Assembly (NCBI RefSeq): GCF_000332355.1
Contig: NZ_KB235958.1
Span: 1,519,445 to 1,583,444, forward strand
Direction: 5' to 3'
DNA length: 64,000 bases
Origin: Baaleninema simplex PCC 7105
Lineage (GTDB): Bacteria > Cyanobacteriota > Cyanobacteriia > Cyanobacteriales > Geitlerinemataceae
In this document: piece by piece, positions 1 to 64,000 of the stretch
Numbering within the stretch: the first letter of the stretch is position 1
Layout: the number at the start of each line of letters is the position of its first letter
Notes under the pieces: model-generated
The model's input: only the letters and a program-made list of their open reading frames with translations
Told to the model about the DNA's origin: nothing
Database searches by the model: none
Position numbers and translations under genes: made by a program

Positions 1-203
1 ATTGAGCGATGCTAACCTGGAAGAAACAGACGGCTACGAGAGATCGAGGCATTCGTAAGGCTGAATTTCAACGATCGATCGCTCCGAGAACGGCTTGTAG
101 AAGATTCCACCGCGCGATCGCCAAGGGTACTGTTCGGGAGTTCGCCATCGACTTGTAATCGTCGTTCGGACAACGCCGCCATCTTCAAATTGCTATCCAG
201 ATT

Positions 204-253
204 CTTCGCAGTACTCCAGCCATAGCTGAAAGCTTGGCTGGAGTACTGCGAAG
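204..253. repeat. Long hairpin at the left side of the TnpB element
   Basis: CTTCGCAGTACTCCAGCCA at 204-222 pairs perfectly with 235-253, a 19-bp stem. A bulged T at 223 is followed by a further AGCT/AGCT stem and a GAA loop at 228-230. It may be the left-end recognition hairpin of the IS, of the kind read by HUH transposases of the IS200/IS605 family, or a host terminator. A CGCAGTACTCC motif in the IS remnant near 43.48 kb favours the IS role. Confidence 0.7.
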
Positions 254-299
254 CACGACCGAGGGGAGTAACCTACAAAAGATTTGCTACAGTTTAGAT

Positions 300-1613
300 A
301 TGCTAAACATGACATGGGAATTTAAGCTAGAGCCAACGGCGGAGCAGGTTTCAGAGATCGAACACATTCTTGATGTGTGCCGCAATGTCTGGAATTTTGC
401 TCTGCGGGAACGTAAAGACTGGCTAAATTCTCGCAAGTCACCCGTGAATGCGTGCTCGATTCGGCAGGAATTTATCTTGCCAGCAGATGCACCCTTCCCG
501 AACTACCACGTTCAGGCTAAGCGTTTGACCGCTGCCAAGACTGAATTTTCTCAGCTCAAGACGGTCAACGCTCAGGTTCTTCAGCAAGTCCTTAGAAAAC
601 TTGAGACTTCTTGGGAGTCGTGGCGGTTAAAACGTTCGGGTCTTCCACGATTCAAAAAGCCGAATCGAATGCGGTCGTTGGTCTTCCCCCAGATGCTCAA
701 AAACTGTGTGTCTGATGAGGGTATAAAGCTGCCGCAACTGGGATGGGTTCGGGTTCGGTGGTCGCGGAAAATTCCTGATTTATTTCAGGTTAAGCAAGCT
801 CGAATTGTGCGTAAGGCATCCGGGTACTTTGTCATGCTTAGCCTTCAGGCTGACGTCGATATTCCTGCTGTAGCCCCTCACGGACATCCGGTAGGGATTG
901 ATGTGGGTCTGGAGTACTTTCTTTCAACTTCTGATGGGGAACAGGTCAAGCGACCTCGCTTCTTTAACAATCTGCACCGCAAGCTGAAATTGCTGCAACG
1001 CAGGCTTAAGAAAAAGCAGAAGGGGTCAGCTAACTGGCTGAAACTCCAGAAGAAAATTGCCAGAGTCCATCAACGGATTGCCGATACGCGAAAAGACTGG
1101 CATTTCAAGCTGGCTCATCACCTCTGCGACGGTGCAGGGATGATTTTTGTCGAAGATCTCGACTTCCGCATTATGGCCAAGGGAATGTTGGGCAAACACA
1201 CTCTAGATGCTGGGCTGGGTCAATTTGTGAATCAGATCCTTCCCTGGGTGTGCTGGAAGCGCGATGTGTATTACGGCAAGGTGGATGCTCGTGGCACTTC
1301 TCAGGAATGTCCCGATTGTGGGGCAGAGGTTCGTAAAGACCTCTCAACTCGAATCCATCACTGCCACAACTGCGGGTCAACAAAGCCCCGTGATGTGGCC
1401 AGTGGACAAGTCATCTGTAGCCGTGGGCAACGGCAAATCGAAAATGCCTGTGGAGTCGAGGCGACGGGGGATCGGGTCACTGATTCTAGTTGGCTGGCTG
1501 TGAAGCAGGAAATCTTTGGGGCGACCCAAGGAATCTCCCAGCAACCCGTTCCGGGTATGCAGGGAGAGGATGTCAACGGGTTGCCATGCTTTGATGCTCG
1601 ACCCAACACAACC
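300..1613 (+). CDS. tnpB: TnpB family RNA-guided endonuclease (OrfB), no stop codon of its own
   Basis: TnpB proteins are RuvC-like nucleases guided by an omega RNA made from the element's right end. All expected motifs are visible: GIDVG with the first catalytic Asp, IFVEDL with the Glu, a zinc ribbon with CPDC and CHNC pairs, and a final Asp in KPRDVASGQV. The nuclease may therefore be intact. I chose ATG 300 because the family usually begins close to the xxxxYKLxPT-like segment (here WEFKLEPT); the frame stays open upstream to a TTG at 234. The frame has no stop at the element end and continues in phase into the next gene, ending at 3002. The 1613 end given here is only the point where the downstream gene's ATG begins. 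Confidence 0.85.
1535..1576 (+). other. IS right-end hairpin and probable omega-RNA 3' scaffold
   Basis: CTCCC(A)GCA(A)CCCG and CGGGTATGCAGGGAG form an imperfect hairpin at 1535-1566, and the element ends at GATGTCAA (1576). In characterised TnpB systems the guide RNA scaffold spans the 3' part of tnpB and this end, and the guide is the host DNA just beyond it. Here that would be the 15-20 bases from 1577, in the leader of the DUF1517 gene. The hairpin is seen; RNA function is inferred. Confidence 0.5.
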
Positions 1614-3002
1614 ATGCGTAAGTTTAATCTTTTCCTCGCCAGTCTGCTAGCGGTCTGGTTCGTCAACCAGACGACGATCGATGTTAGAGAAAGACACCCA
1701 ATACCCCAATTCGGCGTCGAAACAGCCGAAGCTAAACGGAGTAGCGGCGGTCGCAGTCGCGGCGGGTCGTTCTCCCGTCCGAGTCGATCGTCTCCCTCCC
1801 GTTCTCGCAGTTCCTCGCCGTCCTCGAGCGGTAGCAGCAGCGGTAGCAGTACGCGATCGCGCACCCCTCAGCCGCGCAGCACTCCAACACCTCAGCCGCG
1901 CAGTACTCCAACATCCCAGCCGCGCAGCACTCCGACACCATCTTCAAGTAATAGCGGCCGGACGGGTGGTCGCGTTCGGGGCGGGTCGTTCCAGCGCACG
2001 CCGACCCCCGCTCCTACCTCCACACCGAACGCCGTCCCGCGATCGACGCCGACTTCGACGCCGAGACCGGCTCCTACGGGCGTTCCCGATCGCACTTCTC
2101 CGACTTACCAGCGTAATAACTACGAGTTAGAAGTCGAAGTCGAACAGCCCTCGCGCAATTACTACACCCCCGTCGTTCCCAACGCGCCGAGTGCGGGACG
2201 GGCCGAACCGGCTAACGCCAACACCGAATCCGTTACCACCCCTACAGTCGATCGCCAAACGGACTCAGACGCAGCGATCCGAAGTCAAACTCGCCGGTCT
2301 TCGGGGAATTCCTGGGTGAAGTTCTTATTGCTGCTGTTGGTTCTCGGGGGCGTTATCTTCCTCGTTTGGTGGCTGATGTCTCGCCAAGATCGCAACGCGA
2401 GCGATCGCACGGCGGCCGGGGTCGCTCGGGAGTTGGAGAACGATATCGTGACTGTCACAAAACTCCAAGTGGCACTGCTGGCGGAAGCGCGAACCGTTCA
2501 GTCCGAGTTGACCGATCTGAGCCGCGATGCCGACCTCGACTCCCGCGAGGGATTAGCCCAATACTTACAAGAGTGTGCGATCGCCCTGCTACGTCAACCC
2601 GAATATTGGACGCACGCTCGGGCGAGTTCCGAAACCTTCAAGAGTCGGGAAGCGGCCGAACAGGCATTCGGCCGAGAGTCGATCGCCGAACGCAGTAAGT
2701 TTAGCGCCGAAACCTTTTCCAATGTCGGCGGTCGCGTCCGAGAACGAGCGGCCGACCTCGACGAAGGAGTCGAACCGGCTGAATATATCGTGGTGACGAT
2801 GTTAGTCGGAACAGAAGACGACAAGCCGCTGTTTGAAGGGGTCAATTCGGCTGAAGATCTCGAACAGGCGATGCAGAAAATCGCCGCCGTGACGCCGGAC
2901 TATCTGCTGGTGTTCGAGCTACTGTGGACGCCTCAAGCGGAAACGGACAGTTTGACCGCCGAGGATCTGTTGACGGAGTATTCCGATATGGTTCCGCTTT
3001 GA
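1614..3002 (+). CDS. DUF1517 family membrane protein
   Basis: This 462-residue protein starts at ATG 1614 with a hydrophobic signal or anchor (about residues 6-18). A Ser/Gly/Arg-rich SGGRSRGGSF segment follows, then a long low-complexity Ser/Pro/Thr/Arg region with repeated QPRSTPTP units. A second membrane helix (KFLLLLLVLGGVIFLVWW) leads to a C-terminal domain typical of DUF1517, with YIVVTMLVGTEDD and LLWTPQAETDSLTAEDLL. The family is found in cyanobacteria and chloroplasts and its biochemical role is unknown. An IS ends 37 bases upstream, so its native promoter has probably been displaced. The low-complexity region is much longer than the short SGGR stretch I remember for the family. Confidence 0.85.
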   Translation: MRKFNLFLASLLAVWFVNQTTIDVRERHPIPQFGVETAEAKRSSGGRSRGGSFSRPSRSSPSRSRSSSPSSSGSSSGSSTRSRTPQPRSTPTPQPRSTPTSQPRSTPTPSSSNSGRTGGRVRGGSFQRTPTPAPTSTPNAVPRSTPTSTPRPAPTGVPDRTSPTYQRNNYELEVEVEQPSRNYYTPVVPNAPSAGRAEPANANTESVTTPTVDRQTDSDAAIRSQTRRSSGNSWVKFLLLLLVLGGVIFLVWWLMSRQDRNASDRTAAGVARELENDIVTVTKLQVALLAEARTVQSELTDLSRDADLDSREGLAQYLQECAIALLRQPEYWTHARASSETFKSREAAEQAFGRESIAERSKFSAETFSNVGGRVRERAADLDEGVEPAEYIVVTMLVGTEDDKPLFEGVNSAEDLEQAMQKIAAVTPDYLLVFELLWTPQAETDSLTAEDLLTEYSDMVPL

Positions 3003-3034
3003 TAGGGCGATACTGACGGGGAATCACCGTCTTT

Positions 3035-5737
3035 CTAGGGCGGTGGGGATGTCAACCACTTCCACAGGTCTTCTAACACCACGTACAACACCGGAACCAC
3101 GATCGCACTCAACAGCGTCGAGGTCAGCAATCCGCCGATAATCGCCACCGCCATCGGTTGTCGCAACTCCGCCCCCGCCCCCAAACCGATGGCGATGGGC
3201 ATCATTCCCAAGATCGTCGATGCCGTCGTCATTAAAATCGGACGCAACCGCACGACGCCCGTTTCTAAAATGGCTTGAATGCGGTTTTTCCCGGCTTTCC
3301 GTAACTGGTTCGCGTAATCCAACAGCAACAGGGCGTTTTTATCCAGCAATCCCAGCAGAAAAATTAACCCCAGTAGGGAAATAATGCCGAAGTCGCTTTG
3401 CGTCACCAGCAACGCCAACAACGCCCCCACCATCGCCAGGGGAAGCGATAACCCCACCACCAGCGGTTCTAACAGGCGTCCGAAGGGTAACACCAGCAAC
3501 GCCAACATACAGGCGACGGATAACGCCAGAGTTCCCCCGAAACTACGAAAGACTTCGTTACTGCGTTCGGCGTCTCCGCCTAAATCCAACCGCACGTCGT
3601 CGGGGATGACGGTTTGGGCGATCGCGACAACTCGATCGGTGGCGTCTCCCAACGCCTGACCCCCGCTGAGGTTGGCTTCGATATAGGCGACCCGCTGTCC
3701 TCCCTGACGGGTAATCACCTCGATGTCTCCGTTTTCGTTTCCGCCGATAACCTCCACATCTGCAAGCCCCGGTAACGCCTCCATTTCTTCGGCGATATCT
3801 CGGGCGGCTCGATCGAGACTCTCTACATTTTCCCCGAACAGGGCAATTTGTAAGGGTTTGGTGTCGCCGATTTCCACGAATTGGATGTCTTCGACACTGA
3901 GTTTCACTCCCTCGAGTTGTGGTAAGTCTTCTCGCAGTTGTGCTTGGAGAGTGGCGGTGTCGGTGGTGCGATCGCCTGCGAGTCGAACGTAGAGTTTTCC
4001 TCGGTTTGGTTCGCCACGATAGCCGACGATCGAATACACCGATTCGACATCCGCCACGTCTAACACCACGGGTTCCAATTCGGCGGCCACGTCGGCGGCG
4101 TTTTCGAGAACGAACAACCGAGGATCGAAGTCGATTTCTCCCCCTCTCCCCCTCTCCTCTTCTCCCCCTCTCTCGAGATCTTCGGGAATCCCGTCGGCGT
4201 CTGTTTGCGGTTGTGGAATTTCCGGTAACGGGGCAGTGTAGAGGATGTTGAACTCGCCGCGATCGAGTTGGGGAATAAAGCCTTTGGGAATTAGGGGAAC
4301 TAACGCCACGCCAGCGGCGAAGGTCACGACGGCGATCGCCAGCGTCAACAGGCGGTTTCGTAACGACCACTGTAAAATACGACGGTACAAAATCTCGATC
4401 GCCCCAGGGGGAATCTCTTTTTTCGCTTGAGATGGCGTCGTTCGGTTTTTGGCTTTCAACCAATACACCGCCAACACGGGGGAAAGGGTTCTCGCCACCA
4501 ACAGCGAGGTGAGAACCGCCGCTGCTACCGTCAAACCGAAGGGTTTGAAAAACTGTCCGATCGTCCCTCCCATGAACGCCACCGGGAGAAATACCGCCAC
4601 GATGGTTAAGGTAGAGGCCGAGACGGTCAAGCCGATTTCGTTGGTGGCGGCGATCGCTGCTTCGCGAGGGGTTTTCCCTTCTTCGAGGTGACGGGCGATA
4701 TTTTCCACTTCCACGATCGCGTCGTCTACGATAATCCCGATCGTCAACGCCAACGCCAACAGGGTAATCGTCTCTAAATTAAAGTCGTATATCGCCATGA
4801 CGATGAAGGTTCCCAGTAAGGAAATGGGAATCGCCAAGGCGGTAATTAGGGTGGCGGGGACGTTGCGGAGAAAGCCGAAAATCACCACCACCGCCAAGGC
4901 GATCGCCAACCACAACGCATCGATGGTAGATTGGGTGGCTTCGCGAATGTAGTCGGCTTGGGTGGCGGCTAAGTCGAATTGAATCTCGGGAAATTGGCTG
5001 TCCCAGTCGGCGACGGCGTTCTCGACGCGACTCACCACATCTAAGGTATTGGCGTCGCCCCGTTTGATAATTTGGAGGGCGAGGGCGGGTTCTCCGTTGA
5101 ATCGCGTTAAGGTGGGAGGATTGGGATCGAAACTCTCGATATTTTCAGCGGTTTCGGCGTCGTTGGGTTGAGATACCACCGCATCGCCGAGTAAGTCGAC
5201 CCGCAACACCCCTTCGATCGCCTCGAGTTCTAGAAGCAGTTGCGATCGTGCGGTTTCGGCTAACTCGGAAATCTCGAGACTGTCGCTACGCAAGGCGTAA
5301 CTTATCGCCGCCGATTCGTTGAGGTTGAAGGGGATCGCGTCGTATTCGGCGGAGTCGGGAAGTTGTAACGTGGCGAGACTGTCCTCGACTTCTGCGGTGG
5401 ACGACTCTAAATCCGTTCCCACGTCGAATAGCAAGTTCACCACCGTTCGCCCTGCATAGGTGGTGGATTTGACATCGTCGAGTCCCGTCACCGACTGTAT
5501 CTGGGCTTCGATGGGTTCGGTGAGAAGGGATTCTGTTTCGAGGGCGGTGTCGATATCGGCGGAGGCGTTGACGACGACGACGGGGAACGTAATATCGGGA
5601 AACAGGGCGTATTTGAGCGATCGATAGGCGAACAACCCCGCTACCGCCACGATCGCCCAAATAGCGATCGTCAGCCATCCGTGACGAATCGCCCATTTAG
5701 AAACGTTTAACCGTTCTCTCCACGACACCTGTGACAT
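3035..5737 (-). CDS. RND family efflux permease (AcrB/HAE-like)
   Basis: This is an inner-membrane proton-driven exporter of the AcrB/MexB superfamily. One N-terminal helix (about 25-45) is followed by a periplasmic domain with FPDITFPVVVV, a helix bundle with LTIGIIVDDAIVEVEN (the TM4 region carrying the proton-relay Asp residues), a second periplasmic part, and a second bundle ending near VPVLYVVLEDLW. At 900 residues it is shorter than the usual 1030-1050, mainly in the periplasmic loops. ATG 5737 is preferred over a TTG at 5761 because AGGA precedes it. No membrane-fusion protein is adjacent, so the partner must lie elsewhere. About residues 521-534 are encoded by a purine-rich repeat found elsewhere in the window. 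Confidence 0.9.
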   Translation of the reverse strand: MSQVSWRERLNVSKWAIRHGWLTIAIWAIVAVAGLFAYRSLKYALFPDITFPVVVVNASADIDTALETESLLTEPIEAQIQSVTGLDDVKSTTYAGRTVVNLLFDVGTDLESSTAEVEDSLATLQLPDSAEYDAIPFNLNESAAISYALRSDSLEISELAETARSQLLLELEAIEGVLRVDLLGDAVVSQPNDAETAENIESFDPNPPTLTRFNGEPALALQIIKRGDANTLDVVSRVENAVADWDSQFPEIQFDLAATQADYIREATQSTIDALWLAIALAVVVIFGFLRNVPATLITALAIPISLLGTFIVMAIYDFNLETITLLALALTIGIIVDDAIVEVENIARHLEEGKTPREAAIAATNEIGLTVSASTLTIVAVFLPVAFMGGTIGQFFKPFGLTVAAAVLTSLLVARTLSPVLAVYWLKAKNRTTPSQAKKEIPPGAIEILYRRILQWSLRNRLLTLAIAVVTFAAGVALVPLIPKGFIPQLDRGEFNILYTAPLPEIPQPQTDADGIPEDLERGGEEERGRGGEIDFDPRLFVLENAADVAAELEPVVLDVADVESVYSIVGYRGEPNRGKLYVRLAGDRTTDTATLQAQLREDLPQLEGVKLSVEDIQFVEIGDTKPLQIALFGENVESLDRAARDIAEEMEALPGLADVEVIGGNENGDIEVITRQGGQRVAYIEANLSGGQALGDATDRVVAIAQTVIPDDVRLDLGGDAERSNEVFRSFGGTLALSVACMLALLVLPFGRLLEPLVVGLSLPLAMVGALLALLVTQSDFGIISLLGLIFLLGLLDKNALLLLDYANQLRKAGKNRIQAILETGVVRLRPILMTTASTILGMMPIAIGLGAGAELRQPMAVAIIGGLLTSTLLSAIVVPVLYVVLEDLWKWLTSPPP
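4135..4174 (-). repeat. Purine-rich GGGGGAGA repeat inside the RND permease gene
   Basis: On the coding strand this tract reads as GAGAGGGGGAGA-type units and ends in GGGGGAGAAAT, the same ending as the intergenic tract at 8226-8279. It encodes an Arg/Gly/Glu-rich linker (ERGGEEERGRGGE) and keeps the reading frame. Confidence 0.75.
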
Positions 5738-5942
5738 TTTTGTTCCTAAACTGTTAGCCAATTTGTACGATCGAACCGGGCTTTACTAAAACTTTAAAAA
5801 AATAGCGTTCCTATTGTCTCGACCGGATTTCCGAGTGGCAAGTCCGAATAAGGATCGAGTCGATCGCCCCCCAAACACGACATAATGACAAAGTAGGAGG
5901 GTGTATCGTCCATTGTCCTCTCAATGGAGATACGCAAGGACT

Positions 5943-6173
5943 ATGACACGCACGACTTCTCAATACCAAGACGATCGATCCCAAATACACTCTCAAGTGT
6001 ATAAAGGGCATCTCATCGTACCTCGGTACAGTCGATCGTGGTGGTGGGTGACGGTCATCGATCCCTACGGTAACGAACTCAAAACCAACGGGTTCGCCAC
6101 TGCTGAAGGTCAACCGTCCCTCGAGGCCGCCTTGGCTTACGCCAAGCAAGCGATCGACACCCAAAAAAGATAA
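5943..6173 (+). CDS. Small conserved hypothetical protein
   Basis: A 76-residue soluble protein without a signal peptide. ATG 5943 is preceded by AAGGA; an upstream in-frame start at 5901 lacks such a site. The middle (GHLIVPRYSRSWWWVTVIDPYGNEL) looks like a compact beta fold with an aromatic patch, and the C-terminus is helical (LEAALAYAKQAID). I recognise the type from cyanobacterial genomes but know of no function. It converges with the sixA stop, with only 4 bases between the two stop codons. Confidence 0.7.
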   Translation: MTRTTSQYQDDRSQIHSQVYKGHLIVPRYSRSWWWVTVIDPYGNELKTNGFATAEGQPSLEAALAYAKQAIDTQKR

Positions 6174-6177
6174 CAGC

Positions 6178-6678
6178 CTACAGTAAGAAGCGCGGGGGAG
6201 CAAGCCAAAATAGAAGACTGCGTCCGACGGGAGAACCGCTTTCGGGTAACTCGATACCGATGACGCCCGCCTTCTTGACGATCAGTCTTTCCTCCGCATC
6301 TCCCCAGACGAGAATTTCTGCCCAATTTCCTAAATCCGGTTGGTGTCCCACCAGGGCGATCGCACCTCGGTTTCCCTTTTCTGCTTTCCAGGTATCCCAC
6401 CACGCCATCCACTCTTGAATCGCACCTTCGGGAACCAGCGGATCGAAGATTTCCACGTCGTCGCACAACCCCGTGTCTTTCAGGATGTCGGCGGTTTGTC
6501 GGGCCCGCACTAAGGGACTCGACAGCAAGAGATCGAATTTCAAATCGAACGCTTTGAGGCGGCTTGCCACTTTTTTCGTTTTTTTCTTACCGATCTCGGT
6601 CAAAGGGCGTTCTTCGTCGTTGCTGTATTCGGCGCGATCGGCTGCGATACCGTGGCGGATTAAGTAAAGTTGTGTCAT
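6178..6678 (-). CDS. sixA: Phosphohistidine phosphatase SixA
   Basis: A histidine phosphatase superfamily member of 166 residues. The RHG motif at residues 8-10 supplies the nucleophilic His, LSSPLVRARQTA (about 52-63) the phosphate-binding Arg, and GHQPDLG (111-117) the second catalytic His. The short single-domain form and the GHQPDL motif match SixA, which removes phosphate from His residues of phosphorelay or phosphotransferase proteins in the cytosol, rather than phosphoglycerate mutase. It stands alone, facing the small gene ending at 6173. The substrate in this organism is unknown. Confidence 0.88.
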   Translation of the reverse strand: MTQLYLIRHGIAADRAEYSNDEERPLTEIGKKKTKKVASRLKAFDLKFDLLLSSPLVRARQTADILKDTGLCDDVEIFDPLVPEGAIQEWMAWWDTWKAEKGNRGAIALVGHQPDLGNWAEILVWGDAEERLIVKKAGVIGIELPESGSPVGRSLLFWLAPPRFLL

Positions 6679-6792
6679 GAGATTTCGTTGACCGTCAGAT
6701 TTTCGATCTGATGTACGAGCCTATCGCAGTTTGGTGCGATACAGAACCCTCGCTTTGCCAAAGCCTTCGAGTTCTGTGTTGCTATTATACGC

Positions 6793-7179
6793 TTAGCGAG
6801 AGCGACATAAAAACTTAAAATCTTCTCGTATTCGCTGCGTTATTTGTGCTTTGTCGGCTTCTTTGTGTTGTTTTTGGTAATATAGATAAGCGATATCTTC
6901 AAATAACGGTGCAATTTTAACTTCGCCAAATTCATCTTTCCATCTTCCTGTTTTATATCGTAACTTATTGTAGAATTCAGTTATTTCTTTTCGCGAACAT
7001 CTTTGAGCTATCTTTAAGAGTTTTTGAGATTTTTCGTAATTACTCAATACCTCGTCCGGTCGTTCTAGGAACGCTTCTAACATCGATCGGTCATCTCCAG
7101 ATAATCCTTTCGGTTTTTGGGGAGATAAAAACGACCAGAGAAAAATCAAAAAACCAAACAGCAGTAAAAACTGTTCCAT
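6793..7179 (-). CDS. Hypothetical protein with N-terminal membrane anchor
   Basis: Starting at ATG 7179 it is a 128-residue protein with a single hydrophobic helix (EQFLLLFGFLIFLWSFL) at the extreme N-terminus. The soluble rest is highly charged and mostly helical (RSMLEAFLERPDEVLSNYEKSQKLLKIAQRC). An in-frame ATG at 7230 would add 17 residues before the helix and is less likely. I do not recognise a family. The coding region is AT-richer than its neighbours, which may mean recent acquisition or weak constraint. Confidence 0.5.
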   Translation of the reverse strand: MEQFLLLFGFLIFLWSFLSPQKPKGLSGDDRSMLEAFLERPDEVLSNYEKSQKLLKIAQRCSRKEITEFYNKLRYKTGRWKDEFGEVKIAPLFEDIAYLYYQKQHKEADKAQITQRIREDFKFLCRSR

Positions 7180-7230
7180 TATCGGTAAATCTCTGCTAAA
7201 ACGAGACAGTTTGACGAATCGAACTGACAC

Positions 7231-7802
7231 GATGAAATATTGACGATAATCGAGATAGAGAGCGCATCTTAAAAATGTAAATCGATCGCAGATAAGCTCG
7301 ATCCTTTGATTTAGCTACTACCCCAGACCCATATTTTTACATCCATTGAGATGCACCCATCTTTAAACCCCAATTGATGAAATCAGAGTGCGATCGCGCT
7401 GTTTTCCCATTTTTCTAAAGCGTCCTCCTCCCGCTTGAGGAGAAAGATTGAAAGTGAGGACAATTCCCCACCAGGCGGCGTTCTTTGGTGTCTCGCACGA
7501 TCGCCTCGAAACGCAAACTCCCTTAAAAGGGATAGCGATGTCTACCTAACATAGGGTCTTCGGAGTTTGAGGTGATAAGCGGATTTTATACCCGGTCAAA
7601 ACCATCCCCCCAACCCCCCGCTGCGTTGGGGGGCTAAGGGGGGATGCGCCCCGGTTCGATTTCGTATTATTCATAACAAATTACACCGTAATCTCAGGAG
7701 ACTCCCAACATAAGGGATCGACGTGCAAGTTCCGTCTGGTTTTATGGTAGCAACTCCGGTAAAGCGAGCGTCAACGCAAGACATCAAACAAGGCTACGAC
7801 CC
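7231..7802. other. Intergenic region with one inverted repeat
   Basis: No convincing gene. A G/C-rich hairpin at about 7603-7646 (ATCCCCCCAACCCCCC and its near complement GGGGGGCTAAGGGGGGAT) resembles the dispersed repeats common between cyanobacterial genes. A 27-codon frame from GTG 7723 to 7806 runs into the end of the DUF1667 gene and is too short to support. Confidence 0.6.
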
Positions 7803-8204
7803 CTAACTTTCGCGATAGGGCATATCTCGCGAGGACACCACGTCAACGCCAGTTCCCAACGCATCTTGTAAAACCACTTCACCCATTTTGACGGGGGCTT
7901 TCAGGGTCAACTCGTGCAGTTTCTCACACAAATCCCACATTAATTCTTTCGGAATCGCGTCGGTGGTTTTCACCGGAAGCCTCGCCCAAAGACCGTTTTC
8001 GACCCGAACGGTCGTCGTCACCATCCGCTGCGGCGCAATATGTTCTTGCTTGGCGTAGGCTTCTCCTCGCCGACAGCTAAACCCGCGCACTTCGACAATA
8101 TCGCCGTCGGCTTCTTCGACTTCTAACCGACATCCCATCGGACAGCCGATGCAGAGATAACGACTAATTTCGCGGTCTTGGTGTTCTGCTACAGTTGCAT
8201 TCAT
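7803..8204 (-). CDS. DUF1667 domain protein (conserved CxxC pairs)
   Basis: This 133-residue protein has an N-terminal CIGCPMGC motif (about residues 18-25) and a further Cys in FSCRRGE, the cysteine pattern of the DUF1667/COG3862 family. The cysteines suggest metal or Fe-S binding. In anaerobes and Thermotoga-like bacteria such proteins are encoded beside GlpA- and GlpB-like FAD dehydrogenases, as here, so it is probably a subunit or electron-transfer partner of the two flavoproteins upstream. A 130-base gap with a purine tract separates it from the middle gene. A structural role in glycerol-3-phosphate oxidation is inferred only. Confidence 0.85.
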   Translation of the reverse strand: MNATVAEHQDREISRYLCIGCPMGCRLEVEEADGDIVEVRGFSCRRGEAYAKQEHIAPQRMVTTTVRVENGLWARLPVKTTDAIPKELMWDLCEKLHELTLKAPVKMGEVVLQDALGTGVDVVSSRDMPYRES

Positions 8205-8225
8205 GGTTCGTCCTCAATTGTGACC

Positions 8226-8279
8226 GAGAAGGGGAGAAGGGGAGAGGGGGAGAAGGGGAGAGGGGGAGAGGGGGAGAAA
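8226..8279. repeat. Purine-rich GGGGAGA tract
   Basis: Tandem units of GGGGAGA and GGGGGAGA between the DUF1667 gene and its upstream partner. The same kind of tract occurs at 13971-14020 and, inside coding sequence, at 4135-4174. A pyrimidine-rich CTTCACTCTTC stretch follows on the right. Confidence 0.85.
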
Positions 8280-8334
8280 TTGTTTTGTGTTAACTGTCTT
8301 CACTCTTCACTCTTCCCTCTTCACTGATAAAGTC

Positions 8335-9600
8335 TCATCCCTCTTGCGGAACGACATCCAGGCGCAAATTGTCGCCGTGGAAGTTCTGCAAAAACTTCGG
8401 ACGGACTTTGACGTTGACCATTTCCGCTGGAAAGACGTACCGGATTTTCTTCTCGTAAACGTCGCCGAGACGCAACACGCAGTTTTCCATCGGTTTTCGG
8501 ACACGCATATAAATCGTGTGGTCGCGATCGGTCGAAATGGTTTGCGGAACGCAGTATCCGACGTTTTCCCCCGGAACTAAACGCACGTTGTCCGGCGGCG
8601 GTTGTTGACCCGTGACGTACAATCCCGCGTTGTGTCCGGCCAGTTCCGATTCTTGACTGACGAAATCGACTAAATCGTGGATATGGACGGTGTTTCCACA
8701 GGCGAAGACGCCGTTTTTCGAGGTTTCCATAGTACTGCTGACCAGCGGTCCGCGCGTCACTGGGTCGAAGCGCAAGTTTAACTGACGGGCGAGTTCGTTG
8801 TCGGGAATTAAGCCGATCGACAGTAACAAGGTATCGCAGGGAATGGTTTGGCTGCGGCTGAGATCGGGGGTAAAGCCGTCTACGGGGGCGACTGTCACGG
8901 CTTCGAGGCGATCTTGTCCGTGGATATCGACGACCGTGGTGGACAAATGCAAGGGAATCTCGAAATCGTGCAGACATTGGACGATATTTCGATTTAAGCC
9001 GTTGGCGTGGGGCATAATTTCGTAAACTCCCACGACTTCGACGCCTTCGAGGGTCAACCGCCGCGCCATAATTAAACCGATGTCTCCCGATCCGAGAATG
9101 ACGGCGCGATTTCCAGGGAGAACGCCCATGAGGTTGACGAATTTTTGGGCGAGTCCGGCGGTGAGAACGCCCGAGACTCGTTTTCCGGGGGTGCGAATCG
9201 CCCCTCGCGTCCGTTCTCGCGCCCCCATGGCCAATACGGCCGCTTTGGTCTCGATCTCCCGCACGCCATGACGACCGGACATTAGCTTGACGCGGTTGTT
9301 TTTGTCGATGTCGAGAACGTAACTGTCGGTGGCGAGGTCGATATCGGTTTCGAGAACCTGTTCGAGATAGCGTTGGGCGTATTCGGGGCCGGTCAGTTCT
9401 TCTTTGAAATGGTGCAGTCCGAAACCGGGGTGAATGCACTGCAACAAGATCCCTCCGGCTTCTTTTTCGCGATCGACCATCAACACCTTTTCCGCCCCGG
9501 CTTCCTTGGCGGCCAAAGCCGCCCCCATTCCCGCCGGACCGCCGCCGACGACGACGACATCGTAATCCGATCGCAAGCGATCGACGTTGGCTGTTAGCAT
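8335..9600 (-). CDS. FAD-dependent pyridine nucleotide-disulfide oxidoreductase family protein
   Basis: A 421-residue flavoprotein starting at ATG 9600. The N-terminal FAD-binding fold is [20 protein letters not shown], the central NAD(P)-binding fold is [18 protein letters not shown], and the FAD-closing motif [16 protein letters not shown] lies near residue 320. No redox CxxC pair sits after the FAD motif, so it is not a classical disulfide reductase. It resembles the second flavoprotein of GlpA-like/DUF1667 loci. Its ATG overlaps the upstream stop (ATGCTAA), which indicates translational coupling. Substrate is not predictable from sequence; it likely passes electrons between NAD(P)H and its partner. 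Confidence 0.85.
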
Positions 9601-11033
9601 GAGGCCACCTCCTCTTTGCGTGATCGCACCACCCAAGTCTCGCCGCCCCGTTTGGTAATCTCTGTCAGGGGAATTTCGAGTTCTCGCGACAGCAGTTCCA
9701 TACAGCGCCCGGTGCAAAATCCTCCTTGACAGCGACCCATTCCGGCGCGAGTTCTAAACTTAATTCCGTCGAGGGTTTTAGCCCCTCGGCGAATGGCGTC
9801 GAGAATTTCTCCTTCGCTGACGAACTCGCAACGACAGACGATGCGGCCGTAACTGGGGTCTTTTTCGGCTAGGGCGATTTGTTCGTCCGTGGACAAGCTG
9901 GCGAAGTGGATCGGTTTGGGGACGGAGGGGACGAAATCTTCTTTTTCCTCCATCGATAACCCTTCGTCTTTGAGAATGTCCGCTAACATCGTGGCGATGG
10001 CGGGGGCGGCGGTGAGTCCCGGCGATTGAATTCCGGCGACGTTAATAAAGCCTTTTTTGGCCGTCGGCCCGATAATAAAGTCTTCGCCGTCGGCGACCGC
10101 CCGCAATCCGGCGAATTCGGCGATGCAGTCGCGGGGGCTAATTCCGGGAACCATGCGCGTGACGAAATCGAAGACTTTCTGTCCTCCCTCGGCGGTGGTG
10201 GTCAAATCTTCTTTGTCGTCTATCATTTCCGCCGTCGGCCCCACCATCAAGGTTCCGTCGAAGGTGGGAATGACTAGGGTTCCTTTGGAAACGGGGGTGG
10301 GACAGGGGAAAACGACCCGTTTGACGAAGCCTTGTAAGCGTTTGTCGAGAAGGTATTCTTCGCCTTTGCGCGGTCGGATGCTGAAGCTGCGAACTCCGGC
10401 CATTTCTGCGAGTTTGTCGGCGTAGAGTCCGGCGCAGTTGAGGACGAAGCGGCTGTGTAGGGTGGCGTCGGGAGTTTGTATCGTCCAGGTTTCGCCGTCG
10501 AAGGACAAGTCGGTGACGGGGCTGTCGGTATAGAGGGCGACACCGTTGGCCACGGCGTTTTCGGCCAAACCGAAACAAGCTTCGTAGGGGTTGATCACGC
10601 CGGTGGTGGGGGCGAAGAGGGCGGCGATCGCCTCTTCTGTGATGTGGGGTTCTTCGGCTTGGATGCGATCGCGATCCCAGCGTTCTAACCCCGGAACGCC
10701 TTTTGCTTCTCCTTGGCGTTGCAGTTTGTCTAGAGTTGGCAGTTGGTCGGAATTCAGGGCGACGGTCAGTTCGCCGATGCGTTTGAAGCCGAATCCCAGT
10801 TCGTCGCAGAGGTCGTCCCACAGTTGGTTTCCCTCCCATTCCAGTTTTCCCTTGAGGGTGTTTGGAGAACTGTGGTGTCCGCCGTGGATAATGCCGCTGT
10901 TGGCTTTACTGGTTCCGAATCCGACTTCGCTTTCTTTGTCGATAAGGGCGGTGGCGATGCGATATCGGCTGAGTTCGCGAGCGATCGCACAACCGATTAC
11001 GCCGCCACCAACGACGACGACATCGTAATACAT
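9594..11033 (-). CDS. GlpA-like FAD-dependent oxidoreductase with C-terminal BFD [2Fe-2S] domain
   Basis: This 479-residue protein opens with a dinucleotide-binding fold ([20 protein letters not shown]) and a DAO-type domain containing [12 protein letters not shown], the pattern of anaerobic glycerol-3-phosphate dehydrogenase and L-2-hydroxyglutarate oxidase relatives. A BFD-like domain follows, with [11 protein letters not shown] (about residue 400) and [10 protein letters not shown] (about 435), four cysteines suited to a [2Fe-2S] cluster. The architecture matches GlpA. As first gene of the three-gene unit it probably oxidises glycerol 3-phosphate or a similar hydroxy acid. Which substrate, and whether the complex reduces quinone or NAD(P), cannot be read from the sequence. 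Confidence 0.87.
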
Positions 11034-11442
11034 GGGTCTGAATAGTGTTTACAATCTACGAGTTACGATTTACGAGTGTTGGATGGAGGTTGAATACTCG
11101 ATTGTCGTTTCGTTTGGAGCGACAAAGTAACGGACGACTCTCAAAAACAACGGAAATTTTACTTTTTTTTAAGATAGCAAACACCGCAATTTTTCGGATC
11201 TCGGTCGAAAAATGCCGAAATAAACGACTTGAATCGATCCGTTTTTTGCCTCTGTTTTCAGTATAGTCATCCTCGCTTTCTAAAGCGAAGCCTTGCGTGT
11301 TAAGTGTTTTTAAGATGCGCGATCGCTAAAACCGCCCATCGAACCCTAAGCGATCGCGCCAATTCCTCTCACCGACAGAAATTACACCATCGAACTCCCT
11401 TATTTCCTTTTGCTACTTTACTGCAACGAGGCTATTGCCATG
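11034..11442. other. Intergenic region upstream of the GlpA-like gene
   Basis: About 400 bases with several GCGATCGC-type palindromes and AT-rich stretches. It must hold the promoter of the minus-strand redox operon. I could not identify a convincing gene, RNA or operator. Confidence 0.5.
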
Positions 11443-12168
11443 TCATTTAACGATCGATGTTGCGATTTTTCGATCTTTTTCAAATAGGCTAAATCCTTCT
11501 TTCTTTTCTAAATAATTGAGAAGATTTACTAAGTTTTCTTGAATTTCAACAAGACGTTGATGACTTCCTAAATCGCTAGATGTTCGAGCATCTCGTAGAG
11601 CTTTTAAAGTTGTTTGAACGGACAAAATATCTTTGCAAAATGGCTGATTTAAGATTTCGATAAAATCGTAAAGTGAAATACTTTCAAGTGCAATATTTTC
11701 CAATTCAACATCGCTGAGCCTTTTCCGAACGACCAATTTTCCTAAATCGATTTGTTCTTGACGTCGAAAACAGAACGGATCGAGAGTCGTATCGCGCATA
11801 TCGCGAGCGAAAGCCGATCGAATTCGGTTTGTACAAGCAATGACGTTTGGATCTCGGGTATAAGGTCCGTAGCGAAAAATGTAATGTTCCCAACCGAAAA
11901 AATGTGCGATGAGATAAAGGGTTTCTTCAGCATATTGACCGTCAGGATAGCGCTCTCGTAAGTATTCTATACCTTGTCGTTCTAGAATGTTATAAATCCG
12001 ACTTTGTAACTGGTCGCAAGCCACTAAAAATGGATTGATGTAAAGGGCAGCAATTTTATCCCGTTTTTGCTGTTGTTCCCGATTATATTGTTGTCTCCAC
12101 GTCCAAATCCCCCAAGCCGTTGTAAAGACAAAACTCAAAACAGACGTTACAATGTCGAAATTCTTCAT
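11443..12168 (-). CDS. Hypothetical protein with N-terminal transmembrane helix
   Basis: From ATG 12168 this is a 241-residue protein that begins with one membrane helix (NFDIVTSVLSFVFTTAWGIW), then a charged QQ/KR stretch and a mostly helical cytosolic domain. The longer frame from ATG 12264 would add 32 Cys-rich residues before the helix and seems less natural. The pattern of one helix plus a helical body recurs in uncharacterised cyanobacterial proteins, but I know no named family. It is AT-rich and poor in HIP1 sites compared with pdxA next to it, so it may have been acquired. No function is proposed. Confidence 0.55.
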   Translation of the reverse strand: MKNFDIVTSVLSFVFTTAWGIWTWRQQYNREQQQKRDKIAALYINPFLVACDQLQSRIYNILERQGIEYLRERYPDGQYAEETLYLIAHFFGWEHYIFRYGPYTRDPNVIACTNRIRSAFARDMRDTTLDPFCFRRQEQIDLGKLVVRKRLSDVELENIALESISLYDFIEILNQPFCKDILSVQTTLKALRDARTSSDLGSHQRLVEIQENLVNLLNYLEKKEGFSLFEKDRKIATSIVK

Positions 12169-12414
12169 GGCTTTAAAACAATAAAAAAAGCGATCGCAAG
12201 CTTCAAAACAATTTTTTACGACACAGTTGCGCTCTCGAAATTCATCGTCTTTCGGAAATATCAAACGTCGATCGCAGCCGTTACCGACTATGTCAGCGCA
12301 ATTTCACACACAGTTGAAATGCCGTTTCGATGGGTGCGATCGCTCCCATGTTATACGGTTCGAGGTCTGCGATCGCACAAACCCCCCACTCGAGCGAAAC
12401 CAGGCGATCGTCGT

Positions 12415-12921
12415 TCACCCGAACCCCCGACCCAGCAATTGCAACAGTTCCCACAACACCGACACGCTGGCGACAATTAACAACACCGCCACGACCACCA
12501 ACACCAAGCCGAGAAATACCGCAAAGCGCACGTCAGCCGTCGAACTCTCTCGAGGCGCGCGCACGTGAGACTCCAACAGTTCGACGTTCTTGGCGTTGGC
12601 TTTCCATGCAAAATCGAACAGGTCTCCCAACACGGGAACCACTCCCAACAACATTTCTAACAGGACGTTGACGAACATTCGCCCCAAACTCGCTTTCGGC
12701 AGCCCCAGCCGCGCCGATTGCAGGATAATATATGCCGACAGCAGCGCCCCCACCACGTCGCCACCGCCGGGAACCATACCAATTATCGGATCGAGACCGA
12801 AACGATAGGGCGTTCCGGGAATGGCAATCGCGTTGTCGAGGAGGTGACTCAGGCGACGCAGTTGTCGAACCGTTTGCGTGTTATCTCGGTGACGCTGGGG
12901 GGGTTTGTGACTCGCTGGCAT
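12415..12921 (-). CDS. DUF4112 domain-containing membrane protein
   Basis: A 168-residue protein whose core (LSHLLDNAIAIPGTPYRFGLDPIIGMVPGGGDVVGALLSAYI) is the hallmark of DUF4112: an amphipathic stretch followed by a Gly-rich GLDPIIGxxPGxGD motif. A hydrophobic segment with GVVPVLGDLFDFAWKANAKN follows, and a C-terminal transmembrane helix (about 135-158). The family is widespread in bacteria and of unknown function. It lies 24 bases beyond the pdxA stop on the same strand, so the two may be cotranscribed. Confidence 0.85.
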   Translation of the reverse strand: MPASHKPPQRHRDNTQTVRQLRRLSHLLDNAIAIPGTPYRFGLDPIIGMVPGGGDVVGALLSAYIILQSARLGLPKASLGRMFVNVLLEMLLGVVPVLGDLFDFAWKANAKNVELLESHVRAPRESSTADVRFAVFLGLVLVVVAVLLIVASVSVLWELLQLLGRGFG

Positions 12922-12945
12922 GGGATTCGTTCGATTTCTATCGAT

Positions 12946-13968
12946 TCAGTGACTTGAGATGCCGTCGGTTCGGTGCGACGCCAGTTCGATCGCCAGTTCG
13001 ATCGCCGCCACCGTACTCGTGGCACGGGCAATCCCTTGTCCAGCAATATCGAACGCCGTTCCGTGATCGGGGGACGTGCGGACGAACGGCAACCCGATCG
13101 TGGTGTTGACCGCCAAATCGAACGCCATGAGTTTGACGGGAATCAACCCCTGATCGTGATATAAGGCTAAATAGCCATCGGCAGCGTTAGCATTGGCATC
13201 CTCGAACCAGGCGCGACCGGGATTCACCCATAGGGTATCTGGCGGCACCAGCCCTCGTAACTTGACGGTCGGACGGCGGCGGCGTTCCGCTTCGAGCCAA
13301 GGTTGCAACCGTTCGACTTCTTCGAGACCGAGTTTTCCTGCTTCGCCGCTGTGGGGGTTGAGACCGGAAACGGCGATGTGAGGTGCGTCGATCCCGAAAT
13401 CCCGTTGTAACGATTCCACTAGCAAGTCCAGTTTGCGCGTGAGGAGTTCCGGGGTGAGTGCCTCCGGTACCGATTTCAGCGGAATGTGAGTCGTCGCCAG
13501 GAGCGTCCGCAGCATCCATCCCGTGTGGGGAGATTTGGCGGCGAACATCATGCCGAAGCGATCGCTCCCTGCCCCTTCAGCGAGGCGTTCCGTTTGGCCG
13601 GGGTAGCAGTGACCGGCGGCGTGCCAGAGAGATTTGGCGATGGGAGCCGTGACGATCGCATCGAAGTGTCCGGCGACTGTGGCGGCGATCGCTTCGCTGA
13701 GATAAGCAAAACTGGCGTCTCCCGTGGCTGGCGTTCCCACACCGGGCGTTACGGTATCTGTATCGATATCGACGATCTCGAAGGTCTCGGGGTCGGCGAG
13801 GGGGTCGTCCCCGTCCCGCAATCGAGCGTAAGTTTTTTGCAAGAGCGATCGATTCCCGAAAACCGTGATGTCACAGGATGGGAATTCGCGAGCGATCGCT
13901 TTGAGTACGATTTCCGGGCCGATTCCAGCCGGATCGCCGAGGGTGATGGCAAGACGCGGTAGATTCAT
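12946..13968 (-). CDS. pdxA: 4-hydroxythreonine-4-phosphate dehydrogenase PdxA
   Basis: PdxA oxidises 4-phosphohydroxy-L-threonine with NAD(P), giving the ketone that PdxJ condenses with deoxyxylulose 5-phosphate to make pyridoxine 5'-phosphate. The 340-residue length is normal. Family motifs are [15 protein letters not shown] at the N-terminus, [26 protein letters not shown] with metal- and substrate-binding His residues, and [16 protein letters not shown] plus [14 protein letters not shown] near the C-terminus. Many cyanobacteria use this DXP-dependent route or keep PdxA alongside other routes. ATG 13968 is the first and only sensible start. Confidence 0.95.
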
Positions 13969-13970
13969 TT

Positions 13971-14020
13971 TGGGGAGAAGGGAAGAGAGGGGGAGAAGGG
14001 GAGAAGGGGAGAGGGGGAGA
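13971..14020. repeat. Purine-rich GGGGAGA tract upstream of pdxA
   Basis: Tandem GGGGAGA/GGGGGAGA units directly before the pdxA start codon on the complementary strand. On the pdxA mRNA this would be a pyrimidine-rich leader without a usual ribosome-binding site. It is the same family as 8226-8279. Confidence 0.8.
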
Positions 14021-14041
14021 CAAGGAATACCCTATGGAGTC

Positions 14042-14106
14042 GGTGCGTGACGAGTTGGCCGGTAAGACCGGATACTTTTCTTGTTTTTAGGTCACGCACC
14101 CTACGA
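14042..14106. repeat. GTGCGTGAC inverted-repeat element
   Basis: GGTGCGTGAC at 14042-14051 is matched by GTCACGCACC at 14091-14100, followed by CTACGAC. Related elements lie at 21911-22091 and 22231-22299, two with a flanking CGTAGG/CCTACG extension. It sits between divergent pdxA and petM. Confidence 0.8.
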
Positions 14107-14154
14107 CTGCTGGTGACTGGCGACTGGTGACTGTAAGATCGCTCCCTGCCGCTT

Positions 14155-14160
14155 TATACT
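14155..14160 (+). promoter_or_regulatory. Candidate -10 box for petM
   Basis: TATACT lies about 35 bases upstream of the petM ATG, a usual distance for a short leader. No clear -35 box is seen at 17 bases further upstream (TGTAAG is the nearest), so this is a weak assignment. Confidence 0.35.
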
Positions 14161-14194
14161 AACTATGAGATTTGTTACAGCGAGTTAAAAAACG

Positions 14195-14305
14195 ATGAGC
14201 GGAGAGATTTTCAACGCAGCGATTTTATCGTCTACCCTGATTCTGCTGGGGCTGGCTCTGGGCTTCTTGCTCCTTAAGATCGAAGGTGGCGAAGAAGAAG
14301 CCTAA
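14195..14305 (+). CDS. petM: Cytochrome b6f complex subunit PetM (subunit VII)
   Basis: A 36-residue single-helix protein, too short for most gene callers. It reads MSGEIFNAAILSS, then a hydrophobic helix (TLILLGLALGFLLLKI), then an acidic tail EGGEEEA. This organisation, the thylakoid-membrane helix and the LLLKI end match cyanobacterial PetM, one of the four small subunits of the cytochrome b6f complex. ycf39 follows in many cyanobacteria; here a metal-sensor gene on the opposite strand has come between them. The frame, start and stop are unambiguous. Confidence 0.88.
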   Translation: MSGEIFNAAILSSTLILLGLALGFLLLKIEGGEEEA

Positions 14306-14368
14306 ATGCTGACGAGTTGGGGGAAGCACGGCTCGAGTTCGACTTCCCTCAGCCGAAGGCGATCGCCT

Positions 14369-14791
14369 CTAACCCTCGTCGGGTTCGTCGAGATGTTCGG
14401 CCACGTCGCGATACAAATTGAGAACGTGGTGGTCTTTGAGATAGTAAAAAACATTGCGCCCTTGTCTGCGGTATCCGACAATGCGATGGGCCCGTAACGT
14501 GCGTAATTGGTGAGAAACTGCCGACTCGCTCATATTCACCACAGCCGCGAGATCGCATACGCATTGGTCTCCCAACGCTAACACCGACAAAATACGGAGG
14601 CGGTTCGGATCTCCTAAACAACTAAAGAATTCAGCCATACGTTGGGCTTTATCGACCTCGAGCGTCGCCGATTTGCGGGCGCGCACGTTGTCGAGATCGA
14701 CGGGATGTCGGACGCTACAGTTGGGAACCTCCGAAGGCTGAGATCGAGATTTAGGCTGGGATTGAGGTTCGGGAGAATTGATGTGAGTCAT
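14369..14791 (-). CDS. ArsR/SmtB family metal-sensing repressor (BxmR/SmtB-like)
   Basis: A 140-residue winged-helix repressor. It carries both known metal-site types of the family. The alpha3N-type ligands are possible Cys25 in the N-terminal arm plus CVC (Cys77, Cys79) in DQCVCDLA. The alpha5 pattern is D120, H122, H133, E136, with exactly the SmtB spacing (+2, +11, +3). The recognition helix is ESAVSHQLRTLRAHRIV. This two-site combination is known from cyanobacterial BxmR, which senses Zn, Cd and Cu(I)/Ag(I). Such proteins leave their operator when metal binds. No metallothionein or P-type ATPase lies nearby, so its targets may be itself or distant genes. Confidence 0.9.
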   Translation of the reverse strand: MTHINSPEPQSQPKSRSQPSEVPNCSVRHPVDLDNVRARKSATLEVDKAQRMAEFFSCLGDPNRLRILSVLALGDQCVCDLAAVVNMSESAVSHQLRTLRAHRIVGYRRQGRNVFYYLKDHHVLNLYRDVAEHLDEPDEG

Positions 14792-15122
14792 GACTTCGGA
14801 GAAGAGAACGTGCGCTGCAAGGGGGCAGGTCGCTGTCGAACCGTCGGGCGATCGTAGGTTTTTTGCGATCGACAGGAAACGCCCAGGGAGAAAAATGAGA
14901 ATTTTACGGAAACCCCGTTAATATATGTTAACATTTGACCCAAGCTACAGATTTTGCCATCGCCATCCGTCACGAGTTTCGTCGCCTTGTCTCAAGACGT
15001 CGGCTCGTGTGTTCGGACAGCCTGGTCTATCGAACCGGGCGAGCCGGGGCTGAACCGTTCCATTTCTCATTATTCCATTTCTCAAGGTACTGAGAGGATC
15101 GACCGTCGTTACCGAGAACTCC
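14792..15122. other. Divergent intergenic region between the metal sensor and ycf39
   Basis: About 330 bases that must contain both promoters. The only clear signal is the palindrome at 14917-14932. The rest is ordinary sequence with no frame I can support. Confidence 0.5.
14917..14932. promoter_or_regulatory. Candidate operator for the SmtB/BxmR-like repressor
   Basis: GTTAATATATGTTAAC has perfect GTTAA/TTAAC arms around a 6-base AT centre. SmtB-family operators are AT-rich imperfect inverted repeats near the repressor's own promoter, and this one lies 126 bases upstream of the repressor start. Sequence identity to the 12-2-12 consensus is only partial. Confidence 0.35.
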
Positions 15123-16109
15123 ATGAGCTTATTAATCGTCGGTGCAACAGGCACGTTAGGAAGACAAATCGCCCGCCAAGCGCTAGATGAGGGCTATCAA
15201 GTGCGATGCTTGGTCAGAGGGTTTAACCGCGCTTCGTTTCTCCGAAAATGGGGAGCCGAACTCGTCCGAGGCGATTTGTGCGATCCGAGTACGCTTCCCC
15301 CCGCCCTAGAAGGGGTCACTCACGTTATCGACGCCGCCACCGCCCGCGTAACCGATTCTCTCAGCATTCGCCAAGTGGATTGGGACGGTAAAGTCGCACT
15401 CATCCAAGCGGCCAAAGAAGCGGGGGTCGAACGGTTTGTCTTTTGTTCGATTCTCGACAACCGCAACTATCCTCAAGTGCCGCTGATGGAGATCAAGCGG
15501 TGTACGGAACTGTTTTTGGCTGAGTCGGGACTCAACTATACGGTCTTGCAACTGTGCGGTTTCATGCAGGGATTGATCGGTCAGTATGCCATCCCGATTT
15601 TAGACAATCAGACCGTTTGGATTACGGGCAACACCGCCCCCGTTGCCTATGCCAACACCCAAGACGTGGCGAAATTTGCAGTACGCGCCTTGTCCGTCCC
15701 CGAAACTGAAAACCAAACCTTTCCCGTGGTGGGAACTCGCGCCTGGAGTGCTGAAGAAATCGTGGCACTGTGCGAGCGGTTATCGGGACGTACGGCGAAA
15801 ATCACCCGCACTCCCCTCGGTTTGCTGCGAGCCGTTCGTAAAGCTGCTCGCTTTTTCCAATGGGGATGGAACGTCGCCGATCGCCTCGCCTTCGCGGAGG
15901 TGTTGGCCTCGGGAACCTCGCTGACAGCGGACATGACCCCGGTGTATCCGGTTTTCGGCATCGATCCTAACGAGATGACGACGTTAGAAGAGTATATGCG
16001 GGAGTATCACAGCCGCATTCTCAAGAAGCTCAAAGAGATCGAATACGAGCAAGAACAGGAGAAAGCGCGCAAGAAACGTCAGCGATCGCCTTTTAAGTCT
16101 TCCAAGTAA
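15123..16109 (+). CDS. ycf39: Ycf39-like SDR protein (photosystem II assembly factor)
   Basis: A 328-residue atypical short-chain dehydrogenase with N-terminal NADP-binding GATGTLGRQIARQAL (residues 7-21). The VFCSILDN...PLMEIKRCTE stretch of NmrA-like SDRs lacks the usual YxxxK pair in clear form. Length, the N-terminus SLLIVGATGTLG and the basic C-terminal tail agree with Ycf39. In Synechocystis Ycf39 binds high-light-inducible proteins and chlorophyll synthase, helping deliver chlorophyll to newly made D1. It follows petM at a short distance, interrupted by the opposite-strand metal sensor. Chemical activity of the family is unproven. Confidence 0.87.
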   Translation: MSLLIVGATGTLGRQIARQALDEGYQVRCLVRGFNRASFLRKWGAELVRGDLCDPSTLPPALEGVTHVIDAATARVTDSLSIRQVDWDGKVALIQAAKEAGVERFVFCSILDNRNYPQVPLMEIKRCTELFLAESGLNYTVLQLCGFMQGLIGQYAIPILDNQTVWITGNTAPVAYANTQDVAKFAVRALSVPETENQTFPVVGTRAWSAEEIVALCERLSGRTAKITRTPLGLLRAVRKAARFFQWGWNVADRLAFAEVLASGTSLTADMTPVYPVFGIDPNEMTTLEEYMREYHSRILKKLKEIEYEQEQEKARKKRQRSPFKSSK

Positions 16110-16173
16110 GTCGCGAAAAATGCGAAACTTAAAAGTTAAAGGTGAGTGTAAAGCATATAGGTGGACTTAGAGC

Positions 16174-17091
16174 GTGCCGAAAGTTGGCATTATCTACAAC
16201 GATTGCAAGCCCGCTGCCTGTCGGATTTCGATCGAGCTGAAAGAGAAACTCGAAGCCCAGAATTCGGAAGTGAGAACGGCGACGGGAATGGGGGGGATTT
16301 TGGGTCACTCAAAGCCCGAAAGTCCCGTCTGTCATACACCCGTTGACGGCTTGGTTCCGCCGGGATTCGATCGCGACTTGGATTTTGGCGTTGTCCTCGG
16401 CGGCGATGGAACGGTTCTCTCGGCGTTCCGTCAAGTGGCACCGATCGAGTTGCCGTTACTGACGGTCAACACCGGTCACATGGGATTCCTCACGGAAACT
16501 TATATCAGCCAACTCTACCCAGCCGTCGAGATGGTGATGCGAGGAAAGTGCCAAATCGAAGAACGAACCACCATCGCGGTTCGCGTGATTCGCGACGAAA
16601 CGACGATCTGGGAAGCCCTCTGTCTCAACGAAATGGTATTGCATCGCGAACCGCTGACCAGTATGTGTCATTTCGAGGTGGCAGTGGGACGACACGCTCC
16701 GGTCGATATTGCCGCTGATGGTATTATTATTTCGACGCCGACCGGTTCGACCGCTTACGCCCTTTCCGCTGGCGGTCCGGTGATTACGCCGGACGTACGG
16801 GTGATGCAGCTGGTGCCGATTTGTCCCCATTCTCTGGCATCGCGGGCGTTGATTTTCTCCGATACGGAGACGGTGCAGGTGTTTCCCGCGACCCGCGAGC
16901 GTATGATGATGGTGGTTGACGGTAACGCGGGATGTTACGTTCTCCCCGACGATCGCGTCGTGTTACAGAAATCGCCCTACAACGCTCGTTTTATACGGTT
17001 GCGCGCGCCAGAATTTTTCCGCGTTCTCCGCGAAAAGCTCGGTTGGGGCTTGCCCCATATCGCCAAACCCACTTCCGTAGAATTGCCGTAG
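16174..17091 (+). CDS. nadK: NAD(+) kinase
   Basis: It phosphorylates NAD to NADP. The 305-residue protein starts at GTG 16174, giving [10 protein letters not shown], as usual for the family. The catalytic GGDG motif lies at residues 76-79 ([13 protein letters not shown]), followed by [10 protein letters not shown] and the Gly-rich substrate loop [22 protein letters not shown]. Cyanobacteria usually have two NAD kinases; the RTATGMGG and HTPVDGLVP stretches suit the form with an N-terminal insertion, but I cannot say which paralogue. It lies 64 bases after ycf39 on the same strand. Confidence 0.93.
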
Positions 17092-17249
17092 CATCGGGTG
17101 ATGGGGCGATACTCTGTCCGTGTCCGAGAAGCGGTAGTAATGAGGAGTAATGCTACTTTGGTTTTTGAATCCTTGCCACGCAAGGATTGTGACTGTTCAG
17201 CATCATTAGAGTGCAGCACTACCTCTCGTTTTACAGTGAACCGCGCTCC

Positions 17250-18635
17250 CTAGGATCCGGGAACGAACGCCCCAATTTCCTCTCCTTCGGGGTTGAGGAC
17301 GTTTAAAGGAATGCCCGCGTTGAGGCTGATGAGTTCTAAACTGTCGATCGCCCGTTGGATATGTTCGTTGAGTTGGGCTTGGGCTTCGGCGTTGTTCTGA
17401 CGCGCCGCTTCGAGATCGAGTTGGCGAACCCGTTCGACGTAATCGGGGAGTAGTTTGACGACGATGCGATCGCCGCTGACTTGGTACTGGCACATTTTGG
17501 GGGTTCCGCCACAGACTCGCGCTAAATCCCGTTTGGCGCGATCGATGGTCTCGTTAAGCTGTTGGGCGGCGATCGCCTGTACCAGAGCGTTAGTGTAGCC
17601 GCGCACTAACGGCGGAATCCGATCGGCGTAGGCGGTTTGACTGGGGATTTGTTGCGTGTAGCCGATGGCTTGCTGCCATTTCACCACGGCGCGTTCCCAT
17701 TCTTGGCGTTCCTGAGCGGTTTTGGCTTCGTCGGCTAACGCCAACGCGCGATCGTAGAGGTTTTTCGCGATCTGTTCTTGAGTTTGTCGCTGTTGGGCGG
17801 TGTTAAGCTGCGGCCCGTAATTGCGAACGAGGTCGCGGGCGGTATCGGCGGAAGTCGTCCCTTTGGGAACTCGCATTAAGGCACGAATTGCCGTGCGCCA
17901 GGTGGCGTAAACTTGCTGCCATCCGGCGAGATCTCGAGCGCTATTCTGACGCGATCGCGCCACTTCCGCCGCCGATCGCGCGGCCGCTAACTGTTCTTCT
18001 CCCCGTCGTTCGAGGATGGCTCGCCGACGCACGGCGTCCAGGTTGTTCTGGTATTCTTCGGCTTTGGCTTGGGCGAAACCGTGGGCGGGATTGTCTGGGG
18101 GAACCGCTTCGAGCTGGGCGATCGCCTGTTCCCACAACCGTTCCATCTGCCGCCACTCGCTCAGGGAATGGGGCGGATTTTGACTCATTTCGGCAGCCCT
18201 CATCGCCAAATTAAGGGCGGGGTTGAGGGAGGTTAGTTCTTGAGATCGCGCTTGCAGTCGGTCTTCGAGCTGGCGCGTTTTACCGTTATGGAGCGACCAA
18301 GGGGGAATCGGTTCGAGTTCTGTCAGGGCTAACTCGAGTTCCTGACGCGCTCGCACGAACGAGTCGGTCGTGGGTTCGACTTCTAAGAGAGAAAGGGCGT
18401 TACGGGAGAGGGTCTCCGCGCGATCGAGGCGATCGCACGACCCCACGACGCAGGGACGGGTCAAGGCGTAAGCCCCCGCCACCAACGCCAGCACTCCCAG
18501 CGTTGCAGCCCCCGAGACGAGCGCGACCGTCAGCTGAGAGTCAGTGCGATCGCTCGCGCTTTGGGGTTTCCGCGACAGTGTTGAAGACGGGGGAGACGGA
18601 CGAAAGGCTTCAGGGGTAGCGGGAGAGCTGTGCAT
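17250..18635 (-). CDS. Membrane-anchored helical-repeat protein of unknown function
   Basis: A 461-residue protein with a Ser/Pro-rich cytosolic N-terminus (1-30), one transmembrane helix (about 35-58, TVALVSGAATLGVLALVAGAYAL), and a long alpha-helical region with TPR-like repeats rich in Trp, Ala and Gln (EWRQMERLWEQAIAQLEAVP, GWQQVYATWRTAIRALMRVP, EWERAVVKWQQAIGYTQQIP). This repeated pattern of W-x-A-I-x-x-L-x-x-V/I-P spaced about 90 residues apart is clear. The C-terminus (MCQYQVSGDRIVVKLLPDYVERVRQL) looks like a small separate domain. It is a cyanobacterial type I cannot name; a scaffold role is possible. Confidence 0.72.
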   Translation of the reverse strand: MHSSPATPEAFRPSPPSSTLSRKPQSASDRTDSQLTVALVSGAATLGVLALVAGAYALTRPCVVGSCDRLDRAETLSRNALSLLEVEPTTDSFVRARQELELALTELEPIPPWSLHNGKTRQLEDRLQARSQELTSLNPALNLAMRAAEMSQNPPHSLSEWRQMERLWEQAIAQLEAVPPDNPAHGFAQAKAEEYQNNLDAVRRRAILERRGEEQLAAARSAAEVARSRQNSARDLAGWQQVYATWRTAIRALMRVPKGTTSADTARDLVRNYGPQLNTAQQRQTQEQIAKNLYDRALALADEAKTAQERQEWERAVVKWQQAIGYTQQIPSQTAYADRIPPLVRGYTNALVQAIAAQQLNETIDRAKRDLARVCGGTPKMCQYQVSGDRIVVKLLPDYVERVRQLDLEAARQNNAEAQAQLNEHIQRAIDSLELISLNAGIPLNVLNPEGEEIGAFVPGS

Positions 18636-18930
18636 CGACTCAAAACCTAAATTCGACGAGATGTTGAAAGACGCGCAAAAACACGACGAAGACTTGTCTT
18701 CGCTATTCTATTACATGGATTTGAATTTGCCCGTCTTTGGGGCGATCGCGGGTTTCTCTAATATTCGTTCAAAGAAAGATTAAACGAATAGCCCAGATCT
18801 CAACGACCTGTGCTAGAGTGTGGCAAGACATCTGTTCGGCGGTAAGATTGATTCTGGTGCTTAGTTTTTCCGGTCGTGCAATCTCCGCGAGCCTTTGTCT
18901 TTTCGTCTTTTCGGTTCCTGGAGTTGCTCC

Positions 18931-19227
18931 ATGTCAATTTATATTGGAAATCTGTCCTACGACGCCACGCAAGAAGATCTCAGCGCCATCTTTTCTGACT
19001 ACGGAACAGTCAAACGAACGCAAATTCCAGTCGATCGCGAAACGGGAAGGTCTCGCGGTTTTGGGTTTGTTGAAATGTCTTCTGATGAGGAAGAAGAGTC
19101 GGCCATTGAAGCGCTAAACGGTGCAGAATGGATGGGACGACAACTGCGGGTCAATAAAGCTAAACCGCGCGAACGCCGTCCTCGTAATGGGTTCAACGGC
19201 TCCGAACGTCGCGCGGCTCGCTACTAA
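18931..19227 (+). CDS. RRM RNA-binding protein (cyanobacterial Rbp type)
   Basis: A 98-residue protein with a single RNA-recognition motif: RNP2 IYIGNL at residues 3-8, RNP1 RGFGFVEM at about 44-51. A short basic tail ([21 protein letters not shown]) follows. Cyanobacterial Rbp proteins bind RNA, are often induced by cold and carry long 5' leaders. Here the 295-base gap to the divergent upstream gene could hold such a leader. ATG 18931 is preferred over an upstream TTG at 18895 because the family begins MSIYIGNL. A terminator-like hairpin follows. Confidence 0.93.
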
Positions 19228-19280
19228 ACCGCGCTTTTAGACCGTTAGGGAAACGTTTTGTTTCTAATACAGTCTTTTGA

Positions 19281-19320
19281 GACTCGCTCCTTGCGGGGCG
19301 GGTCTTGTTGTTTGTTTTTC
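19281..19320 (+). terminator. Rho-independent terminator after the RRM gene
   Basis: GACTCGCTCC, loop TTGC, then GGGGCGGGTC form a stem with G-U pairs. TTGTTGTTTGTTTTT follows directly. It lies about 55 bases past the stop of the RRM gene. Confidence 0.75.
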
Positions 19321-19479
19321 TCGATCGCTCGATTGCAAATCAGTTGTAAAACTGTTATACAAACTTGACGTTCGACGAAAACAACGCTCGATTCAAGTAA
19401 CGAAATTTATCAAATTTTTTTCGGCGAATATCAATCGAGATATTATAAAAAGTTTGCATTGTCAGCGACTGAGAAAGCT

Positions 19480-21510
19480 ATGACTCGTTTGCACCCCGAC
19501 ACCATCGAGGCGGTCAAACAACGAATGGATATTTACGACGTGGTGTCCGAACACGTCGTTCTCCGAAAACAGGGCAAAGACTTCGCGGGTTTGTGTCCCT
19601 TCCACGAAGAGAAAACCCCGAGTTTTACCATCAGTCCGAGCAAGCAACTCTTTTACTGTTTCGGATGCGGGAAAGGGGGAAACGCCATTTCCTTTCTCAT
19701 GGAAATCGGACAGCGATCGTTTGCCGATGTGGTGTTGAACTTAGCCCAACGGTATCAAGTTCCGGTACGCACCCTCGACGAGCGGGAACAGCGGGACTTT
19801 CAAAAGCAACTGTCGCGGCGGGAACAGCTTTACGAGATTTTAGCGATCGCCTGTAGCTTCTACGAACACGCCCTGCGCCAACCCCAGGGAGAAGCCGCCT
19901 TAAACTACCTACAACAGCAGCGCCGTCTCAGCGACGCCACCCTCCAACAGTTTCAACTCGGCTATGCCCCCAAAGGCTGGGAAACCCTCTACGGCTACCT
20001 CGTCAAACAAAAAGGCTATCCGGCAGAGTTAGTCGAAGCGGCGGGGTTGATTCTCCCGAGGAAAAAGGGCGGGGGCTATTACGATCGCTTCCGCGATCGC
20101 ATCACCATCCCCATCTGCGACGATCGCGGACGAGTTATCGGGTTCGGCGGACGCACCCTCGGCGACGAACAGCCGAAATATCTCAACTCTCCAGAAACCG
20201 AACTCTTCGACAAAGGACATACCCTGTTCGGCTTAGATAAAGCCCGTCAAGCCATTGCCAAAGGCGATCGCGCCGTGGTGGTGGAAGGCTATTTCGACGT
20301 TATCGCCCTCCACGCCGCCGGAATCTGCGAAGCTGTCGCCGCCTTGGGAACCGCTCTGAGTCAGGGACAAGTCAAACAACTGCTGCGCTACACCGAATCG
20401 AAACAAGTCATCTTAAACTTCGACGCCGACGCCGCCGGAACCCGCGCCGCACAACGGGCGATAGGCGAAGTGGCAGACTTAGCCTATCGGGGGATGGTGC
20501 AGTTGCGGGTGTTGAACCTCCCCGATGGGAAAGACGCCGACGAATTCTTACAAAGCGCCTCCCCCGAGGCGTATCGAGAACTCCTCGAGGCGACGCCGCT
20601 GTGGATCGACTGGCAAATCGAGGAAATCGTTGCCGAACGAGACTTGTCTCAGGCGGATGTCTATCAAAATATCGTGCGGGAGTTGGTGAAACTCCTCAGT
20701 CAAATTCAAAACAGCACCACCCGCACTTATTACGTCAACGCCTGCGCCCAAAAACTCAGTCAAGGGGATTCTCGGCGGGTTCCTCTGCTGGAAGAAAACC
20801 TCATCGCGCGGTTGCGACGAACCGTCAAACGGGATGTTAAACGGGATGTTAGCGGCGAGGTTGGAAACGAGGGAGACTGGGAAACCTCCCTGGAAGTCGA
20901 ATCTCACGATGAAGACATTCCCGTTCCTGTTTTCGATAGCGATCGCAGCTTGCTCGAACGGGCGGAATCGCTATTGTTGCGCGTGTACCTCCACGATTGC
21001 GAAGCCCGAGCGATCGTGATTAGCGCCGTTGGCGAACTCGAAGAACAGGACATTTACTTTAGTTTGTCTCACCACCGCTGGCTGTGGCAGAGTTTGAGCG
21101 AACTGCAACTGACTCCCAGAGACGACGCCGCCAGCATTTTGGGCAAACTGCAAGAATGGGAAACCGAGGCGTCAGGACGGTTACAGCAAGTCATACCGCT
21201 GTTTCAAGCTGACGAGTTGCAAGAAATCGACATCTCTAGAGCGCCCTTAGCGGTGCGGGCTGCTGCTTCGGCGATCGAGCGAACGATTTGCCAAAAACGC
21301 TATCGTCAAATTTTACAGTTGTGGGAAGTCACCGATCCTCGCGAAGACCCCGAAACGGCGCGATCGTACCAAGAGCAACTGTACGCCGAAAAACGCCACA
21401 TCGACGAACTCGATCGCCGTCGCAACACCGACTTAACCGATCTCGTCAGCCTTCCCTGGCAAGCGCCCCCAGCACAGTTATCTCCGGCCGACGACGCGAT
21501 CGACGTATAA
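19480..21510 (+). CDS. dnaG: DNA primase DnaG
   Basis: DnaG makes RNA primers for chromosomal replication. The 676-residue protein starts at ATG 19480 (a TTG 21 bases upstream is less likely). The CHC2 zinc-binding domain has Cys39, His42, Cys60 and Cys63 (CPFHEEKTPSF, YCFGCGKGG). The Toprim core carries VVVEGYFDVIALHAAG and LNFDADAAGTRA, with the catalytic Glu and DxD acidic residues. A C-terminal helicase-interacting region of about 150 residues follows. No typical rpsU-dnaG-rpoD operon is visible here; the gene stands alone between the RRM gene and a small unknown gene. Confidence 0.96.
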   Translation: MTRLHPDTIEAVKQRMDIYDVVSEHVVLRKQGKDFAGLCPFHEEKTPSFTISPSKQLFYCFGCGKGGNAISFLMEIGQRSFADVVLNLAQRYQVPVRTLDEREQRDFQKQLSRREQLYEILAIACSFYEHALRQPQGEAALNYLQQQRRLSDATLQQFQLGYAPKGWETLYGYLVKQKGYPAELVEAAGLILPRKKGGGYYDRFRDRITIPICDDRGRVIGFGGRTLGDEQPKYLNSPETELFDKGHTLFGLDKARQAIAKGDRAVVVEGYFDVIALHAAGICEAVAALGTALSQGQVKQLLRYTESKQVILNFDADAAGTRAAQRAIGEVADLAYRGMVQLRVLNLPDGKDADEFLQSASPEAYRELLEATPLWIDWQIEEIVAERDLSQADVYQNIVRELVKLLSQIQNSTTRTYYVNACAQKLSQGDSRRVPLLEENLIARLRRTVKRDVKRDVSGEVGNEGDWETSLEVESHDEDIPVPVFDSDRSLLERAESLLLRVYLHDCEARAIVISAVGELEEQDIYFSLSHHRWLWQSLSELQLTPRDDAASILGKLQEWETEASGRLQQVIPLFQADELQEIDISRAPLAVRAAASAIERTICQKRYRQILQLWEVTDPREDPETARSYQEQLYAEKRHIDELDRRRNTDLTDLVSLPWQAPPAQLSPADDAIDV

Positions 21511-21550
21511 TCGTGAAGTTCAACTAAAGGTTCGATCTGTAGCTGCCACC

Positions 21551-21904
21551 ATGCCCGAAGCCCTCGAAACTAAAGAACAGCAATTTGCCGTCATCGAAGC
21601 CAACGCTCCGGACATCGGTGCCTGTGCCTATCGCGGCTACTCAGAAACGGGCGAAAAGGGAACTGTCGTCATCCTGCGCCAGTTGGACAACAACTCCACA
21701 GAACTCGAAGACTGGCAGTTACAATATCGTCCCATGAGTCGCCTAGACAGTATGCTGTCCGATTGGAAAGACGTGGGTTTGCAGGACATGATAGTTCGCT
21801 ACAACCCGGAAGTCTCAGTGGTTTGTACGTTTCTCTATCCCAACGGCGCTCACGCCAGTTACCATTTCGCCCCGGAACCCGACCCCCCCCAACTGGCACA
21901 GTAA
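21551..21904 (+). CDS. Conserved hypothetical protein
   Basis: A 117-residue soluble protein without signal peptide, 40 bases downstream of dnaG on the same strand. The N-terminus is polar; the middle (GTVVILRQLDNNSTELEDWQLQYRP) and C-terminus (EVSVVCTFLYPNGAHASYHFAPEPDPP) look like beta-strands of a compact domain. I have seen similar cyanobacterial proteins but know no function. Cotranscription with dnaG is possible. Confidence 0.7.
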   Translation: MPEALETKEQQFAVIEANAPDIGACAYRGYSETGEKGTVVILRQLDNNSTELEDWQLQYRPMSRLDSMLSDWKDVGLQDMIVRYNPEVSVVCTFLYPNGAHASYHFAPEPDPPQLAQ

Positions 21905-22293
21905 CGCCCTCGTAGGGTGCGTGACTCGAAAAATAGGGTGTAAATCCTGAGACCGATCGCTCTGTCACGCACCGCCAATGTACACCGCCAACATACAAGG
22001 TTGCGTGACTCGAACAATAGGGCGTCGAACGCGAGACCGATCGCTCTGTCACGCACCGCCAATGTACACCGCCAATATACAAGGTTGCGTGTTTATCAGT
22101 TTAGAGTGCAGAGGGCAGAGTGTAGAGTGGGAATTCCTCTTTAACTCTTCACTCTAGACTTTTAACTCTTCCCTGAAAGAGGCGCACCGACTCATCATCC
22201 CATCACCTCATCACTTCCCGGTTGGGGGCAGTGCGTGACGCGGGAACAACATTAACCTGACTTCGACAGCATTTTCTGGCTGCGTCACGCACC
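21905..22293. other. Repeat-filled intergenic region
   Basis: It holds an 84-bp tandem repeat (21911-22091), pyrimidine-rich CTCTTCACTCT stretches (about 22134-22175), and the start of another GTGCGTGAC inverted repeat (from 22231). No gene is supported. Confidence 0.7.
21911..22091. repeat. 84-bp tandem repeat, about 2.1 copies, built on GTGCGTGAC inverted repeats
   Basis: GTGACTCGA at 21921 recurs at 22005, and TTGCGTG at 22001 recurs at 22085, giving an 84-base period. Each unit begins with GCGTGACTCGA, contains GACCGATCGCTCTGTCACGCACCGCC, and ends in a TGTACACCGCCAA-TACAAG stretch. Within a unit GCGTGAC and GTCACGC are complementary, so each copy can fold into a hairpin. Confidence 0.85.
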
Positions 22294-22299
22294 CTACGG
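22231..22299. repeat. GTGCGTGAC inverted-repeat element overlapping the lptC 3' end
   Basis: GTGCGTGACGC at 22231-22241 is matched by GCGTCACGCAC at 22282-22292, followed by CCTACGG. It covers the last codons and stop of the LptC-like gene, so the protein's last residues may derive from the element. Confidence 0.75.
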
Positions 22300-23484
22300 C
22301 ACATCTCCCAAATCGTCCGTAAGAATTTCTGTGACGACATCGCCGCCGCTGACAACGAAGGTACGATCTTCGAGTTTCCCTTCTGCGCGAGGTCCCCGGA
22401 GATGGAACGGCGGATCGACTTGACGGTACACCACGTTTCCCTCCGCTTCAAACCGCTGAGAATCCACGAACCAAGTGAGGCTGTTCGCCGTCATTTGCGC
22501 TTCGTTAGCTTGTCCCAAGGCTTCGATTCCGTCTTTGAGATAAAAGGTTTCCTCGACGAAGTTCATCCAGCCGCGATTTCCGCTGAGGGTGACTTGGTTG
22601 TCTCGGTGAACGACGCGAATGGGAACGTCCGAGGACATCATTTCCCCTTCGAGATCCCAGTTCAACTCGTTACTGACGATATCGAGGGGCGGTTCCACGA
22701 CGGCGATGCGGGCGTTTTGTTGCAGGGTGGCGATTTGGGTTTCTAAATCGACACGAAGGCTTTCGGAGGTGGCGCGATCGGTAATTTCTTCGTCTTCGTA
22801 GCGAGCCACTTGCACGGGAACTTCCCCGAGGACGAGTTGTTCGGGCATTTGCCACAACAGCCGTTCGCTGCTGATTTGTAACGGCGGCTCTTTGAAATTG
22901 GCGACGATGCTTCCGATGAGTTCGATATGTTGCGGGTCGCTGAGAAAGACGGCTTCGGCGGCGGTGATGTCCGCTCGTTCGTGGGTGGCGCTGACGTTTC
23001 CGCGCACGACGAGGCGATCGTCGTCAGGCGCCCAGTCCATTTCGTCCCCTCGCGCCACAGTTCCGTTTTGTTTGTCGATAATGACGACGTTGTCGCGCAG
23101 AAAAACCTGTTGTCCTTCTTGTTGAATTTCGCCGTAGGCGGCTTCGACTTCGTAAACGAGTTCGCCGTCGCGATAGAGTTTACCGCTGGGGTTTTCCAGA
23201 CGGCCGATTTGACGGTCGTTGCTGTAGGTGACGCGATCGGCTTTGACTTCCCACAGTACCACCCCGTCGTCGTTGACTTGTTCGAGGGAGACGTTTTCAA
23301 AGGTGAGGCTGGGATCGATTGTTTGGGATGTGGGAGCGCGATCGGGGGTGGGTTCGAGAGTTGGTTCGTCGGAGCAGGCGTTCAGGAACAGTGCGAACAC
23401 GGCAGCAAGAAGTAACGCCCAGAGACGGCGACCGCTGCGATCGAGAAGGAAACGGACACTCGAGGCGGGGAGAGGAGGAGTCAT
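22294..23484 (-). CDS. lptC: LptC-like LPS-transport lipoprotein
   Basis: In the Lpt pathway LptC takes lipopolysaccharide from the LptBFG transporter and passes it to the periplasmic LptA bridge. The 396-residue protein starts at ATG 23484 (GTG 23487 also in frame) and has a membrane segment ending in a lipobox-like LFLNAC. Then come repeated beta-jellyroll segments such as ENVSLEQVNDDGVVLWEVKADRV and QVFLRDNVVIIDKQNGTVARGDEM. Cyanobacterial LptC proteins are about twice as long as the E. coli form, as here. It starts 22 bases after the NYN gene on the same strand. Confidence 0.85.
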   Translation of the reverse strand: MTPPLPASSVRFLLDRSGRRLWALLLAAVFALFLNACSDEPTLEPTPDRAPTSQTIDPSLTFENVSLEQVNDDGVVLWEVKADRVTYSNDRQIGRLENPSGKLYRDGELVYEVEAAYGEIQQEGQQVFLRDNVVIIDKQNGTVARGDEMDWAPDDDRLVVRGNVSATHERADITAAEAVFLSDPQHIELIGSIVANFKEPPLQISSERLLWQMPEQLVLGEVPVQVARYEDEEITDRATSESLRVDLETQIATLQQNARIAVVEPPLDIVSNELNWDLEGEMMSSDVPIRVVHRDNQVTLSGNRGWMNFVEETFYLKDGIEALGQANEAQMTANSLTWFVDSQRFEAEGNVVYRQVDPPFHLRGPRAEGKLEDRTFVVSGGDVVTEILTDDLGDVP

Positions 23485-23505
23485 CACGAAAACGGGACGA
23501 GAGGA

Positions 23506-24123
23506 CTATTTGGTTGAAGGTTTTCCTTCAGTGGGTTGGTGACTGACTCCGGATAGGGGGCGGTAGGTGTACGGATGGTGTCTCGGGCTTTTTTGAATGT
23601 CCTCTTTGATGCTTTCGAGGTCGATGTAGCGATCGGCTACGTTGATGAGGCTGTCGCTGGTCATCGATCGCAGGCTGACCACTTCGACGCGCACGCCGCG
23701 ATAGCTCACTGCATCGACTGCGTAGGCGAGATCGCCGTCGCCGCTGACGAGAACGGCGGTGTCGTACGCCCCCACCAACGCCATCATGTCTACAGCGATT
23801 TCCACATCTAAGTTGGCTTTTTTAGAGCCGTCGGGCAGTTGAACTAGGTCTTTGGCGATGACGCGGTAGCCGTTGCGCCGCATCCACAACAGAAAGCCCT
23901 GTTGTTTTTCGTTGGAGCGATCGACCCCCGTGTAAAAGAACGATCGCAACAAACGAGATCCGGCGGTCAACCGACAGAGTAACTTGGTGTAGTCGATTTC
24001 CATGCCCAGTTGCATGGCAGCATAAAACAGGTTAGAACCGTCGATGAAGATGGCAACGCGACCTCGATTTTCCAGAACCTGTTCTGGGGTAAATATAGAG
24101 TCATGCTCGAAGTCGTTTATCAT
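23506..24123 (-). CDS. LabA-like NYN domain protein
   Basis: A 205-residue protein with a NYN/PIN-like nuclease fold: VAIFIDGSNLFYAA (about 23-36) with the first acidic residue, KKANLDVEIAVDMMAL with central Asp residues, and DTAVLVSGDGDLAYAVDAV with the third acidic cluster. This set matches the DUF88/LabA family. In Synechococcus elongatus LabA influences circadian output of KaiC, while other members are suspected RNases. Which applies here is not clear. It is probably cotranscribed with lptC. Confidence 0.87.
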   Translation of the reverse strand: MINDFEHDSIFTPEQVLENRGRVAIFIDGSNLFYAAMQLGMEIDYTKLLCRLTAGSRLLRSFFYTGVDRSNEKQQGFLLWMRRNGYRVIAKDLVQLPDGSKKANLDVEIAVDMMALVGAYDTAVLVSGDGDLAYAVDAVSYRGVRVEVVSLRSMTSDSLINVADRYIDLESIKEDIQKSPRHHPYTYRPLSGVSHQPTEGKPSTK

Positions 24124-24322
24124 GGTTTGTTATCCTCAGTTTGTTATCAGTAATAAAATCCCTATGGAAAATGCCGCGATCTAGCTCGAGCGAGATCGGG
24201 CTACATTTTATATTATAATTTCTCTCTTGCCATCTGTTTGCTTTGCGATCTTTGGAAAATTCGACGCGTTGTCGGGGATCGCGAAGGGGTAGGCGATTGA
24301 GGGGATTTGTAAGACGCGATCG

Positions 24323-25921
24323 CTATTTCACCTCCAGTTCGATTCGTTGGAAAACTGGACTCGGCTGGTTCAAAATCTGCCCCGATCGTAGCGCTCCCCA
24401 ACGGCCGTGAACCTCAAACGAGGCCGTTTTGAGAACTCGATCCCAGCGATCGAAATCGGTCTCGAATCCGAGTTGTCGGTAAATTTGGGTACTCAACTGC
24501 GGCACGACGGGAGAGAGGAGATAAGCCGCCAATCGTACCGATTCGAGAACGACGTAAAGAACTTCTTCAACGGCAGCTTGTTCTCCGTGTTTATACAGAG
24601 TCCACGGAGCGCGATCGTCGAGATATTTGTTACAAGTTCTAACTAAAGTCAAAATGGCTTCGCAGGCACGGTGAAATTCAAGGGCTTCATATGCCGATTT
24701 CACGGTTTCTGAAAGAGGGAGTCCCAACTCTTTCGGCGTGCAATCCTCGCCGAGACGATCGATGGCGATCTCGGGAAGGACACCTCCACAATACTTGTGC
24801 GCCATTTTCAAGGTGCGGTTGAGAAGGTTGCCTAAATCGTTGGCGAGATCGGCGTTGACGATATTTACGAAACGGGTTTCGTTGTAGTCACCATCGCGAC
24901 CGAACTCGATTTCTTTCATGAAATAGTAACGAACGGCGTCAGCACTGAATCGATCGACTAACTCGCTGGGATCGATGGTGTTACCGAGACTTTTACTGAT
25001 TTTGTGACCGTCTTTAGTTAAAAAGCCGTGACCGAACACCTGTTTGGGAAGGGGCAAGCCCGCAGAGAGGATCATCGCCGGCCAGTAGATGGCGTGAAAT
25101 CGCAGGATGTCTTTTCCAATTAAATGAAGGTTAAACGGCCACCAGTATTTGACGGCGTTTTCTAAGGTAGCCTCCTCTTCGGGATCGAGTAGTCCGGTGA
25201 CGTATCCTAAGAGGGCATCGAACCACACGTAAAGGGTATGGTTGGGATCGTTGGGTACGGGAAATCCCCAATCCATATCGACCCGCGAAATGGAAAAGTC
25301 TTTTAAGCCCTGTTTGACGAAACTTAAGACTTCGTTCCGGCGCGTTTCGGGTTGGATGAAATCCGGTTGGCTCTCGTAGAGGTCTTCGAGGGTTTGTTGG
25401 TATTTCGAGAGGCGGAAAAAGTAGTTTTCTTCGTCGCGCCATTCGGCTTCGAGGTTGGGATGAAGGGGACAGTGACGGTTTTCGAGCAGTTCCCGTTCGT
25501 CTTTGAATTCCTCGCAACCGACACAGTAGTATCCCTGTTGTTGTCCGAGGTAGATGTCGCCGTTGTCCCAAACTCGTTGAAAAAAGTCGCGCACGATCGC
25601 CTCATGACGGTCGGCGGTGGTACGACTGAAGCGATCGTAACGAACGTTCAGTTTTTTCCACAGTCCGTCGAAGGCTGCGACGACTTCGTCACAGTATTCT
25701 TGGGGATCGCGCCCTTTTTCTCGAGCCGTTTGCTGGATTTTTTGACCGTGTTCGTCCGTTCCCGTTACGAATAACACAGGTTTTCCCAACAAACGTTGAA
25801 ACCGAGCGATCGCGTCGGCGGCGATCGTGGTATAGGCACTGCCAATATGGGGCAGCGCGTTGACGTAGTACAGCGGTGTCGTCAGGGAAAATCGGTTGTC
25901 TTCGGTCGGGGTAACAGTCAT
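24323..25921 (-). CDS. metG: Methionyl-tRNA synthetase
   Basis: A class I synthetase that charges tRNA-Met. From ATG 25921 it has 532 residues: HIGH-type PHIGSAYT near residue 25, a zinc-binding knuckle with CVGCEEF...CPLHPN, KMSKS-type HKISKSLGN near 305, and a helical anticodon-binding domain. The C-terminal EMAP-like tRNA-binding domain found in longer bacterial MetG is absent, as in many cyanobacteria. An upstream in-frame start at 25960 would add 13 residues with no conserved character. Confidence 0.95.
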   Translation of the reverse strand: MTVTPTEDNRFSLTTPLYYVNALPHIGSAYTTIAADAIARFQRLLGKPVLFVTGTDEHGQKIQQTAREKGRDPQEYCDEVVAAFDGLWKKLNVRYDRFSRTTADRHEAIVRDFFQRVWDNGDIYLGQQQGYYCVGCEEFKDERELLENRHCPLHPNLEAEWRDEENYFFRLSKYQQTLEDLYESQPDFIQPETRRNEVLSFVKQGLKDFSISRVDMDWGFPVPNDPNHTLYVWFDALLGYVTGLLDPEEEATLENAVKYWWPFNLHLIGKDILRFHAIYWPAMILSAGLPLPKQVFGHGFLTKDGHKISKSLGNTIDPSELVDRFSADAVRYYFMKEIEFGRDGDYNETRFVNIVNADLANDLGNLLNRTLKMAHKYCGGVLPEIAIDRLGEDCTPKELGLPLSETVKSAYEALEFHRACEAILTLVRTCNKYLDDRAPWTLYKHGEQAAVEEVLYVVLESVRLAAYLLSPVVPQLSTQIYRQLGFETDFDRWDRVLKTASFEVHGRWGALRSGQILNQPSPVFQRIELEVK

Positions 25922-26317
25922 GGACGCAGTAGCCAAACAGATGCCAGCATTATTCATCATACACGGGTCAGTTTACACTTCTTTATCGTTTTGTGAGGCA
26001 CTACCCCAGCCGAAACGAGACAGTCTCAGAAACGCGATCGAGCTAGCCAAAACCGATCTCGCGCGAGGTCGGGTTCCCCGTTGAGGGGGATCGTCTTTCA
26101 TCTCATCGGAACTTTTTGACTTTGGAGGTTAAGAAAATCTTCCAAACTTGGAGATCGGTTGTGGAAAATTGAGAATAAAACTCAGTACGACCTCGGGCGA
26201 TCGCAGGCGATCGAAGAAACGTTAAAATATGTAAAGCGAGCTTAAGCAAAGATTGCGCGATCGCGCAAACTCTCCCTAAACGCACTTGAAACGAAATTTC
26301 CCTGACGAACGCCCTGT
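25922..26317. other. Divergent intergenic region between metG and the acyltransferase gene
   Basis: About 400 bases. It contains a 16-base perfect palindrome TTGCGCGATCGCGCAA (26253-26268) around a HIP1 core and a small CCCCGTTGAGGGG hairpin near 26080. No RNA gene or frame is supported. Confidence 0.5.
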
Positions 26318-27073
26318 ATGTCTTCTCAACATCCCATCTATCTCTCTCGCTGGTTGTTATCGAGTTTGGGAACTCGGATGTTTGTCGAAGGCGAAGATCG
26401 GATTCCCCGCCACGATTCGGTGTTAGTCGCGAGCAACCACCGTAGTTTTATGGACGCTCCGGCGTTGATGGCTGCCCTCGATCGCCCGTTGCGGTTTGCC
26501 TGTCACCACTACATGGGGGAAGTTCCCGTAATGCGGGAAATCGTCACGGGAATGGGCTGTTTTCCCCTCGATACCCCCGAACGTCGCAACCAGAGTTTTT
26601 TACGGCAAGGGACAGAACTCCTCAGCGATCGCGAGGCGGTGGGGGTGTTTCCTGAAGGCACGCCGCCGATGGTGACACCGACGCATCCGGCACAGGTAGG
26701 GAAGTTCCATCGCGGCTTCGCTCATTTAGCCCTTCAGTTTGCCTGTCAGCATCCGCGCAACGCGATCGCCGTGCTACCTGTAGCGTTGGTGTCCCTGCAA
26801 GAAAGCAACTTTCGATCGATTCCGATTCGCCTGTTGAGCTTTTTCGACCCCAGCGAACCCCTGTTCGATCGCTCGGGATTGCATCCGGTGGTGGTGTACC
26901 ACCATCTCGTCGTCGCCGTGGGACGTCCTTACTGGATTACCCAGCGCGATCGCCAACGCTATCGCGGCACCGAAGCCAGACGAGTCGTCTCGATGCTGGC
27001 GACAACCTGCCGAACGGAAATCGAACAGTTACTCGCCAAACACCGAGGAGAGGACGCGCTCCCCACCTCATAA
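26318..27073 (+). CDS. PlsC-like acyltransferase (LPLAT/AGPAT superfamily)
   Basis: A 251-residue acyltransferase with the NHRSFMD form of the catalytic HX4D motif (His41, Asp46) and a downstream VFPEGTPP block for phosphate or acyl-acceptor binding. There is no strong membrane helix, and the N-terminus (HPIYLSRWLLSSLGTRMFVEG) is only amphipathic. It could acylate lysophosphatidate. Its sequence layout and its neighbour, an alpha/beta hydrolase 60 bases downstream, also recall plant phytyl ester synthases and cyanobacterial Slr2103-type enzymes, which esterify phytol, plastoquinol or diacylglycerol. I favour the second reading only weakly. Confidence 0.8.
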   Translation: MSSQHPIYLSRWLLSSLGTRMFVEGEDRIPRHDSVLVASNHRSFMDAPALMAALDRPLRFACHHYMGEVPVMREIVTGMGCFPLDTPERRNQSFLRQGTELLSDREAVGVFPEGTPPMVTPTHPAQVGKFHRGFAHLALQFACQHPRNAIAVLPVALVSLQESNFRSIPIRLLSFFDPSEPLFDRSGLHPVVVYHHLVVAVGRPYWITQRDRQRYRGTEARRVVSMLATTCRTEIEQLLAKHRGEDALPTS

Positions 27074-27133
27074 CCGAAATCGACGTTTTCTTCTGTCAAC
27101 CTTTAACGTTCAGCAAATTGCCCGTTCACGATA

Positions 27134-27922
27134 ATGCGCCTAATTGCTCCGACTGCGATCGCTTCTGACTTACCGCTGTTTGTCTATTTACCGGGAATGG
27201 ACGGTAGCGGCCACCTACTGCGCTGGCAACTGCCCAAACTGTCGAGAGCCTTCGACGTGCGTTGTTTGCAGATTCCGCCGAACGACTTGCGCGGGTGGGA
27301 CGAACTGACGCAACACACCATCGAACTCATCGAACGGGAACGGCGAAAAACCGAGCAACCGGTGTATTTGTTCGGCGAGTCGTTTGGGGGGTGTTTGGCG
27401 TTACAAGTGGCCATGCGATCGCCGCGATCGTTCGATCGTCTCGTGTTGAGCAATCCCGCTTCGTCTTTCAACCGCCGCCCTTGGTTAACATGGGGATCTC
27501 ATCTCGTCGGCTGGATGCCCGATTTCCTCAACACCGTGTCTGCGTTAGGCTTGTTGCCATTTCTCGCCGCCTTAGAACGGATTCCCAGCCACAATCGCCA
27601 AGCCCTCGTCGATGCCATGCAGCACGTTTCGCCTCAGGCCGTCGCTTGGCGCATTCAGATGTTGCGGGAGTTCCAATTGGATTGGGAACGGATCGATCGC
27701 ATCGAACAACCGACGTTAGCTATTGCCAGCGCCCGCGATCGCCTGTTACCCTCTGTCACCGAAGTTCGAGAATTGGTCGATCGCCTTCCCAACGGCCGAC
27801 TGCGCGTTTTGCCCGAAAGCGGACACGCCTGTTTGCTCGAGAAAGGGGTAGATCTCTACCACATTTTACAAGAAGCGAAATTACTACCCGAGCCGGTTTG
27901 TGATGGGGTAATGAGGGGGTGA
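27134..27922 (+). CDS. Alpha/beta hydrolase
   Basis: A 262-residue hydrolase with FVYLPGMDGSG (oxyanion region), nucleophile elbow GESFGG (Ser83), acid in IASARDRLLPS and His in LPESGHACLLEKG. The LPGxDGSG start and GESFGG elbow resemble the hydrolase half of plant phytyl ester synthases. With the acyltransferase just upstream, the pair could be a split version of that two-domain enzyme. The substrate is inferred; a general esterase remains possible. Confidence 0.82.
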   Translation: MRLIAPTAIASDLPLFVYLPGMDGSGHLLRWQLPKLSRAFDVRCLQIPPNDLRGWDELTQHTIELIERERRKTEQPVYLFGESFGGCLALQVAMRSPRSFDRLVLSNPASSFNRRPWLTWGSHLVGWMPDFLNTVSALGLLPFLAALERIPSHNRQALVDAMQHVSPQAVAWRIQMLREFQLDWERIDRIEQPTLAIASARDRLLPSVTEVRELVDRLPNGRLRVLPESGHACLLEKGVDLYHILQEAKLLPEPVCDGVMRG

Positions 27923-28057
27923 TGGGGCGATGAGTTGGCCAGAGGCGATCGACCAACTCCGATACAATAACACTCGTACAGAAGAAATCGCCCTCTGTGT
28001 CCTCAAGCCCTGGGGTGGTGAAGGCAGCAGCATCAAAGTTTTTCACGTTTTTAAATT

Positions 28058-28756
28058 ATGCTCGACCAGCATTTGGATATCGATATCGCCCCATTTATCG
28101 ACCATTCGCTCCTCAACCCCTGCGCCACTCAACAATACGTCGGCCAGTGGTGCGAAGAAGCCGATCGCTTCGGCTTTGCCTCCGTTTGTATTTATCCGTC
28201 TTACGTGCGCTTTGCCCGAGAACTCCTCCAAGGAAAACGCCCCAAAGTCTGCACGGTTATCGGATTTCCTACGGGAGCCACCACGTCTACAATGAAGCTT
28301 TACGAAGCACAAGAAGCGGTGGAAAATGGCGCGGAAGAACTCGATGTGGTAATTAATCTTTCGTGGTTGAAAATGGGTAAAACCAACGAGGTACATCGAG
28401 AAATAGCAGAAATTTGTGAAGAAACCAACGTGACAGTTAAGGCGATTATTGAAACCAATTTATTGAGCATCGAAGAAAAACGCATCGCCACGGAAATCTG
28501 TATCGATTCGGGCGTTCAGTTCGTGAAAACCTGTACCGGGTGGAACGGCGGCGCGAAAGTCGAAGACGTTCGGCTGTTAAAAGAGTTTGCTAAAGGACAA
28601 ATTGGTATTAAAGCATCCGGTGGAATTCGATCGTTTGAAGATGCAGTTGAGTTAATTGAGGCGGGTGCATCTCGGCTCGGTACGTCTTACAGTATTCAGG
28701 TTTTGAAAAGTCGAAGAAAAGAGGAGGAAGAAGAGGCGGAAACTCAGCCGAGTTAA
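28058..28756 (+). CDS. deoC: Deoxyribose-phosphate aldolase DeoC
   Basis: DeoC splits 2-deoxyribose 5-phosphate into glyceraldehyde 3-phosphate and acetaldehyde in the cytosol. The 232-residue protein has the Schiff-base Lys157 in FVKTCTGW, Lys185 in GIKASGGI, and Asp97 in [12 protein letters not shown], all in their expected places. A short acidic tail follows the barrel ([14 protein letters not shown]), which most DeoC proteins lack and which is encoded by purine-rich DNA. It lies upstream of recO. Confidence 0.95.
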
Positions 28757-28774
28757 TGTTGGATGTTTGGCACG

Positions 28775-28808
28775 AGATCCCCGGACATCTTGAAGATGCC
28801 GGGAATCT
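28775..28808. repeat. CCCCGGCATCT-type hairpin repeat
   Basis: AGATCCCCGGACATCT followed by AAGATGCCGGGAATCT, an imperfect palindrome. A perfect version lies at 55754-55786. Being 18 bases after the deoC stop, it could also act in termination or mRNA protection. Confidence 0.75.
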
Positions 28809-28841
28809 AGACAGAGATACTTTCGTTTCAATAGGGGTTTA

Positions 28842-29009
28842 ATACGGAATCCGTTCCCGATAAGCTAGGTTTCAAGAAATCTTCACCACAGAGACACAGA
28901 GGACACAGAGAGGGATTGGTCGGGTTGGTCAAAATAGATATTTGAGTCCTCGACTCCGCTCGGACTCAACGCTGAGCGGAGTCGAAGCGTTGAGATTCGG
29001 ATTCCGTAT
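28842..29009. repeat. MITE-like composite repeat
   Basis: ATACGGAATCCG at 28842-28853 is the exact complement of CGGATTCCGTAT at 28998-29009. Inside lie CACAGAG repeats and a second hairpin, CGACTCCGCTC (28951-28961) with GAGCGGAGTCG (28974-28984). The 168-base unit with inverted ends resembles a non-autonomous mobile repeat. Confidence 0.5.
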
Positions 29010-29170
29010 AAGCTGAGAATTTTACACATTTTAAACTCAAAAAAACAATCAAAAAAAATATTTTTAATGATGCTTTTCTAGATGAATCTACATATTTTAC
29101 GGCGATTTTTGATTTAATTAAGAATCACCTATAAAAAAGCAAAAAAACTCGATCGATCCTCAAAAAACAA

Positions 29171-30073
29171 ATGTCTAAAACCTATCGCGCAACCGGAATT
29201 AATTTAAAAAGTATGCCCTTGGGTGAAACCGATCGCCTGCTAACCATTCTCACCCGAGAACATGGATTCGTGAGAGCCGTCGCACCGGGTTCGCGCAAGC
29301 CGAAATCGAAACTCGGGGGACGAAGTGCGCTGTTCGTCGTTAACGAACTGTTGCTGTCGCGGGGAAAATCCCTCGATCGCATCTCCCAAGCCGAAACCAT
29401 CGCCACCCATTCTGGATTGAGCCGTCATTTCGGCATTCTCACAGCGAGTCAGTATCTCGCGGAAATTGCCCTGGCGCATACCCTTTCTGAAGGTGTGAAA
29501 TCGGAACTTTTCGACTTACTAACCGAACACTTAAACCGTTTGGAACAGTTGCCGAAAAATGCCGCGTTATCCGAAGTTTTGTCGCGGTTGGTTCACGGTA
29601 CGTTTCACCTGCTGGCGTTAGAAGGTATCGCGCCGCAAGTCTACGCCTGCTGCGTTTCCAAACATCCCATCGTTCCCGAAATCCATCATCCTAACTGGCA
29701 AGTGGGGTTTAGCATTCGCGCCGGAGGCGTAGTGACGCTGGCGGAGTTCGATCGCCTCAAACTCGAACAAATGCAACAGTGGAACGCGACGTGGGAAGAT
29801 GACAGAGAAGCGATCGCCAACCGCGCCGCCTATTTACCTACCCCCAACCGCTACCTCGACGCCACCGAACTTACCCTGCTGCAACAGCTTTCGCAACCGC
29901 AACTGTCGCCGACGCCGCCGCTGGCGCAGATCGATCGCGCTTGGATTACCCTCGAACGACTGCTGCGAGAATACGCACAGCATCATTTGGGGCGATCGAT
30001 TCGCTCTGCTACCTTAATGAATAGTTACATTGCATCCGCTGCGGCAACGCCGTTATCGACGTCCACCGGATGA
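29171..30073 (+). CDS. recO: DNA repair protein RecO
   Basis: RecO works with RecF and RecR to load RecA onto SSB-coated single strands and can anneal DNA. The 300-residue protein starts with an OB-fold (TYRATGINLKSMPLGETDRLLTILTREHGFVRAVAPGSRKPKSKLGG), followed by a helical domain. The usual C-terminal four-Cys zinc motif is reduced to CACCVSKHP. Length and order match cyanobacterial RecO. Confidence 0.93.
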   Translation: MSKTYRATGINLKSMPLGETDRLLTILTREHGFVRAVAPGSRKPKSKLGGRSALFVVNELLLSRGKSLDRISQAETIATHSGLSRHFGILTASQYLAEIALAHTLSEGVKSELFDLLTEHLNRLEQLPKNAALSEVLSRLVHGTFHLLALEGIAPQVYACCVSKHPIVPEIHHPNWQVGFSIRAGGVVTLAEFDRLKLEQMQQWNATWEDDREAIANRAAYLPTPNRYLDATELTLLQQLSQPQLSPTPPLAQIDRAWITLERLLREYAQHHLGRSIRSATLMNSYIASAAATPLSTSTG

Positions 30074-30145
30074 GAAGATATAGAAAATCTTTATCCAGCC
30101 CCAATTCCGATCGCTCGAGTATCGAAGCTCGCTCCTACATTAAAA

Positions 30146-31525
30146 ATGAAACAGCTTTCTGAACCCGACCTGACTCCAGAAGAAACCATTCCAAAAAACA
30201 GCTCGCCCCCTCCACCCAAAGAAGAAACGGGATTCGGACCCGTTTTTAAAAACAAGAATTTTTTGACCTTATGGAGCGGTCAAGTTTTTTCTCAAATCGC
30301 CGACAAAGTGTATTTGGTGATGGCGATTTCCATCGTAGCCAGTCGGTTTCAGGCGGCGAATCAAAGCATTAGCGGTTGGGTGTCTGCCATTACCATCGCC
30401 TTTACCATTCCTGCCGTCTTGTTCGGTTTCCTGGCGGGAGTCTTGGTCGATCGCTGGCATAAAAAAGAAGTTCTCGTGGTAACGAACCTGTTGCGCGGTG
30501 TCTTCGTGTTGGTTCTGCCGGTGTTGTTTTGGCTGACGCGAGAACAGAGTTTTGCGGGGCTTTCTTGGGGATTCGGCGTGTTGCTGGGCATTACCTTTCT
30601 CGTTTCCACGCTAACGCAGTTTTTCGCCCCTGCCGAACAAGCGGCGATTCCCCTCATCGTCAAACGAAAACACCTCCTCTCGGCGAATTCCCTCTACACC
30701 ACCACCATGATGGCGTCTGCCATCGTCGGATTTGCCGTAGGAGAACCCATGTTAGCGATCGCCGATCGCGCCTTACAAAACATTGGTTTCAGTCAAGAGT
30801 TAGTCGTCGGTGGCAGTTACGTGTTAGCCGGGATGGTGTTGCTGCTGCTGAGAACGCGGGAAAACCTCACCAATCTCCAAGCCGCTTCAGCTAAACGCCA
30901 CGTGTGGGAAGACTTCAAAGACGGATTGCGGGTTCTCAAACGTCAACCTCGGGTTCGCAGTGCCTTAGTTCAATTAATTGTCTTATTCTGTATCTTTGCC
31001 GCCTTAGCAGTTTTGGCGGTGCGTTTGGCGGAAATTATGCCCGCCTTGAAATCCTCTCAATTTGGCTTTTTACTGGCTTCCAGTGCGGCGGGAATGGCAG
31101 TCGGTGCGGCGTTAGTCGGACAAATCGGATCGCAGTTTGCCCCCCGTCGCTTGAGTCTTTACGGTTCGATGGGAATGGCAGCCTCGTTAGTGGCGTTGAG
31201 TTTGTTAACCCAGCAGTTGGTGCCGTCGCTGGTGGCGATCGCCGCGTTGGGATTTTCCGCCGCCTGGGTGGGAATTCCCATGCAAACCATAATCCAAGCC
31301 GAAACCCCCGAAGAACAGCGAGGCAAAGTGTTCGGCTTGCAAAACAACGCCGTCAACATCGCCTTGAGTCTTCCCTTAGCCTTAGCCAGCGTCGCCGAAT
31401 CCTTCTTCGGCTTATCGGCGGTTTTAGCCAGCTTAGCCGCCATCGTCGTAGCCGCAGGGTTGATAACCTGGTATATTGCCGATAAAAGTTCCCGTTCGGC
31501 AGCTAAAGCCAAAACCGCTCGTTAA
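30146..31525 (+). CDS. MFS transporter
   Basis: A 459-residue membrane protein with about twelve helices. The N-terminal 30 residues are Pro/Glu-rich and cytosolic. FKNKNFLTLWSGQVFSQIADKVYLV starts helix 1, and the MFS loop motif after helix 2 reads GVLVDRWHKKEVLV, the D-R-x-x-R/K-like pattern. This subtype (MFS_3, macrolide-exporter/enterobactin-exporter-like) is common in cyanobacteria. The substrate cannot be inferred. It follows recO by 72 bases and precedes a GT4 glycosyltransferase. Confidence 0.9.
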   Translation: MKQLSEPDLTPEETIPKNSSPPPPKEETGFGPVFKNKNFLTLWSGQVFSQIADKVYLVMAISIVASRFQAANQSISGWVSAITIAFTIPAVLFGFLAGVLVDRWHKKEVLVVTNLLRGVFVLVLPVLFWLTREQSFAGLSWGFGVLLGITFLVSTLTQFFAPAEQAAIPLIVKRKHLLSANSLYTTTMMASAIVGFAVGEPMLAIADRALQNIGFSQELVVGGSYVLAGMVLLLLRTRENLTNLQAASAKRHVWEDFKDGLRVLKRQPRVRSALVQLIVLFCIFAALAVLAVRLAEIMPALKSSQFGFLLASSAAGMAVGAALVGQIGSQFAPRRLSLYGSMGMAASLVALSLLTQQLVPSLVAIAALGFSAAWVGIPMQTIIQAETPEEQRGKVFGLQNNAVNIALSLPLALASVAESFFGLSAVLASLAAIVVAAGLITWYIADKSSRSAAKAKTAR

Positions 31526-31706
31526 ACGCGCCGCTGCGGGCGTTAAAAGAAGGGAACGGTTCGATTCGATCGATCGGCGCGATAGGTGGCGATCGCGACT
31601 GAATTTGTTGTCTTTCGAGTATCTTTAAATTCAGTTGAGGTTCTCGCAATCGTCGCCGATTTCGAGTTGCCACCGCTTCCCCTTACCGAATTCTCCTAAA
31701 TCCCGA

Positions 31707-32894
31707 ATGCACATCGCTTGGCTTGGAAAAAAATCGCCCTTTTGCGGTAATGTCACCTATAGCCGCGAGGTGACGAACGCACTACTCGATCGAGGGTATC
31801 AAGTCAGCTTTCTGCACTTCCGACAAGACAGTCACGACACTCACACCGACACCCGTGCGACATCGATCGTTTCGGATGCTTCCCACGATGCTACTGCTTG
31901 CGAAGTCCCCCTTCCCTGTTTTTATAAATCGACGCTGTACACGATTCCTACCCTCAAATCCAGTAAAGTCCTCAGCGAAGCCCTGCGTCAGTTAAAACCG
32001 GATTTGGTTCACGCTTCCCTTACGCTGTCGCCGTTGGATTTCGTGTTACCGGAGATTTGCGAGGAGTTGAATTTGCCGCTGGTGGCGACGTTTCATCCGC
32101 CCTTCGATCGCCGTCGCCGCAACCTCACCTCCAGTACGCAACATTTGATGTATCAGCTTTACGCCCCGTTTTTGGCAAATTACGATCGCACCATCGTTTT
32201 TTCTCACATTCAACGGGATTTACTGATACAACTGGGGGTTCCGCCGGAACGAGTTGCAGTGATTCCCAACGGCGTAGACGCCCTGAAATATTCGCCGGGT
32301 GCGTCCAATTTAAACGCTGAAATCGGTGCCGAACGAATTTTTGTCTATCAAGGGCGAATCGCCCTGGAAAAAAACGTCGAATCGCTGTTGAAAGCCTGGA
32401 AACATTGCGAAATGGGCGATCGCAGCCAACTGTTAATCGTCGGAGACGGGCCCCTCGCCGCCTCGTTTATGGCAACCTATCACGAAGAACATGGCGTGCG
32501 TTGGTTGGGTTACATCGCCGACGAACAGCGACGCATCGAGATTTTACGGGGTGCAGACGTTTTCGTGTTACCCTCCTTTGTCGAAGGCTTGTCTTTATCG
32601 TTGTTAGAAGCCATGTCGTGTGGCTTAGCCTGTCTCGCCACTGACGCCGGGGCAGATGGGGAAGTTCTCGAAGACGGGGCGGGGGTCATTCTCAACTCGC
32701 AGCGAGTAACCGCACAACTTCAAACCCTGTTACCGCTATTTCGCGATCACCCGGAAATTACCAGTTTGTTGGGTTACAAAGCCCGTCAGCGGGTTCTCGA
32801 ACGCTACACTCTCGATAAAAATATCACCCAATTAGAAGAGTTGTACGCCGAAGTCTCGGGCTGTTCTCGCAATATTGCCGTCAGTTCTGCCTAG
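31707..32894 (+). CDS. GT4 family glycosyltransferase
   Basis: A 395-residue enzyme with a GT-B fold. The start ATG 31707 gives [22 protein letters not shown]; the frame extends upstream to a TTG at 31635 but without conserved residues. The N-terminal domain has a TFHPPFDRR stretch. The C-terminal nucleotide-sugar domain has [34 protein letters not shown] and the EX7E-like [23 protein letters not shown]. It probably transfers a sugar to a lipid or glycan in the cytosol; donor and acceptor are unknown. It ends 136 bases before lpdA. Confidence 0.88.
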
Positions 32895-33030
32895 CGGCGT
32901 ATCGCAGACATTTCGAGAAATCCCAAACGCAACCCAACCCCCAAACCCCGTTCCCGATTCCCCCTTGACTTGTCCGATCGCCCCCCGACCGTCGAAAATG
33001 GGAAGACTCAAACGCGCGAACACAAATAAA

Positions 33031-34464
33031 ATGAGTCAAGAGTTCGATTACGATCTCCTTATTATCGGTGCGGGTGTCGGCGGTCACGGGGCTGCCCTCC
33101 ACGCTGTCAGCCACGGGTTGAAAACTGCGATCGTGGAAGCGGGAGATATGGGGGGAACCTGTGTCAATCGCGGCTGTATCCCCTCGAAAGCTTTGTTAGC
33201 GGCGTCGGGGAAAGTTCGAGAATTCAGCCAAACCCAGCACTTGCAAGAAATGGGAGTGCATATCGGCGGCGTTCAGTTCGATCGCCAGGCGATCGCCGAT
33301 CATGCCCTCAACCTGGTTGAGAATATCCGAGGCAACATGACGAACAGCCTCAAACGCCTCGGTGTGGATATCATCCAAGGCTGGGGGAAAGTCGCCGCCT
33401 CGCAAAAAGTCACCGTGGAAACCGCCGACGGCGAGAAAACCTACACCGCCGAAAACATACTTCTCGCCCCCGGTTCGGTTCCCTTCGTTCCGCCGGGTGT
33501 GGAAGTGGACGGTAAAACCGTTTTCACCAGCGACGACGCCATCAAACTGGAATCTCTCCCGCAGTGGATTGCCATTATCGGTAGCGGGTACATCGGGTTG
33601 GAATTCGCCGATGTCTATTCGGCGTTGGGTTGTGAAATTTCGGTCATCGAAGCGTTGGATAAGGTGATGCCGACTTTCGATCCCGATATCGCCAAAATTG
33701 CCAAACGGGTGTTGCTGGATTCTCGCGATATCGAAAGTTACGCGGGAGTATTTGCCACGAAAGTTACCCCAGGCGCACCGGTTACCATCGAACTGACGGA
33801 CGCTAACACCAAGGAAGTCGTCGAAGTGTTGGAGGTAGACGCCTGCTTGGTGGCGACGGGGCGCGTTCCTTACACGAAAAACCTCAATTTAGAAGCGGTT
33901 GGCGTGGAACTCGATCGCCGAGGCTTTATTCCTGTCAACGATTCTTTGCAAGTCGTCGCCAACGATGAAGCGGTTCCCCATCTCTGGGCGATCGGCGATG
34001 CTACGGGTAAGATGATGTTGGCGCACGCGGCATCTGCCCAAGGGGTGGCGGTTGTCGAAACTCTTTGCGGGCGCGATCGCACGGTGGATTACCGCAGCAT
34101 TCCCGCCGCCGCCTTCACCCACCCGGAAATCAGCTTTGTGGGTTTAACGGAACCCCAAGCCAAGGAACTCGGGAAGTCGGAAGGGTTCGAGGTGGCCAGC
34201 GCCCGGACGTATTTTAAAGCCAACTCGAAAGCTTTGGCAGAGAAGGAAACCGACGGTTTGGCGAAAGTCATCTATCGCAAGGATACCGGCGAACTCCTCG
34301 GCGCCCACATCATCGGCATTCATGCGGCGGATTTGATTCAGGAAGCCGCCAATGCGATCGCCGAACGGAAATCGGTACGGGAACTGGCGTTTAACGTTCA
34401 CACCCACCCGACGCTGTCGGAAGTGTTAGACGAAGCCTACAAACGGACGTTGGAAACGGCGTAA
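33031..34464 (+). CDS. lpdA: Dihydrolipoyl dehydrogenase
   Basis: The E3 component of pyruvate and 2-oxoacid dehydrogenases and of the glycine cleavage system. From ATG 33031 ([15 protein letters not shown]) it has 477 residues, the usual cyanobacterial length. The redox disulfide is GGTCVNRGC (Cys44, Cys49), the NAD-binding fold [16 protein letters not shown], the FAD-closing motif [17 protein letters not shown], and the C-terminal catalytic HTHPTLSE with the His-Glu pair. An upstream in-frame start at 32875 overlaps the glycosyltransferase gene and is unlikely. Confidence 0.96.
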
Positions 34465-34490
34465 TCGCGATTTTGGGTTTCATCTATTTT

Positions 34491-34525
34491 GTAGGGATGT
34501 TGGATATCGCGTCCCTACTTTTTTT
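34491..34525 (+). terminator. Rho-independent terminator after lpdA
   Basis: GTAGGGA (34491-34497) pairs with TCCCTAC (34512-34518), followed by seven T residues. It separates lpdA from the convergent pentapeptide-repeat array. Confidence 0.85.
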
Positions 34526-34556
34526 ATGGTTGGGCGATCGCATCGCTGGTTCGATT

Positions 34557-35669
34557 TTAGCCAAACAACGGATCGGGGTAAGGTGCATCAGCCGGTAAGA
34601 GATGTGCTTGACTCAAATCGACTTCCGGCGGAATCTGTGCGTCACCGTAGATATAGGTATTTGTGAAGTCGGTATGTTCAAACTGACAGTCTCGAAATGA
34701 TACGTTTCGTAAGTGGGAATTTTTAAAACTTGCGTATCGTAAGCTCGATCCAGAAAAATCGGTATCTTTTATTGAAGTTGCAATCACTTGACAAAAATCA
34801 AGTTGAGCTTGCTGCAAGTTTCCTCGATGTATGCGTAGTTTTATTAAAATAGAATGTTTTAAATTAGCATAACTTAGATTCAGATTCGGGAAGTACATAG
34901 GAAGAGCCTTAGCTAAATTAAACTTGTCTAAGTCAACATGACTCAGATTGACTCGACTTAAATTAGCATGACTCAAATCAGCATGGCTCAAATCAATATC
35001 TCCAAGATAACCAAAATCAAGAGATTGAATAACACCTGGAATTTGGCTAAAGTCAGCATGACTTAAGTTTGAATATGGTTTTAAAATATAAGCTTTTGCG
35101 AGCTTATTTTCGGGTATATTAGGAACAGAATAATATTTTGTATTTGTACCTACTTCAATATAATTAAAATTATCATAATAGCGAAATAAGCAACCTTCAA
35201 AATCCACATTTTTAAAAATGCAATCTCCTAGCATATAGGCATCTATAAAATTAGCATAATTTAATACTGTTTTTTCAAAATAACAGTTTTCAAACCATGT
35301 ATCTCTTGCTTTACAATAAGATAAGTTGGTTTTAGTCAAATTAGCACCGATCAACCACATATCACCAAAGTATGAATACCTTAAATCTGAATTTGATAAA
35401 TCAATATAGTAACCTAAACCATAAATCTCTGAATGCTTCAAGTTAGCCCTGTTAAATATAGTACCCTCTAATCCACAATCCATGATACGAGATCCTTCCA
35501 AATTTGTATCTGTAAAGTTTGCATCTTCCATGCTCATTCCAGTAAAATGAATACCTGGTAAATGAAATTTTTGGAAGCTTTCATTACTTATGTCTTTAAA
35601 TTTAAAAATTCTTATTCCTTTATTGTATTGTTCGTGTAACTCTTCTGCTGTAAGCTTCTCATAACTCAT
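34557..35669 (-). CDS. Pentapeptide-repeat protein, copy A (last of four)
   Basis: A 370-residue protein of tandem A(D/N)LXX-type pentapeptides, which build a right-handed square beta-helix. The start ATG 35669 gives MSYEKLTAEELHEQY; the frame continues upstream into the preceding copy's spacer. The repeat array runs from about residue 45 to 345 (DANFTDTNLEG, LSHADLSHANLSRVNLSHVDL). The last about 75 residues, ending in HLLPADAPYPDPLFG, are almost identical in all four copies. No membrane or signal segment. Functions of such proteins range from gyrase mimicry to scaffolding; none is predicted here. Confidence 0.88.
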   Translation of the reverse strand: MSYEKLTAEELHEQYNKGIRIFKFKDISNESFQKFHLPGIHFTGMSMEDANFTDTNLEGSRIMDCGLEGTIFNRANLKHSEIYGLGYYIDLSNSDLRYSYFGDMWLIGANLTKTNLSYCKARDTWFENCYFEKTVLNYANFIDAYMLGDCIFKNVDFEGCLFRYYDNFNYIEVGTNTKYYSVPNIPENKLAKAYILKPYSNLSHADFSQIPGVIQSLDFGYLGDIDLSHADLSHANLSRVNLSHVDLDKFNLAKALPMYFPNLNLSYANLKHSILIKLRIHRGNLQQAQLDFCQVIATSIKDTDFSGSSLRYASFKNSHLRNVSFRDCQFEHTDFTNTYIYGDAQIPPEVDLSQAHLLPADAPYPDPLFG

Positions 35670-35724
35670 CGCTCTATTTACCTTTGTTCTATGGTTGGGC
35701 GATCGCATCGCATCGCCAGTTCGA

Positions 35725-36840
35725 TTAGCCAAACAACGGATCGGGGTAAGGTGCATCAGCCGGTAAGAGATGTGCTTGACTCAAATCGACTTCCGGCGGA
35801 ATCTGTGCGTCACCGTAGATATAGGTATTGGTGAAGTCGGTATGTTCAAACTGACAGTCTCGAAATGATACATTTCGTAAGTGGGAATTTTTAAAACTCG
35901 CGTATCGCAAGCTCGATCCAGAAAAATCTGTATCTTTTATTGAAGTTGCAATAATTTGACAAAAATCAAGTTGAGCTTGCTGCAAGTTTCCTCGATGTAT
36001 GCGTAGTTTTATTAAAATAGAATGTTTTAAATTAGCATAACTTAGATTCAGATTCGGGAAGTACATAGGAAGAGCCTTAGCTAAATTAAACTTGTCTAAG
36101 TCAACATGACTCAGATTGACTCGACTTAAATTAGCATGACTCAAATCGGCATGGTTCAAGTCAAGATCGTTGAGTCCAGAAGCGATTAAACTATCTAAAT
36201 TTGGAATCTGGCTAAAATTAGCACAACTTAAATTAGAGTGTGGCTTTAAAATATAAGCTTTTTCAAGATGCTCTTCAGGTATATTAGGAACAAAATAATA
36301 TACTTCATCTTTAAAAGGAGTACAATAATTAGAGCCATTGGCAGCATAACGAAACAAACAGCCTTCAAAATCTACATTTAAAAAAATGCAATTTCCTAAA
36401 AAATAAACATCTAGAAAATTCGCATATTTAAGTTCCGATCGACTAAAATAACAATTGTCAAACCATGTTTCACTGGTTTTACAATAAGACAAATTGGCTC
36501 GAAAAAAGTTTGCGTGACTAAAAGTTGTCTTCCCAAAAGCCGAATATCTCAAATCTGCATTTGAGAAGTCAGTATACTCAATCTTTTTTCTATAAAAGTC
36601 CGAATGTTTTAAGTTAGCCCCATCGAATATAGTTCCGTTTAATTCACAACTATAAAACTCGCATTTTTCTAAATTGGCCCCTCTAAAGTTTGCGTCCTCC
36701 AAGTTTACACGATCGAATCTAATGCCTGGAATATGGAAATCTTGACAATTTTCTCCCGACAAGTCTTTAGAGTCAAAAATCCTGACACCGCGATCGTATT
36801 GTTCTTGTAACTCTTCTGCTGTAAGCTTCTCATAACTCAT
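35725..36840 (-). CDS. Pentapeptide-repeat protein, copy B
   Basis: A 371-residue paralogue from ATG 36840 (MSYEKLTAEELQEQYDRG). It shares with copy A not only the conserved C-terminus but also the preceding stretch NLSRVNLSHVDLDKFNLAKALPMYF, so these two have the longest shared 3' portion. The region between about residues 25 and 240 differs. It is 55 bases upstream of copy A. AT-rich, unlike lpdA and the genes upstream of the array. Confidence 0.88.
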   Translation of the reverse strand: MSYEKLTAEELQEQYDRGVRIFDSKDLSGENCQDFHIPGIRFDRVNLEDANFRGANLEKCEFYSCELNGTIFDGANLKHSDFYRKKIEYTDFSNADLRYSAFGKTTFSHANFFRANLSYCKTSETWFDNCYFSRSELKYANFLDVYFLGNCIFLNVDFEGCLFRYAANGSNYCTPFKDEVYYFVPNIPEEHLEKAYILKPHSNLSCANFSQIPNLDSLIASGLNDLDLNHADLSHANLSRVNLSHVDLDKFNLAKALPMYFPNLNLSYANLKHSILIKLRIHRGNLQQAQLDFCQIIATSIKDTDFSGSSLRYASFKNSHLRNVSFRDCQFEHTDFTNTYIYGDAQIPPEVDLSQAHLLPADAPYPDPLFG

Positions 36841-36892
36841 CGCTCTATTTACCTTCGTTCTATGGTTAGGCGATCGCATCGCTGGTTCGATT

Positions 36893-38032
36893 TTAGCCAA
36901 ACAACGGATCGGGGTAAGGTGCGTCAGCCGGTAAGAGATGTGCTTGACTCAGATCGACTTCCGGCGGAATCTGTGCGTCTCCGTAAATATAAGTATTGGT
37001 GAAGTCGGTATGTTCAAACTGACAGTCTCGAAATGATACGTTTCGTAAGTGGGAATTTTTAAAACTTGCGTATCGTAAGCTCGATCCAGAAAAATCCGTA
37101 TCTTTTATTGAAGTTGCAATAATTTGACAAAAATCAAGTTTAACCTGTTTTAAACTGCCTCCATAAATGTATATTCTTAGTAAGAGCGTATGGCTTAAGT
37201 TTGCACAATTTAGATTTATATTATTAAACCTCATAGGGGGGATCTTGGTTAATTTAGTATTTCTTAGATGAGTGTTGCTTAGATCGGCTAGACTCAAGTT
37301 AGCATGGCTTAAATTAGCATAGCTTAAGTCAAGTTTATCAAGTCCACCAGTACCGACTTCGTTAGCTAAACATTTAATTTGGCTAAAGTCAGCATGACTC
37401 AAATTAGAGTGTGGCTTCAAAATATAAGCTTTTTCAAGACAATCTTCAGATATATTAGGAACAAAATAATGTCTCATGTCTTCAGGATCTTTATTTTTGC
37501 AAAAATTGAAATAATTAGAACCCTCAGCACTGTAGCGAAACAAACAGCCTTCAAAGTCTACATCAGTAAAAATACAATTTCCTTCAAAACCAACTTCTAG
37601 AAAATTAGCATATTTTAGAATTGCTTGACTGAAATCACAATGCCGAAAGCTGGTTTGCTCAGTAGTTCTACAGAAAGATAAATTGGCTCGATAAAAATTG
37701 GCACTATCGAAAGTCATCCTGCTAAAAGTCGAGTATCTTAAATCTGCGTTCGAGAAATCAGCGTAAGTAGCTGTAGTTCTATAAATATCTGAATGTGTTA
37801 AATTAGCTCCATCGAATATGGTGCCGTCGATCGATCCACATTCAACAATCGACAAACCTTCTAAGTTTGCACCCGTAAAATTTACATCATTCAAGTTCGA
37901 GTGAGAAAATTTAACACCTGGAATATATAATCCTTGAAAATCTTCACCCGACAAGTTTTTGTAGGCAAAATATCTGATACCTTGTTCGTACTGTTCTTGT
38001 AACTCTTCTGCTGTCAGCTTCTCTTTACTCAT
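36893..38032 (-). CDS. Pentapeptide-repeat protein, copy C
   Basis: A 379-residue paralogue from ATG 38032 (MSKEKLTAEELQEQYEQG). Pentapeptides such as FSNADLRYSTFSRMTFDSANF and LSYANLSHANLSLADLS fill it. The C-terminus from about TSIKDTDFSGSS onward matches copies A and B almost residue for residue. The middle is its own. Spacing to copy B is 52 bases. Confidence 0.88.
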   Translation of the reverse strand: MSKEKLTAEELQEQYEQGIRYFAYKNLSGEDFQGLYIPGVKFSHSNLNDVNFTGANLEGLSIVECGSIDGTIFDGANLTHSDIYRTTATYADFSNADLRYSTFSRMTFDSANFYRANLSFCRTTEQTSFRHCDFSQAILKYANFLEVGFEGNCIFTDVDFEGCLFRYSAEGSNYFNFCKNKDPEDMRHYFVPNISEDCLEKAYILKPHSNLSHADFSQIKCLANEVGTGGLDKLDLSYANLSHANLSLADLSNTHLRNTKLTKIPPMRFNNINLNCANLSHTLLLRIYIYGGSLKQVKLDFCQIIATSIKDTDFSGSSLRYASFKNSHLRNVSFRDCQFEHTDFTNTYIYGDAQIPPEVDLSQAHLLPADAPYPDPLFG

Positions 38033-38084
38033 CGCTCTATTTACCTTTGTTCTATGGTTAGGCGATCGCATCGCTGGTTCGATT

Positions 38085-39218
38085 TTAGCCAAACAACGGA
38101 TCGGGGTAAGGTGCATCAGCCGGTAAGAGATGTGCTTGACTCAAATCGACTCCCGGCGGAATCTGTGCATCACCGTAGATATAGGTATTGGTGAAGTCGG
38201 TATGTTCAAACTGACAGTCTCGAAATGATACGTTTCGTAAGTGGGAATTTTTAAAACTTGCGTATCGTAAGCTCGATCCAGAAAAATCGGTATCTCGTAT
38301 CAAAGTGGCAATAACTTGACAAAAATTAAGTTGAGCCTGTTGTAGATTTCCTTGAACAATCATTTGTTTTATTAAAATAGCATGATTTAAATTAGCATGA
38401 CTAAAATTAACTTCTTTAAAGCCTGTAGGAGGGATTTTAGTCAAATCGAGTTCGCCTAAACTAGTGTGACTTAAGTTAGCTAGACTTAAGTTAGCGTGAC
38501 TCAAATTAGCGTAGCTTAAGTTCAGTCCACCAAGATAAATTTTGTTGAGATTATCTAAAGCTTGAATTCGGCTAAAATCAGCATGACTTAAATCAGAGTG
38601 TGGTTCTAAAATATAAGCCTTTGTAAGCTTATCTGCTGAAATATTCGGAACACTATATTTTTTGAATTCTTCACGTTCGTCATCTCCAGTGTAGTTTCCA
38701 AAACATCTCGAACCATTGTGAGTATGACGAAATAAGCAACCTTCAAAATCGACTTCTTTAAAAAGACAATTTCCTCTAATATGAGCCTGTAAAAAATTAG
38801 CATACTTCAGAATAGTTTTTTCAAAATAACATCCGTCTAAATCTACCACCTCCATCAAGCAAGAAGACAAGTCAGTTCGACTAAAATTTGTAAAATCCAA
38901 TCCCATGCTAGAAAATTGCGAATAGCTTAGATTGGAATTTGAAAAGTCAGTGTATCTACTAGAATTTCTATGAATGTCTCCATAACTCAAATTCGATTTT
39001 TCAAATATAGTGCCATTCAATTGACAATAATATATCGAGCATTTTTCTAAATTAACACCTATAAAATTGGCATTATCTAAATTTGAATAATTGAATATAG
39101 TACCGGGGATTTGCAATCCTTGGAAATTTTCATCTGAAAAATCTTTGGCACTAAAATCTCTAACACCGCGATCGTATTGTTCTTGTAACTCTTCTGCTGT
39201 AAGCTTCTCTTTACTCAT
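38085..39218 (-). CDS. Pentapeptide-repeat protein, copy D (first of four)
   Basis: A 377-residue paralogue from ATG 39218 (MSKEKLTAEELQEQYDRGVRDF). It is first in transcription order and has the most divergent middle, with DLSSCLMEVVDLDGCYFEKT and LANLSHTSLGELDLTKIP. The C-terminal cassette (TDFSGSSLRYASF to PDPLFG) is again nearly identical, with one visible change, PPGVDLSQ for PPEVDLSQ. The 140-base gap upstream is the likely promoter region of the whole array. Confidence 0.88.
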   Translation of the reverse strand: MSKEKLTAEELQEQYDRGVRDFSAKDFSDENFQGLQIPGTIFNYSNLDNANFIGVNLEKCSIYYCQLNGTIFEKSNLSYGDIHRNSSRYTDFSNSNLSYSQFSSMGLDFTNFSRTDLSSCLMEVVDLDGCYFEKTILKYANFLQAHIRGNCLFKEVDFEGCLFRHTHNGSRCFGNYTGDDEREEFKKYSVPNISADKLTKAYILEPHSDLSHADFSRIQALDNLNKIYLGGLNLSYANLSHANLSLANLSHTSLGELDLTKIPPTGFKEVNFSHANLNHAILIKQMIVQGNLQQAQLNFCQVIATLIRDTDFSGSSLRYASFKNSHLRNVSFRDCQFEHTDFTNTYIYGDAQIPPGVDLSQAHLLPADAPYPDPLFG

Positions 39219-39376
39219 CGCTCTATTGACCTTCACTCGATCGCTTCAATTTTTCAGTCCGCCAACACTACAATCTTATGCTGGGCGTTGTGGCTTCCTA
39301 CAACACAAGATAATTTTCCTCAGTAGACCGATCGCACTCCCGATCGCATCCCCCAAACCCACACGATCGCCCCCAC

Positions 39377-40993
39377 TCAGCGATCGCGACGAATCGGGGA
39401 AAACAGTAAAATCTGCTGCGTCGAACTCAACGCCACGCCGTCGATATTGGCTTGGGCGAACGCATAATCCTTAGTTTGCCACAAGGGAATATACGGAACT
39501 GCTTCGGCTACCATTTCCTGTAACTCTCCCAACAGGCGATCGCGCGTTTCTACATCTGTCGTTTGACGCTGGCGTTCGATCAGTTCGTTGGCGCGATCGC
39601 TATAGTAAAAAGAGCCGTGATACTGACTCTCGCCATCTTGACATCCCATTTCCGGCGAACCTTCACTACAGTCGAGAAACGGCTTGAGATAGTTGTCGGC
39701 GTCGAAAAAGTCCGCATACCAAGACAACATAAACGTCGGATACACCCCTTTGTCCAAATACCCGTAAGCGGTGGCGGCTTCCACGCTGCGAGGTTCGATG
39801 CGGACGAGTCCTTCTAAATCGCGATCGGCTAAGGCTTTTAAGACTGTCGCCGCGAGTCGGTTTTCGTTGGAACTGGAGGCGAACCAAATTTCGATTTCTA
39901 AGGGATTGTCTGTGGAAAACCCCTCCTCTCGTAACAGGGTTTTAGCGGTGTCGAGGTTTCCGTCGCCGTAGCGGGTGGCGAAGACGGGTTCGGAGGCGTC
40001 GAACGATCGCGGAAGCAGGGTATATAGCGGTTCGGCTTGTCCGTAAAAGACGCGATCGCTCAACAGCGGGCGATCGATAATGTAGGCGAGGGCTTGTCGG
40101 ACTTCCAGGCGATCGAGGGGCGGTTGTTCTACATTTACCACCAAATAGGAAATCGTCGGACTGTCGGCGGTGACGATGTGCCATCCCTCTTGCGGCGCGA
40201 GTTCCTCTAAACTATGAATTTGATCGGGATCGAGATCTTGATACGCGACATCGATCGCCCCCGTCCGAAAAGCGTTGTACAAATTGGCTTTGCTGGAAAA
40301 CCGCTGTACGTCAATTCCCGAGTTTTGCGGCGTCTCGCCCCAGTAGTCTTCAAATCGGTCTAATTGCAGGGCGTCGGTTCCGTAACTTTTCAAGATATAC
40401 GGCCCCGTTCCCACGAACTGGTTCGGTTGAAATTCCCCTTCTCCAATGTTGTAGGCGTTGGGAGAAACGGGACAAAAACCGGGAAACGTCAGTAAGGCGG
40501 TAAACGCCGCAAACGGATAGTTCAACCGCAGGGTGAGTTCGTATTCGTCTGTGGCTGCGACGGATTCCACGAGATCGGAGAGTAAAAACGACGGACGCCC
40601 TTTGTTTTTCATAAACCGCGTCAGGGAAAACACCATCGCTTCGGCGTCAAACGGGGTTCCATCGTGAAACACCACGTCGGAACGCAGGGGAATGCGGTAT
40701 GTTAAGCCGTCGTCGCTAACTTCGGGAAGAGATGTCGCCAGTTGCGGGACGATTTCGGTGGCGTCGCTGGCGTAGGTGTAGAGGCGATCGCCTAAATTGG
40801 AAATGGCGATAAACGACGAGAGTTCGTAGGCGTCGGCGGGATCGAGGGTGACGACTTTTGCAGTGGTTCCGAGACGAACGCGATCGCTGGTTTCCGTCGG
40901 CGGTAACGAGGGGCTACAACTGGCGAGTATGGCGATGCAGAAACTCAGAATTCCCGCGACGATAGCGATTCGCCGTCCGATTTTTGCTGTCAT
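39377..40993 (-). CDS. ABC transporter solute-binding lipoprotein, family 5 (oligopeptide/nickel type)
   Basis: A 538-residue periplasmic binding protein of the DppA/OppA/NikA family. A lipoprotein signal ends in ILASCSP (Cys near residue 26). The mature protein opens with VRLGTTAKVVTLDPADAYELSS and has YRIPLRSDVVFHDGTPFDAEAMVFSL, the family signature. C-terminal motifs PTFMLSWYADFFDADNYLKPFLDC fit peptide-type binders. ATG 40993 overlaps GAGG directly, so TTG 40999 is an alternative start. No permease or ATPase genes are beside it, so it must serve a transporter encoded elsewhere. Confidence 0.92.
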   Translation of the reverse strand: MTAKIGRRIAIVAGILSFCIAILASCSPSLPPTETSDRVRLGTTAKVVTLDPADAYELSSFIAISNLGDRLYTYASDATEIVPQLATSLPEVSDDGLTYRIPLRSDVVFHDGTPFDAEAMVFSLTRFMKNKGRPSFLLSDLVESVAATDEYELTLRLNYPFAAFTALLTFPGFCPVSPNAYNIGEGEFQPNQFVGTGPYILKSYGTDALQLDRFEDYWGETPQNSGIDVQRFSSKANLYNAFRTGAIDVAYQDLDPDQIHSLEELAPQEGWHIVTADSPTISYLVVNVEQPPLDRLEVRQALAYIIDRPLLSDRVFYGQAEPLYTLLPRSFDASEPVFATRYGDGNLDTAKTLLREEGFSTDNPLEIEIWFASSSNENRLAATVLKALADRDLEGLVRIEPRSVEAATAYGYLDKGVYPTFMLSWYADFFDADNYLKPFLDCSEGSPEMGCQDGESQYHGSFYYSDRANELIERQRQTTDVETRDRLLGELQEMVAEAVPYIPLWQTKDYAFAQANIDGVALSSTQQILLFSPIRRDR

Positions 40994-41159
40994 CCTCAAT
41001 TGTCCCGACTCCTAGCGCGATCGATACAACCGCATTACGATGATAATTGTTACGATATGTTAAAGACTTGCTGCTAACAAACGTTGTCGCGAGGGGCGCG
41101 ATCGCAAGTCGTCAAACTCAGCTTTCAATCTTAACTTTCAATCTCAGCTTTCAAATTCT

Positions 41160-42053
41160 ATGACCGTAAAATCCATCGTACCGATTCGAGCGATCGAAAA
41201 ACAATTTTGGACCTGGCGAAACCATCGCATCGCCTTCACCGCCTCGGGTGAAGGATCGCCGCTGCTGTTAATTCACGGCTTCGGCGCGTCCATCGGACAT
41301 TGGCGAAACAACATCCCCGCCTTCGCCGATGCGGGATATCGCGTCTACGCCCTGGATTTGCTGGGTTTCGGCGACTCCGACAAACCCGCCTTGGAGTACT
41401 CTTTGGAACTCTGGCGAGATTTAATTGCGGACTTTTGGACGGAATTCATCAAAGAACCGACGGTATTCGCCGGAAATTCCATCGGGGCGTTGCTGGCGTT
41501 AATGTTGGCGGCGGAATATCCCGATCGCACCGAAGGAATCGTGTTACTCAACTGTGCGGGAGGACTCAACCACCGCCCCGAGGAGTTAAATCTTCCGCTG
41601 CGGATGGTTATGGGAACCTTCGCGAAATTGGTATCCTCGAAATGGTTCGGGTCGTTTCTGTTCGATCGCGTCCGTCAACCCCACCGCATTCGCGGAACCC
41701 TGCGTCAAGTCTACGGAAATCGCGAGGCGGTCACCGACGAATTAGTCGAAATGCTCTACGCTCCTTCCTGTCATCCCGGCGCACAACAGGTCTTCGCTTC
41801 GATTTTAACTGCCCCCGCCGGACCGAAACCGTCGGAATTGTTACCGCAAGTGCAATGTCCGATGTTGGTGTTGTGGGGTGAAGACGATCCCTGGACGCCG
41901 GTAAAAGGGTCTCAGATTTTCCAAGATTGGGGAAAACGCCATCCAGTGACGTTTCACTCGATTCCGAAAACGGGTCATTGTCCCCACGACGAACGCCCGG
42001 AAATCGTCAATTCTTTGGTGTTGGATTGGTTGGGCGATCGCGAACGTTTCTGA
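41160..42053 (+). CDS. Alpha/beta hydrolase (pheophytinase-like family)
   Basis: A 297-residue hydrolase with LLLIHGFGASIGHWRNNIP (oxyanion loop), YALDLLGFGDSDKP, nucleophile elbow GNSIGAL (Ser107), acid in VLWGEDDPWTP, and His in KTGHCPHDERPE. The GNSIGG-type elbow and the PHDE ending recur in chlorophyll-related hydrolases of plants and cyanobacteria, so action on a chlorin or phytyl ester is possible. The family is broad, and a general esterase or haloalkane-dehalogenase-like enzyme cannot be excluded. Confidence 0.87.
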   Translation: MTVKSIVPIRAIEKQFWTWRNHRIAFTASGEGSPLLLIHGFGASIGHWRNNIPAFADAGYRVYALDLLGFGDSDKPALEYSLELWRDLIADFWTEFIKEPTVFAGNSIGALLALMLAAEYPDRTEGIVLLNCAGGLNHRPEELNLPLRMVMGTFAKLVSSKWFGSFLFDRVRQPHRIRGTLRQVYGNREAVTDELVEMLYAPSCHPGAQQVFASILTAPAGPKPSELLPQVQCPMLVLWGEDDPWTPVKGSQIFQDWGKRHPVTFHSIPKTGHCPHDERPEIVNSLVLDWLGDRERF

Positions 42054-42072
42054 ATTGAAAGAAATACTGAAA

Positions 42073-42127
42073 GAACCCCGGTATATTAAAAATACTGGGG
42101 TTCTAGGGTCTAGAGTAGGATTTTTTT
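42073..42127 (+). terminator. Probable terminator after the alpha/beta hydrolase gene
   Basis: GAACCCC-GTAT (42073-42084) pairs with ATAC-GGGGTTC (42092-42103). A T7 run comes at 42121-42127, further from the stem than is ideal. Confidence 0.5.
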
Positions 42128-42141
42128 AAAATAGAAAATTC

Positions 42142-42555
42142 TTAACGCCCTGAGTTAGTTTCCTTCGCCATGTTTAGAAAGTCTTTCATGTTGGCGCTGG
42201 GACGGCGACGGGGCGTTGCTGAGTTGGGCATGAGGTATCTCGTCGCAAAGCCCGTTTCAACGGTTTTTTGAGCGGCTGCGGGCTTAACTTTCGGCTGAGG
42301 TGCAGGCGCAGGTTTGGCAGCTTTTTTAGCTTTAGGTGCTGCGGTTTTCTTTTCAGCTTTCTTCTCAGCTTTTTTCTCAGCTTTTTTGGCTTCTGGTTTA
42401 GATTTCTTTTCGGATTTTACAGTTTTTTCTGGTTTCTCTTCTTTGGCTTCTGGAGCCGCAGGTCGAGCGGGTGCGTCGTCTGTTTTCGCCCCTTGGGTAT
42501 CTTCAATTTCTACGAAAAAATCTTCTTTTTTAGAACCAAACAGTTTCTTTAACAT
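42142..42555 (-). CDS. Lys/Ala-rich conserved cyanobacterial protein
   Basis: A 137-residue protein. MLKKLFGSKKEDFFVEIED opens it, followed by a disordered Lys/Ala/Glu/Pro region (about 25-95) with repeated KKAEKKAEKK. The conserved end FATRYLMPNSATPRRRPSANMKDFLNMAKE is a hallmark I recognise from cyanobacterial genomes. The ends look structured or binding, the centre like a flexible linker resembling histone-like tails. Function unknown. AGGA lies about 11 bases upstream of ATG 42555. Confidence 0.78.
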   Translation of the reverse strand: MLKKLFGSKKEDFFVEIEDTQGAKTDDAPARPAAPEAKEEKPEKTVKSEKKSKPEAKKAEKKAEKKAEKKTAAPKAKKAAKPAPAPQPKVKPAAAQKTVETGFATRYLMPNSATPRRRPSANMKDFLNMAKETNSGR

Positions 42556-43057
42556 GGAATCGCAATCCTAAAATCTCGGTTCGGAACGTGAGTTCGAGGC
42601 GGCGATCGGACGAACTCGACCCTCGAGCGACGTTCTTAAGCTGCAAGCTCGAGGCATAAATGCTGTCCAATCTCGTCCTTAATCATACGTCTGTATGAGA
42701 GTTTTTTTGACAATTCTTAATATTTTTTTACAAAAAACCGTAAAGTTCGACGGTTTTTTCGGAGGTTTGGGCGTCTTTGTGTGAGACTTATCTACAATTC
42801 CTTACACTTATTTACAGAGTACTCATTTCCAGAACGTCGATCGCCTCGAGAGATCGAGCCGGTTGACAAGCTGTCCCGGCGATGGCGAGACGTGCGATCG
42901 TCGAGTCCGAAAATTCCAAATTGCAGGAGTTTTCGTCGCGTCCAAGGGGGTGAAGAGTCGAGTGAGCAGACATTCCGGTGGGTTTAATATTGAGAAATTT
43001 TATCAACTTTAGTCCCCGAAATTATGGAATAGCGAGCCGATCGCCCCTTGTCAATCA
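42556..43057. other. Intergenic region between the Lys-rich gene and the IS remnant
   Basis: It holds a bidirectional hairpin at 42732-42759 and otherwise ordinary sequence. No gene is supported. Confidence 0.5.
42732..42759. terminator. Bidirectional terminator-like hairpin
   Basis: AAAAAACCGT and ACGGTTTTTT form a perfect 10-bp stem with an 8-base loop and T-runs on both strands. It lies about 180 bases upstream of the Lys-rich gene with no known gene ending nearby, so it may stop an unannotated small transcript or act in that gene's leader. Confidence 0.5.
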
Positions 43058-43481
43058 TTGACATCCTCTCCCAGCAACCCTATCGGGTGTGCAGGGAGAT
43101 TCCCTGGTTCACACCAAGAATTTCCTGCTTCTCAACCTCTTGACTAGACTTGAACTCAGATAACTTCAAGTCCCCGCCAGAACGATTCCACAGGCTTTTT
43201 GTTTTACGTCCACTTGGTGCCCCCAAGCCGGACGGATCTGATTTTTGGTTTTGGGCTTTATGCTCTATACAGGTTGCCAGTGTCTTAACCGTTACTTCTG
43301 GGCTGCCTACTGGATGAGCTATCCGTATGTTTTCAGCGTGTTACCACCTTATCAATTATATTTGATGGCTCGTTTCGGCGCTATCCCCTTCTCTCGCTAT
43401 CGCATTGTTCAGGGGACGCACCTCAACTCACCGCCGCTTCACCACCCCCTAACCGCTTCGCGGTATAGGCGGAGTACTGCG
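43058..43481 (-). mobile_element. Decayed IS200/IS605-type (tnpB) element remnant
   Basis: Read on the minus strand, the right end is a hairpin (43068-43098) followed by GGGAGAGGATGTCAA, as in the element at 204-1576. Upstream come GAAGCAGGAAAT and GCCTGTGGA, also shared with that element. The remnant codes for a TnpB-like C-terminal tail (SLWNRSGGDLK to GVNQGISLHTR) that stops at TAG (43080-43082) inside the hairpin. The zinc ribbon and RuvC parts are missing. A CGCAGTACTCC motif at 43471-43481 marks the likely left end. It lies 29 bases beyond the stop of the next gene. Confidence 0.7.
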
Positions 43482-43510
43482 ACGGATCTTGATAGCCGTT
43501 GTCCTAGCGT

Positions 43511-44653
43511 TTATCGCGGTGGGGCGTTCTCGAACTCCCGCGCCCAGACTGCTGCAATGTTGTCCCAAGTTTCCTGTTTGGCAATGTCTTTGAACTTCTC
43601 GCGAATTTCGGCAAGTCGATCGGGATTTTGGAGCAGTTCGACGATTTTATAGGCGATCGCTTCTTGAGTTTCCCGGGCCATCGGTTCGCCGGGAACTTTG
43701 ACGCAATAATCTTTTTCGGCAAAAACCGCAAAATCCGTCGTGACGGGAACGCAACCGACGATCGAAGATTCGCGTACTGAAATACAATCGATCTCACCGT
43801 AGGTACAGCCATAGTAGTGAATCGAGGCGGAGGCTTTTTCTTCCATGAGGCGATCGTATCCAACCAAACCGCGATCGATAACCCCCGGTTGCGCCATCAG
43901 TTGTTTCATTTTTTCGCGCCAGTCCGTCCGATCGGGGTGATTGTCGTATTTCGTAAACCCATAAAACAGATGAAGTTCGGCTTCGGGAATTTCGCGTTTG
44001 ACGATCGGCCATCCATACTCGAGCATATGTTCTAAACCTCGGTAATACCGGGAAGCATAGACGAGTTTGTAGGGTTGTTTTTTACGATCGGAAAACTTGA
44101 GAATTTCGGAATCGTAGCCGTTCGTCACGATCGTAAACTTTTCATCGGGCAGATCGGGCAACATTCGGCGTTGATACTGACTCTTTGAAAAAATTTTGTC
44201 GAATCGTTCGAGGATTTCTCTGGTATAAAATTTCTCGGGATAGGTGATATCTTGCCATTCAAAACCAATCAAACGTGCTTTAGCTTGCGGCTCGAGATAA
44301 ACTGGGTGTCTGGCAATCAGAAGAATATCGAAGCGATCGTACCAGTTCATACGGCGAAAATTGCGATACCGAACGCCGTTGTAAGTTCCCTCCCGATCGC
44401 CGCAGTTGGCATAAACGGTAACTTCATACCCTTGTTTAGCCCAAGCTTGCGTTAAATAAATAACGGCAGCTTCCGAACCGCTGGCGCCTTTTTCCCGGAG
44501 TTCCGACTCAGTCACCATCGGATAGCTTCCCCGAAAAAACGCGATCGAACGGTTCGGCCAAGTTTTAGCGGTCAGTTTTCGTGTAATACCATCAGTCCAG
44601 GGAAGCTTAGATTTAATCCAGGTTTTGAGGGAGTTAAAAGCCACGATCGTCAT
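43511..44653 (-). CDS. Glycosyltransferase (GT4-like)
   Basis: A 380-residue GT-B type enzyme. N-terminal SIAFFRGSYPMVTESELREKGASGSEAAVIYLTQ carries the ligand loop, and RFDILLIARHPVYLEP and RFDKIFSKSQYQRRMLPDL follow. The C-terminal domain has FTIVTNGYDSEIL, KLVYASRYYRGLEHML and a donor-binding stretch SIHYYGCTYGEIDCISVRESSIVGCVPV. This set recalls glycosyltransferases of surface polysaccharide clusters. It is the first gene of the minus-strand glycan region; its 3' end is flanked by the IS remnant. Confidence 0.85.
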   Translation of the reverse strand: MTIVAFNSLKTWIKSKLPWTDGITRKLTAKTWPNRSIAFFRGSYPMVTESELREKGASGSEAAVIYLTQAWAKQGYEVTVYANCGDREGTYNGVRYRNFRRMNWYDRFDILLIARHPVYLEPQAKARLIGFEWQDITYPEKFYTREILERFDKIFSKSQYQRRMLPDLPDEKFTIVTNGYDSEILKFSDRKKQPYKLVYASRYYRGLEHMLEYGWPIVKREIPEAELHLFYGFTKYDNHPDRTDWREKMKQLMAQPGVIDRGLVGYDRLMEEKASASIHYYGCTYGEIDCISVRESSIVGCVPVTTDFAVFAEKDYCVKVPGEPMARETQEAIAYKIVELLQNPDRLAEIREKFKDIAKQETWDNIAAVWAREFENAPPR

Positions 44654-45150
44654 GTCCTATAAATCGTCGAACGTTCCTGAGTGTGATAGGGTGAATTTCA
44701 ATTTCGTAGAATGACCCCTCCGCACCTCGACTGAGGCTTCGACGGTGAGCGCTCAGCGGCTCGACTGAGCTCGCCGAACGTCCGAACCGCGATCGCCGAA
44801 CGTCCTTCGGCACCTCCCCGAGTTTGCGGGGAGGATGGGTGGGGTTCCGATCTCCAAAGTGAGAGGCACTCGTGCGATAGATGCTTGTTACTCACTCGAG
44901 CGTCTCGCTCGATCTGGGTTAGATTAAGTTTGAGGTAACGGGAAAATGTTCGAGAAATCTCAAACGATTTCTGATGGCGATCTCTTCAAAACCTTCCTTA
45001 GAGTCGTATCGATCGGGGCAATTTCCATGAAATTGAGATGACTGACATCACTCTTCCATTAGACCTTCACACGATTTGACTCGAAATTTCCAGGTTCGAT
45101 ATAAACCGTAAAAATATAGCTAGAGAATCCACCTATCAGCCTAGCACCCA
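44654..45150. other. Intergenic region with repeats
   Basis: It contains a hairpin CCTCCCCG/CGGGGAGG (44813-44834) and GACTGAG/CTCAGCGGCTCGACTGAG text (44720-44775) like cyanobacterial intergenic repeats. No gene is supported. Confidence 0.55.
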
Positions 45151-47163
45151 CTACACGGATTTCGCACTGTTTTCAAGAAACTGTAACGTTTTGAGCAAGC
45201 GAACAGCAGCTTCGTAAGCTTCGTGAGTGAGTTCTTGGCGTTCTTCAGACGAATCCACCATATCGTCAACGAGGAGATTGAGAAATCCAATCATCGGGTT
45301 GAGGCGAGTTCGCACCTCGTAAGAGGTATTGATGAGGGTTTCGCGACGCGCCCGTTGAATGGCGTCTCCACTTTCGGCGGAAAATTGAGCTTGATAGAGT
45401 TTGGCGTACTGGCCGCCTCGAGTGAGGAGTTCTTCGTGATTGCCAACCTCGAGGACGCGCCCCCGTTCCATGACCACGATTTTGTCAGCTTTGCGAATCG
45501 TAGACAAGCGGTGTGCGATAACGAGCGTCGTGCGATCGTGACAGAGTTCGTCGATCGCCTCTTGAACCAGACGTTCCGACACCGTATCGAGGGCGCTGGT
45601 GGCTTCGTCGAGGATTAAAATTTCGGGATTGCGAATTAAAGCCCGCGCGATCGCCAACCGTTGGCGTTGTCCGCCAGACAGCATCACGCCGCGATCGCCG
45701 ATTTCCGTCTCGAAGCCGTAGGGCAAGTTCATAATGAACTCATAGGCGTTGGCGCGTTTCGCCGCGTCGATCGCCTCTTGTTCCCCCGCCCAAGGACAGC
45801 CGTAAGTCAAGTTGTAGCGCACCGAATTGTTAAACAAAAAGGTATCCTGACTGACGACGCCCATCGACCGACGGACCGTCGCGACATCGAAACTTCGCAA
45901 ATCCTTCCCGTCCAACAAAACCGACCCCGAGGTCGGATCGTAAAATCGCGGCAGTAAATCCGCCAGCGTCGATTTTCCAGCACCAGACGTTCCGACGAGG
46001 GCAATCGTTTCCCCACGTTCGATCCACAAGTTGATGTCCTCCAGGGCGATCTCGTCGTGGTCGGGGTAGTGAAACGTAACGTTGTCAAATCGAATTCCTT
46101 CGTGGAGTTTCTCGAAACGTTCGGTACCGTTTTGCATGATCGGTTTGTTCTCGCGCCGCAGGTAATCGGACACCACGAGAACACTCGGGGCGGTATTAGC
46201 CAGACGGCTACGAATGCCGTTGAGTTGTCCGACCACCGGTAGCAGTCGAAACAGGACGAGAAGGTAAGTCAGCAAAACGGCCGAAATGGCTTCGATCTGT
46301 TCGGAAAATAAATAGCGACCGCAAATGACGATGAGTAGAAGCGCAACGATCCCCGAGGTCTCGTTAATGGGGGAAATAATTAAATAGTTGGCTTGAGATT
46401 GAAATTCACTCTGCTCTCGTTCTCGAATCAGTTGTGCGATCTGTTTGTATTCATTTTTTTCGTTGGCGACTGTTTTAATGAGGCGAATTCCTGCCAACGT
46501 CTCGAGAAGTTTGTTCGTTAACGCACGGCTTTTTTCAGTTAAAGTTTCTCCATAGATTTTGGCTCGCCTCACAAAAAATTGATTGAGAAAGGCCACTATC
46601 ATCAACACGAAGGTCGAGGCTAGTGTGAGCTGCCAAGAAATCGAAGTCAAAATAACAATAAAAACTAAAATGGTAATGCTATTGATGGCCACTTGTGACA
46701 GGCTGCGGATCGAATTGGCCGTGCGACTCATTTCTGTATTCAGGCGGTTGACAATGTCTCCCGTCTTCATTTTTGCGTAAAAATCGAGATCGACATCCAA
46801 AATAATTTTGATACCGTCGAGCCGTAGGTTTCGTACTAAAGACTGAGAAAACCGAACTGCAATCAATCCACTTAAGTAAGTGGTTACGTTTTTTAAAAAA
46901 ATAGCGACCAAGACTAAAAACGTGAGAATCGCAACTTTATAATCTCCCGCAAACGATCCAGACAGATCCATTACGTTCTGAATCAACGGTGGCATACGTT
47001 GCGTGCTAGGTAAGTCTTGTCCGATCAGGCTCAGAATGAGGGGAACGATCAGTGTAATACTAACTCCGTTAAAAATCGCACCGGAAAATCCGAAAGCAAC
47101 GGTCAAGACCATGAGCCACGGGGATTTCAGAGCGAACTTGAACAATAATTGGTTGGGAGACAT
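45151..47163 (-). CDS. HepA/MsbA-like ABC exporter with histidine-kinase-like C-terminal tail
   Basis: A 670-residue half-transporter: six transmembrane helices (about 20-320) and an ATPase domain with Walker A GTSGAGKST, signature LSGGQRQRLAIARAL, Walker B ILILDEATSALD and switch VIAHRLST. Such exporters flip lipid-linked glycans; HepA of Anabaena is needed for the heterocyst polysaccharide layer. After the ATPase comes a tail (about 605-670) with SYEVRTRLNPMIGFLNLLVDD and EAYEAAVRLLKTLQFLEN. It looks like a HisKA dimerisation helix with the usual SHELRTPLN His replaced by Tyr615. It is in a glycan cluster, 44 bases downstream of a GT4 gene. Confidence 0.9.
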   Translation of the reverse strand: MSPNQLLFKFALKSPWLMVLTVAFGFSGAIFNGVSITLIVPLILSLIGQDLPSTQRMPPLIQNVMDLSGSFAGDYKVAILTFLVLVAIFLKNVTTYLSGLIAVRFSQSLVRNLRLDGIKIILDVDLDFYAKMKTGDIVNRLNTEMSRTANSIRSLSQVAINSITILVFIVILTSISWQLTLASTFVLMIVAFLNQFFVRRAKIYGETLTEKSRALTNKLLETLAGIRLIKTVANEKNEYKQIAQLIREREQSEFQSQANYLIISPINETSGIVALLLIVICGRYLFSEQIEAISAVLLTYLLVLFRLLPVVGQLNGIRSRLANTAPSVLVVSDYLRRENKPIMQNGTERFEKLHEGIRFDNVTFHYPDHDEIALEDINLWIERGETIALVGTSGAGKSTLADLLPRFYDPTSGSVLLDGKDLRSFDVATVRRSMGVVSQDTFLFNNSVRYNLTYGCPWAGEQEAIDAAKRANAYEFIMNLPYGFETEIGDRGVMLSGGQRQRLAIARALIRNPEILILDEATSALDTVSERLVQEAIDELCHDRTTLVIAHRLSTIRKADKIVVMERGRVLEVGNHEELLTRGGQYAKLYQAQFSAESGDAIQRARRETLINTSYEVRTRLNPMIGFLNLLVDDMVDSSEERQELTHEAYEAAVRLLKTLQFLENSAKSV

Positions 47164-47207
47164 GAGAAAAAATCCAAGCCTGGGAAGTCAGGATCGGTGC
47201 AAAAGAA

Positions 47208-48368
47208 TCACGCGATCGCGTTACGAACAGTCTTTGAAAGGATATCTGACATAGCATCGAGGCTATAGTATTTTATACACCGATCGCGAGCTGTTCGACC
47301 TCGCTTTTTTGCCAGTTCGTAATTATCAAAAATCCACACAATTTTCTCGGCCAGTTCGTGAGGGGCATTAGGCTCGACGATAAATCCCGTGTCTTCGAGA
47401 ACCTTCGGTACGTCGCCGACGCGGGTGGCCAAAATAGGTTTGGCCATGGCCATGCCATCGGTCAGTTTAATGGGAAATTGAGCGCGAGCGGTCACGTCGT
47501 CTCGTTGGGGAACGACGACTAAGTCAGCAGCGGCGACGACTTCTGGCATTCGATCGACGGGCATCGAGGGTAATTTGATAACCCAACGAGACCACTTGTC
47601 CATCAAATACTCGACGTAGCCGTCACCGATCTCGCGTCCTCCCACTAACACGAGGCGAAATTCCTCGCGATCGAGGAGATCGAGGGCAGTTAAAACGTCC
47701 TCTAGCCCCTTATGAGGTCGAGCCGTCCCCGGAAACATCAGTACGCGGTATTCCGAGAGTCCGTATTTGCGCCGACTCTCTTCGGCCTCGAAGTGTTCCG
47801 GGTCGAACAGACGAGTATCTTTGCCGTTGGGGAGATAAGTTCCCCCATAGCGCTCTTGCAAAAACGTCGTATCGACGGTCACGGCGTCAGCCCGGTCGAT
47901 CGCTCGTTCCATCCACTTTAAATACAAAGGATATTCGGGATTTCGCAACGCCCCGTTAGGTTTGAGAACGTCCCGCAAGAACTGACGGGGCGTCGGCCGG
48001 TACGTCCACTCGTCTCCTCCGAACCAGCTCGTTTCCCAATCGTCGATATCGAGTAAAACCGGTTTGTGGTGAAAGCGTCGGTGCAGCAAGGCAACACCGA
48101 AACTTGTGGGGCGAGGCTTAATAGCATAGAGAAGATCGCCGTCGATTTGTTGCAGAAGCTGGCGAACCGATCGCACGAACTGGGGATAGTCACATCCAGC
48201 CACCCACCGCACAGACAGACCGGCCGGAGGTTCTGGATAAAGGCGATCGCCGAACAAAAACCCAAAGACCGTGACCTCGAAATTGAGGTATTTGAGAACT
48301 TGTGCCAGAAGATAAGCCCGAGTTCCCCCTCCTCCTGATAAATCGGGTGCGAGTAGCGAAATTTTCAT
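47208..48368 (-). CDS. GT4 family glycosyltransferase
   Basis: A 386-residue GT-B enzyme: MKISLLAPDLSGGGGTRAYLLAQVL at the N-terminus, LLYAIKPRPTSFGVALL and VLLDIDDWETSWFG in the acceptor domain. The donor domain has YRVLMFPGTARPHKGLEDVLTALD, ADLVVVPQRDDVTARAQFPIKLTDGMAMAKPILAT, the position of the EX7E motif. It precedes the ABC exporter by 44 bases on the same strand, so the two are probably cotranscribed and act on the same glycan. Confidence 0.88.
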   Translation of the reverse strand: MKISLLAPDLSGGGGTRAYLLAQVLKYLNFEVTVFGFLFGDRLYPEPPAGLSVRWVAGCDYPQFVRSVRQLLQQIDGDLLYAIKPRPTSFGVALLHRRFHHKPVLLDIDDWETSWFGGDEWTYRPTPRQFLRDVLKPNGALRNPEYPLYLKWMERAIDRADAVTVDTTFLQERYGGTYLPNGKDTRLFDPEHFEAEESRRKYGLSEYRVLMFPGTARPHKGLEDVLTALDLLDREEFRLVLVGGREIGDGYVEYLMDKWSRWVIKLPSMPVDRMPEVVAAADLVVVPQRDDVTARAQFPIKLTDGMAMAKPILATRVGDVPKVLEDTGFIVEPNAPHELAEKIVWIFDNYELAKKRGRTARDRCIKYYSLDAMSDILSKTVRNAIA

Positions 48369-48485
48369 CAGTCACGCATCGTCGAGCTAGAGATCCCGTC
48401 AATTCTCAAAAGATTGTTTCCATGTTACCCCAGCAATTTGAGCTTTGGGTCTCGCTCGGCGATCGCATCTGTCTTCAAGGCTCTC

Positions 48486-49211
48486 TCACCGCCGAGACGG
48501 AGAGGAGGACGAGTCTTCCGAGGCGGCCGACTCCTCGAAACGCTCCAACTCGCGATGGGGATTCCGACGGTGGTGGCGATACCAAGTCGATCCTGCCACG
48601 AGTAACCCTGTCAAACTCAACGCCCCCAGCAGCGGCAGAATCTCCCCAGTGCGGAGTGCCTTCAACCCAGAACTACCTAACATGACGAAGGGGAACACGC
48701 CGGGAACCGTTCCGAGTAGCGTTCCGATCAGATAATCGCGAAACCGAATCGCCGTCAGTCCGGCCGCAAAATTCACCAAGCCGTAAGGAATAATGGGCAA
48801 CAGGCGAATCGCGAACATATAGAACGTTCCCCCGTGGCGAATTTCGGCATCCATCGCTTGCCAACTGCCGGCCATGCGGCGGGCTGCCCATTCCCGTCCC
48901 ACCGTGCGCGTAAAGGCAAAAGCCGCGATCGCCGCCACGACCGCCCCTACACTGGTCCACAGCGTCCCCAGCCAAGGACCGAAAATCGCCCCTCCGCTGA
49001 GGTTGAGAGGTGTCGAGGGCAGCAGTAGCAGCGTCCCCACCGTGTAGAGAACGATATAAACGATGGGGGCCCAAACTCCCGCCCGTTCGAGCCAGGTTTC
49101 CACGGTGGCGGCGTCGAGGCCGCCCAGCCAGTAAGCCCCGATCGCCGTTAGGAGAATGCAGATCCCCAGCACGAGAACGAGGGTCAGCTTCGGCGTGAGT
49201 TTGAGTTTCAC
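48486..49211 (-). CDS. TVP38/TMEM64 (DedA-like) membrane protein
   Basis: From GTG 49211 it is a 241-residue inner-membrane protein. Helix 1 is TLVLVLGICILLTAIGAYWLGG, then the family region with LYTVGTLLLLPSTPLNLSGGAIFGPWLGTL, and RLLPIIPYGLVNFAAGLTAIRFRDYLIGTLLGTVPGVF, the SNARE-associated-type signature shared with DedA. The longer frame from 49325 overlaps the upstream gene. The family is proposed to scramble or flip lipids, which would suit a glycan-lipid locus. Confidence 0.85.
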   Translation of the reverse strand: MKLKLTPKLTLVLVLGICILLTAIGAYWLGGLDAATVETWLERAGVWAPIVYIVLYTVGTLLLLPSTPLNLSGGAIFGPWLGTLWTSVGAVVAAIAAFAFTRTVGREWAARRMAGSWQAMDAEIRHGGTFYMFAIRLLPIIPYGLVNFAAGLTAIRFRDYLIGTLLGTVPGVFPFVMLGSSGLKALRTGEILPLLGALSLTGLLVAGSTWYRHHRRNPHRELERFEESAASEDSSSSPSRR

Positions 49212-49270
49212 AGTTCCATTTCCATATTGCAAACCGACTCGGCATTTATCGAGACGCGAGCGATCTCGCT

Positions 49271-51037
49271 CTAGGAGCGCGATCTGGCTGGGGAGTCGAG
49301 AGAATTGGGCCTCGCTTTCACCCACTGAGTACTAAAGACGGCAAACACGACGAAACTGGCCAAACTCGCTGCAATTCCGAGGTTAAAGGGGAAAGTGCTA
49401 CCGTATTCGAGCCTCACCTCAGAAGACCCCGGTTCGACGACAAACTCCATCGTTCCGTCTGGGGGGCGTTCGATATCCCGACGCTGGCCGTCGATCGTCA
49501 ATTTCCACGCGGGATAGTAATACGTTCGCGTGCGAACGGTCGCCGAGCTGCCAGCGTTGACTTGTAACTGTCGCACGTAACTTCCCCACTGCTCGATCTC
49601 GATCTCTGCATCTCCTTCAACCACGCGCACTTTTGGCTGGTTCGGAGACGGTGCGGGAGGAGGACTGCCATCGGGCAGTAGGGGACGGTATTCAGGAACG
49701 TCAATCAGACTGTCGCTGTAAGGATCGTACAGCGTAGTTTTTAGGCGATCGAGCGTCACGATCTCACCTCTTCCCGGATTGTGTAGCACTGGCATTGCTC
49801 TCGAAAGTTTATAAGAGTGCCTCAAGCCAAACCCAATCGCCAAGGTGAGAAGGAGTGCCAAGAAAATTTTTAGCGTTTTTTTGACTTCTAAACTGAACTG
49901 AGTGGCTGTGGCTGCCAATCCCGCACTACAAAAGGAAAATAGACTTAAAAATCGAGTTGGACGCTGGACTTTTTGTAGGAATGAAAATTGTTCCCAGATC
50001 GGTTCAGACCATTGACTCATTATAAAGACCAAAATCGTTAAAGCGATCGACCAACCGATCGCCTCTCTAAATATTTTTTGCTTTTTCTGGGTTTTCTTAG
50101 TCGTTAGACTAATAGCGAGGAGGGCGAGAAACAGCGCGATCGCACACAATACACCGTAAGCCACCACCGAATTTGGTTTTCCGGGAGAATTTAAGACGAA
50201 GAACGGTAAACTGTCACTCCCCAGCATATTCTCGCGCCATCCTCCTTTGGAGTCAGCCATATAATCGATATTTATCCATTTCTGCTCTAAAATTGCAGGG
50301 ATTAGATAAAAAGAAGCCATACCAAATCCCAAAAATGCCGAGCTGGCAGGGGCAACAATTACTTTCCATTTTTTTTGGAGTCCTAAAGCTAATAAATAAC
50401 CAAACCAGGCTAATGTAAATAGAAGCAAGCTCGGGGCATGAGTCAGAGCGATGAAGAACCAAAATATTGCGAGAAATATACACCAGCTTTGGCGTCTTAC
50501 AGCGCGATCGGTAAAGTACATACCTAGAGGAATTAAAGACGTTGCTAAAGCTGAGGCAAGTGCGCCATAGAAAACGGAGTTAAAAATCCCCGGAAGGCTC
50601 ATATAGTAAATTCCACCGACAATCCCAGCTATTTTCCCCCATCGATATCTTCCGTATATATAAAAGTTAAATCCCGCGAGAAAAATACAACCTGTAAATA
50701 AAACAGATAGAGTTCGATCTATATTTAAGCCCAGACTTTTAAAAAAAGTTCCCAGATAGTAACTTAAAGGTGGATAAAAAACGAAGGTTGGGCTTCCATA
50801 GCCGTAGTTTGTTCCCGCCAGCCAACGAGGATAAGCAACGCCTTCAAAAACTTGGTGTGAAAAGTGTTGAATCCAAGTGATATGCCAGAGCAGATCTCCT
50901 AAGCCATTCGATCCATAACGCACCATTCTTGAGTTGATGAAGGTTGCCAATAAAGCAAACCCTATGATAATGAGGAATTCAAAGAGCTTAGATTGAATTT
51001 TTTTTGTGGGTAACATCGCTTGATCGTCTAATGTCAT
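49271..51037 (-). CDS. Polytopic membrane protein (YfhO/GT-C-like)
   Basis: A 588-residue protein with about twelve helices and a C-terminal periplasmic domain with beta-rich segments (VRVVEGDAEIEIEQWGSYVRQLQVNAGSSATVRTRTYYYPAWKLTIDG). HITWIQHFSHQVFEGVAYPRWLAGTNYGYGSPTFVFYPPLSYYLG between helices 1 and 3 resembles the Asp/His-rich first loop of GT-C transferases. Likely role: transfer of a sugar from a polyprenyl-phosphate donor on the outer face of the membrane. Assignment to a named family is uncertain. It ends 60 bases from the GTG start of the TVP38 gene. Confidence 0.8.
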   Translation of the reverse strand: MTLDDQAMLPTKKIQSKLFEFLIIIGFALLATFINSRMVRYGSNGLGDLLWHITWIQHFSHQVFEGVAYPRWLAGTNYGYGSPTFVFYPPLSYYLGTFFKSLGLNIDRTLSVLFTGCIFLAGFNFYIYGRYRWGKIAGIVGGIYYMSLPGIFNSVFYGALASALATSLIPLGMYFTDRAVRRQSWCIFLAIFWFFIALTHAPSLLLFTLAWFGYLLALGLQKKWKVIVAPASSAFLGFGMASFYLIPAILEQKWINIDYMADSKGGWRENMLGSDSLPFFVLNSPGKPNSVVAYGVLCAIALFLALLAISLTTKKTQKKQKIFREAIGWSIALTILVFIMSQWSEPIWEQFSFLQKVQRPTRFLSLFSFCSAGLAATATQFSLEVKKTLKIFLALLLTLAIGFGLRHSYKLSRAMPVLHNPGRGEIVTLDRLKTTLYDPYSDSLIDVPEYRPLLPDGSPPPAPSPNQPKVRVVEGDAEIEIEQWGSYVRQLQVNAGSSATVRTRTYYYPAWKLTIDGQRRDIERPPDGTMEFVVEPGSSEVRLEYGSTFPFNLGIAASLASFVVFAVFSTQWVKARPNSLDSPARSRS

Positions 51038-51059
51038 CGCTCTTAAATCTCAAACACGC

Positions 51060-52001
51060 TTATAAGCCGTAAGTATCCCGAACAAAATAAAGCGGCCGTT
51101 TCTTGACTTCTTCGTAAATGCGCCCTAAATATTCTCCGATCGCCCCCAAACTAATCAATTGAACGCCACCGAGAAACAAGACTGCAACCATTAACGATGC
51201 ATATCCCGGTACGTCGATTCCCGAAATAACCGTTCGGACGATCAAAAACCCCGCATAAATCATAGAAAGTAGCGAAATCGCCAAACCGAGGTAGCTCCAA
51301 ATTTTTAACGGAAGCGAACTAAACGCAGCGATACCGTCGAGTGCGAAGTTCCAGAGTTTCCAGTAATTCCATTTCGTGGTTCCAGCGTAGCGGCGATCGC
51401 GATCGTACTCGATCGCAATTTGCTCGAAACCCACCCATGCAAACAACCCTTTCATAAACCGATTGCGTTCGGGAAGTTGTTTGAGAGCCTCGACGACTCG
51501 ACGATCCATTAAGCGAAAATCCCCTGTGTCTCGCGGAATGGGAACGTCGCTCATTCTACCGATAATGCGATAGAAGTTGTTCGCCGTGAACCGTTTGAAC
51601 CAAGTTTCACCCTGACGCGCTCTTCGCTTAGCATAAACGACATCGTAACCTTCTTTCCATTTATTCACCATGATTTCGATCAGTTCTGGAGGGTCTTGTA
51701 AATCGGCGTCAATGGGAACGACACCTCGACCGCGAGCGTAGTCAATACCGGCTGTGAGCGCAATTTCTTTACCAAAGTTTCGCGAAAGGTTGACGACTTT
51801 AATAGCAGAATTTTGTTGGTGGTGACGAATTAACTCAACCAAGCTTCGATCGCGGCTTCCGTCGTTGACACAGACGATTTCGTAAGTCAAACCAATTTTG
51901 TCGAGATTTCGACAGAGGCGATCGAATAAATAATCGAGATTCTCTTCTTCGTTATAAATAGGAACGACCACAGAGATGTCGATCTCACAGGGTTGGTTCA
52001 T
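51060..52001 (-). CDS. GT2 glycosyltransferase, DPM1/GtrB-like
   Basis: A 313-residue enzyme with the GT-A core: VVVPIYNEEENLDYLFDRL, EIVCVNDGSRDRS, DADLQDPPELI (the metal-binding DXD), and KGLFAWVGFEQIAIEYDRDRRYAGTTKWNYWKL. Two C-terminal helices (about 230-290) anchor it. This architecture makes polyprenyl-phosphate sugars at the cytosolic membrane face. Its neighbour, the GT-C-like protein 22 bases downstream, could use that donor outside. Confidence 0.92.
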   Translation of the reverse strand: MNQPCEIDISVVVPIYNEEENLDYLFDRLCRNLDKIGLTYEIVCVNDGSRDRSLVELIRHHQQNSAIKVVNLSRNFGKEIALTAGIDYARGRGVVPIDADLQDPPELIEIMVNKWKEGYDVVYAKRRARQGETWFKRFTANNFYRIIGRMSDVPIPRDTGDFRLMDRRVVEALKQLPERNRFMKGLFAWVGFEQIAIEYDRDRRYAGTTKWNYWKLWNFALDGIAAFSSLPLKIWSYLGLAISLLSMIYAGFLIVRTVISGIDVPGYASLMVAVLFLGGVQLISLGAIGEYLGRIYEEVKKRPLYFVRDTYGL

Positions 52002-52273
52002 GGAAGTTTAAATCAGTTGAAAAACGATCGATAGTAGGTTTCGAGAAAGCCTTCGAGACAGCGTGCCTTTAACGTTTTTTACGTAAACGCAATAGTCGGT
52101 CAAATTACAAAGGTCTGAGGTTTAACCTCTTATCTTCTCATATCGATTGACGTTTCTGAGATGCGCCCTTTTGGACATATCGCAACCTTAAAATCTCGAT
52201 CGCTAACAGAGCTGTGGCGATCGGGAGTCCTCAACTCCCCAATCTACAGCACTCGATTTAAACTTCTCCGAAC

Positions 52274-52495
52274 TTAACTACTCGATCGCTCGTCTACCAC
52301 CTTCAACCGTCCGAGTTGAAAGCGATCGAACACGCTGTTCAGTTGGCGATAATCTTCATCTGTCAGCCCTTTCCCCGCTAACATGGCAGAGGTCAACTGG
52401 AGATAGTCCTGACGGCTAATGCGGTTCGAGTCGAGAATACGTTCGATCGACTGCTGAAGCGTCACGTTGGGTTTACCCTGAGAAGCTTTAGCCAT
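52274..52495 (-). CDS. Small conserved cyanobacterial protein
   Basis: From ATG 52495 it is a 73-residue all-helical protein (TLQQSIERILDSNRISRQDYLQLTSAMLAGKGLTDEDYRQLNSVFDRFQLGRLKVVD). The ISRxDYxxL and F-x-x-L-G-R-L-K-V-V-D pattern recurs in short cyanobacterial proteins I cannot name. It resembles a pair of EF-hand-like helices without calcium loops. The frame continues upstream to 52651 but that part has a low-complexity HRHSQP/EATHR duplication. It is divergent from gloB. Confidence 0.68.
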   Translation of the reverse strand: MAKASQGKPNVTLQQSIERILDSNRISRQDYLQLTSAMLAGKGLTDEDYRQLNSVFDRFQLGRLKVVDERSSS

Positions 52496-52678
52496 GTTGC
52501 GTACGAACGAGTTGAGAGGGGATACGAACGAAGGTCTCGACAGCAGACAGACATTCAAGAGACGGTGAGTCGCCTCCATCACCGGTTGCGAATGACGGTG
52601 GGTCGCTTCCATCGGCAGTTGCGATAGGATTTTGAAGTAAAGACCTAACAACGCTAAGCCTACCAGGAGATCGGAGCC

Positions 52679-53452
52679 ATGCAGATCTACCGACTTCCCG
52701 CCCTATCCGATAACTACATTTATCTTATAGTCGATGGAGATCGTCAAGAGGCCGCCGTTGTCGATCCCGCCCAAGCCGACCCCGTACTTCGCCAACTCGA
52801 AGCACTCGACTGCACCCTCGTCGCCATTTTTAACACCCATCACCACGCCGACCACGTGGGCGGAAACCGCCAACTGATAAAGCGTTTCCCCAATCTCAGC
52901 GTCTACGGCGGTGCTGAAGATCGCGATCGCATCCCCGGACAACAGGTCTTTCTCAACGAAGGCGATCGCGTCTCGTTTTCCGACCGAGAGGCCGACGTGT
53001 TTTTCGTTCCCGGTCACACTCGCGCCCACATCGCCTATTACTTCCCTCCCGTTGGCGACGGCGAACCCGGCGAGTTGTTTTGCGGCGATACCCTGTTCGC
53101 AGGGGGATGCGGGCGACTGTTCGAGGGAACCCCCGCCCAGATGGTCGATTCTCTGGCGAAGCTGCGATCGCTCCCCGACAAAACCCGCGTCTGGTGCGCC
53201 CACGAATACACCCTAAAAAATCTCAAATTCGCTCTCACCGTCGATCCCGACAACCGGGAGTTACACACGCGATATCGCAACGTCGAAACCCTGCGGAAAC
53301 GCCACGAAGCCACCGTTCCCTCGTGGTTGGGGGTCGAGAAACGCACCAATCCGTTTCTCCGTTGGGACAGCGAGGCGTTACAAACCGCCGCCAACAGCCA
53401 CGATCGCGTCCGAACCTTCGCTCGCATTCGAGACCTCAAAGATCGCTTTTAG
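52679..53452 (+). CDS. gloB: Hydroxyacylglutathione hydrolase (glyoxalase II)
   Basis: It hydrolyses S-lactoylglutathione to lactate and glutathione, the second step of methylglyoxal detoxification. The 257-residue metallo-beta-lactamase fold has THHHADH (53-59) for the two-metal site, the metal ligand His in [26 protein letters not shown] with the bridging Asp, and [15 protein letters not shown]. All ligands are present. GGAG precedes ATG 52679. It is the only plus-strand gene within the glycan cluster and overlaps the convergent next gene by 17 bases. Confidence 0.94.
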
Positions 53453-55637
53453 AGGTGCGATCGCCGGACTCCCAGCCCAGGGGAATCCACGTCACCTCGA
53501 TCTTCGGCGCGTAAACGAACTGATTGTCTGTTTCAAACGCAATCGACGCCACGGGAGCGGGGAACGGCAGATCGGCGCGATCGAGGGATTGGAAAAAGAC
53601 GAGAGCTTCGTCGGATTCTCGGGGTAAGTGACTGACGATCGGCGCGTTTTCAGCGTTGCCGGGAAGGAGGCGATAGGTGGCTTCTCCACCGTCGCGATAC
53701 ACCGCCTTGAGGCGCACGGGAGCGGCGCGAAACAGCGTTTTGTAGAGTTTGCCCCAGGGCGAATACGATACCGAAATCGAGGCTCTGACGGGCGATCGCG
53801 CGGCTTGGGGAACGGTCGCCGTCTCGCCCCATCCTACCGACTGCGAGCTGAGGGGGTCGGCGATCTGACAGGGGGTCGTCTCTCGGAGATCGAACACCAT
53901 TAAATCGGAGACGGCTTCCGTTTGGGTGAAGGTTGGAAACTGGGGCGAGAGGCGATAGCGACACAGCAGCGACGAGAAGGTTTCGGGTTCGTCAAAAAAG
54001 GCGTGTCGTCCGTCGATCGCGCGAAATTGATAAAGAAAGTGGTCTCTCGGATGGGCGTCTAAATTGGCGGCGTTAGCGCGATCGAGAAATTTCGTATAAG
54101 ACGAGTAGGATTGAAGCGTCGGTCGCGGTTGCCAGTTCAACTCGTTGGCCGGTGCGAGGGTGAGTTCCCAAGGAACGATATCGACGGTTTCGTTGCCGAG
54201 ATGTTCTCGCACGTCGGCGGGAAGTTTCAATCGCTCGAAATTCCATTGGTTGGCGTCTTCGAGAACGCTCGCCACGCGATCGACATTGAAACTGAAAATT
54301 TGGTTGTGGACGTATTTGGGGGTGAAGCTCTGCCAAAACGGCCAGGGTCGCAGACCGACTTGTCCTAACACGTCGGGTTTCGCCACATACAGCACGGCAA
54401 CGGCGATCGCGATCGCGCTGACGACGCGTCCCCAGGAAGACCGACGCGAAACGTTACTGCGACCGGCACAGACAAGGGAGGCGATAAAGGGAACGCAGAA
54501 GAAATACAGCAGAACGTGGGCGTCTTGGCGGACGAAACCGTGTTTGAACGCGATCCACAGGACGAAGGCTAGACTCAGGTAAAATCCCGATCGCCGCCAA
54601 TCACACCGCTGCCCCATGACACTCGCGACGAGTGTGGCTTCGAGCAGGGCTAATCCTAATTCTAACGGCGAGCTGATGTAACTCATCGCACTGGAGTATC
54701 CCGAAGAAACTTCGAGAGACCCTCGGACGAAATCGAGGAGCGAGCGATCGAACACCAACACGGTCGCCAACAGCAAAATACTGTAAATTCCATAGGCGAG
54801 GCCGCTGGTTCTGAAGAGAGCGAAACGTTTGTCAAAGAGCCGATCTCGATCGGTCTGACGAACTTTTTGCACCACTCCACTGACGACAACGGCGATCGCC
54901 CCGTAGAGCAGGAGTCGAACCGCGTTGTCCGGCGGGTTCACCGCGACAAACACGAACGCCGTCGAGGTCGCCCCGACGACGGAATCCCAAACAGCCAGGA
55001 TCGCTCGGTTTCGCTCTGAGAGGGTTTGCGTTTTAGCGATCGACACGGCTCGAAAAAACTGCACGAGAAACAGCGCACCGACCGTCGCGACGCCGAGCGT
55101 AAATTTAATTAAGGCTAAAAAACCGGCGACAATTCCTAAAAAGAGAGAGTAACCTCTCGATATCGTCGATCGCTTTGAGGGTTGAAAGGGCGGACGAACT
55201 GACCACAATAGAAGAATTAAATACAAAAATAACGCTTTGTAGTCTATTGAAAACGCCACGTGAAACACGAATAAAGAAGAAACGATCCACAAAACGCGAT
55301 CGAGGTTATTTTTATATTGAAAAACACAAATAATAACTGCTAAAACTAACGCAATATGAACGCCGATCTTAAAAGTGACGGCAGTTAAAACGTTCTCTGG
55401 AACGATCGATCCGGCTGCCAAATAGCCGAGCGGCCCGTACGTGAAAATGACATCGCGTCCGAACTGTAAACCCTTCAGTACCGTTTCAGTTAACGCAAAG
55501 CTCCAAGAGGCATCTAAGCCGGGGGCAATAAAAATATACGGCGAAGGTAATGTGGCTAACGTGAAGTAAATCGCGACTGCAACACCCAAAATCCAAGGTG
55601 CGACGACTTGTAAGATTTGTCGGGTTCGATGACTCAT
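53436..55637 (-). CDS. Large polytopic membrane protein, glycan-cluster type
   Basis: From ATG 55637 it has 733 residues: about eleven helices in the N-terminal half followed by a soluble periplasmic C-terminal domain of about 280 residues ([31 protein letters not shown] onward). Its first loop, [36 protein letters not shown], has an acidic residue after a helix as in GT-C enzymes, but this is not decisive. I do not recognise a named family. Position among glycan genes suggests a sugar transferase or polymerisation role. Its stop overlaps gloB, tail to tail. Confidence 0.75.
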
Positions 55638-55753
55638 GGTTAGTGCGACTCTCGAGCGAGATCTCACGGCTCAGTGGTGCAGAAAACTTTTCGAGATTGG
55701 GGATTGACAAACTACATATTTTATGTATTTAAATTTGAGCCAGATCTCGAGCC

Positions 55754-55786
55754 AGATCCCCGGCATCTCCAAGATGCCGGGGATCT
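55754..55786. repeat. Perfect CCCCGGCATCT hairpin
   Basis: AGATCCCCGGCATCT pairs perfectly with AGATGCCGGGGATCT around a CCA loop, a 15-bp stem. It belongs to the family seen at 28775-28808 and lies in the gap between two membrane-protein genes. Confidence 0.85.
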
Positions 55787-55887
55787 CCGGCAGCCATTTA
55801 CCGATCTGGGATTTTGCGGGCAACCCTTTAATACGGCGATATCTGTTCTAACAAGGGTTTCAGGACTTTTCTGCACCACTAAGGACT

Positions 55888-57774
55888 TCACGGTGTCAGC
55901 TCGAAACTTCCCGTTAAAAGATGCGCCCGAGCCGTCGTCGCGTCGAACGCCCAAGCTTTCACGACTAGCGAGCGGTTCGGGAGCTGCGATCGCGCAAATT
56001 CACCGCTCCAGCCGAGTTGAGTGTCTCGGGGAAGACCAGCGTGAAGTGCGTCCGGGCGAAACTCGCGATCGTCGATAATGGCAAAGGGTTTTTCGGCTCC
56101 AGAATCCGTCGTGTAGGTCAACAACACCAGATCGGCCGCCGACAGGGAACGTTCGGTGAGTTCGGCCCAGCCCCGAACTTGGTAGCGATCGCCCGACAGG
56201 GGAACGAGAGCGTCGAAGAATCCCCGAGCGGTTTCGGACTGCGGCGACGCACTAAAGTCGCGCACGTCGTCACTCTCGAGCAGCGGAGGGGAAAGATACC
56301 CCAAGTCGTTAATGGCGATCGCGTGGTCGTACAGGCGATCGGGGTCGGGATAAACGTAACGACGCAAACAATCGTCGTCTCGCAGCACGTCGATAACCAG
56401 CGTACAAGCCTGAGCGTGGAGCGTATCCGTTTTGCGAACGTACATCCCATCGAGGGCAAAAGCGCTCGTTTTAAGATGTAATACCAGTCCGATACCGAGT
56501 AGTAAGTAAACTCCCCGAGAAAGCCAACGACGCCGAGGCGGAGACACTTCAACCGTCGTATTTCGTTCGGCCAGTAACGCCCCCAAATAAATCGCCGAGA
56601 CGATCGCGTACAGCGAAAAGGTCGTATAGCGTGGCGAAATCGCCTGTTCGATTCCAAATCCCACGCGACCCAATGCCGCAAACAGACCGCTGAGGATAGA
56701 ATATCCCCCCAGCATTATCCAGCTTTTGGCGCGATTTAACTCAGAGAGATCCCAACGGCGCTCTAGAGCGTTCTCGAAACCGGATTTTCCGTCCTGCGAG
56801 GTCGTCGCACTGTTCCACAGGAGAGCCACCACCATCGCCGACCAAACCCCAAACACGATCGCCCCCACGACCGTCGCCGCTGGGATGTCGTGAAATCCGA
56901 GCGGTCCACCTAAGAAGACGAAGAAATAACGAACCGCCTCGAGTGGGTGTCGGACGGCTTCGTCCCAACCGGGATGACCGGGGGGTTTGACGTAGTTGCG
57001 AAAGTAAAATCCGAGATTGACTGCCATCGCCGCGATCCAGACTGTCGCCCAAAACAGACGCCGCCCGATCTCCCGCCAGCGTAGGGTTTCGGGAAAGAAA
57101 ATAGCGGGAAAGACCACGACCCAACTGAGTACGCCGTTAGAAAACGAATACGTACTGACGAGGCACAGTAAAATACCCACGAGGGTTTTCAGCCAGAGAG
57201 GAAAGCGAGTCTGCGCCACGAGCAACCCCAAGACGATCGCGCTCAAAGACAGCAATACGCACACTTGCAGTCCGAAGAGAAAGTTGTCGTATTGAATCAG
57301 AGAAAAGACGAGGAGGTTGGCGACGATCGCCAGTTCGTTGAGGCGAGATCGCGGGGTACGGGTGAGGGTTAGGCGACTGAGGGCGTATAGGGTGAGAGCG
57401 ATCGCGGCCATCAAACCCAAAATCAGGAACATTTCCACTTTGATGTTCCAGTTCGTCACGGACGCCAAACTTACTAAAATCAGTCTCGGAAAGAATTTGC
57501 GGCTTTCGTTGTGCTGGGCGATCCAGTAGCCCCAGTTCCACCGACCTTGACTGAGATCGATCGTGCCGTCGTGGAGTTTGACGAACATCAGTCCGGGGGT
57601 GTCCCACTCGTCCCAAATGGGAAAGTTGACGCCGAAATAGGCGATCGACGCTGCCACGAGACTGGCAAAGATCGCAGACAGGCCGAGGAGCCAAATCGTA
57701 CTGGACGGGAAACGAATTTTCACCTTTTCTATCAACTCGAGGGACGGGGACGCGCGATCGACAAACTCGACCAA
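55888..57774 (-). CDS. Polytopic membrane protein, paralogue 2
   Basis: A 628-residue protein with about eleven helices and a C-terminal domain (about 540-628: GDRYQVRGWAELTERSLSAADLVLLTY, NRSLVVKAWAFDATTARAHLLTGSFEL). The first loop, IWDEWDTPGLMFVKLHDGTIDLSQGRWNWGYWIAQHNESRKFFPRL, holds an acidic pair, and HNESRKF recurs as HNEHRFI in the next gene. That next gene has the same layout, so the two are paralogues. The frame opens with TTG 57774; GTG 57723 with AAAGG just upstream is an equally good start. Probable glycosyl or phosphoryl transferase; not recognised by name. Confidence 0.75.
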   Translation of the reverse strand: MVEFVDRASPSLELIEKVKIRFPSSTIWLLGLSAIFASLVAASIAYFGVNFPIWDEWDTPGLMFVKLHDGTIDLSQGRWNWGYWIAQHNESRKFFPRLILVSLASVTNWNIKVEMFLILGLMAAIALTLYALSRLTLTRTPRSRLNELAIVANLLVFSLIQYDNFLFGLQVCVLLSLSAIVLGLLVAQTRFPLWLKTLVGILLCLVSTYSFSNGVLSWVVVFPAIFFPETLRWREIGRRLFWATVWIAAMAVNLGFYFRNYVKPPGHPGWDEAVRHPLEAVRYFFVFLGGPLGFHDIPAATVVGAIVFGVWSAMVVALLWNSATTSQDGKSGFENALERRWDLSELNRAKSWIMLGGYSILSGLFAALGRVGFGIEQAISPRYTTFSLYAIVSAIYLGALLAERNTTVEVSPPRRRWLSRGVYLLLGIGLVLHLKTSAFALDGMYVRKTDTLHAQACTLVIDVLRDDDCLRRYVYPDPDRLYDHAIAINDLGYLSPPLLESDDVRDFSASPQSETARGFFDALVPLSGDRYQVRGWAELTERSLSAADLVLLTYTTDSGAEKPFAIIDDREFRPDALHAGLPRDTQLGWSGEFARSQLPNRSLVVKAWAFDATTARAHLLTGSFELTP

Positions 57775-57783
57775 TTAGTTCAT

Positions 57784-57804
57784 AAACTCGAACTGTACGA
57801 GTTT
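57784..57804. repeat. Hairpin between the paralogous membrane-protein genes
   Basis: AAACTCG (57784-57790) pairs with CGAGTTT (57798-57804). On the minus-strand message it spans the stop region of the upstream gene and precedes the start of the downstream gene, so it could modulate coupling or readthrough. No T-run follows. Confidence 0.4.
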
Positions 57805-59518
57805 AATCCACAACGCGCAAGTCTAAGGAATTGTATAAAGATAGGAACGCCGAGCGTTCGGGATCGTAAACCCACGCCCGAAGCGAGTGGCGACCGGGTT
57901 GTAAATCGCGACTGACAAACTGGACTGTCCAAGTTTCGGGTTCTCGACTCGAATCGACAAAATCTCCGATGAGATCGCTGGCAAACATCTCCGTACTGTC
58001 GTTTCGAGACAAAAAGACGATCGGTAGAACCGTTTGACAGTTCTCGAAGCGGACTCGACCCGACACGATCGCCGTTCCGCTCTCGGACAACTCGACGACT
58101 TGCGACGACTGGGAACGATCGAGATACCCGCAAGAGGGCTGAGGGCGATCGCGAAATTCGACGGCGTGCGATCGCTCGAAAAATCCCAAGCGATCGAGGC
58201 GGGGAGACCACCAGTATTTTACGATTTTGGCGTCGGGATACAGTCGTCGCACGCAGCTACTTTCAGCGTTCTCCTCCATATATCCGACGAGCGACAAACA
58301 GGTTCGTGAGAAGAGTCGATGGTTGCGGAAGTCTTTCCCCAGTTCCCAAACGGACAGCGACGTGACCGCCAGTATCACCGCAACGCACGCCACGATCGCA
58401 CGATAGCCGAAGCGAACCTTCCCTTGCCACGGGCGAGTTGCAATCTCGGCGTAATACTGTCCCGCGTAAAGGAGTCCGACGAACAGTAGCAGGCTGACGG
58501 TGGTGTAGCGAGAAGCTAACGCCACCCCGAATCCAAAACTCGACCGTCCCACCGTGGTCATCGCGGCAAAACCGAGACTAAACAACATTAAGGAGATCCA
58601 GGGTGCGATCGCCTCTCGGTTAGCGAGATCGCGCCAAAACTGCCAAAAACAGATCGAACTTGCCAGAGACAGCAGGATTCCCCAGGCGATCGCCGTTGAA
58701 GGTTCCGAGGACAAGGGGTGTCCGACGAGCGCGAAAAAAAATTCGAGTCCTTCTCGGGGGTGTTTGAGAACATGACTCGGATCGACAGCGTGAGCGGGTT
58801 TGTGGTAGTCGATAAAGTACAACAGCACGGTGGCGACGAACCCACTACACCAGACGAGAAGCCACCGTCGGGGTTTTTGAGCGTGCCGACTTTTCACCCA
58901 CACGCACGGTAAAACGGCCAACCACGTGAGGAGTCCGTGAGCGCAGGAAAAACTCGCCAACCCACAGAATAAGGCGGCGAGACCGAAATGGCGATCGCGC
59001 CAATGCTGGAGGTTTTCGTGAGATAGGAGGGCGATCGCCAAGACTAAGCACAAATTTATCCAAAACCAAGCGATCTGAAATCCCCAAAGCCAATTTTCGT
59101 ATTGTACGAGGCTGCCGAGCGCAATAGCGATCGCGATGTCAGTCAGCGGAGAAACGCGATCGCCGTGTTTTTTTCTGGCAATCCAATACAGTGAAATTCC
59201 GATCGCGATCGCTAACATAACGCTCGCGTACTGCTGCGTTTTCGTGTTCCAATCAGTCAAAAAGGCCAAGGTGGCGATCGCAAATCTTGGAATGATAAAT
59301 CGATGCTCGTTGTGAAGTCTCCAAAAGTCTAAAAAATCAGCTGTCCCGAAATCGATTTCGTGAAATAAATCTGTCAACACTAACGCGTCGAAAACGGGAA
59401 CGTCTACCCCGAAGCGATCGACAAACAAGAAAGTAATCAGAAAAGGAATCGCGTAAAGCAACAGATAAAAGTTCGACCACAAGCTAGAATGTTTATCTAA
59501 CAAGTCGATCGGGTTCAT
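57803..59518 (-). CDS. Polytopic membrane protein, paralogue 1
   Basis: From ATG 59518 it has 571 residues: about eleven helices, then a beta-rich C-terminal domain (about 470-571). Early motifs VPVFDALVLTDLFHEIDF and RLHNEHRFIIPRFAIATLAFLTDWNTKTQQY align with VNFPIWDEWDTPGLMF and AQHNESRKFFPRLILVSLASVTNWNIKVEMF of the following gene. Shared acidic residues before HNExR suggest a conserved active-site loop on the outer face. Family unnamed to me. It lies 28 bases upstream of its paralogue, same strand. Confidence 0.75.
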   Translation of the reverse strand: MNPIDLLDKHSSLWSNFYLLLYAIPFLITFLFVDRFGVDVPVFDALVLTDLFHEIDFGTADFLDFWRLHNEHRFIIPRFAIATLAFLTDWNTKTQQYASVMLAIAIGISLYWIARKKHGDRVSPLTDIAIAIALGSLVQYENWLWGFQIAWFWINLCLVLAIALLSHENLQHWRDRHFGLAALFCGLASFSCAHGLLTWLAVLPCVWVKSRHAQKPRRWLLVWCSGFVATVLLYFIDYHKPAHAVDPSHVLKHPREGLEFFFALVGHPLSSEPSTAIAWGILLSLASSICFWQFWRDLANREAIAPWISLMLFSLGFAAMTTVGRSSFGFGVALASRYTTVSLLLFVGLLYAGQYYAEIATRPWQGKVRFGYRAIVACVAVILAVTSLSVWELGKDFRNHRLFSRTCLSLVGYMEENAESSCVRRLYPDAKIVKYWWSPRLDRLGFFERSHAVEFRDRPQPSCGYLDRSQSSQVVELSESGTAIVSGRVRFENCQTVLPIVFLSRNDSTEMFASDLIGDFVDSSREPETWTVQFVSRDLQPGRHSLRAWVYDPERSAFLSLYNSLDLRVVD

Positions 59519-59565
59519 TTTTAGTCTTATTAGTAGAATTTTAAAAAAATCTTGAATCACTCGAA

Positions 59566-60231
59566 TTAGTTTTTACAGGCAACGACTAAAAACTGCTTAC
59601 CTAAGAAATTCCAAGCCAACGGCATCGAAATATAAAGCGGAACTGTCCACAACGGAGGTTGCTTCCCGTTAGCCATCGTATAAGGTAAAAATTTAGGAAT
59701 ACAAGTTTGAATTTGAAATCCTCGAAGTTGTAAAACTTCAGAAATTGAAGCTTCCGTCAGCGGTAAATGATGATCGAAAAAGTCCCAATAAGCTCCACCC
59801 GTGTATTTGATATTCGGTCCCAAACAGATAATTTTCCCTCCTGGCTTCAAACAGCGATAGGCTTCGGCGATCGTGCGAGACAAAGACTCTTTCGACAAGA
59901 GGTGTTCGAGAAAATTGCTCGTAAACACGACATCAAGCGACGCCTCAGAAACCGGCCAAGTTTGCGAACAATCTTGATGGATAAAACACACCTCTGACTC
60001 GAGATAGTCTTTCGCGTCGGGATTGAGATCCATTGCATACTTTTTTCGAGCGCGAACTTGATTGATAAATTCTCCCCAACCACAACCGAGATCTAGAATA
60101 TCTCGACGTTCGCCAACGAGATCTTGAAAATAGCGCGTCACCAGTATTTTCCAGACTTTACGGCGATAATTGGCAATGCGAGCAAAGCGAAGTTGATATT
60201 CTTGTTGAAGTTCGCGTGCAGAAGTTTTCAT
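59566..60231 (-). CDS. SAM-dependent methyltransferase (class I)
   Basis: A 221-residue cytosolic enzyme. DILDLGCGWGEFINQVRARKKYAMDLNPDAKDYL is the SAM-binding motif I with following acidic residue, SLDVVFTSNFLEHLLSKESL is motif II, and LKPGGKIICLGPNIKY motif III. In a polysaccharide locus such enzymes often methylate a sugar or cap a glycan chain. Substrate not predictable. Confidence 0.9.
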   Translation of the reverse strand: MKTSARELQQEYQLRFARIANYRRKVWKILVTRYFQDLVGERRDILDLGCGWGEFINQVRARKKYAMDLNPDAKDYLESEVCFIHQDCSQTWPVSEASLDVVFTSNFLEHLLSKESLSRTIAEAYRCLKPGGKIICLGPNIKYTGGAYWDFFDHHLPLTEASISEVLQLRGFQIQTCIPKFLPYTMANGKQPPLWTVPLYISMPLAWNFLGKQFLVVACKN

Positions 60232-60417
60232 GAGAATTCTTTAAATTTCAAATGTCAGTATTCGATTCGATAGAAACATATACCACAATATCTTAAACAG
60301 CATTGTATCGAACGATATCTTTTTTTGAATTAACAAAATTGATGCGATCGCGATCGAAAATATCTAAAAAAATAAATTTTAAATGACATCGCGTCCCTCG
60401 ATCGAATTGCTAATTTT

Positions 60418-61485
60418 TCACAAAAAAATCTTCTGAATACTGTCCGTTTCGCGAACCATCCAGTCGTAAATTTCAGTGAGAGTCGCGAGAATATCTCGTT
60501 TCGGCTGCCATCCCGTTCGCGCCATCACTTTACGAGAGTCGGTGATAAAAATCGGCACGTCGCCGGGACGGTTTTCGGGAACGGGCGAAATTTCAATGGT
60601 ATTTCCCGTCACCTTCTGACAAATTTGCGTGGTTTCGTAGAGAGAAATTTGATTTTGAGAACCGCCGCCAACGTTAAAGGTTTCCCCTTTCAGTTCGTCA
60701 AACTGTTGCAGTTGTAAATCGATTAAATCCAGCAAATCCGCCACGTGCAGAAAATCCCGAACCTGTTTCCCCGTTCCGCCGTAGCCGATATATTTCAGCG
60801 GTTTTTGGAAATAATGTCGCGCCACCCACAGCGCAAACACCCCCTGATCGACTTTTCCCATTTGCCAAGGCCCCGTTAACACGCCGCAGCGGTTGACGAG
60901 GGTGCGGAGGTCGTACGCTTCGGCGTATTCGGCGATGAGGAGTTCCGAAGCCAGCTTGGTGGTTCCGTAGAGCGATCGCGCGCGATCGAGGGGAAAATCT
61001 TCGGCGATACCCTGTTGCGACGCACCGGGAAACGGTTGTTCGTCGAGCAGTTGAAAGCGAGTGTCGGTTTCGCGATAGTTGAGTCGGCTCAGATAGGCGA
61101 TCGGATAGACGCGACTCGTCGATAGGAAAATAAAATCGGCTTGGGTGGCTCGTGCCAGTTCCAAGCAGTTAATCGTACCGACTAAATTGGTTTGTAATAG
61201 ATATCCCGGCGATCCGTATCCCGCCAACACCGACGGTTCCGCCGAACATTCTAAAATTAACGTCGGTTTGAGAACTTCTGGAGCGAGGTCTTCAGGATTG
61301 CGAACGTCGCCGTGGACGAACTCGATTCCCGCTTGTTTGAGACGGGGAAGGTTTAACTCCGAACCTCGCCGTTTGAGGTTGTCTAGAGCGATAATCTGCC
61401 AGTCGGGATGACGTTTCGCCAGTCCCAATCCGAGAGAACTTCCGACGAATCCCGCACCTCCGGTAATTAAAACGCGCTGACTCAT
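60418..61485 (-). CDS. NAD-dependent epimerase/dehydratase (CDP-paratose 2-epimerase-like)
   Basis: A 355-residue extended SDR: VLITGGAGFVGSSLGLGLA NAD site, LECSAEPSVLAGYGSPGYLLQTNLVGTINCLELA, FLSTSRVYPIAYLSRLNY with the catalytic Ser/Thr, and YGTTKLASELL with the YxxxK pair. VNRCGVLTGPWQMGKVDQGVFALWVARHYFQKPLKYIGYGGTGKQVRDFLHVADLLDLI is the pattern of CDP-tyvelose/paratose epimerases (RfbE/TyvE). It probably converts a CDP- or other nucleotide-deoxysugar for the glycan made here. Confidence 0.87.
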   Translation of the reverse strand: MSQRVLITGGAGFVGSSLGLGLAKRHPDWQIIALDNLKRRGSELNLPRLKQAGIEFVHGDVRNPEDLAPEVLKPTLILECSAEPSVLAGYGSPGYLLQTNLVGTINCLELARATQADFIFLSTSRVYPIAYLSRLNYRETDTRFQLLDEQPFPGASQQGIAEDFPLDRARSLYGTTKLASELLIAEYAEAYDLRTLVNRCGVLTGPWQMGKVDQGVFALWVARHYFQKPLKYIGYGGTGKQVRDFLHVADLLDLIDLQLQQFDELKGETFNVGGGSQNQISLYETTQICQKVTGNTIEISPVPENRPGDVPIFITDSRKVMARTGWQPKRDILATLTEIYDWMVRETDSIQKIFL

Positions 61486-61592
61486 AGGTTTTTATAATTT
61501 GAAATTCTCTGGTTGAAATTCTCTGGTTGAAATTCTCAAGTCGAGCTTTTCCAAACCCGATTGTCGTGTTCTGTCGCGATCCTCCCGAAGCT

Positions 61593-62939
61593 TCAACTGG
61601 AGATGCTATCGTTCGACACGACGCCAACGCGAAAGTGGTGGGGTTGGGGTCGGGGAGTTTTACGGACGTAATCGCCCCGAGACAGCCACCGTTCGAGCAA
61701 AATGTAGAGGACGATGAAGAGGTAGCGACTTCCCATTTCTTTGATTTTCAGCTTAGAGACGCCAGCTTTGCGGTTGCGCCAACTAATCGGAGTGGCGACA
61801 TAGGTGTAGCCGCGCACGATCGCCTTGAGGGGAAGTTCGACGGTGAGGTTGAAGTGGTGCGACAGAATCGGTTGAATTCCCTCAATGACTTCGCGACGAT
61901 AGGCTTTAAAGGCGTTGGTCGTGTCGTTGTAGCGCAAGCCGAACAGCACTTGAACGAAGAGGTTGGCCAAGCGGTTGATGAGGAGTTTGTGGGTTGGATA
62001 GTCGATAACCCGTCCGCCGCGCACGAAGCGAGAACCGAACACGCAGTCGTAGCCTTCTTGTAGCAGGTCGTAGTAGTTGAGGATGTCCTCGGGGGAGTCG
62101 GAACCGTCCGCCATCACGACGGCGACAGCATCTCCTCGAAACTGTTCTAAGCCGCAGCGCACGGCGAAACCGAAGCCGTTGGGGTAATAGTTGTTAACGT
62201 AGCGCACGCGAGGGTTGTCGCGACTCAGGGATTGCAGGATTTCTTCGGTGCGATCGCGGCTGTTGTCGTTCACCACGAGGAATTCGTAACGCACGTCGCG
62301 ATCGTCGAGAACTCGCGCGATCGCGTTGACCGTTTCGGCGATCGAGCCTTCTTCGTTGTGCGCCGGAATTACCAGAGAAAATAAGGATACGGGACGAACG
62401 GTTTCCTGCGCTTTGTCTTCATCGCGGCGTGGGGAATCGCTGGCGTTAGCGAACGCGGGTTCTAGACTTTCAGGACGGAGTTCGGGACGGTTCGAGCGAA
62501 ATACCAGGCGATCGCTGAGGAGATAGTTCGTTGTCGCACTCACCAGAATCCCGATGAGGGTGTTAACACCGTAACTCACCCCCAACCAATCGAGAAAGGG
62601 GAAAATGGCGAAAATCCGTAAAAGTACGGAACAACCTGCCGAGAGGTGATATAAGGGGAGTTGACGCAGTAATACGTCCCGAAGACGCCAGTTTCCTCCA
62701 GTCCACACCCAAGTTCGGTAAATAAAGAAACTCAGCAGTAGAGAGAGTTCGATGGAAATTGCGTTGGCGGTGTTGCGTAAAATTACAGTATCCCAGCCTC
62801 CCAGTTCCACGAACGAGAACATTAATATTAAGTTGAACGCGGCGGCGACTCCCCCACCCCCGAGAAAGCGAACGACTCGTTTTTGAGCGAGCTTTTGAAA
62901 TAGCTTCTGAAGCGTTGGAAACGGGCTTGGTACTTTCAT
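61593..62939 (-). CDS. GtrA-GT2 fusion: membrane domain plus polyprenyl-phosphate glycosyltransferase
   Basis: A 448-residue protein. Residues about 15-140 form a four-helix GtrA-like domain (RFLGGGGVAAAFNLILMFSFVELGGW, NTLIGILVSATTNYLLSDRLVF). Residues about 175-420 are a GT2 enzyme: LVIPAHNEEGSIAETVNAI, EFLVVNDNSRDRTEEIL, VVMADGSDSPEDIL (metal-binding acidic motif), and WRNRKAGVSKLKIKEMGSRYLFI. Fusions usually run GT2 then GtrA; here GtrA comes first. It may both make and flip a lipid-linked sugar. Confidence 0.88.
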   Translation of the reverse strand: MKVPSPFPTLQKLFQKLAQKRVVRFLGGGGVAAAFNLILMFSFVELGGWDTVILRNTANAISIELSLLLSFFIYRTWVWTGGNWRLRDVLLRQLPLYHLSAGCSVLLRIFAIFPFLDWLGVSYGVNTLIGILVSATTNYLLSDRLVFRSNRPELRPESLEPAFANASDSPRRDEDKAQETVRPVSLFSLVIPAHNEEGSIAETVNAIARVLDDRDVRYEFLVVNDNSRDRTEEILQSLSRDNPRVRYVNNYYPNGFGFAVRCGLEQFRGDAVAVVMADGSDSPEDILNYYDLLQEGYDCVFGSRFVRGGRVIDYPTHKLLINRLANLFVQVLFGLRYNDTTNAFKAYRREVIEGIQPILSHHFNLTVELPLKAIVRGYTYVATPISWRNRKAGVSKLKIKEMGSRYLFIVLYILLERWLSRGDYVRKTPRPQPHHFRVGVVSNDSISS

Positions 62940-63140
62940 GGTTTCCCCTATGTCGTTTTATCGGTCAGATCGACATTGGTGCCGAAGTTGCGATCGCGTT
63001 CTATCGGACGGTTTAGGCTTGGCGAAAACTTCAAAAAATTGAGAACTCAAACGCTCGATCGTTCAGAAGTAAATATTATTTTTTGTTATCCTCCCATTGC
63101 GATCGTAGGGTTCTCGATAAAATTCAATCTGTAGCGATGT

Positions 63141-64000
63141 TTACCAGCGATCGACATTTTGCGTGTAAATCTCTTCGAGAATATCGCGAACGTTATACGT
63201 CAAATCCCATTCGGGATAGTGAGACTTAAACGATTTCAGATCGCCAATCCACCAAATATGGTCGCCGATGCGATTGGTTTCTCGGTATTCCCAATTCAAT
63301 TTTTTATCGGCGATTTCTTCACACTGATGAATCGCTTCGAGCATCGAACAGTTACTCGATCGCCCACCACCAATGTTGTAAATTTCTGCTATTCGAGGAT
63401 TTTGATAAAAGTGGTAAAAAGCATTCACTAAATCGTAGCTGTGAATGTTGTCACGAACCTGTTTTCCTTTATATCCGTAAATATTGTAGGGTTTCCCTGT
63501 TACCGTACATTTCATTAAGTACGACAAAAACCCATGAAGTTCTGCGCCCGAATGACTCGGCCCCGTCAAACAACCGCCGCGAAAACAAGCGGTTTTCATG
63601 TCGAAATACCGTCCGTATTCTTGAACTAAAACATCAGCAGCGACTTTCGATGCACCAAACAGAGAGTGTTTGCAGCGATCGATACTCATAGTTTCGTCGA
63701 TGCCATCGTAAAACGGATGACTTTCTTCAATTTCCCACCGGGTTTCGAGTTCGACAAGGGGGAGCAAGTTCGGATTGTCCCCGTACACCTTATTGGTCGA
63801 GCAAAAAACAAAAACCGCATCAGGACAATGCTGACGCGTATTTTCGAGGAGGTTTAACGTACCGTTTGCGTTAACTGTAAAATCAGTAAACGGGTCGCGA
63901 GCCGCCCAATCGTGAGACGGCTGTGCGGCAGTGTGAACGATCAGTTCGATCTCGCTCCCGTAGGTTTTAAAAATTTCTGAAATTGCTTCTCGATCGCGAA
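63141..64000 (-). CDS. NAD-dependent epimerase (CDP-paratose 2-epimerase-like), 5' end cut by the window
   Basis: The frame is open from 63141 to the window end at 64000, so the N-terminal NAD-binding part is missing. Translation reaches upstream of the GTG at 63788 through [43 protein letters not shown], the family's substrate and catalytic region. Then come [56 protein letters not shown] and [21 protein letters not shown]. The STNKVYGD text is characteristic of the RfbE/TyvE CDP-paratose epimerases. It is the second such enzyme in this cluster. Confidence 0.88.

What the first reader, a model, noticed from the sequence alone, without database searches (positions are those of the whole stretch)
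34526..39236. Four pentapeptide-repeat genes with fixed ends and variable middles
All copies keep the first about 15 residues, the last about 75 residues and the spacer, while the central beta-helix region differs strongly between them. Copies A and B also share a longer 3' block. This mosaic suggests gene conversion at the ends or selection for diversity in the centre, as in systems that vary a binding surface. The AT-rich composition points to foreign origin. It is the most unusual organised locus in the window.
Basis: partly seen in the sequence, partly recalled or inferred. Interest (0 to 1): 0.65.

Follow-up and report, generated by a model that had tools for sequence, protein, structure and literature searches.

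The report
Orphan immunity-gene array against nuclease toxins
Four tandem pentapeptide-repeat genes in a cyanobacterium are most likely spare immunity genes against DNA/RNA-cutting toxins: a fifth copy elsewhere in the genome sits directly behind such a toxin gene, and across cyanobacteria nearly every toxin of this type has a pentapeptide-repeat gene beside it, which suggests a job for some of these abundant, mostly unexplained proteins.

Summary
In detail: four tandem minus-strand genes (A-D, 370-379 aa) share the last ~69 codons, the 52-55 bp spacer and the first ~16 codons almost to the base, while the middle is 50-75% identical. Because tail, spacer and next head form one unbroken block, the fixed ends are best explained by recombination between tandem units; A/B also show an exchange tract (permutation p = 2e-4). 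The middles are near saturation at synonymous sites but dN/dS is about 0.3, so positive selection is not supported.

What they are: a fifth full-length copy (E, 59% identical to C), 0.5 Mb away, starts 24 bp behind a giant gene ending in a DNA/RNA nuclease domain (PF01223), inside an Rhs polymorphic-toxin locus. In other cyanobacteria about 32 of 34 such toxin-type nuclease domains have a pentapeptide-repeat gene as neighbour, against about 1 of 90 stand-alone secreted nucleases; nuclease and neighbour similarities co-vary. The same toxin scaffold carrying a different tip lacks the repeat gene.

I conclude that E is most likely an immunity protein and A-D a toxin-less immunity array. A pentapeptide-repeat immunity family and a cyanobacterial array of this kind are not in the reference survey. 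Neutralisation itself is untested.

The parts
34557..35669 (-). gene A, pentapeptide-repeat protein, 370 aa
35725..36840 (-). gene B, pentapeptide-repeat protein, 371 aa
36893..38032 (-). gene C, pentapeptide-repeat protein, 379 aa; AlphaFold beta-helix model, mean pLDDT 82
38085..39218 (-). gene D, first gene of the array, pentapeptide-repeat protein, 377 aa
37985..38294 (-). junction block D/C: tail of D, 52 bp spacer and head of C, near-identical to the other junctions
36793..37102 (-). junction block C/B: tail of C, spacer and head of B
35622..35934 (-). junction block B/A: tail of B, spacer (3 bp longer) and head of A
34526..34766 (-). tail of A plus partial spacer copy that ends the array
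34797..34979 (-). A side of the A/B exchange tract
35965..36147 (-). B side of the A/B exchange tract

Best explanation
A-D are an orphan (toxin-less) immunity array. Each encodes a pentapeptide-repeat beta-helix, with no secretion signal evident in the sequence (inspected by eye), that would bind and block the nuclease tip (Endonuclease_NS/NucA type) of a polymorphic toxin delivered by a competitor. The paralogue E is the toxin-linked member of the same family, placed directly behind a giant nuclease-tipped protein gene in an Rhs locus. Tandem duplication through the shared tail-spacer-head block made the array. Later exchange through that block keeps the ends alike while the bodies stay different, so whole genes can be gained or lost without breaking the reading frame. 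Shown here: array anatomy, homogenised junctions, the E-toxin linkage, and the general, tip-specific linkage of pentapeptide-repeat genes to toxin-type nucleases. Inferred: that E neutralises its neighbour, that A-D neutralise variants of that toxin, and that the variable middle sets specificity.
For: E is a full-length homologue (59% identical to C, same tail) at G000:C4:1027483-1028607, 24 bp behind the stop of a 1902-aa protein whose C-terminus is Endonuclease_NS, E = 1e-38. The motif residues H, N and E are kept. The locus holds Rhs genes with other tips followed by ankyrin-repeat immunity-like genes. All 4 nuclease tips of the genome have a pentapeptide-repeat gene downstream: E on the same strand, two convergent and adjacent, and one convergent gene 2.3 kb off behind an IS630-like transposase gene. 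In six other genomes 19 of 19 fetched tips have one within 55-400 bp. A second collection gives 12 of 13 toxin-class against 0 of 63 stand-alone nucleases, Fisher p = 4e-13. Nuclease and neighbour identities co-vary, Mantel r = 0.68, p = 2e-4. The same scaffold with an ART-like tip has no pentapeptide-repeat gene. Several nuclease tips are followed by 2-3 pentapeptide-repeat genes (L081, L155, L174). A-D carry no toxin gene, as polyimmunity loci usually do (PMC3482391).
Against: No binding or protection was tested. Most pentapeptide-repeat partners are convergent with the toxin, unusual for immunity genes; E is one of only three same-strand cases among the 23 pairs. A-D themselves are not near a toxin, so their role rests on homology to E. 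There is no dN/dS sign of diversifying selection. The repeat genes are abundant in these genomes (184-191 PF00805 matches in two of them, several per gene), so many have other roles. E's nuclease has AQGH in place of DRGH and may be weakened.
Confidence: 0.7

Rival explanations
1. The array is a lineage-specific expansion of ordinary pentapeptide-repeat proteins with a cellular role (HetL-like regulator binding or gyrase protection), and E lies behind a toxin only by chance.
For: Fold and profile matches are to HetL, Qnr and AlbG; cyanobacteria have many pentapeptide-repeat proteins (PMC7476756 counts 31 besides HetL in Nostoc).
Against: All NCBIfam HetL, Qnr and MfpA matches fall far below their cut-offs. 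The nuclease linkage is systematic and tip-specific across genomes, so E's position is not a chance event.
Confidence: 0.15
2. The pentapeptide-repeat partners are adaptors, chaperones or regulators of the giant proteins rather than immunity proteins.
For: Convergent placement, and in six cases antisense overlap with the giant gene, would allow regulation. Pentapeptide-repeat accessory proteins (TagAB/TagB) occur in type VI secretion loci (PMC3942780).
Against: The partner tracks the nuclease tip, not the scaffold; it co-varies with the nuclease; the toxin-less array A-D would have no adaptor role.
Confidence: 0.1
3. Simple old tandem duplications: the ends look alike only because the C-terminal cap is functionally constrained.
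For: The tail shows strong purifying selection even in the remote copy E (pN 0.03-0.04, pS 0.27-0.40).
Against: Head, non-coding spacer and synonymous sites of the tail are also homogenised within the array (pS 0.04-0.20) but not in E's head (pS 0.77-0.98); the A/B tract has p = 2e-4.
Confidence: 0.05

Closest known systems
Homogeneous polyimmunity loci of polymorphic toxin systems (Zhang et al. 2012, PMC3482391)
   Same: Tandem same-strand paralogues of one immunity-like family, without a toxin gene in the array; a toxin-linked member elsewhere in the genome.
   Different: Family is pentapeptide-repeat; the held text of the survey does not mention the word and reports extended loci only from proteobacteria, bacteroidetes, firmicutes and actinobacteria. 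Neutralisation is unproven here.
Tox-NucA (Endonuclease_NS) toxins with Imm-NTF2 or Imm36 partners; secreted NucA with inhibitor NuiA in Anabaena
   Same: Same nuclease family; an immunity or inhibitor protein paired with it.
   Different: The partner is a pentapeptide-repeat beta-helix, mostly convergent with the toxin; stand-alone secreted nucleases in our sets lack it. NuiA's unrelated fold is from general knowledge.
Pentapeptide-repeat resistance and immunity proteins: McbG (microcin B17), AlbG (albicidin), Qnr, MfpA
   Same: Same fold; McbG is an immunity protein of a toxin operon (PMC10886550).
   Different: Those protect DNA gyrase; here the expected target is a nuclease toxin, and there is a multi-gene array with variable middles.
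HetL of Nostoc
   Same: Best Foldseek hit; a cyanobacterial pentapeptide-repeat protein described as giving immunity to the PatS/PatX inhibitor peptides (PMC7476756).
   Different: HetL acts by binding HetR; no toxin gene, single gene, matches below the NCBIfam cut-off.
Rhs toxin loci with displaced tip cassettes
   Same: Repeated Rhs ends with alternative tips, each followed by an immunity-like gene.
   Different: The window array is far from the Rhs locus and has no tip.

Membership tests
Pentapeptide-repeat protein family (PF00805, PF13599) | tandem A(D/N)LXX repeats above the curated score | tested here: met
   A-D score 124-127 bits against a cut-off of 20.2; beta-helix model
Homogeneous polyimmunity locus | tandem paralogues of one immunity family | tested here: met
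   four same-strand genes, 52-55 bp spacers; toxin-linked paralogue E
Homogeneous polyimmunity locus | no toxin gene in the array | tested here: met
   no PF01223 match in the window; array flanked by a dihydrolipoamide-dehydrogenase-like gene and a substrate-binding-protein-like gene, both named from their sequence
Homogeneous polyimmunity locus | members neutralise toxins | not testable with these tools
   needs binding and protection assays
Polymorphic toxin system (E locus and homologues) | constant scaffold with exchangeable C-terminal toxin tips | tested here: met
   same scaffold with nuclease tips and with an ART-like tip (orphan ART tip match E = 6.5e-6, below the curated cut-off)
Polymorphic toxin system (E locus and homologues) | immunity gene next to the toxin tip | tested here: met
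   position only:
HetL equivalog (NF047416) and Qnr/MfpA | score above the curated cut-off | tested here: not met
   HetL 86.6 of 260 bits, Qnr 55.6 of 240 bits

The most novel reading that the evidence does not exclude
Pentapeptide-repeat proteins are a general immunity family for nuclease-tipped polymorphic toxins in cyanobacteria. They occur as toxin-linked convergent genes, as genes embedded antisense inside the toxin gene, and as toxin-less arrays such as A-D, where a shared tail-spacer-head block lets whole immunity genes be gained, lost and exchanged.
Probability: 0.55. Interest if true: 0.8.

Novelty: new variant of a known kind. Interest (0 to 1): 0.7.

Why it matters
Cyanobacterial genomes carry dozens of pentapeptide-repeat proteins, mostly of unknown function. 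A systematic link to nuclease toxin tips gives a directly testable function for a subset of them, adds a new structural class of candidate immunity proteins to polymorphic toxin systems, and points to toxin-based competition among filamentous cyanobacteria. The array would also be an example of an immunity repertoire kept recombinable by a shared junction block.

Tried and rejected
Positive selection in the middle: dN/dS about 0.14-0.43 per pair and about 0.28 at outward positions. Phage or plasmid origin: no exact 20-base tail match and no tblastn-confirmed relative in viral contigs, none in plasmids. Known defence system: no PADLOC match. Homologues elsewhere: none at E < 1e-20 in 58 relatives; none in the first genome-contig scan, though that scan may leave out the window's own or near genomes; only generic pentapeptide-repeat matches in 385 other genomes of the phylum and in L155's genome. 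A repeated spacer seen in L155 and L013 is a MITE-like inverted repeat, not the array's spacer. DNA mimicry by charge: the repeat proteins are acidic, but many of the nuclease domains are acidic too, so charge says little.

Full report
Observation. Four genes lie head to tail on the minus strand (A 35669-34557, B 36840-35725, C 38032-36893, D 39218-38085). All are pentapeptide-repeat proteins far above the Pfam cut-off. Along the codon alignment the picture is a step, not a gradient: the last 69 codons have pS 0.04-0.20 and pN <= 0.01; the 222-229 middle codons have pS 0.50-0.62 and pN 0.23-0.33; the first 16 codons again have pS 0-0.27. The non-coding spacers are near-identical, and pieces of the spacer lie before D and after A. 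Tail, spacer and next head therefore form one homologous block of about 310 bp repeated at every junction.

Recombination or selection. Low synonymous divergence in tail, spacer and head shows homogenisation at the DNA level, best explained by unequal crossing-over or conversion between tandem units. A and B are also identical over a further tract of about 50 codons (permutation p = 0.0002). The tail has a second reason to be alike: copy E, which lacks the head block and the spacer, still keeps the tail at pN 0.03-0.04 and pS 0.27-0.40, so the C-terminal cap is under purifying selection. The middle is simply old: pS is near saturation and dN/dS is about 0.3; outward positions vary more than inward ones (2.53 against 1.97 residues per column) but show no excess of amino-acid change. 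AlphaFold on the five sequences gives a beta-helix interrupted near residues 169-190 (mean pLDDT 82); the best Foldseek hit is HetL, with low TM-scores.

The fifth copy. Searching the whole genome finds one more full-length relative, E, at contig C4 1027483-1028607, 59% identical to C. No relative passes E < 1e-20 in 58 related genomes. E starts 24 bp behind the stop codon of a 1902-aa protein that ends in an Endonuclease_NS domain. Around it lies an Rhs locus: Rhs genes and repeated Rhs ends carrying other tips, three of them followed by ankyrin-repeat genes, which resembles the known toxin-immunity layout. The nuclease keeps the conserved H, N and E of the motif, although DRGH reads AQGH.

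Is the pairing general? Own genome: four nuclease tips, each with a pentapeptide-repeat gene downstream; one of these is separated by a transposase gene (2.3 kb), and one nuclease is split by a frameshift. Six other genomes: all 19 fetched tips of giant proteins have one within 55-400 bp of the nuclease domain; over all 23 pairs, 20 are convergent and 3 are on the same strand. Stand-alone secreted nucleases from the same search almost never do (one case, 0.8 kb away). A separate scan of named genomes gives 12 of 13 against 0 of 63, Fisher p = 4e-13, including Tychonema, Oscillatoria, Microcoleus, Phormidium, Geitlerinema and Prochloron. Three of these 12 are the same loci as before, so I count about 32 distinct tips with a partner. 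The exceptions are a 456-aa protein without the scaffold motif (L104) and a 680-aa protein (L076). Class was set by ORF length and motif, not by the neighbour; repeat genes were called by a tandem-repeat rule, checked with Pfam or NCBIfam for A-D, E and one partner. A rough pooled test used rounded counts and is not relied on.

Specificity. Similar nucleases have similar partners (Mantel r = 0.68, p = 0.0002); this shows that the two travel as a cassette, as toxin and immunity genes do, but is not proof of binding. The scaffold that precedes the nuclease also occurs with an ART-like tip in G014:C151, and there no pentapeptide-repeat gene follows. So the partner goes with the nuclease tip, though this contrast rests on one clear case. 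Several loci have two or three repeat genes behind one nuclease (L081, L155, L174), a possible step towards a stand-alone array.

Model. E would protect its cell from its own nuclease tip. A-D, kin of E without a toxin, would protect against variants made by competitors, as proposed for polyimmunity loci. The shared junction block lets crossing-over add or drop whole genes cleanly. The constant C-terminal part may serve stability or dimerisation, and the variable middle may set specificity; both are inference.

Known or new. The reference survey lists Tox-NucA toxins with Imm-NTF2 and Imm36 partners; its held text (300,000 of 357,715 characters) never uses the word pentapeptide and reports extended polyimmunity loci only outside cyanobacteria. 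Library searches found no paper that makes this link, but most subscription journals are not held. Precedents for the fold in immunity are McbG and HetL. I rate it a new variant of a known kind: a known sort of array made of a new sort of candidate immunity protein.

Limits. No function was tested. Strain variation could not be studied, because no other held genome has the A-E family.

Noticed in passing
L085, L086 (two cases), L087, L091, L166: In six loci of G031, G228, G205 and Prochloron the pentapeptide-repeat gene lies antisense inside the open frame of the giant nuclease-bearing gene, which in the cases read through goes on into a conserved HExxHxxG-type domain. The embedded genes use no TTA/CTA among 126 Leu codons and no TCA among 64 Ser codons, while separate ones use TTA/CTA for about 14-58% of their Leu codons. 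A possible immunity gene embedded antisense in its toxin gene.
   Followed up: partly
L014:3857-13082: Three Rhs ends with related tips, each followed by a different ankyrin-repeat gene: an Rhs tip-cassette array with candidate ankyrin immunity proteins.
   Followed up: partly
L181:2-3616: The giant scaffold with an ART-like tip, followed by an orphan second ART-like tip: evidence of exchangeable tips.
   Followed up: partly
L011:5388-8262: A second nuclease-tipped gene in the E locus is split by a frameshift, with a convergent pentapeptide-repeat gene still beside it.
   Followed up: partly
L155:2029-2361 and L013:10687-10809: A repeated element with GTCTTCGGAGTTTGTG / CACCCTAAACTCYGAAGA ends lies near the pentapeptide-repeat genes of both genomes; looks like a MITE.
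   Followed up: no
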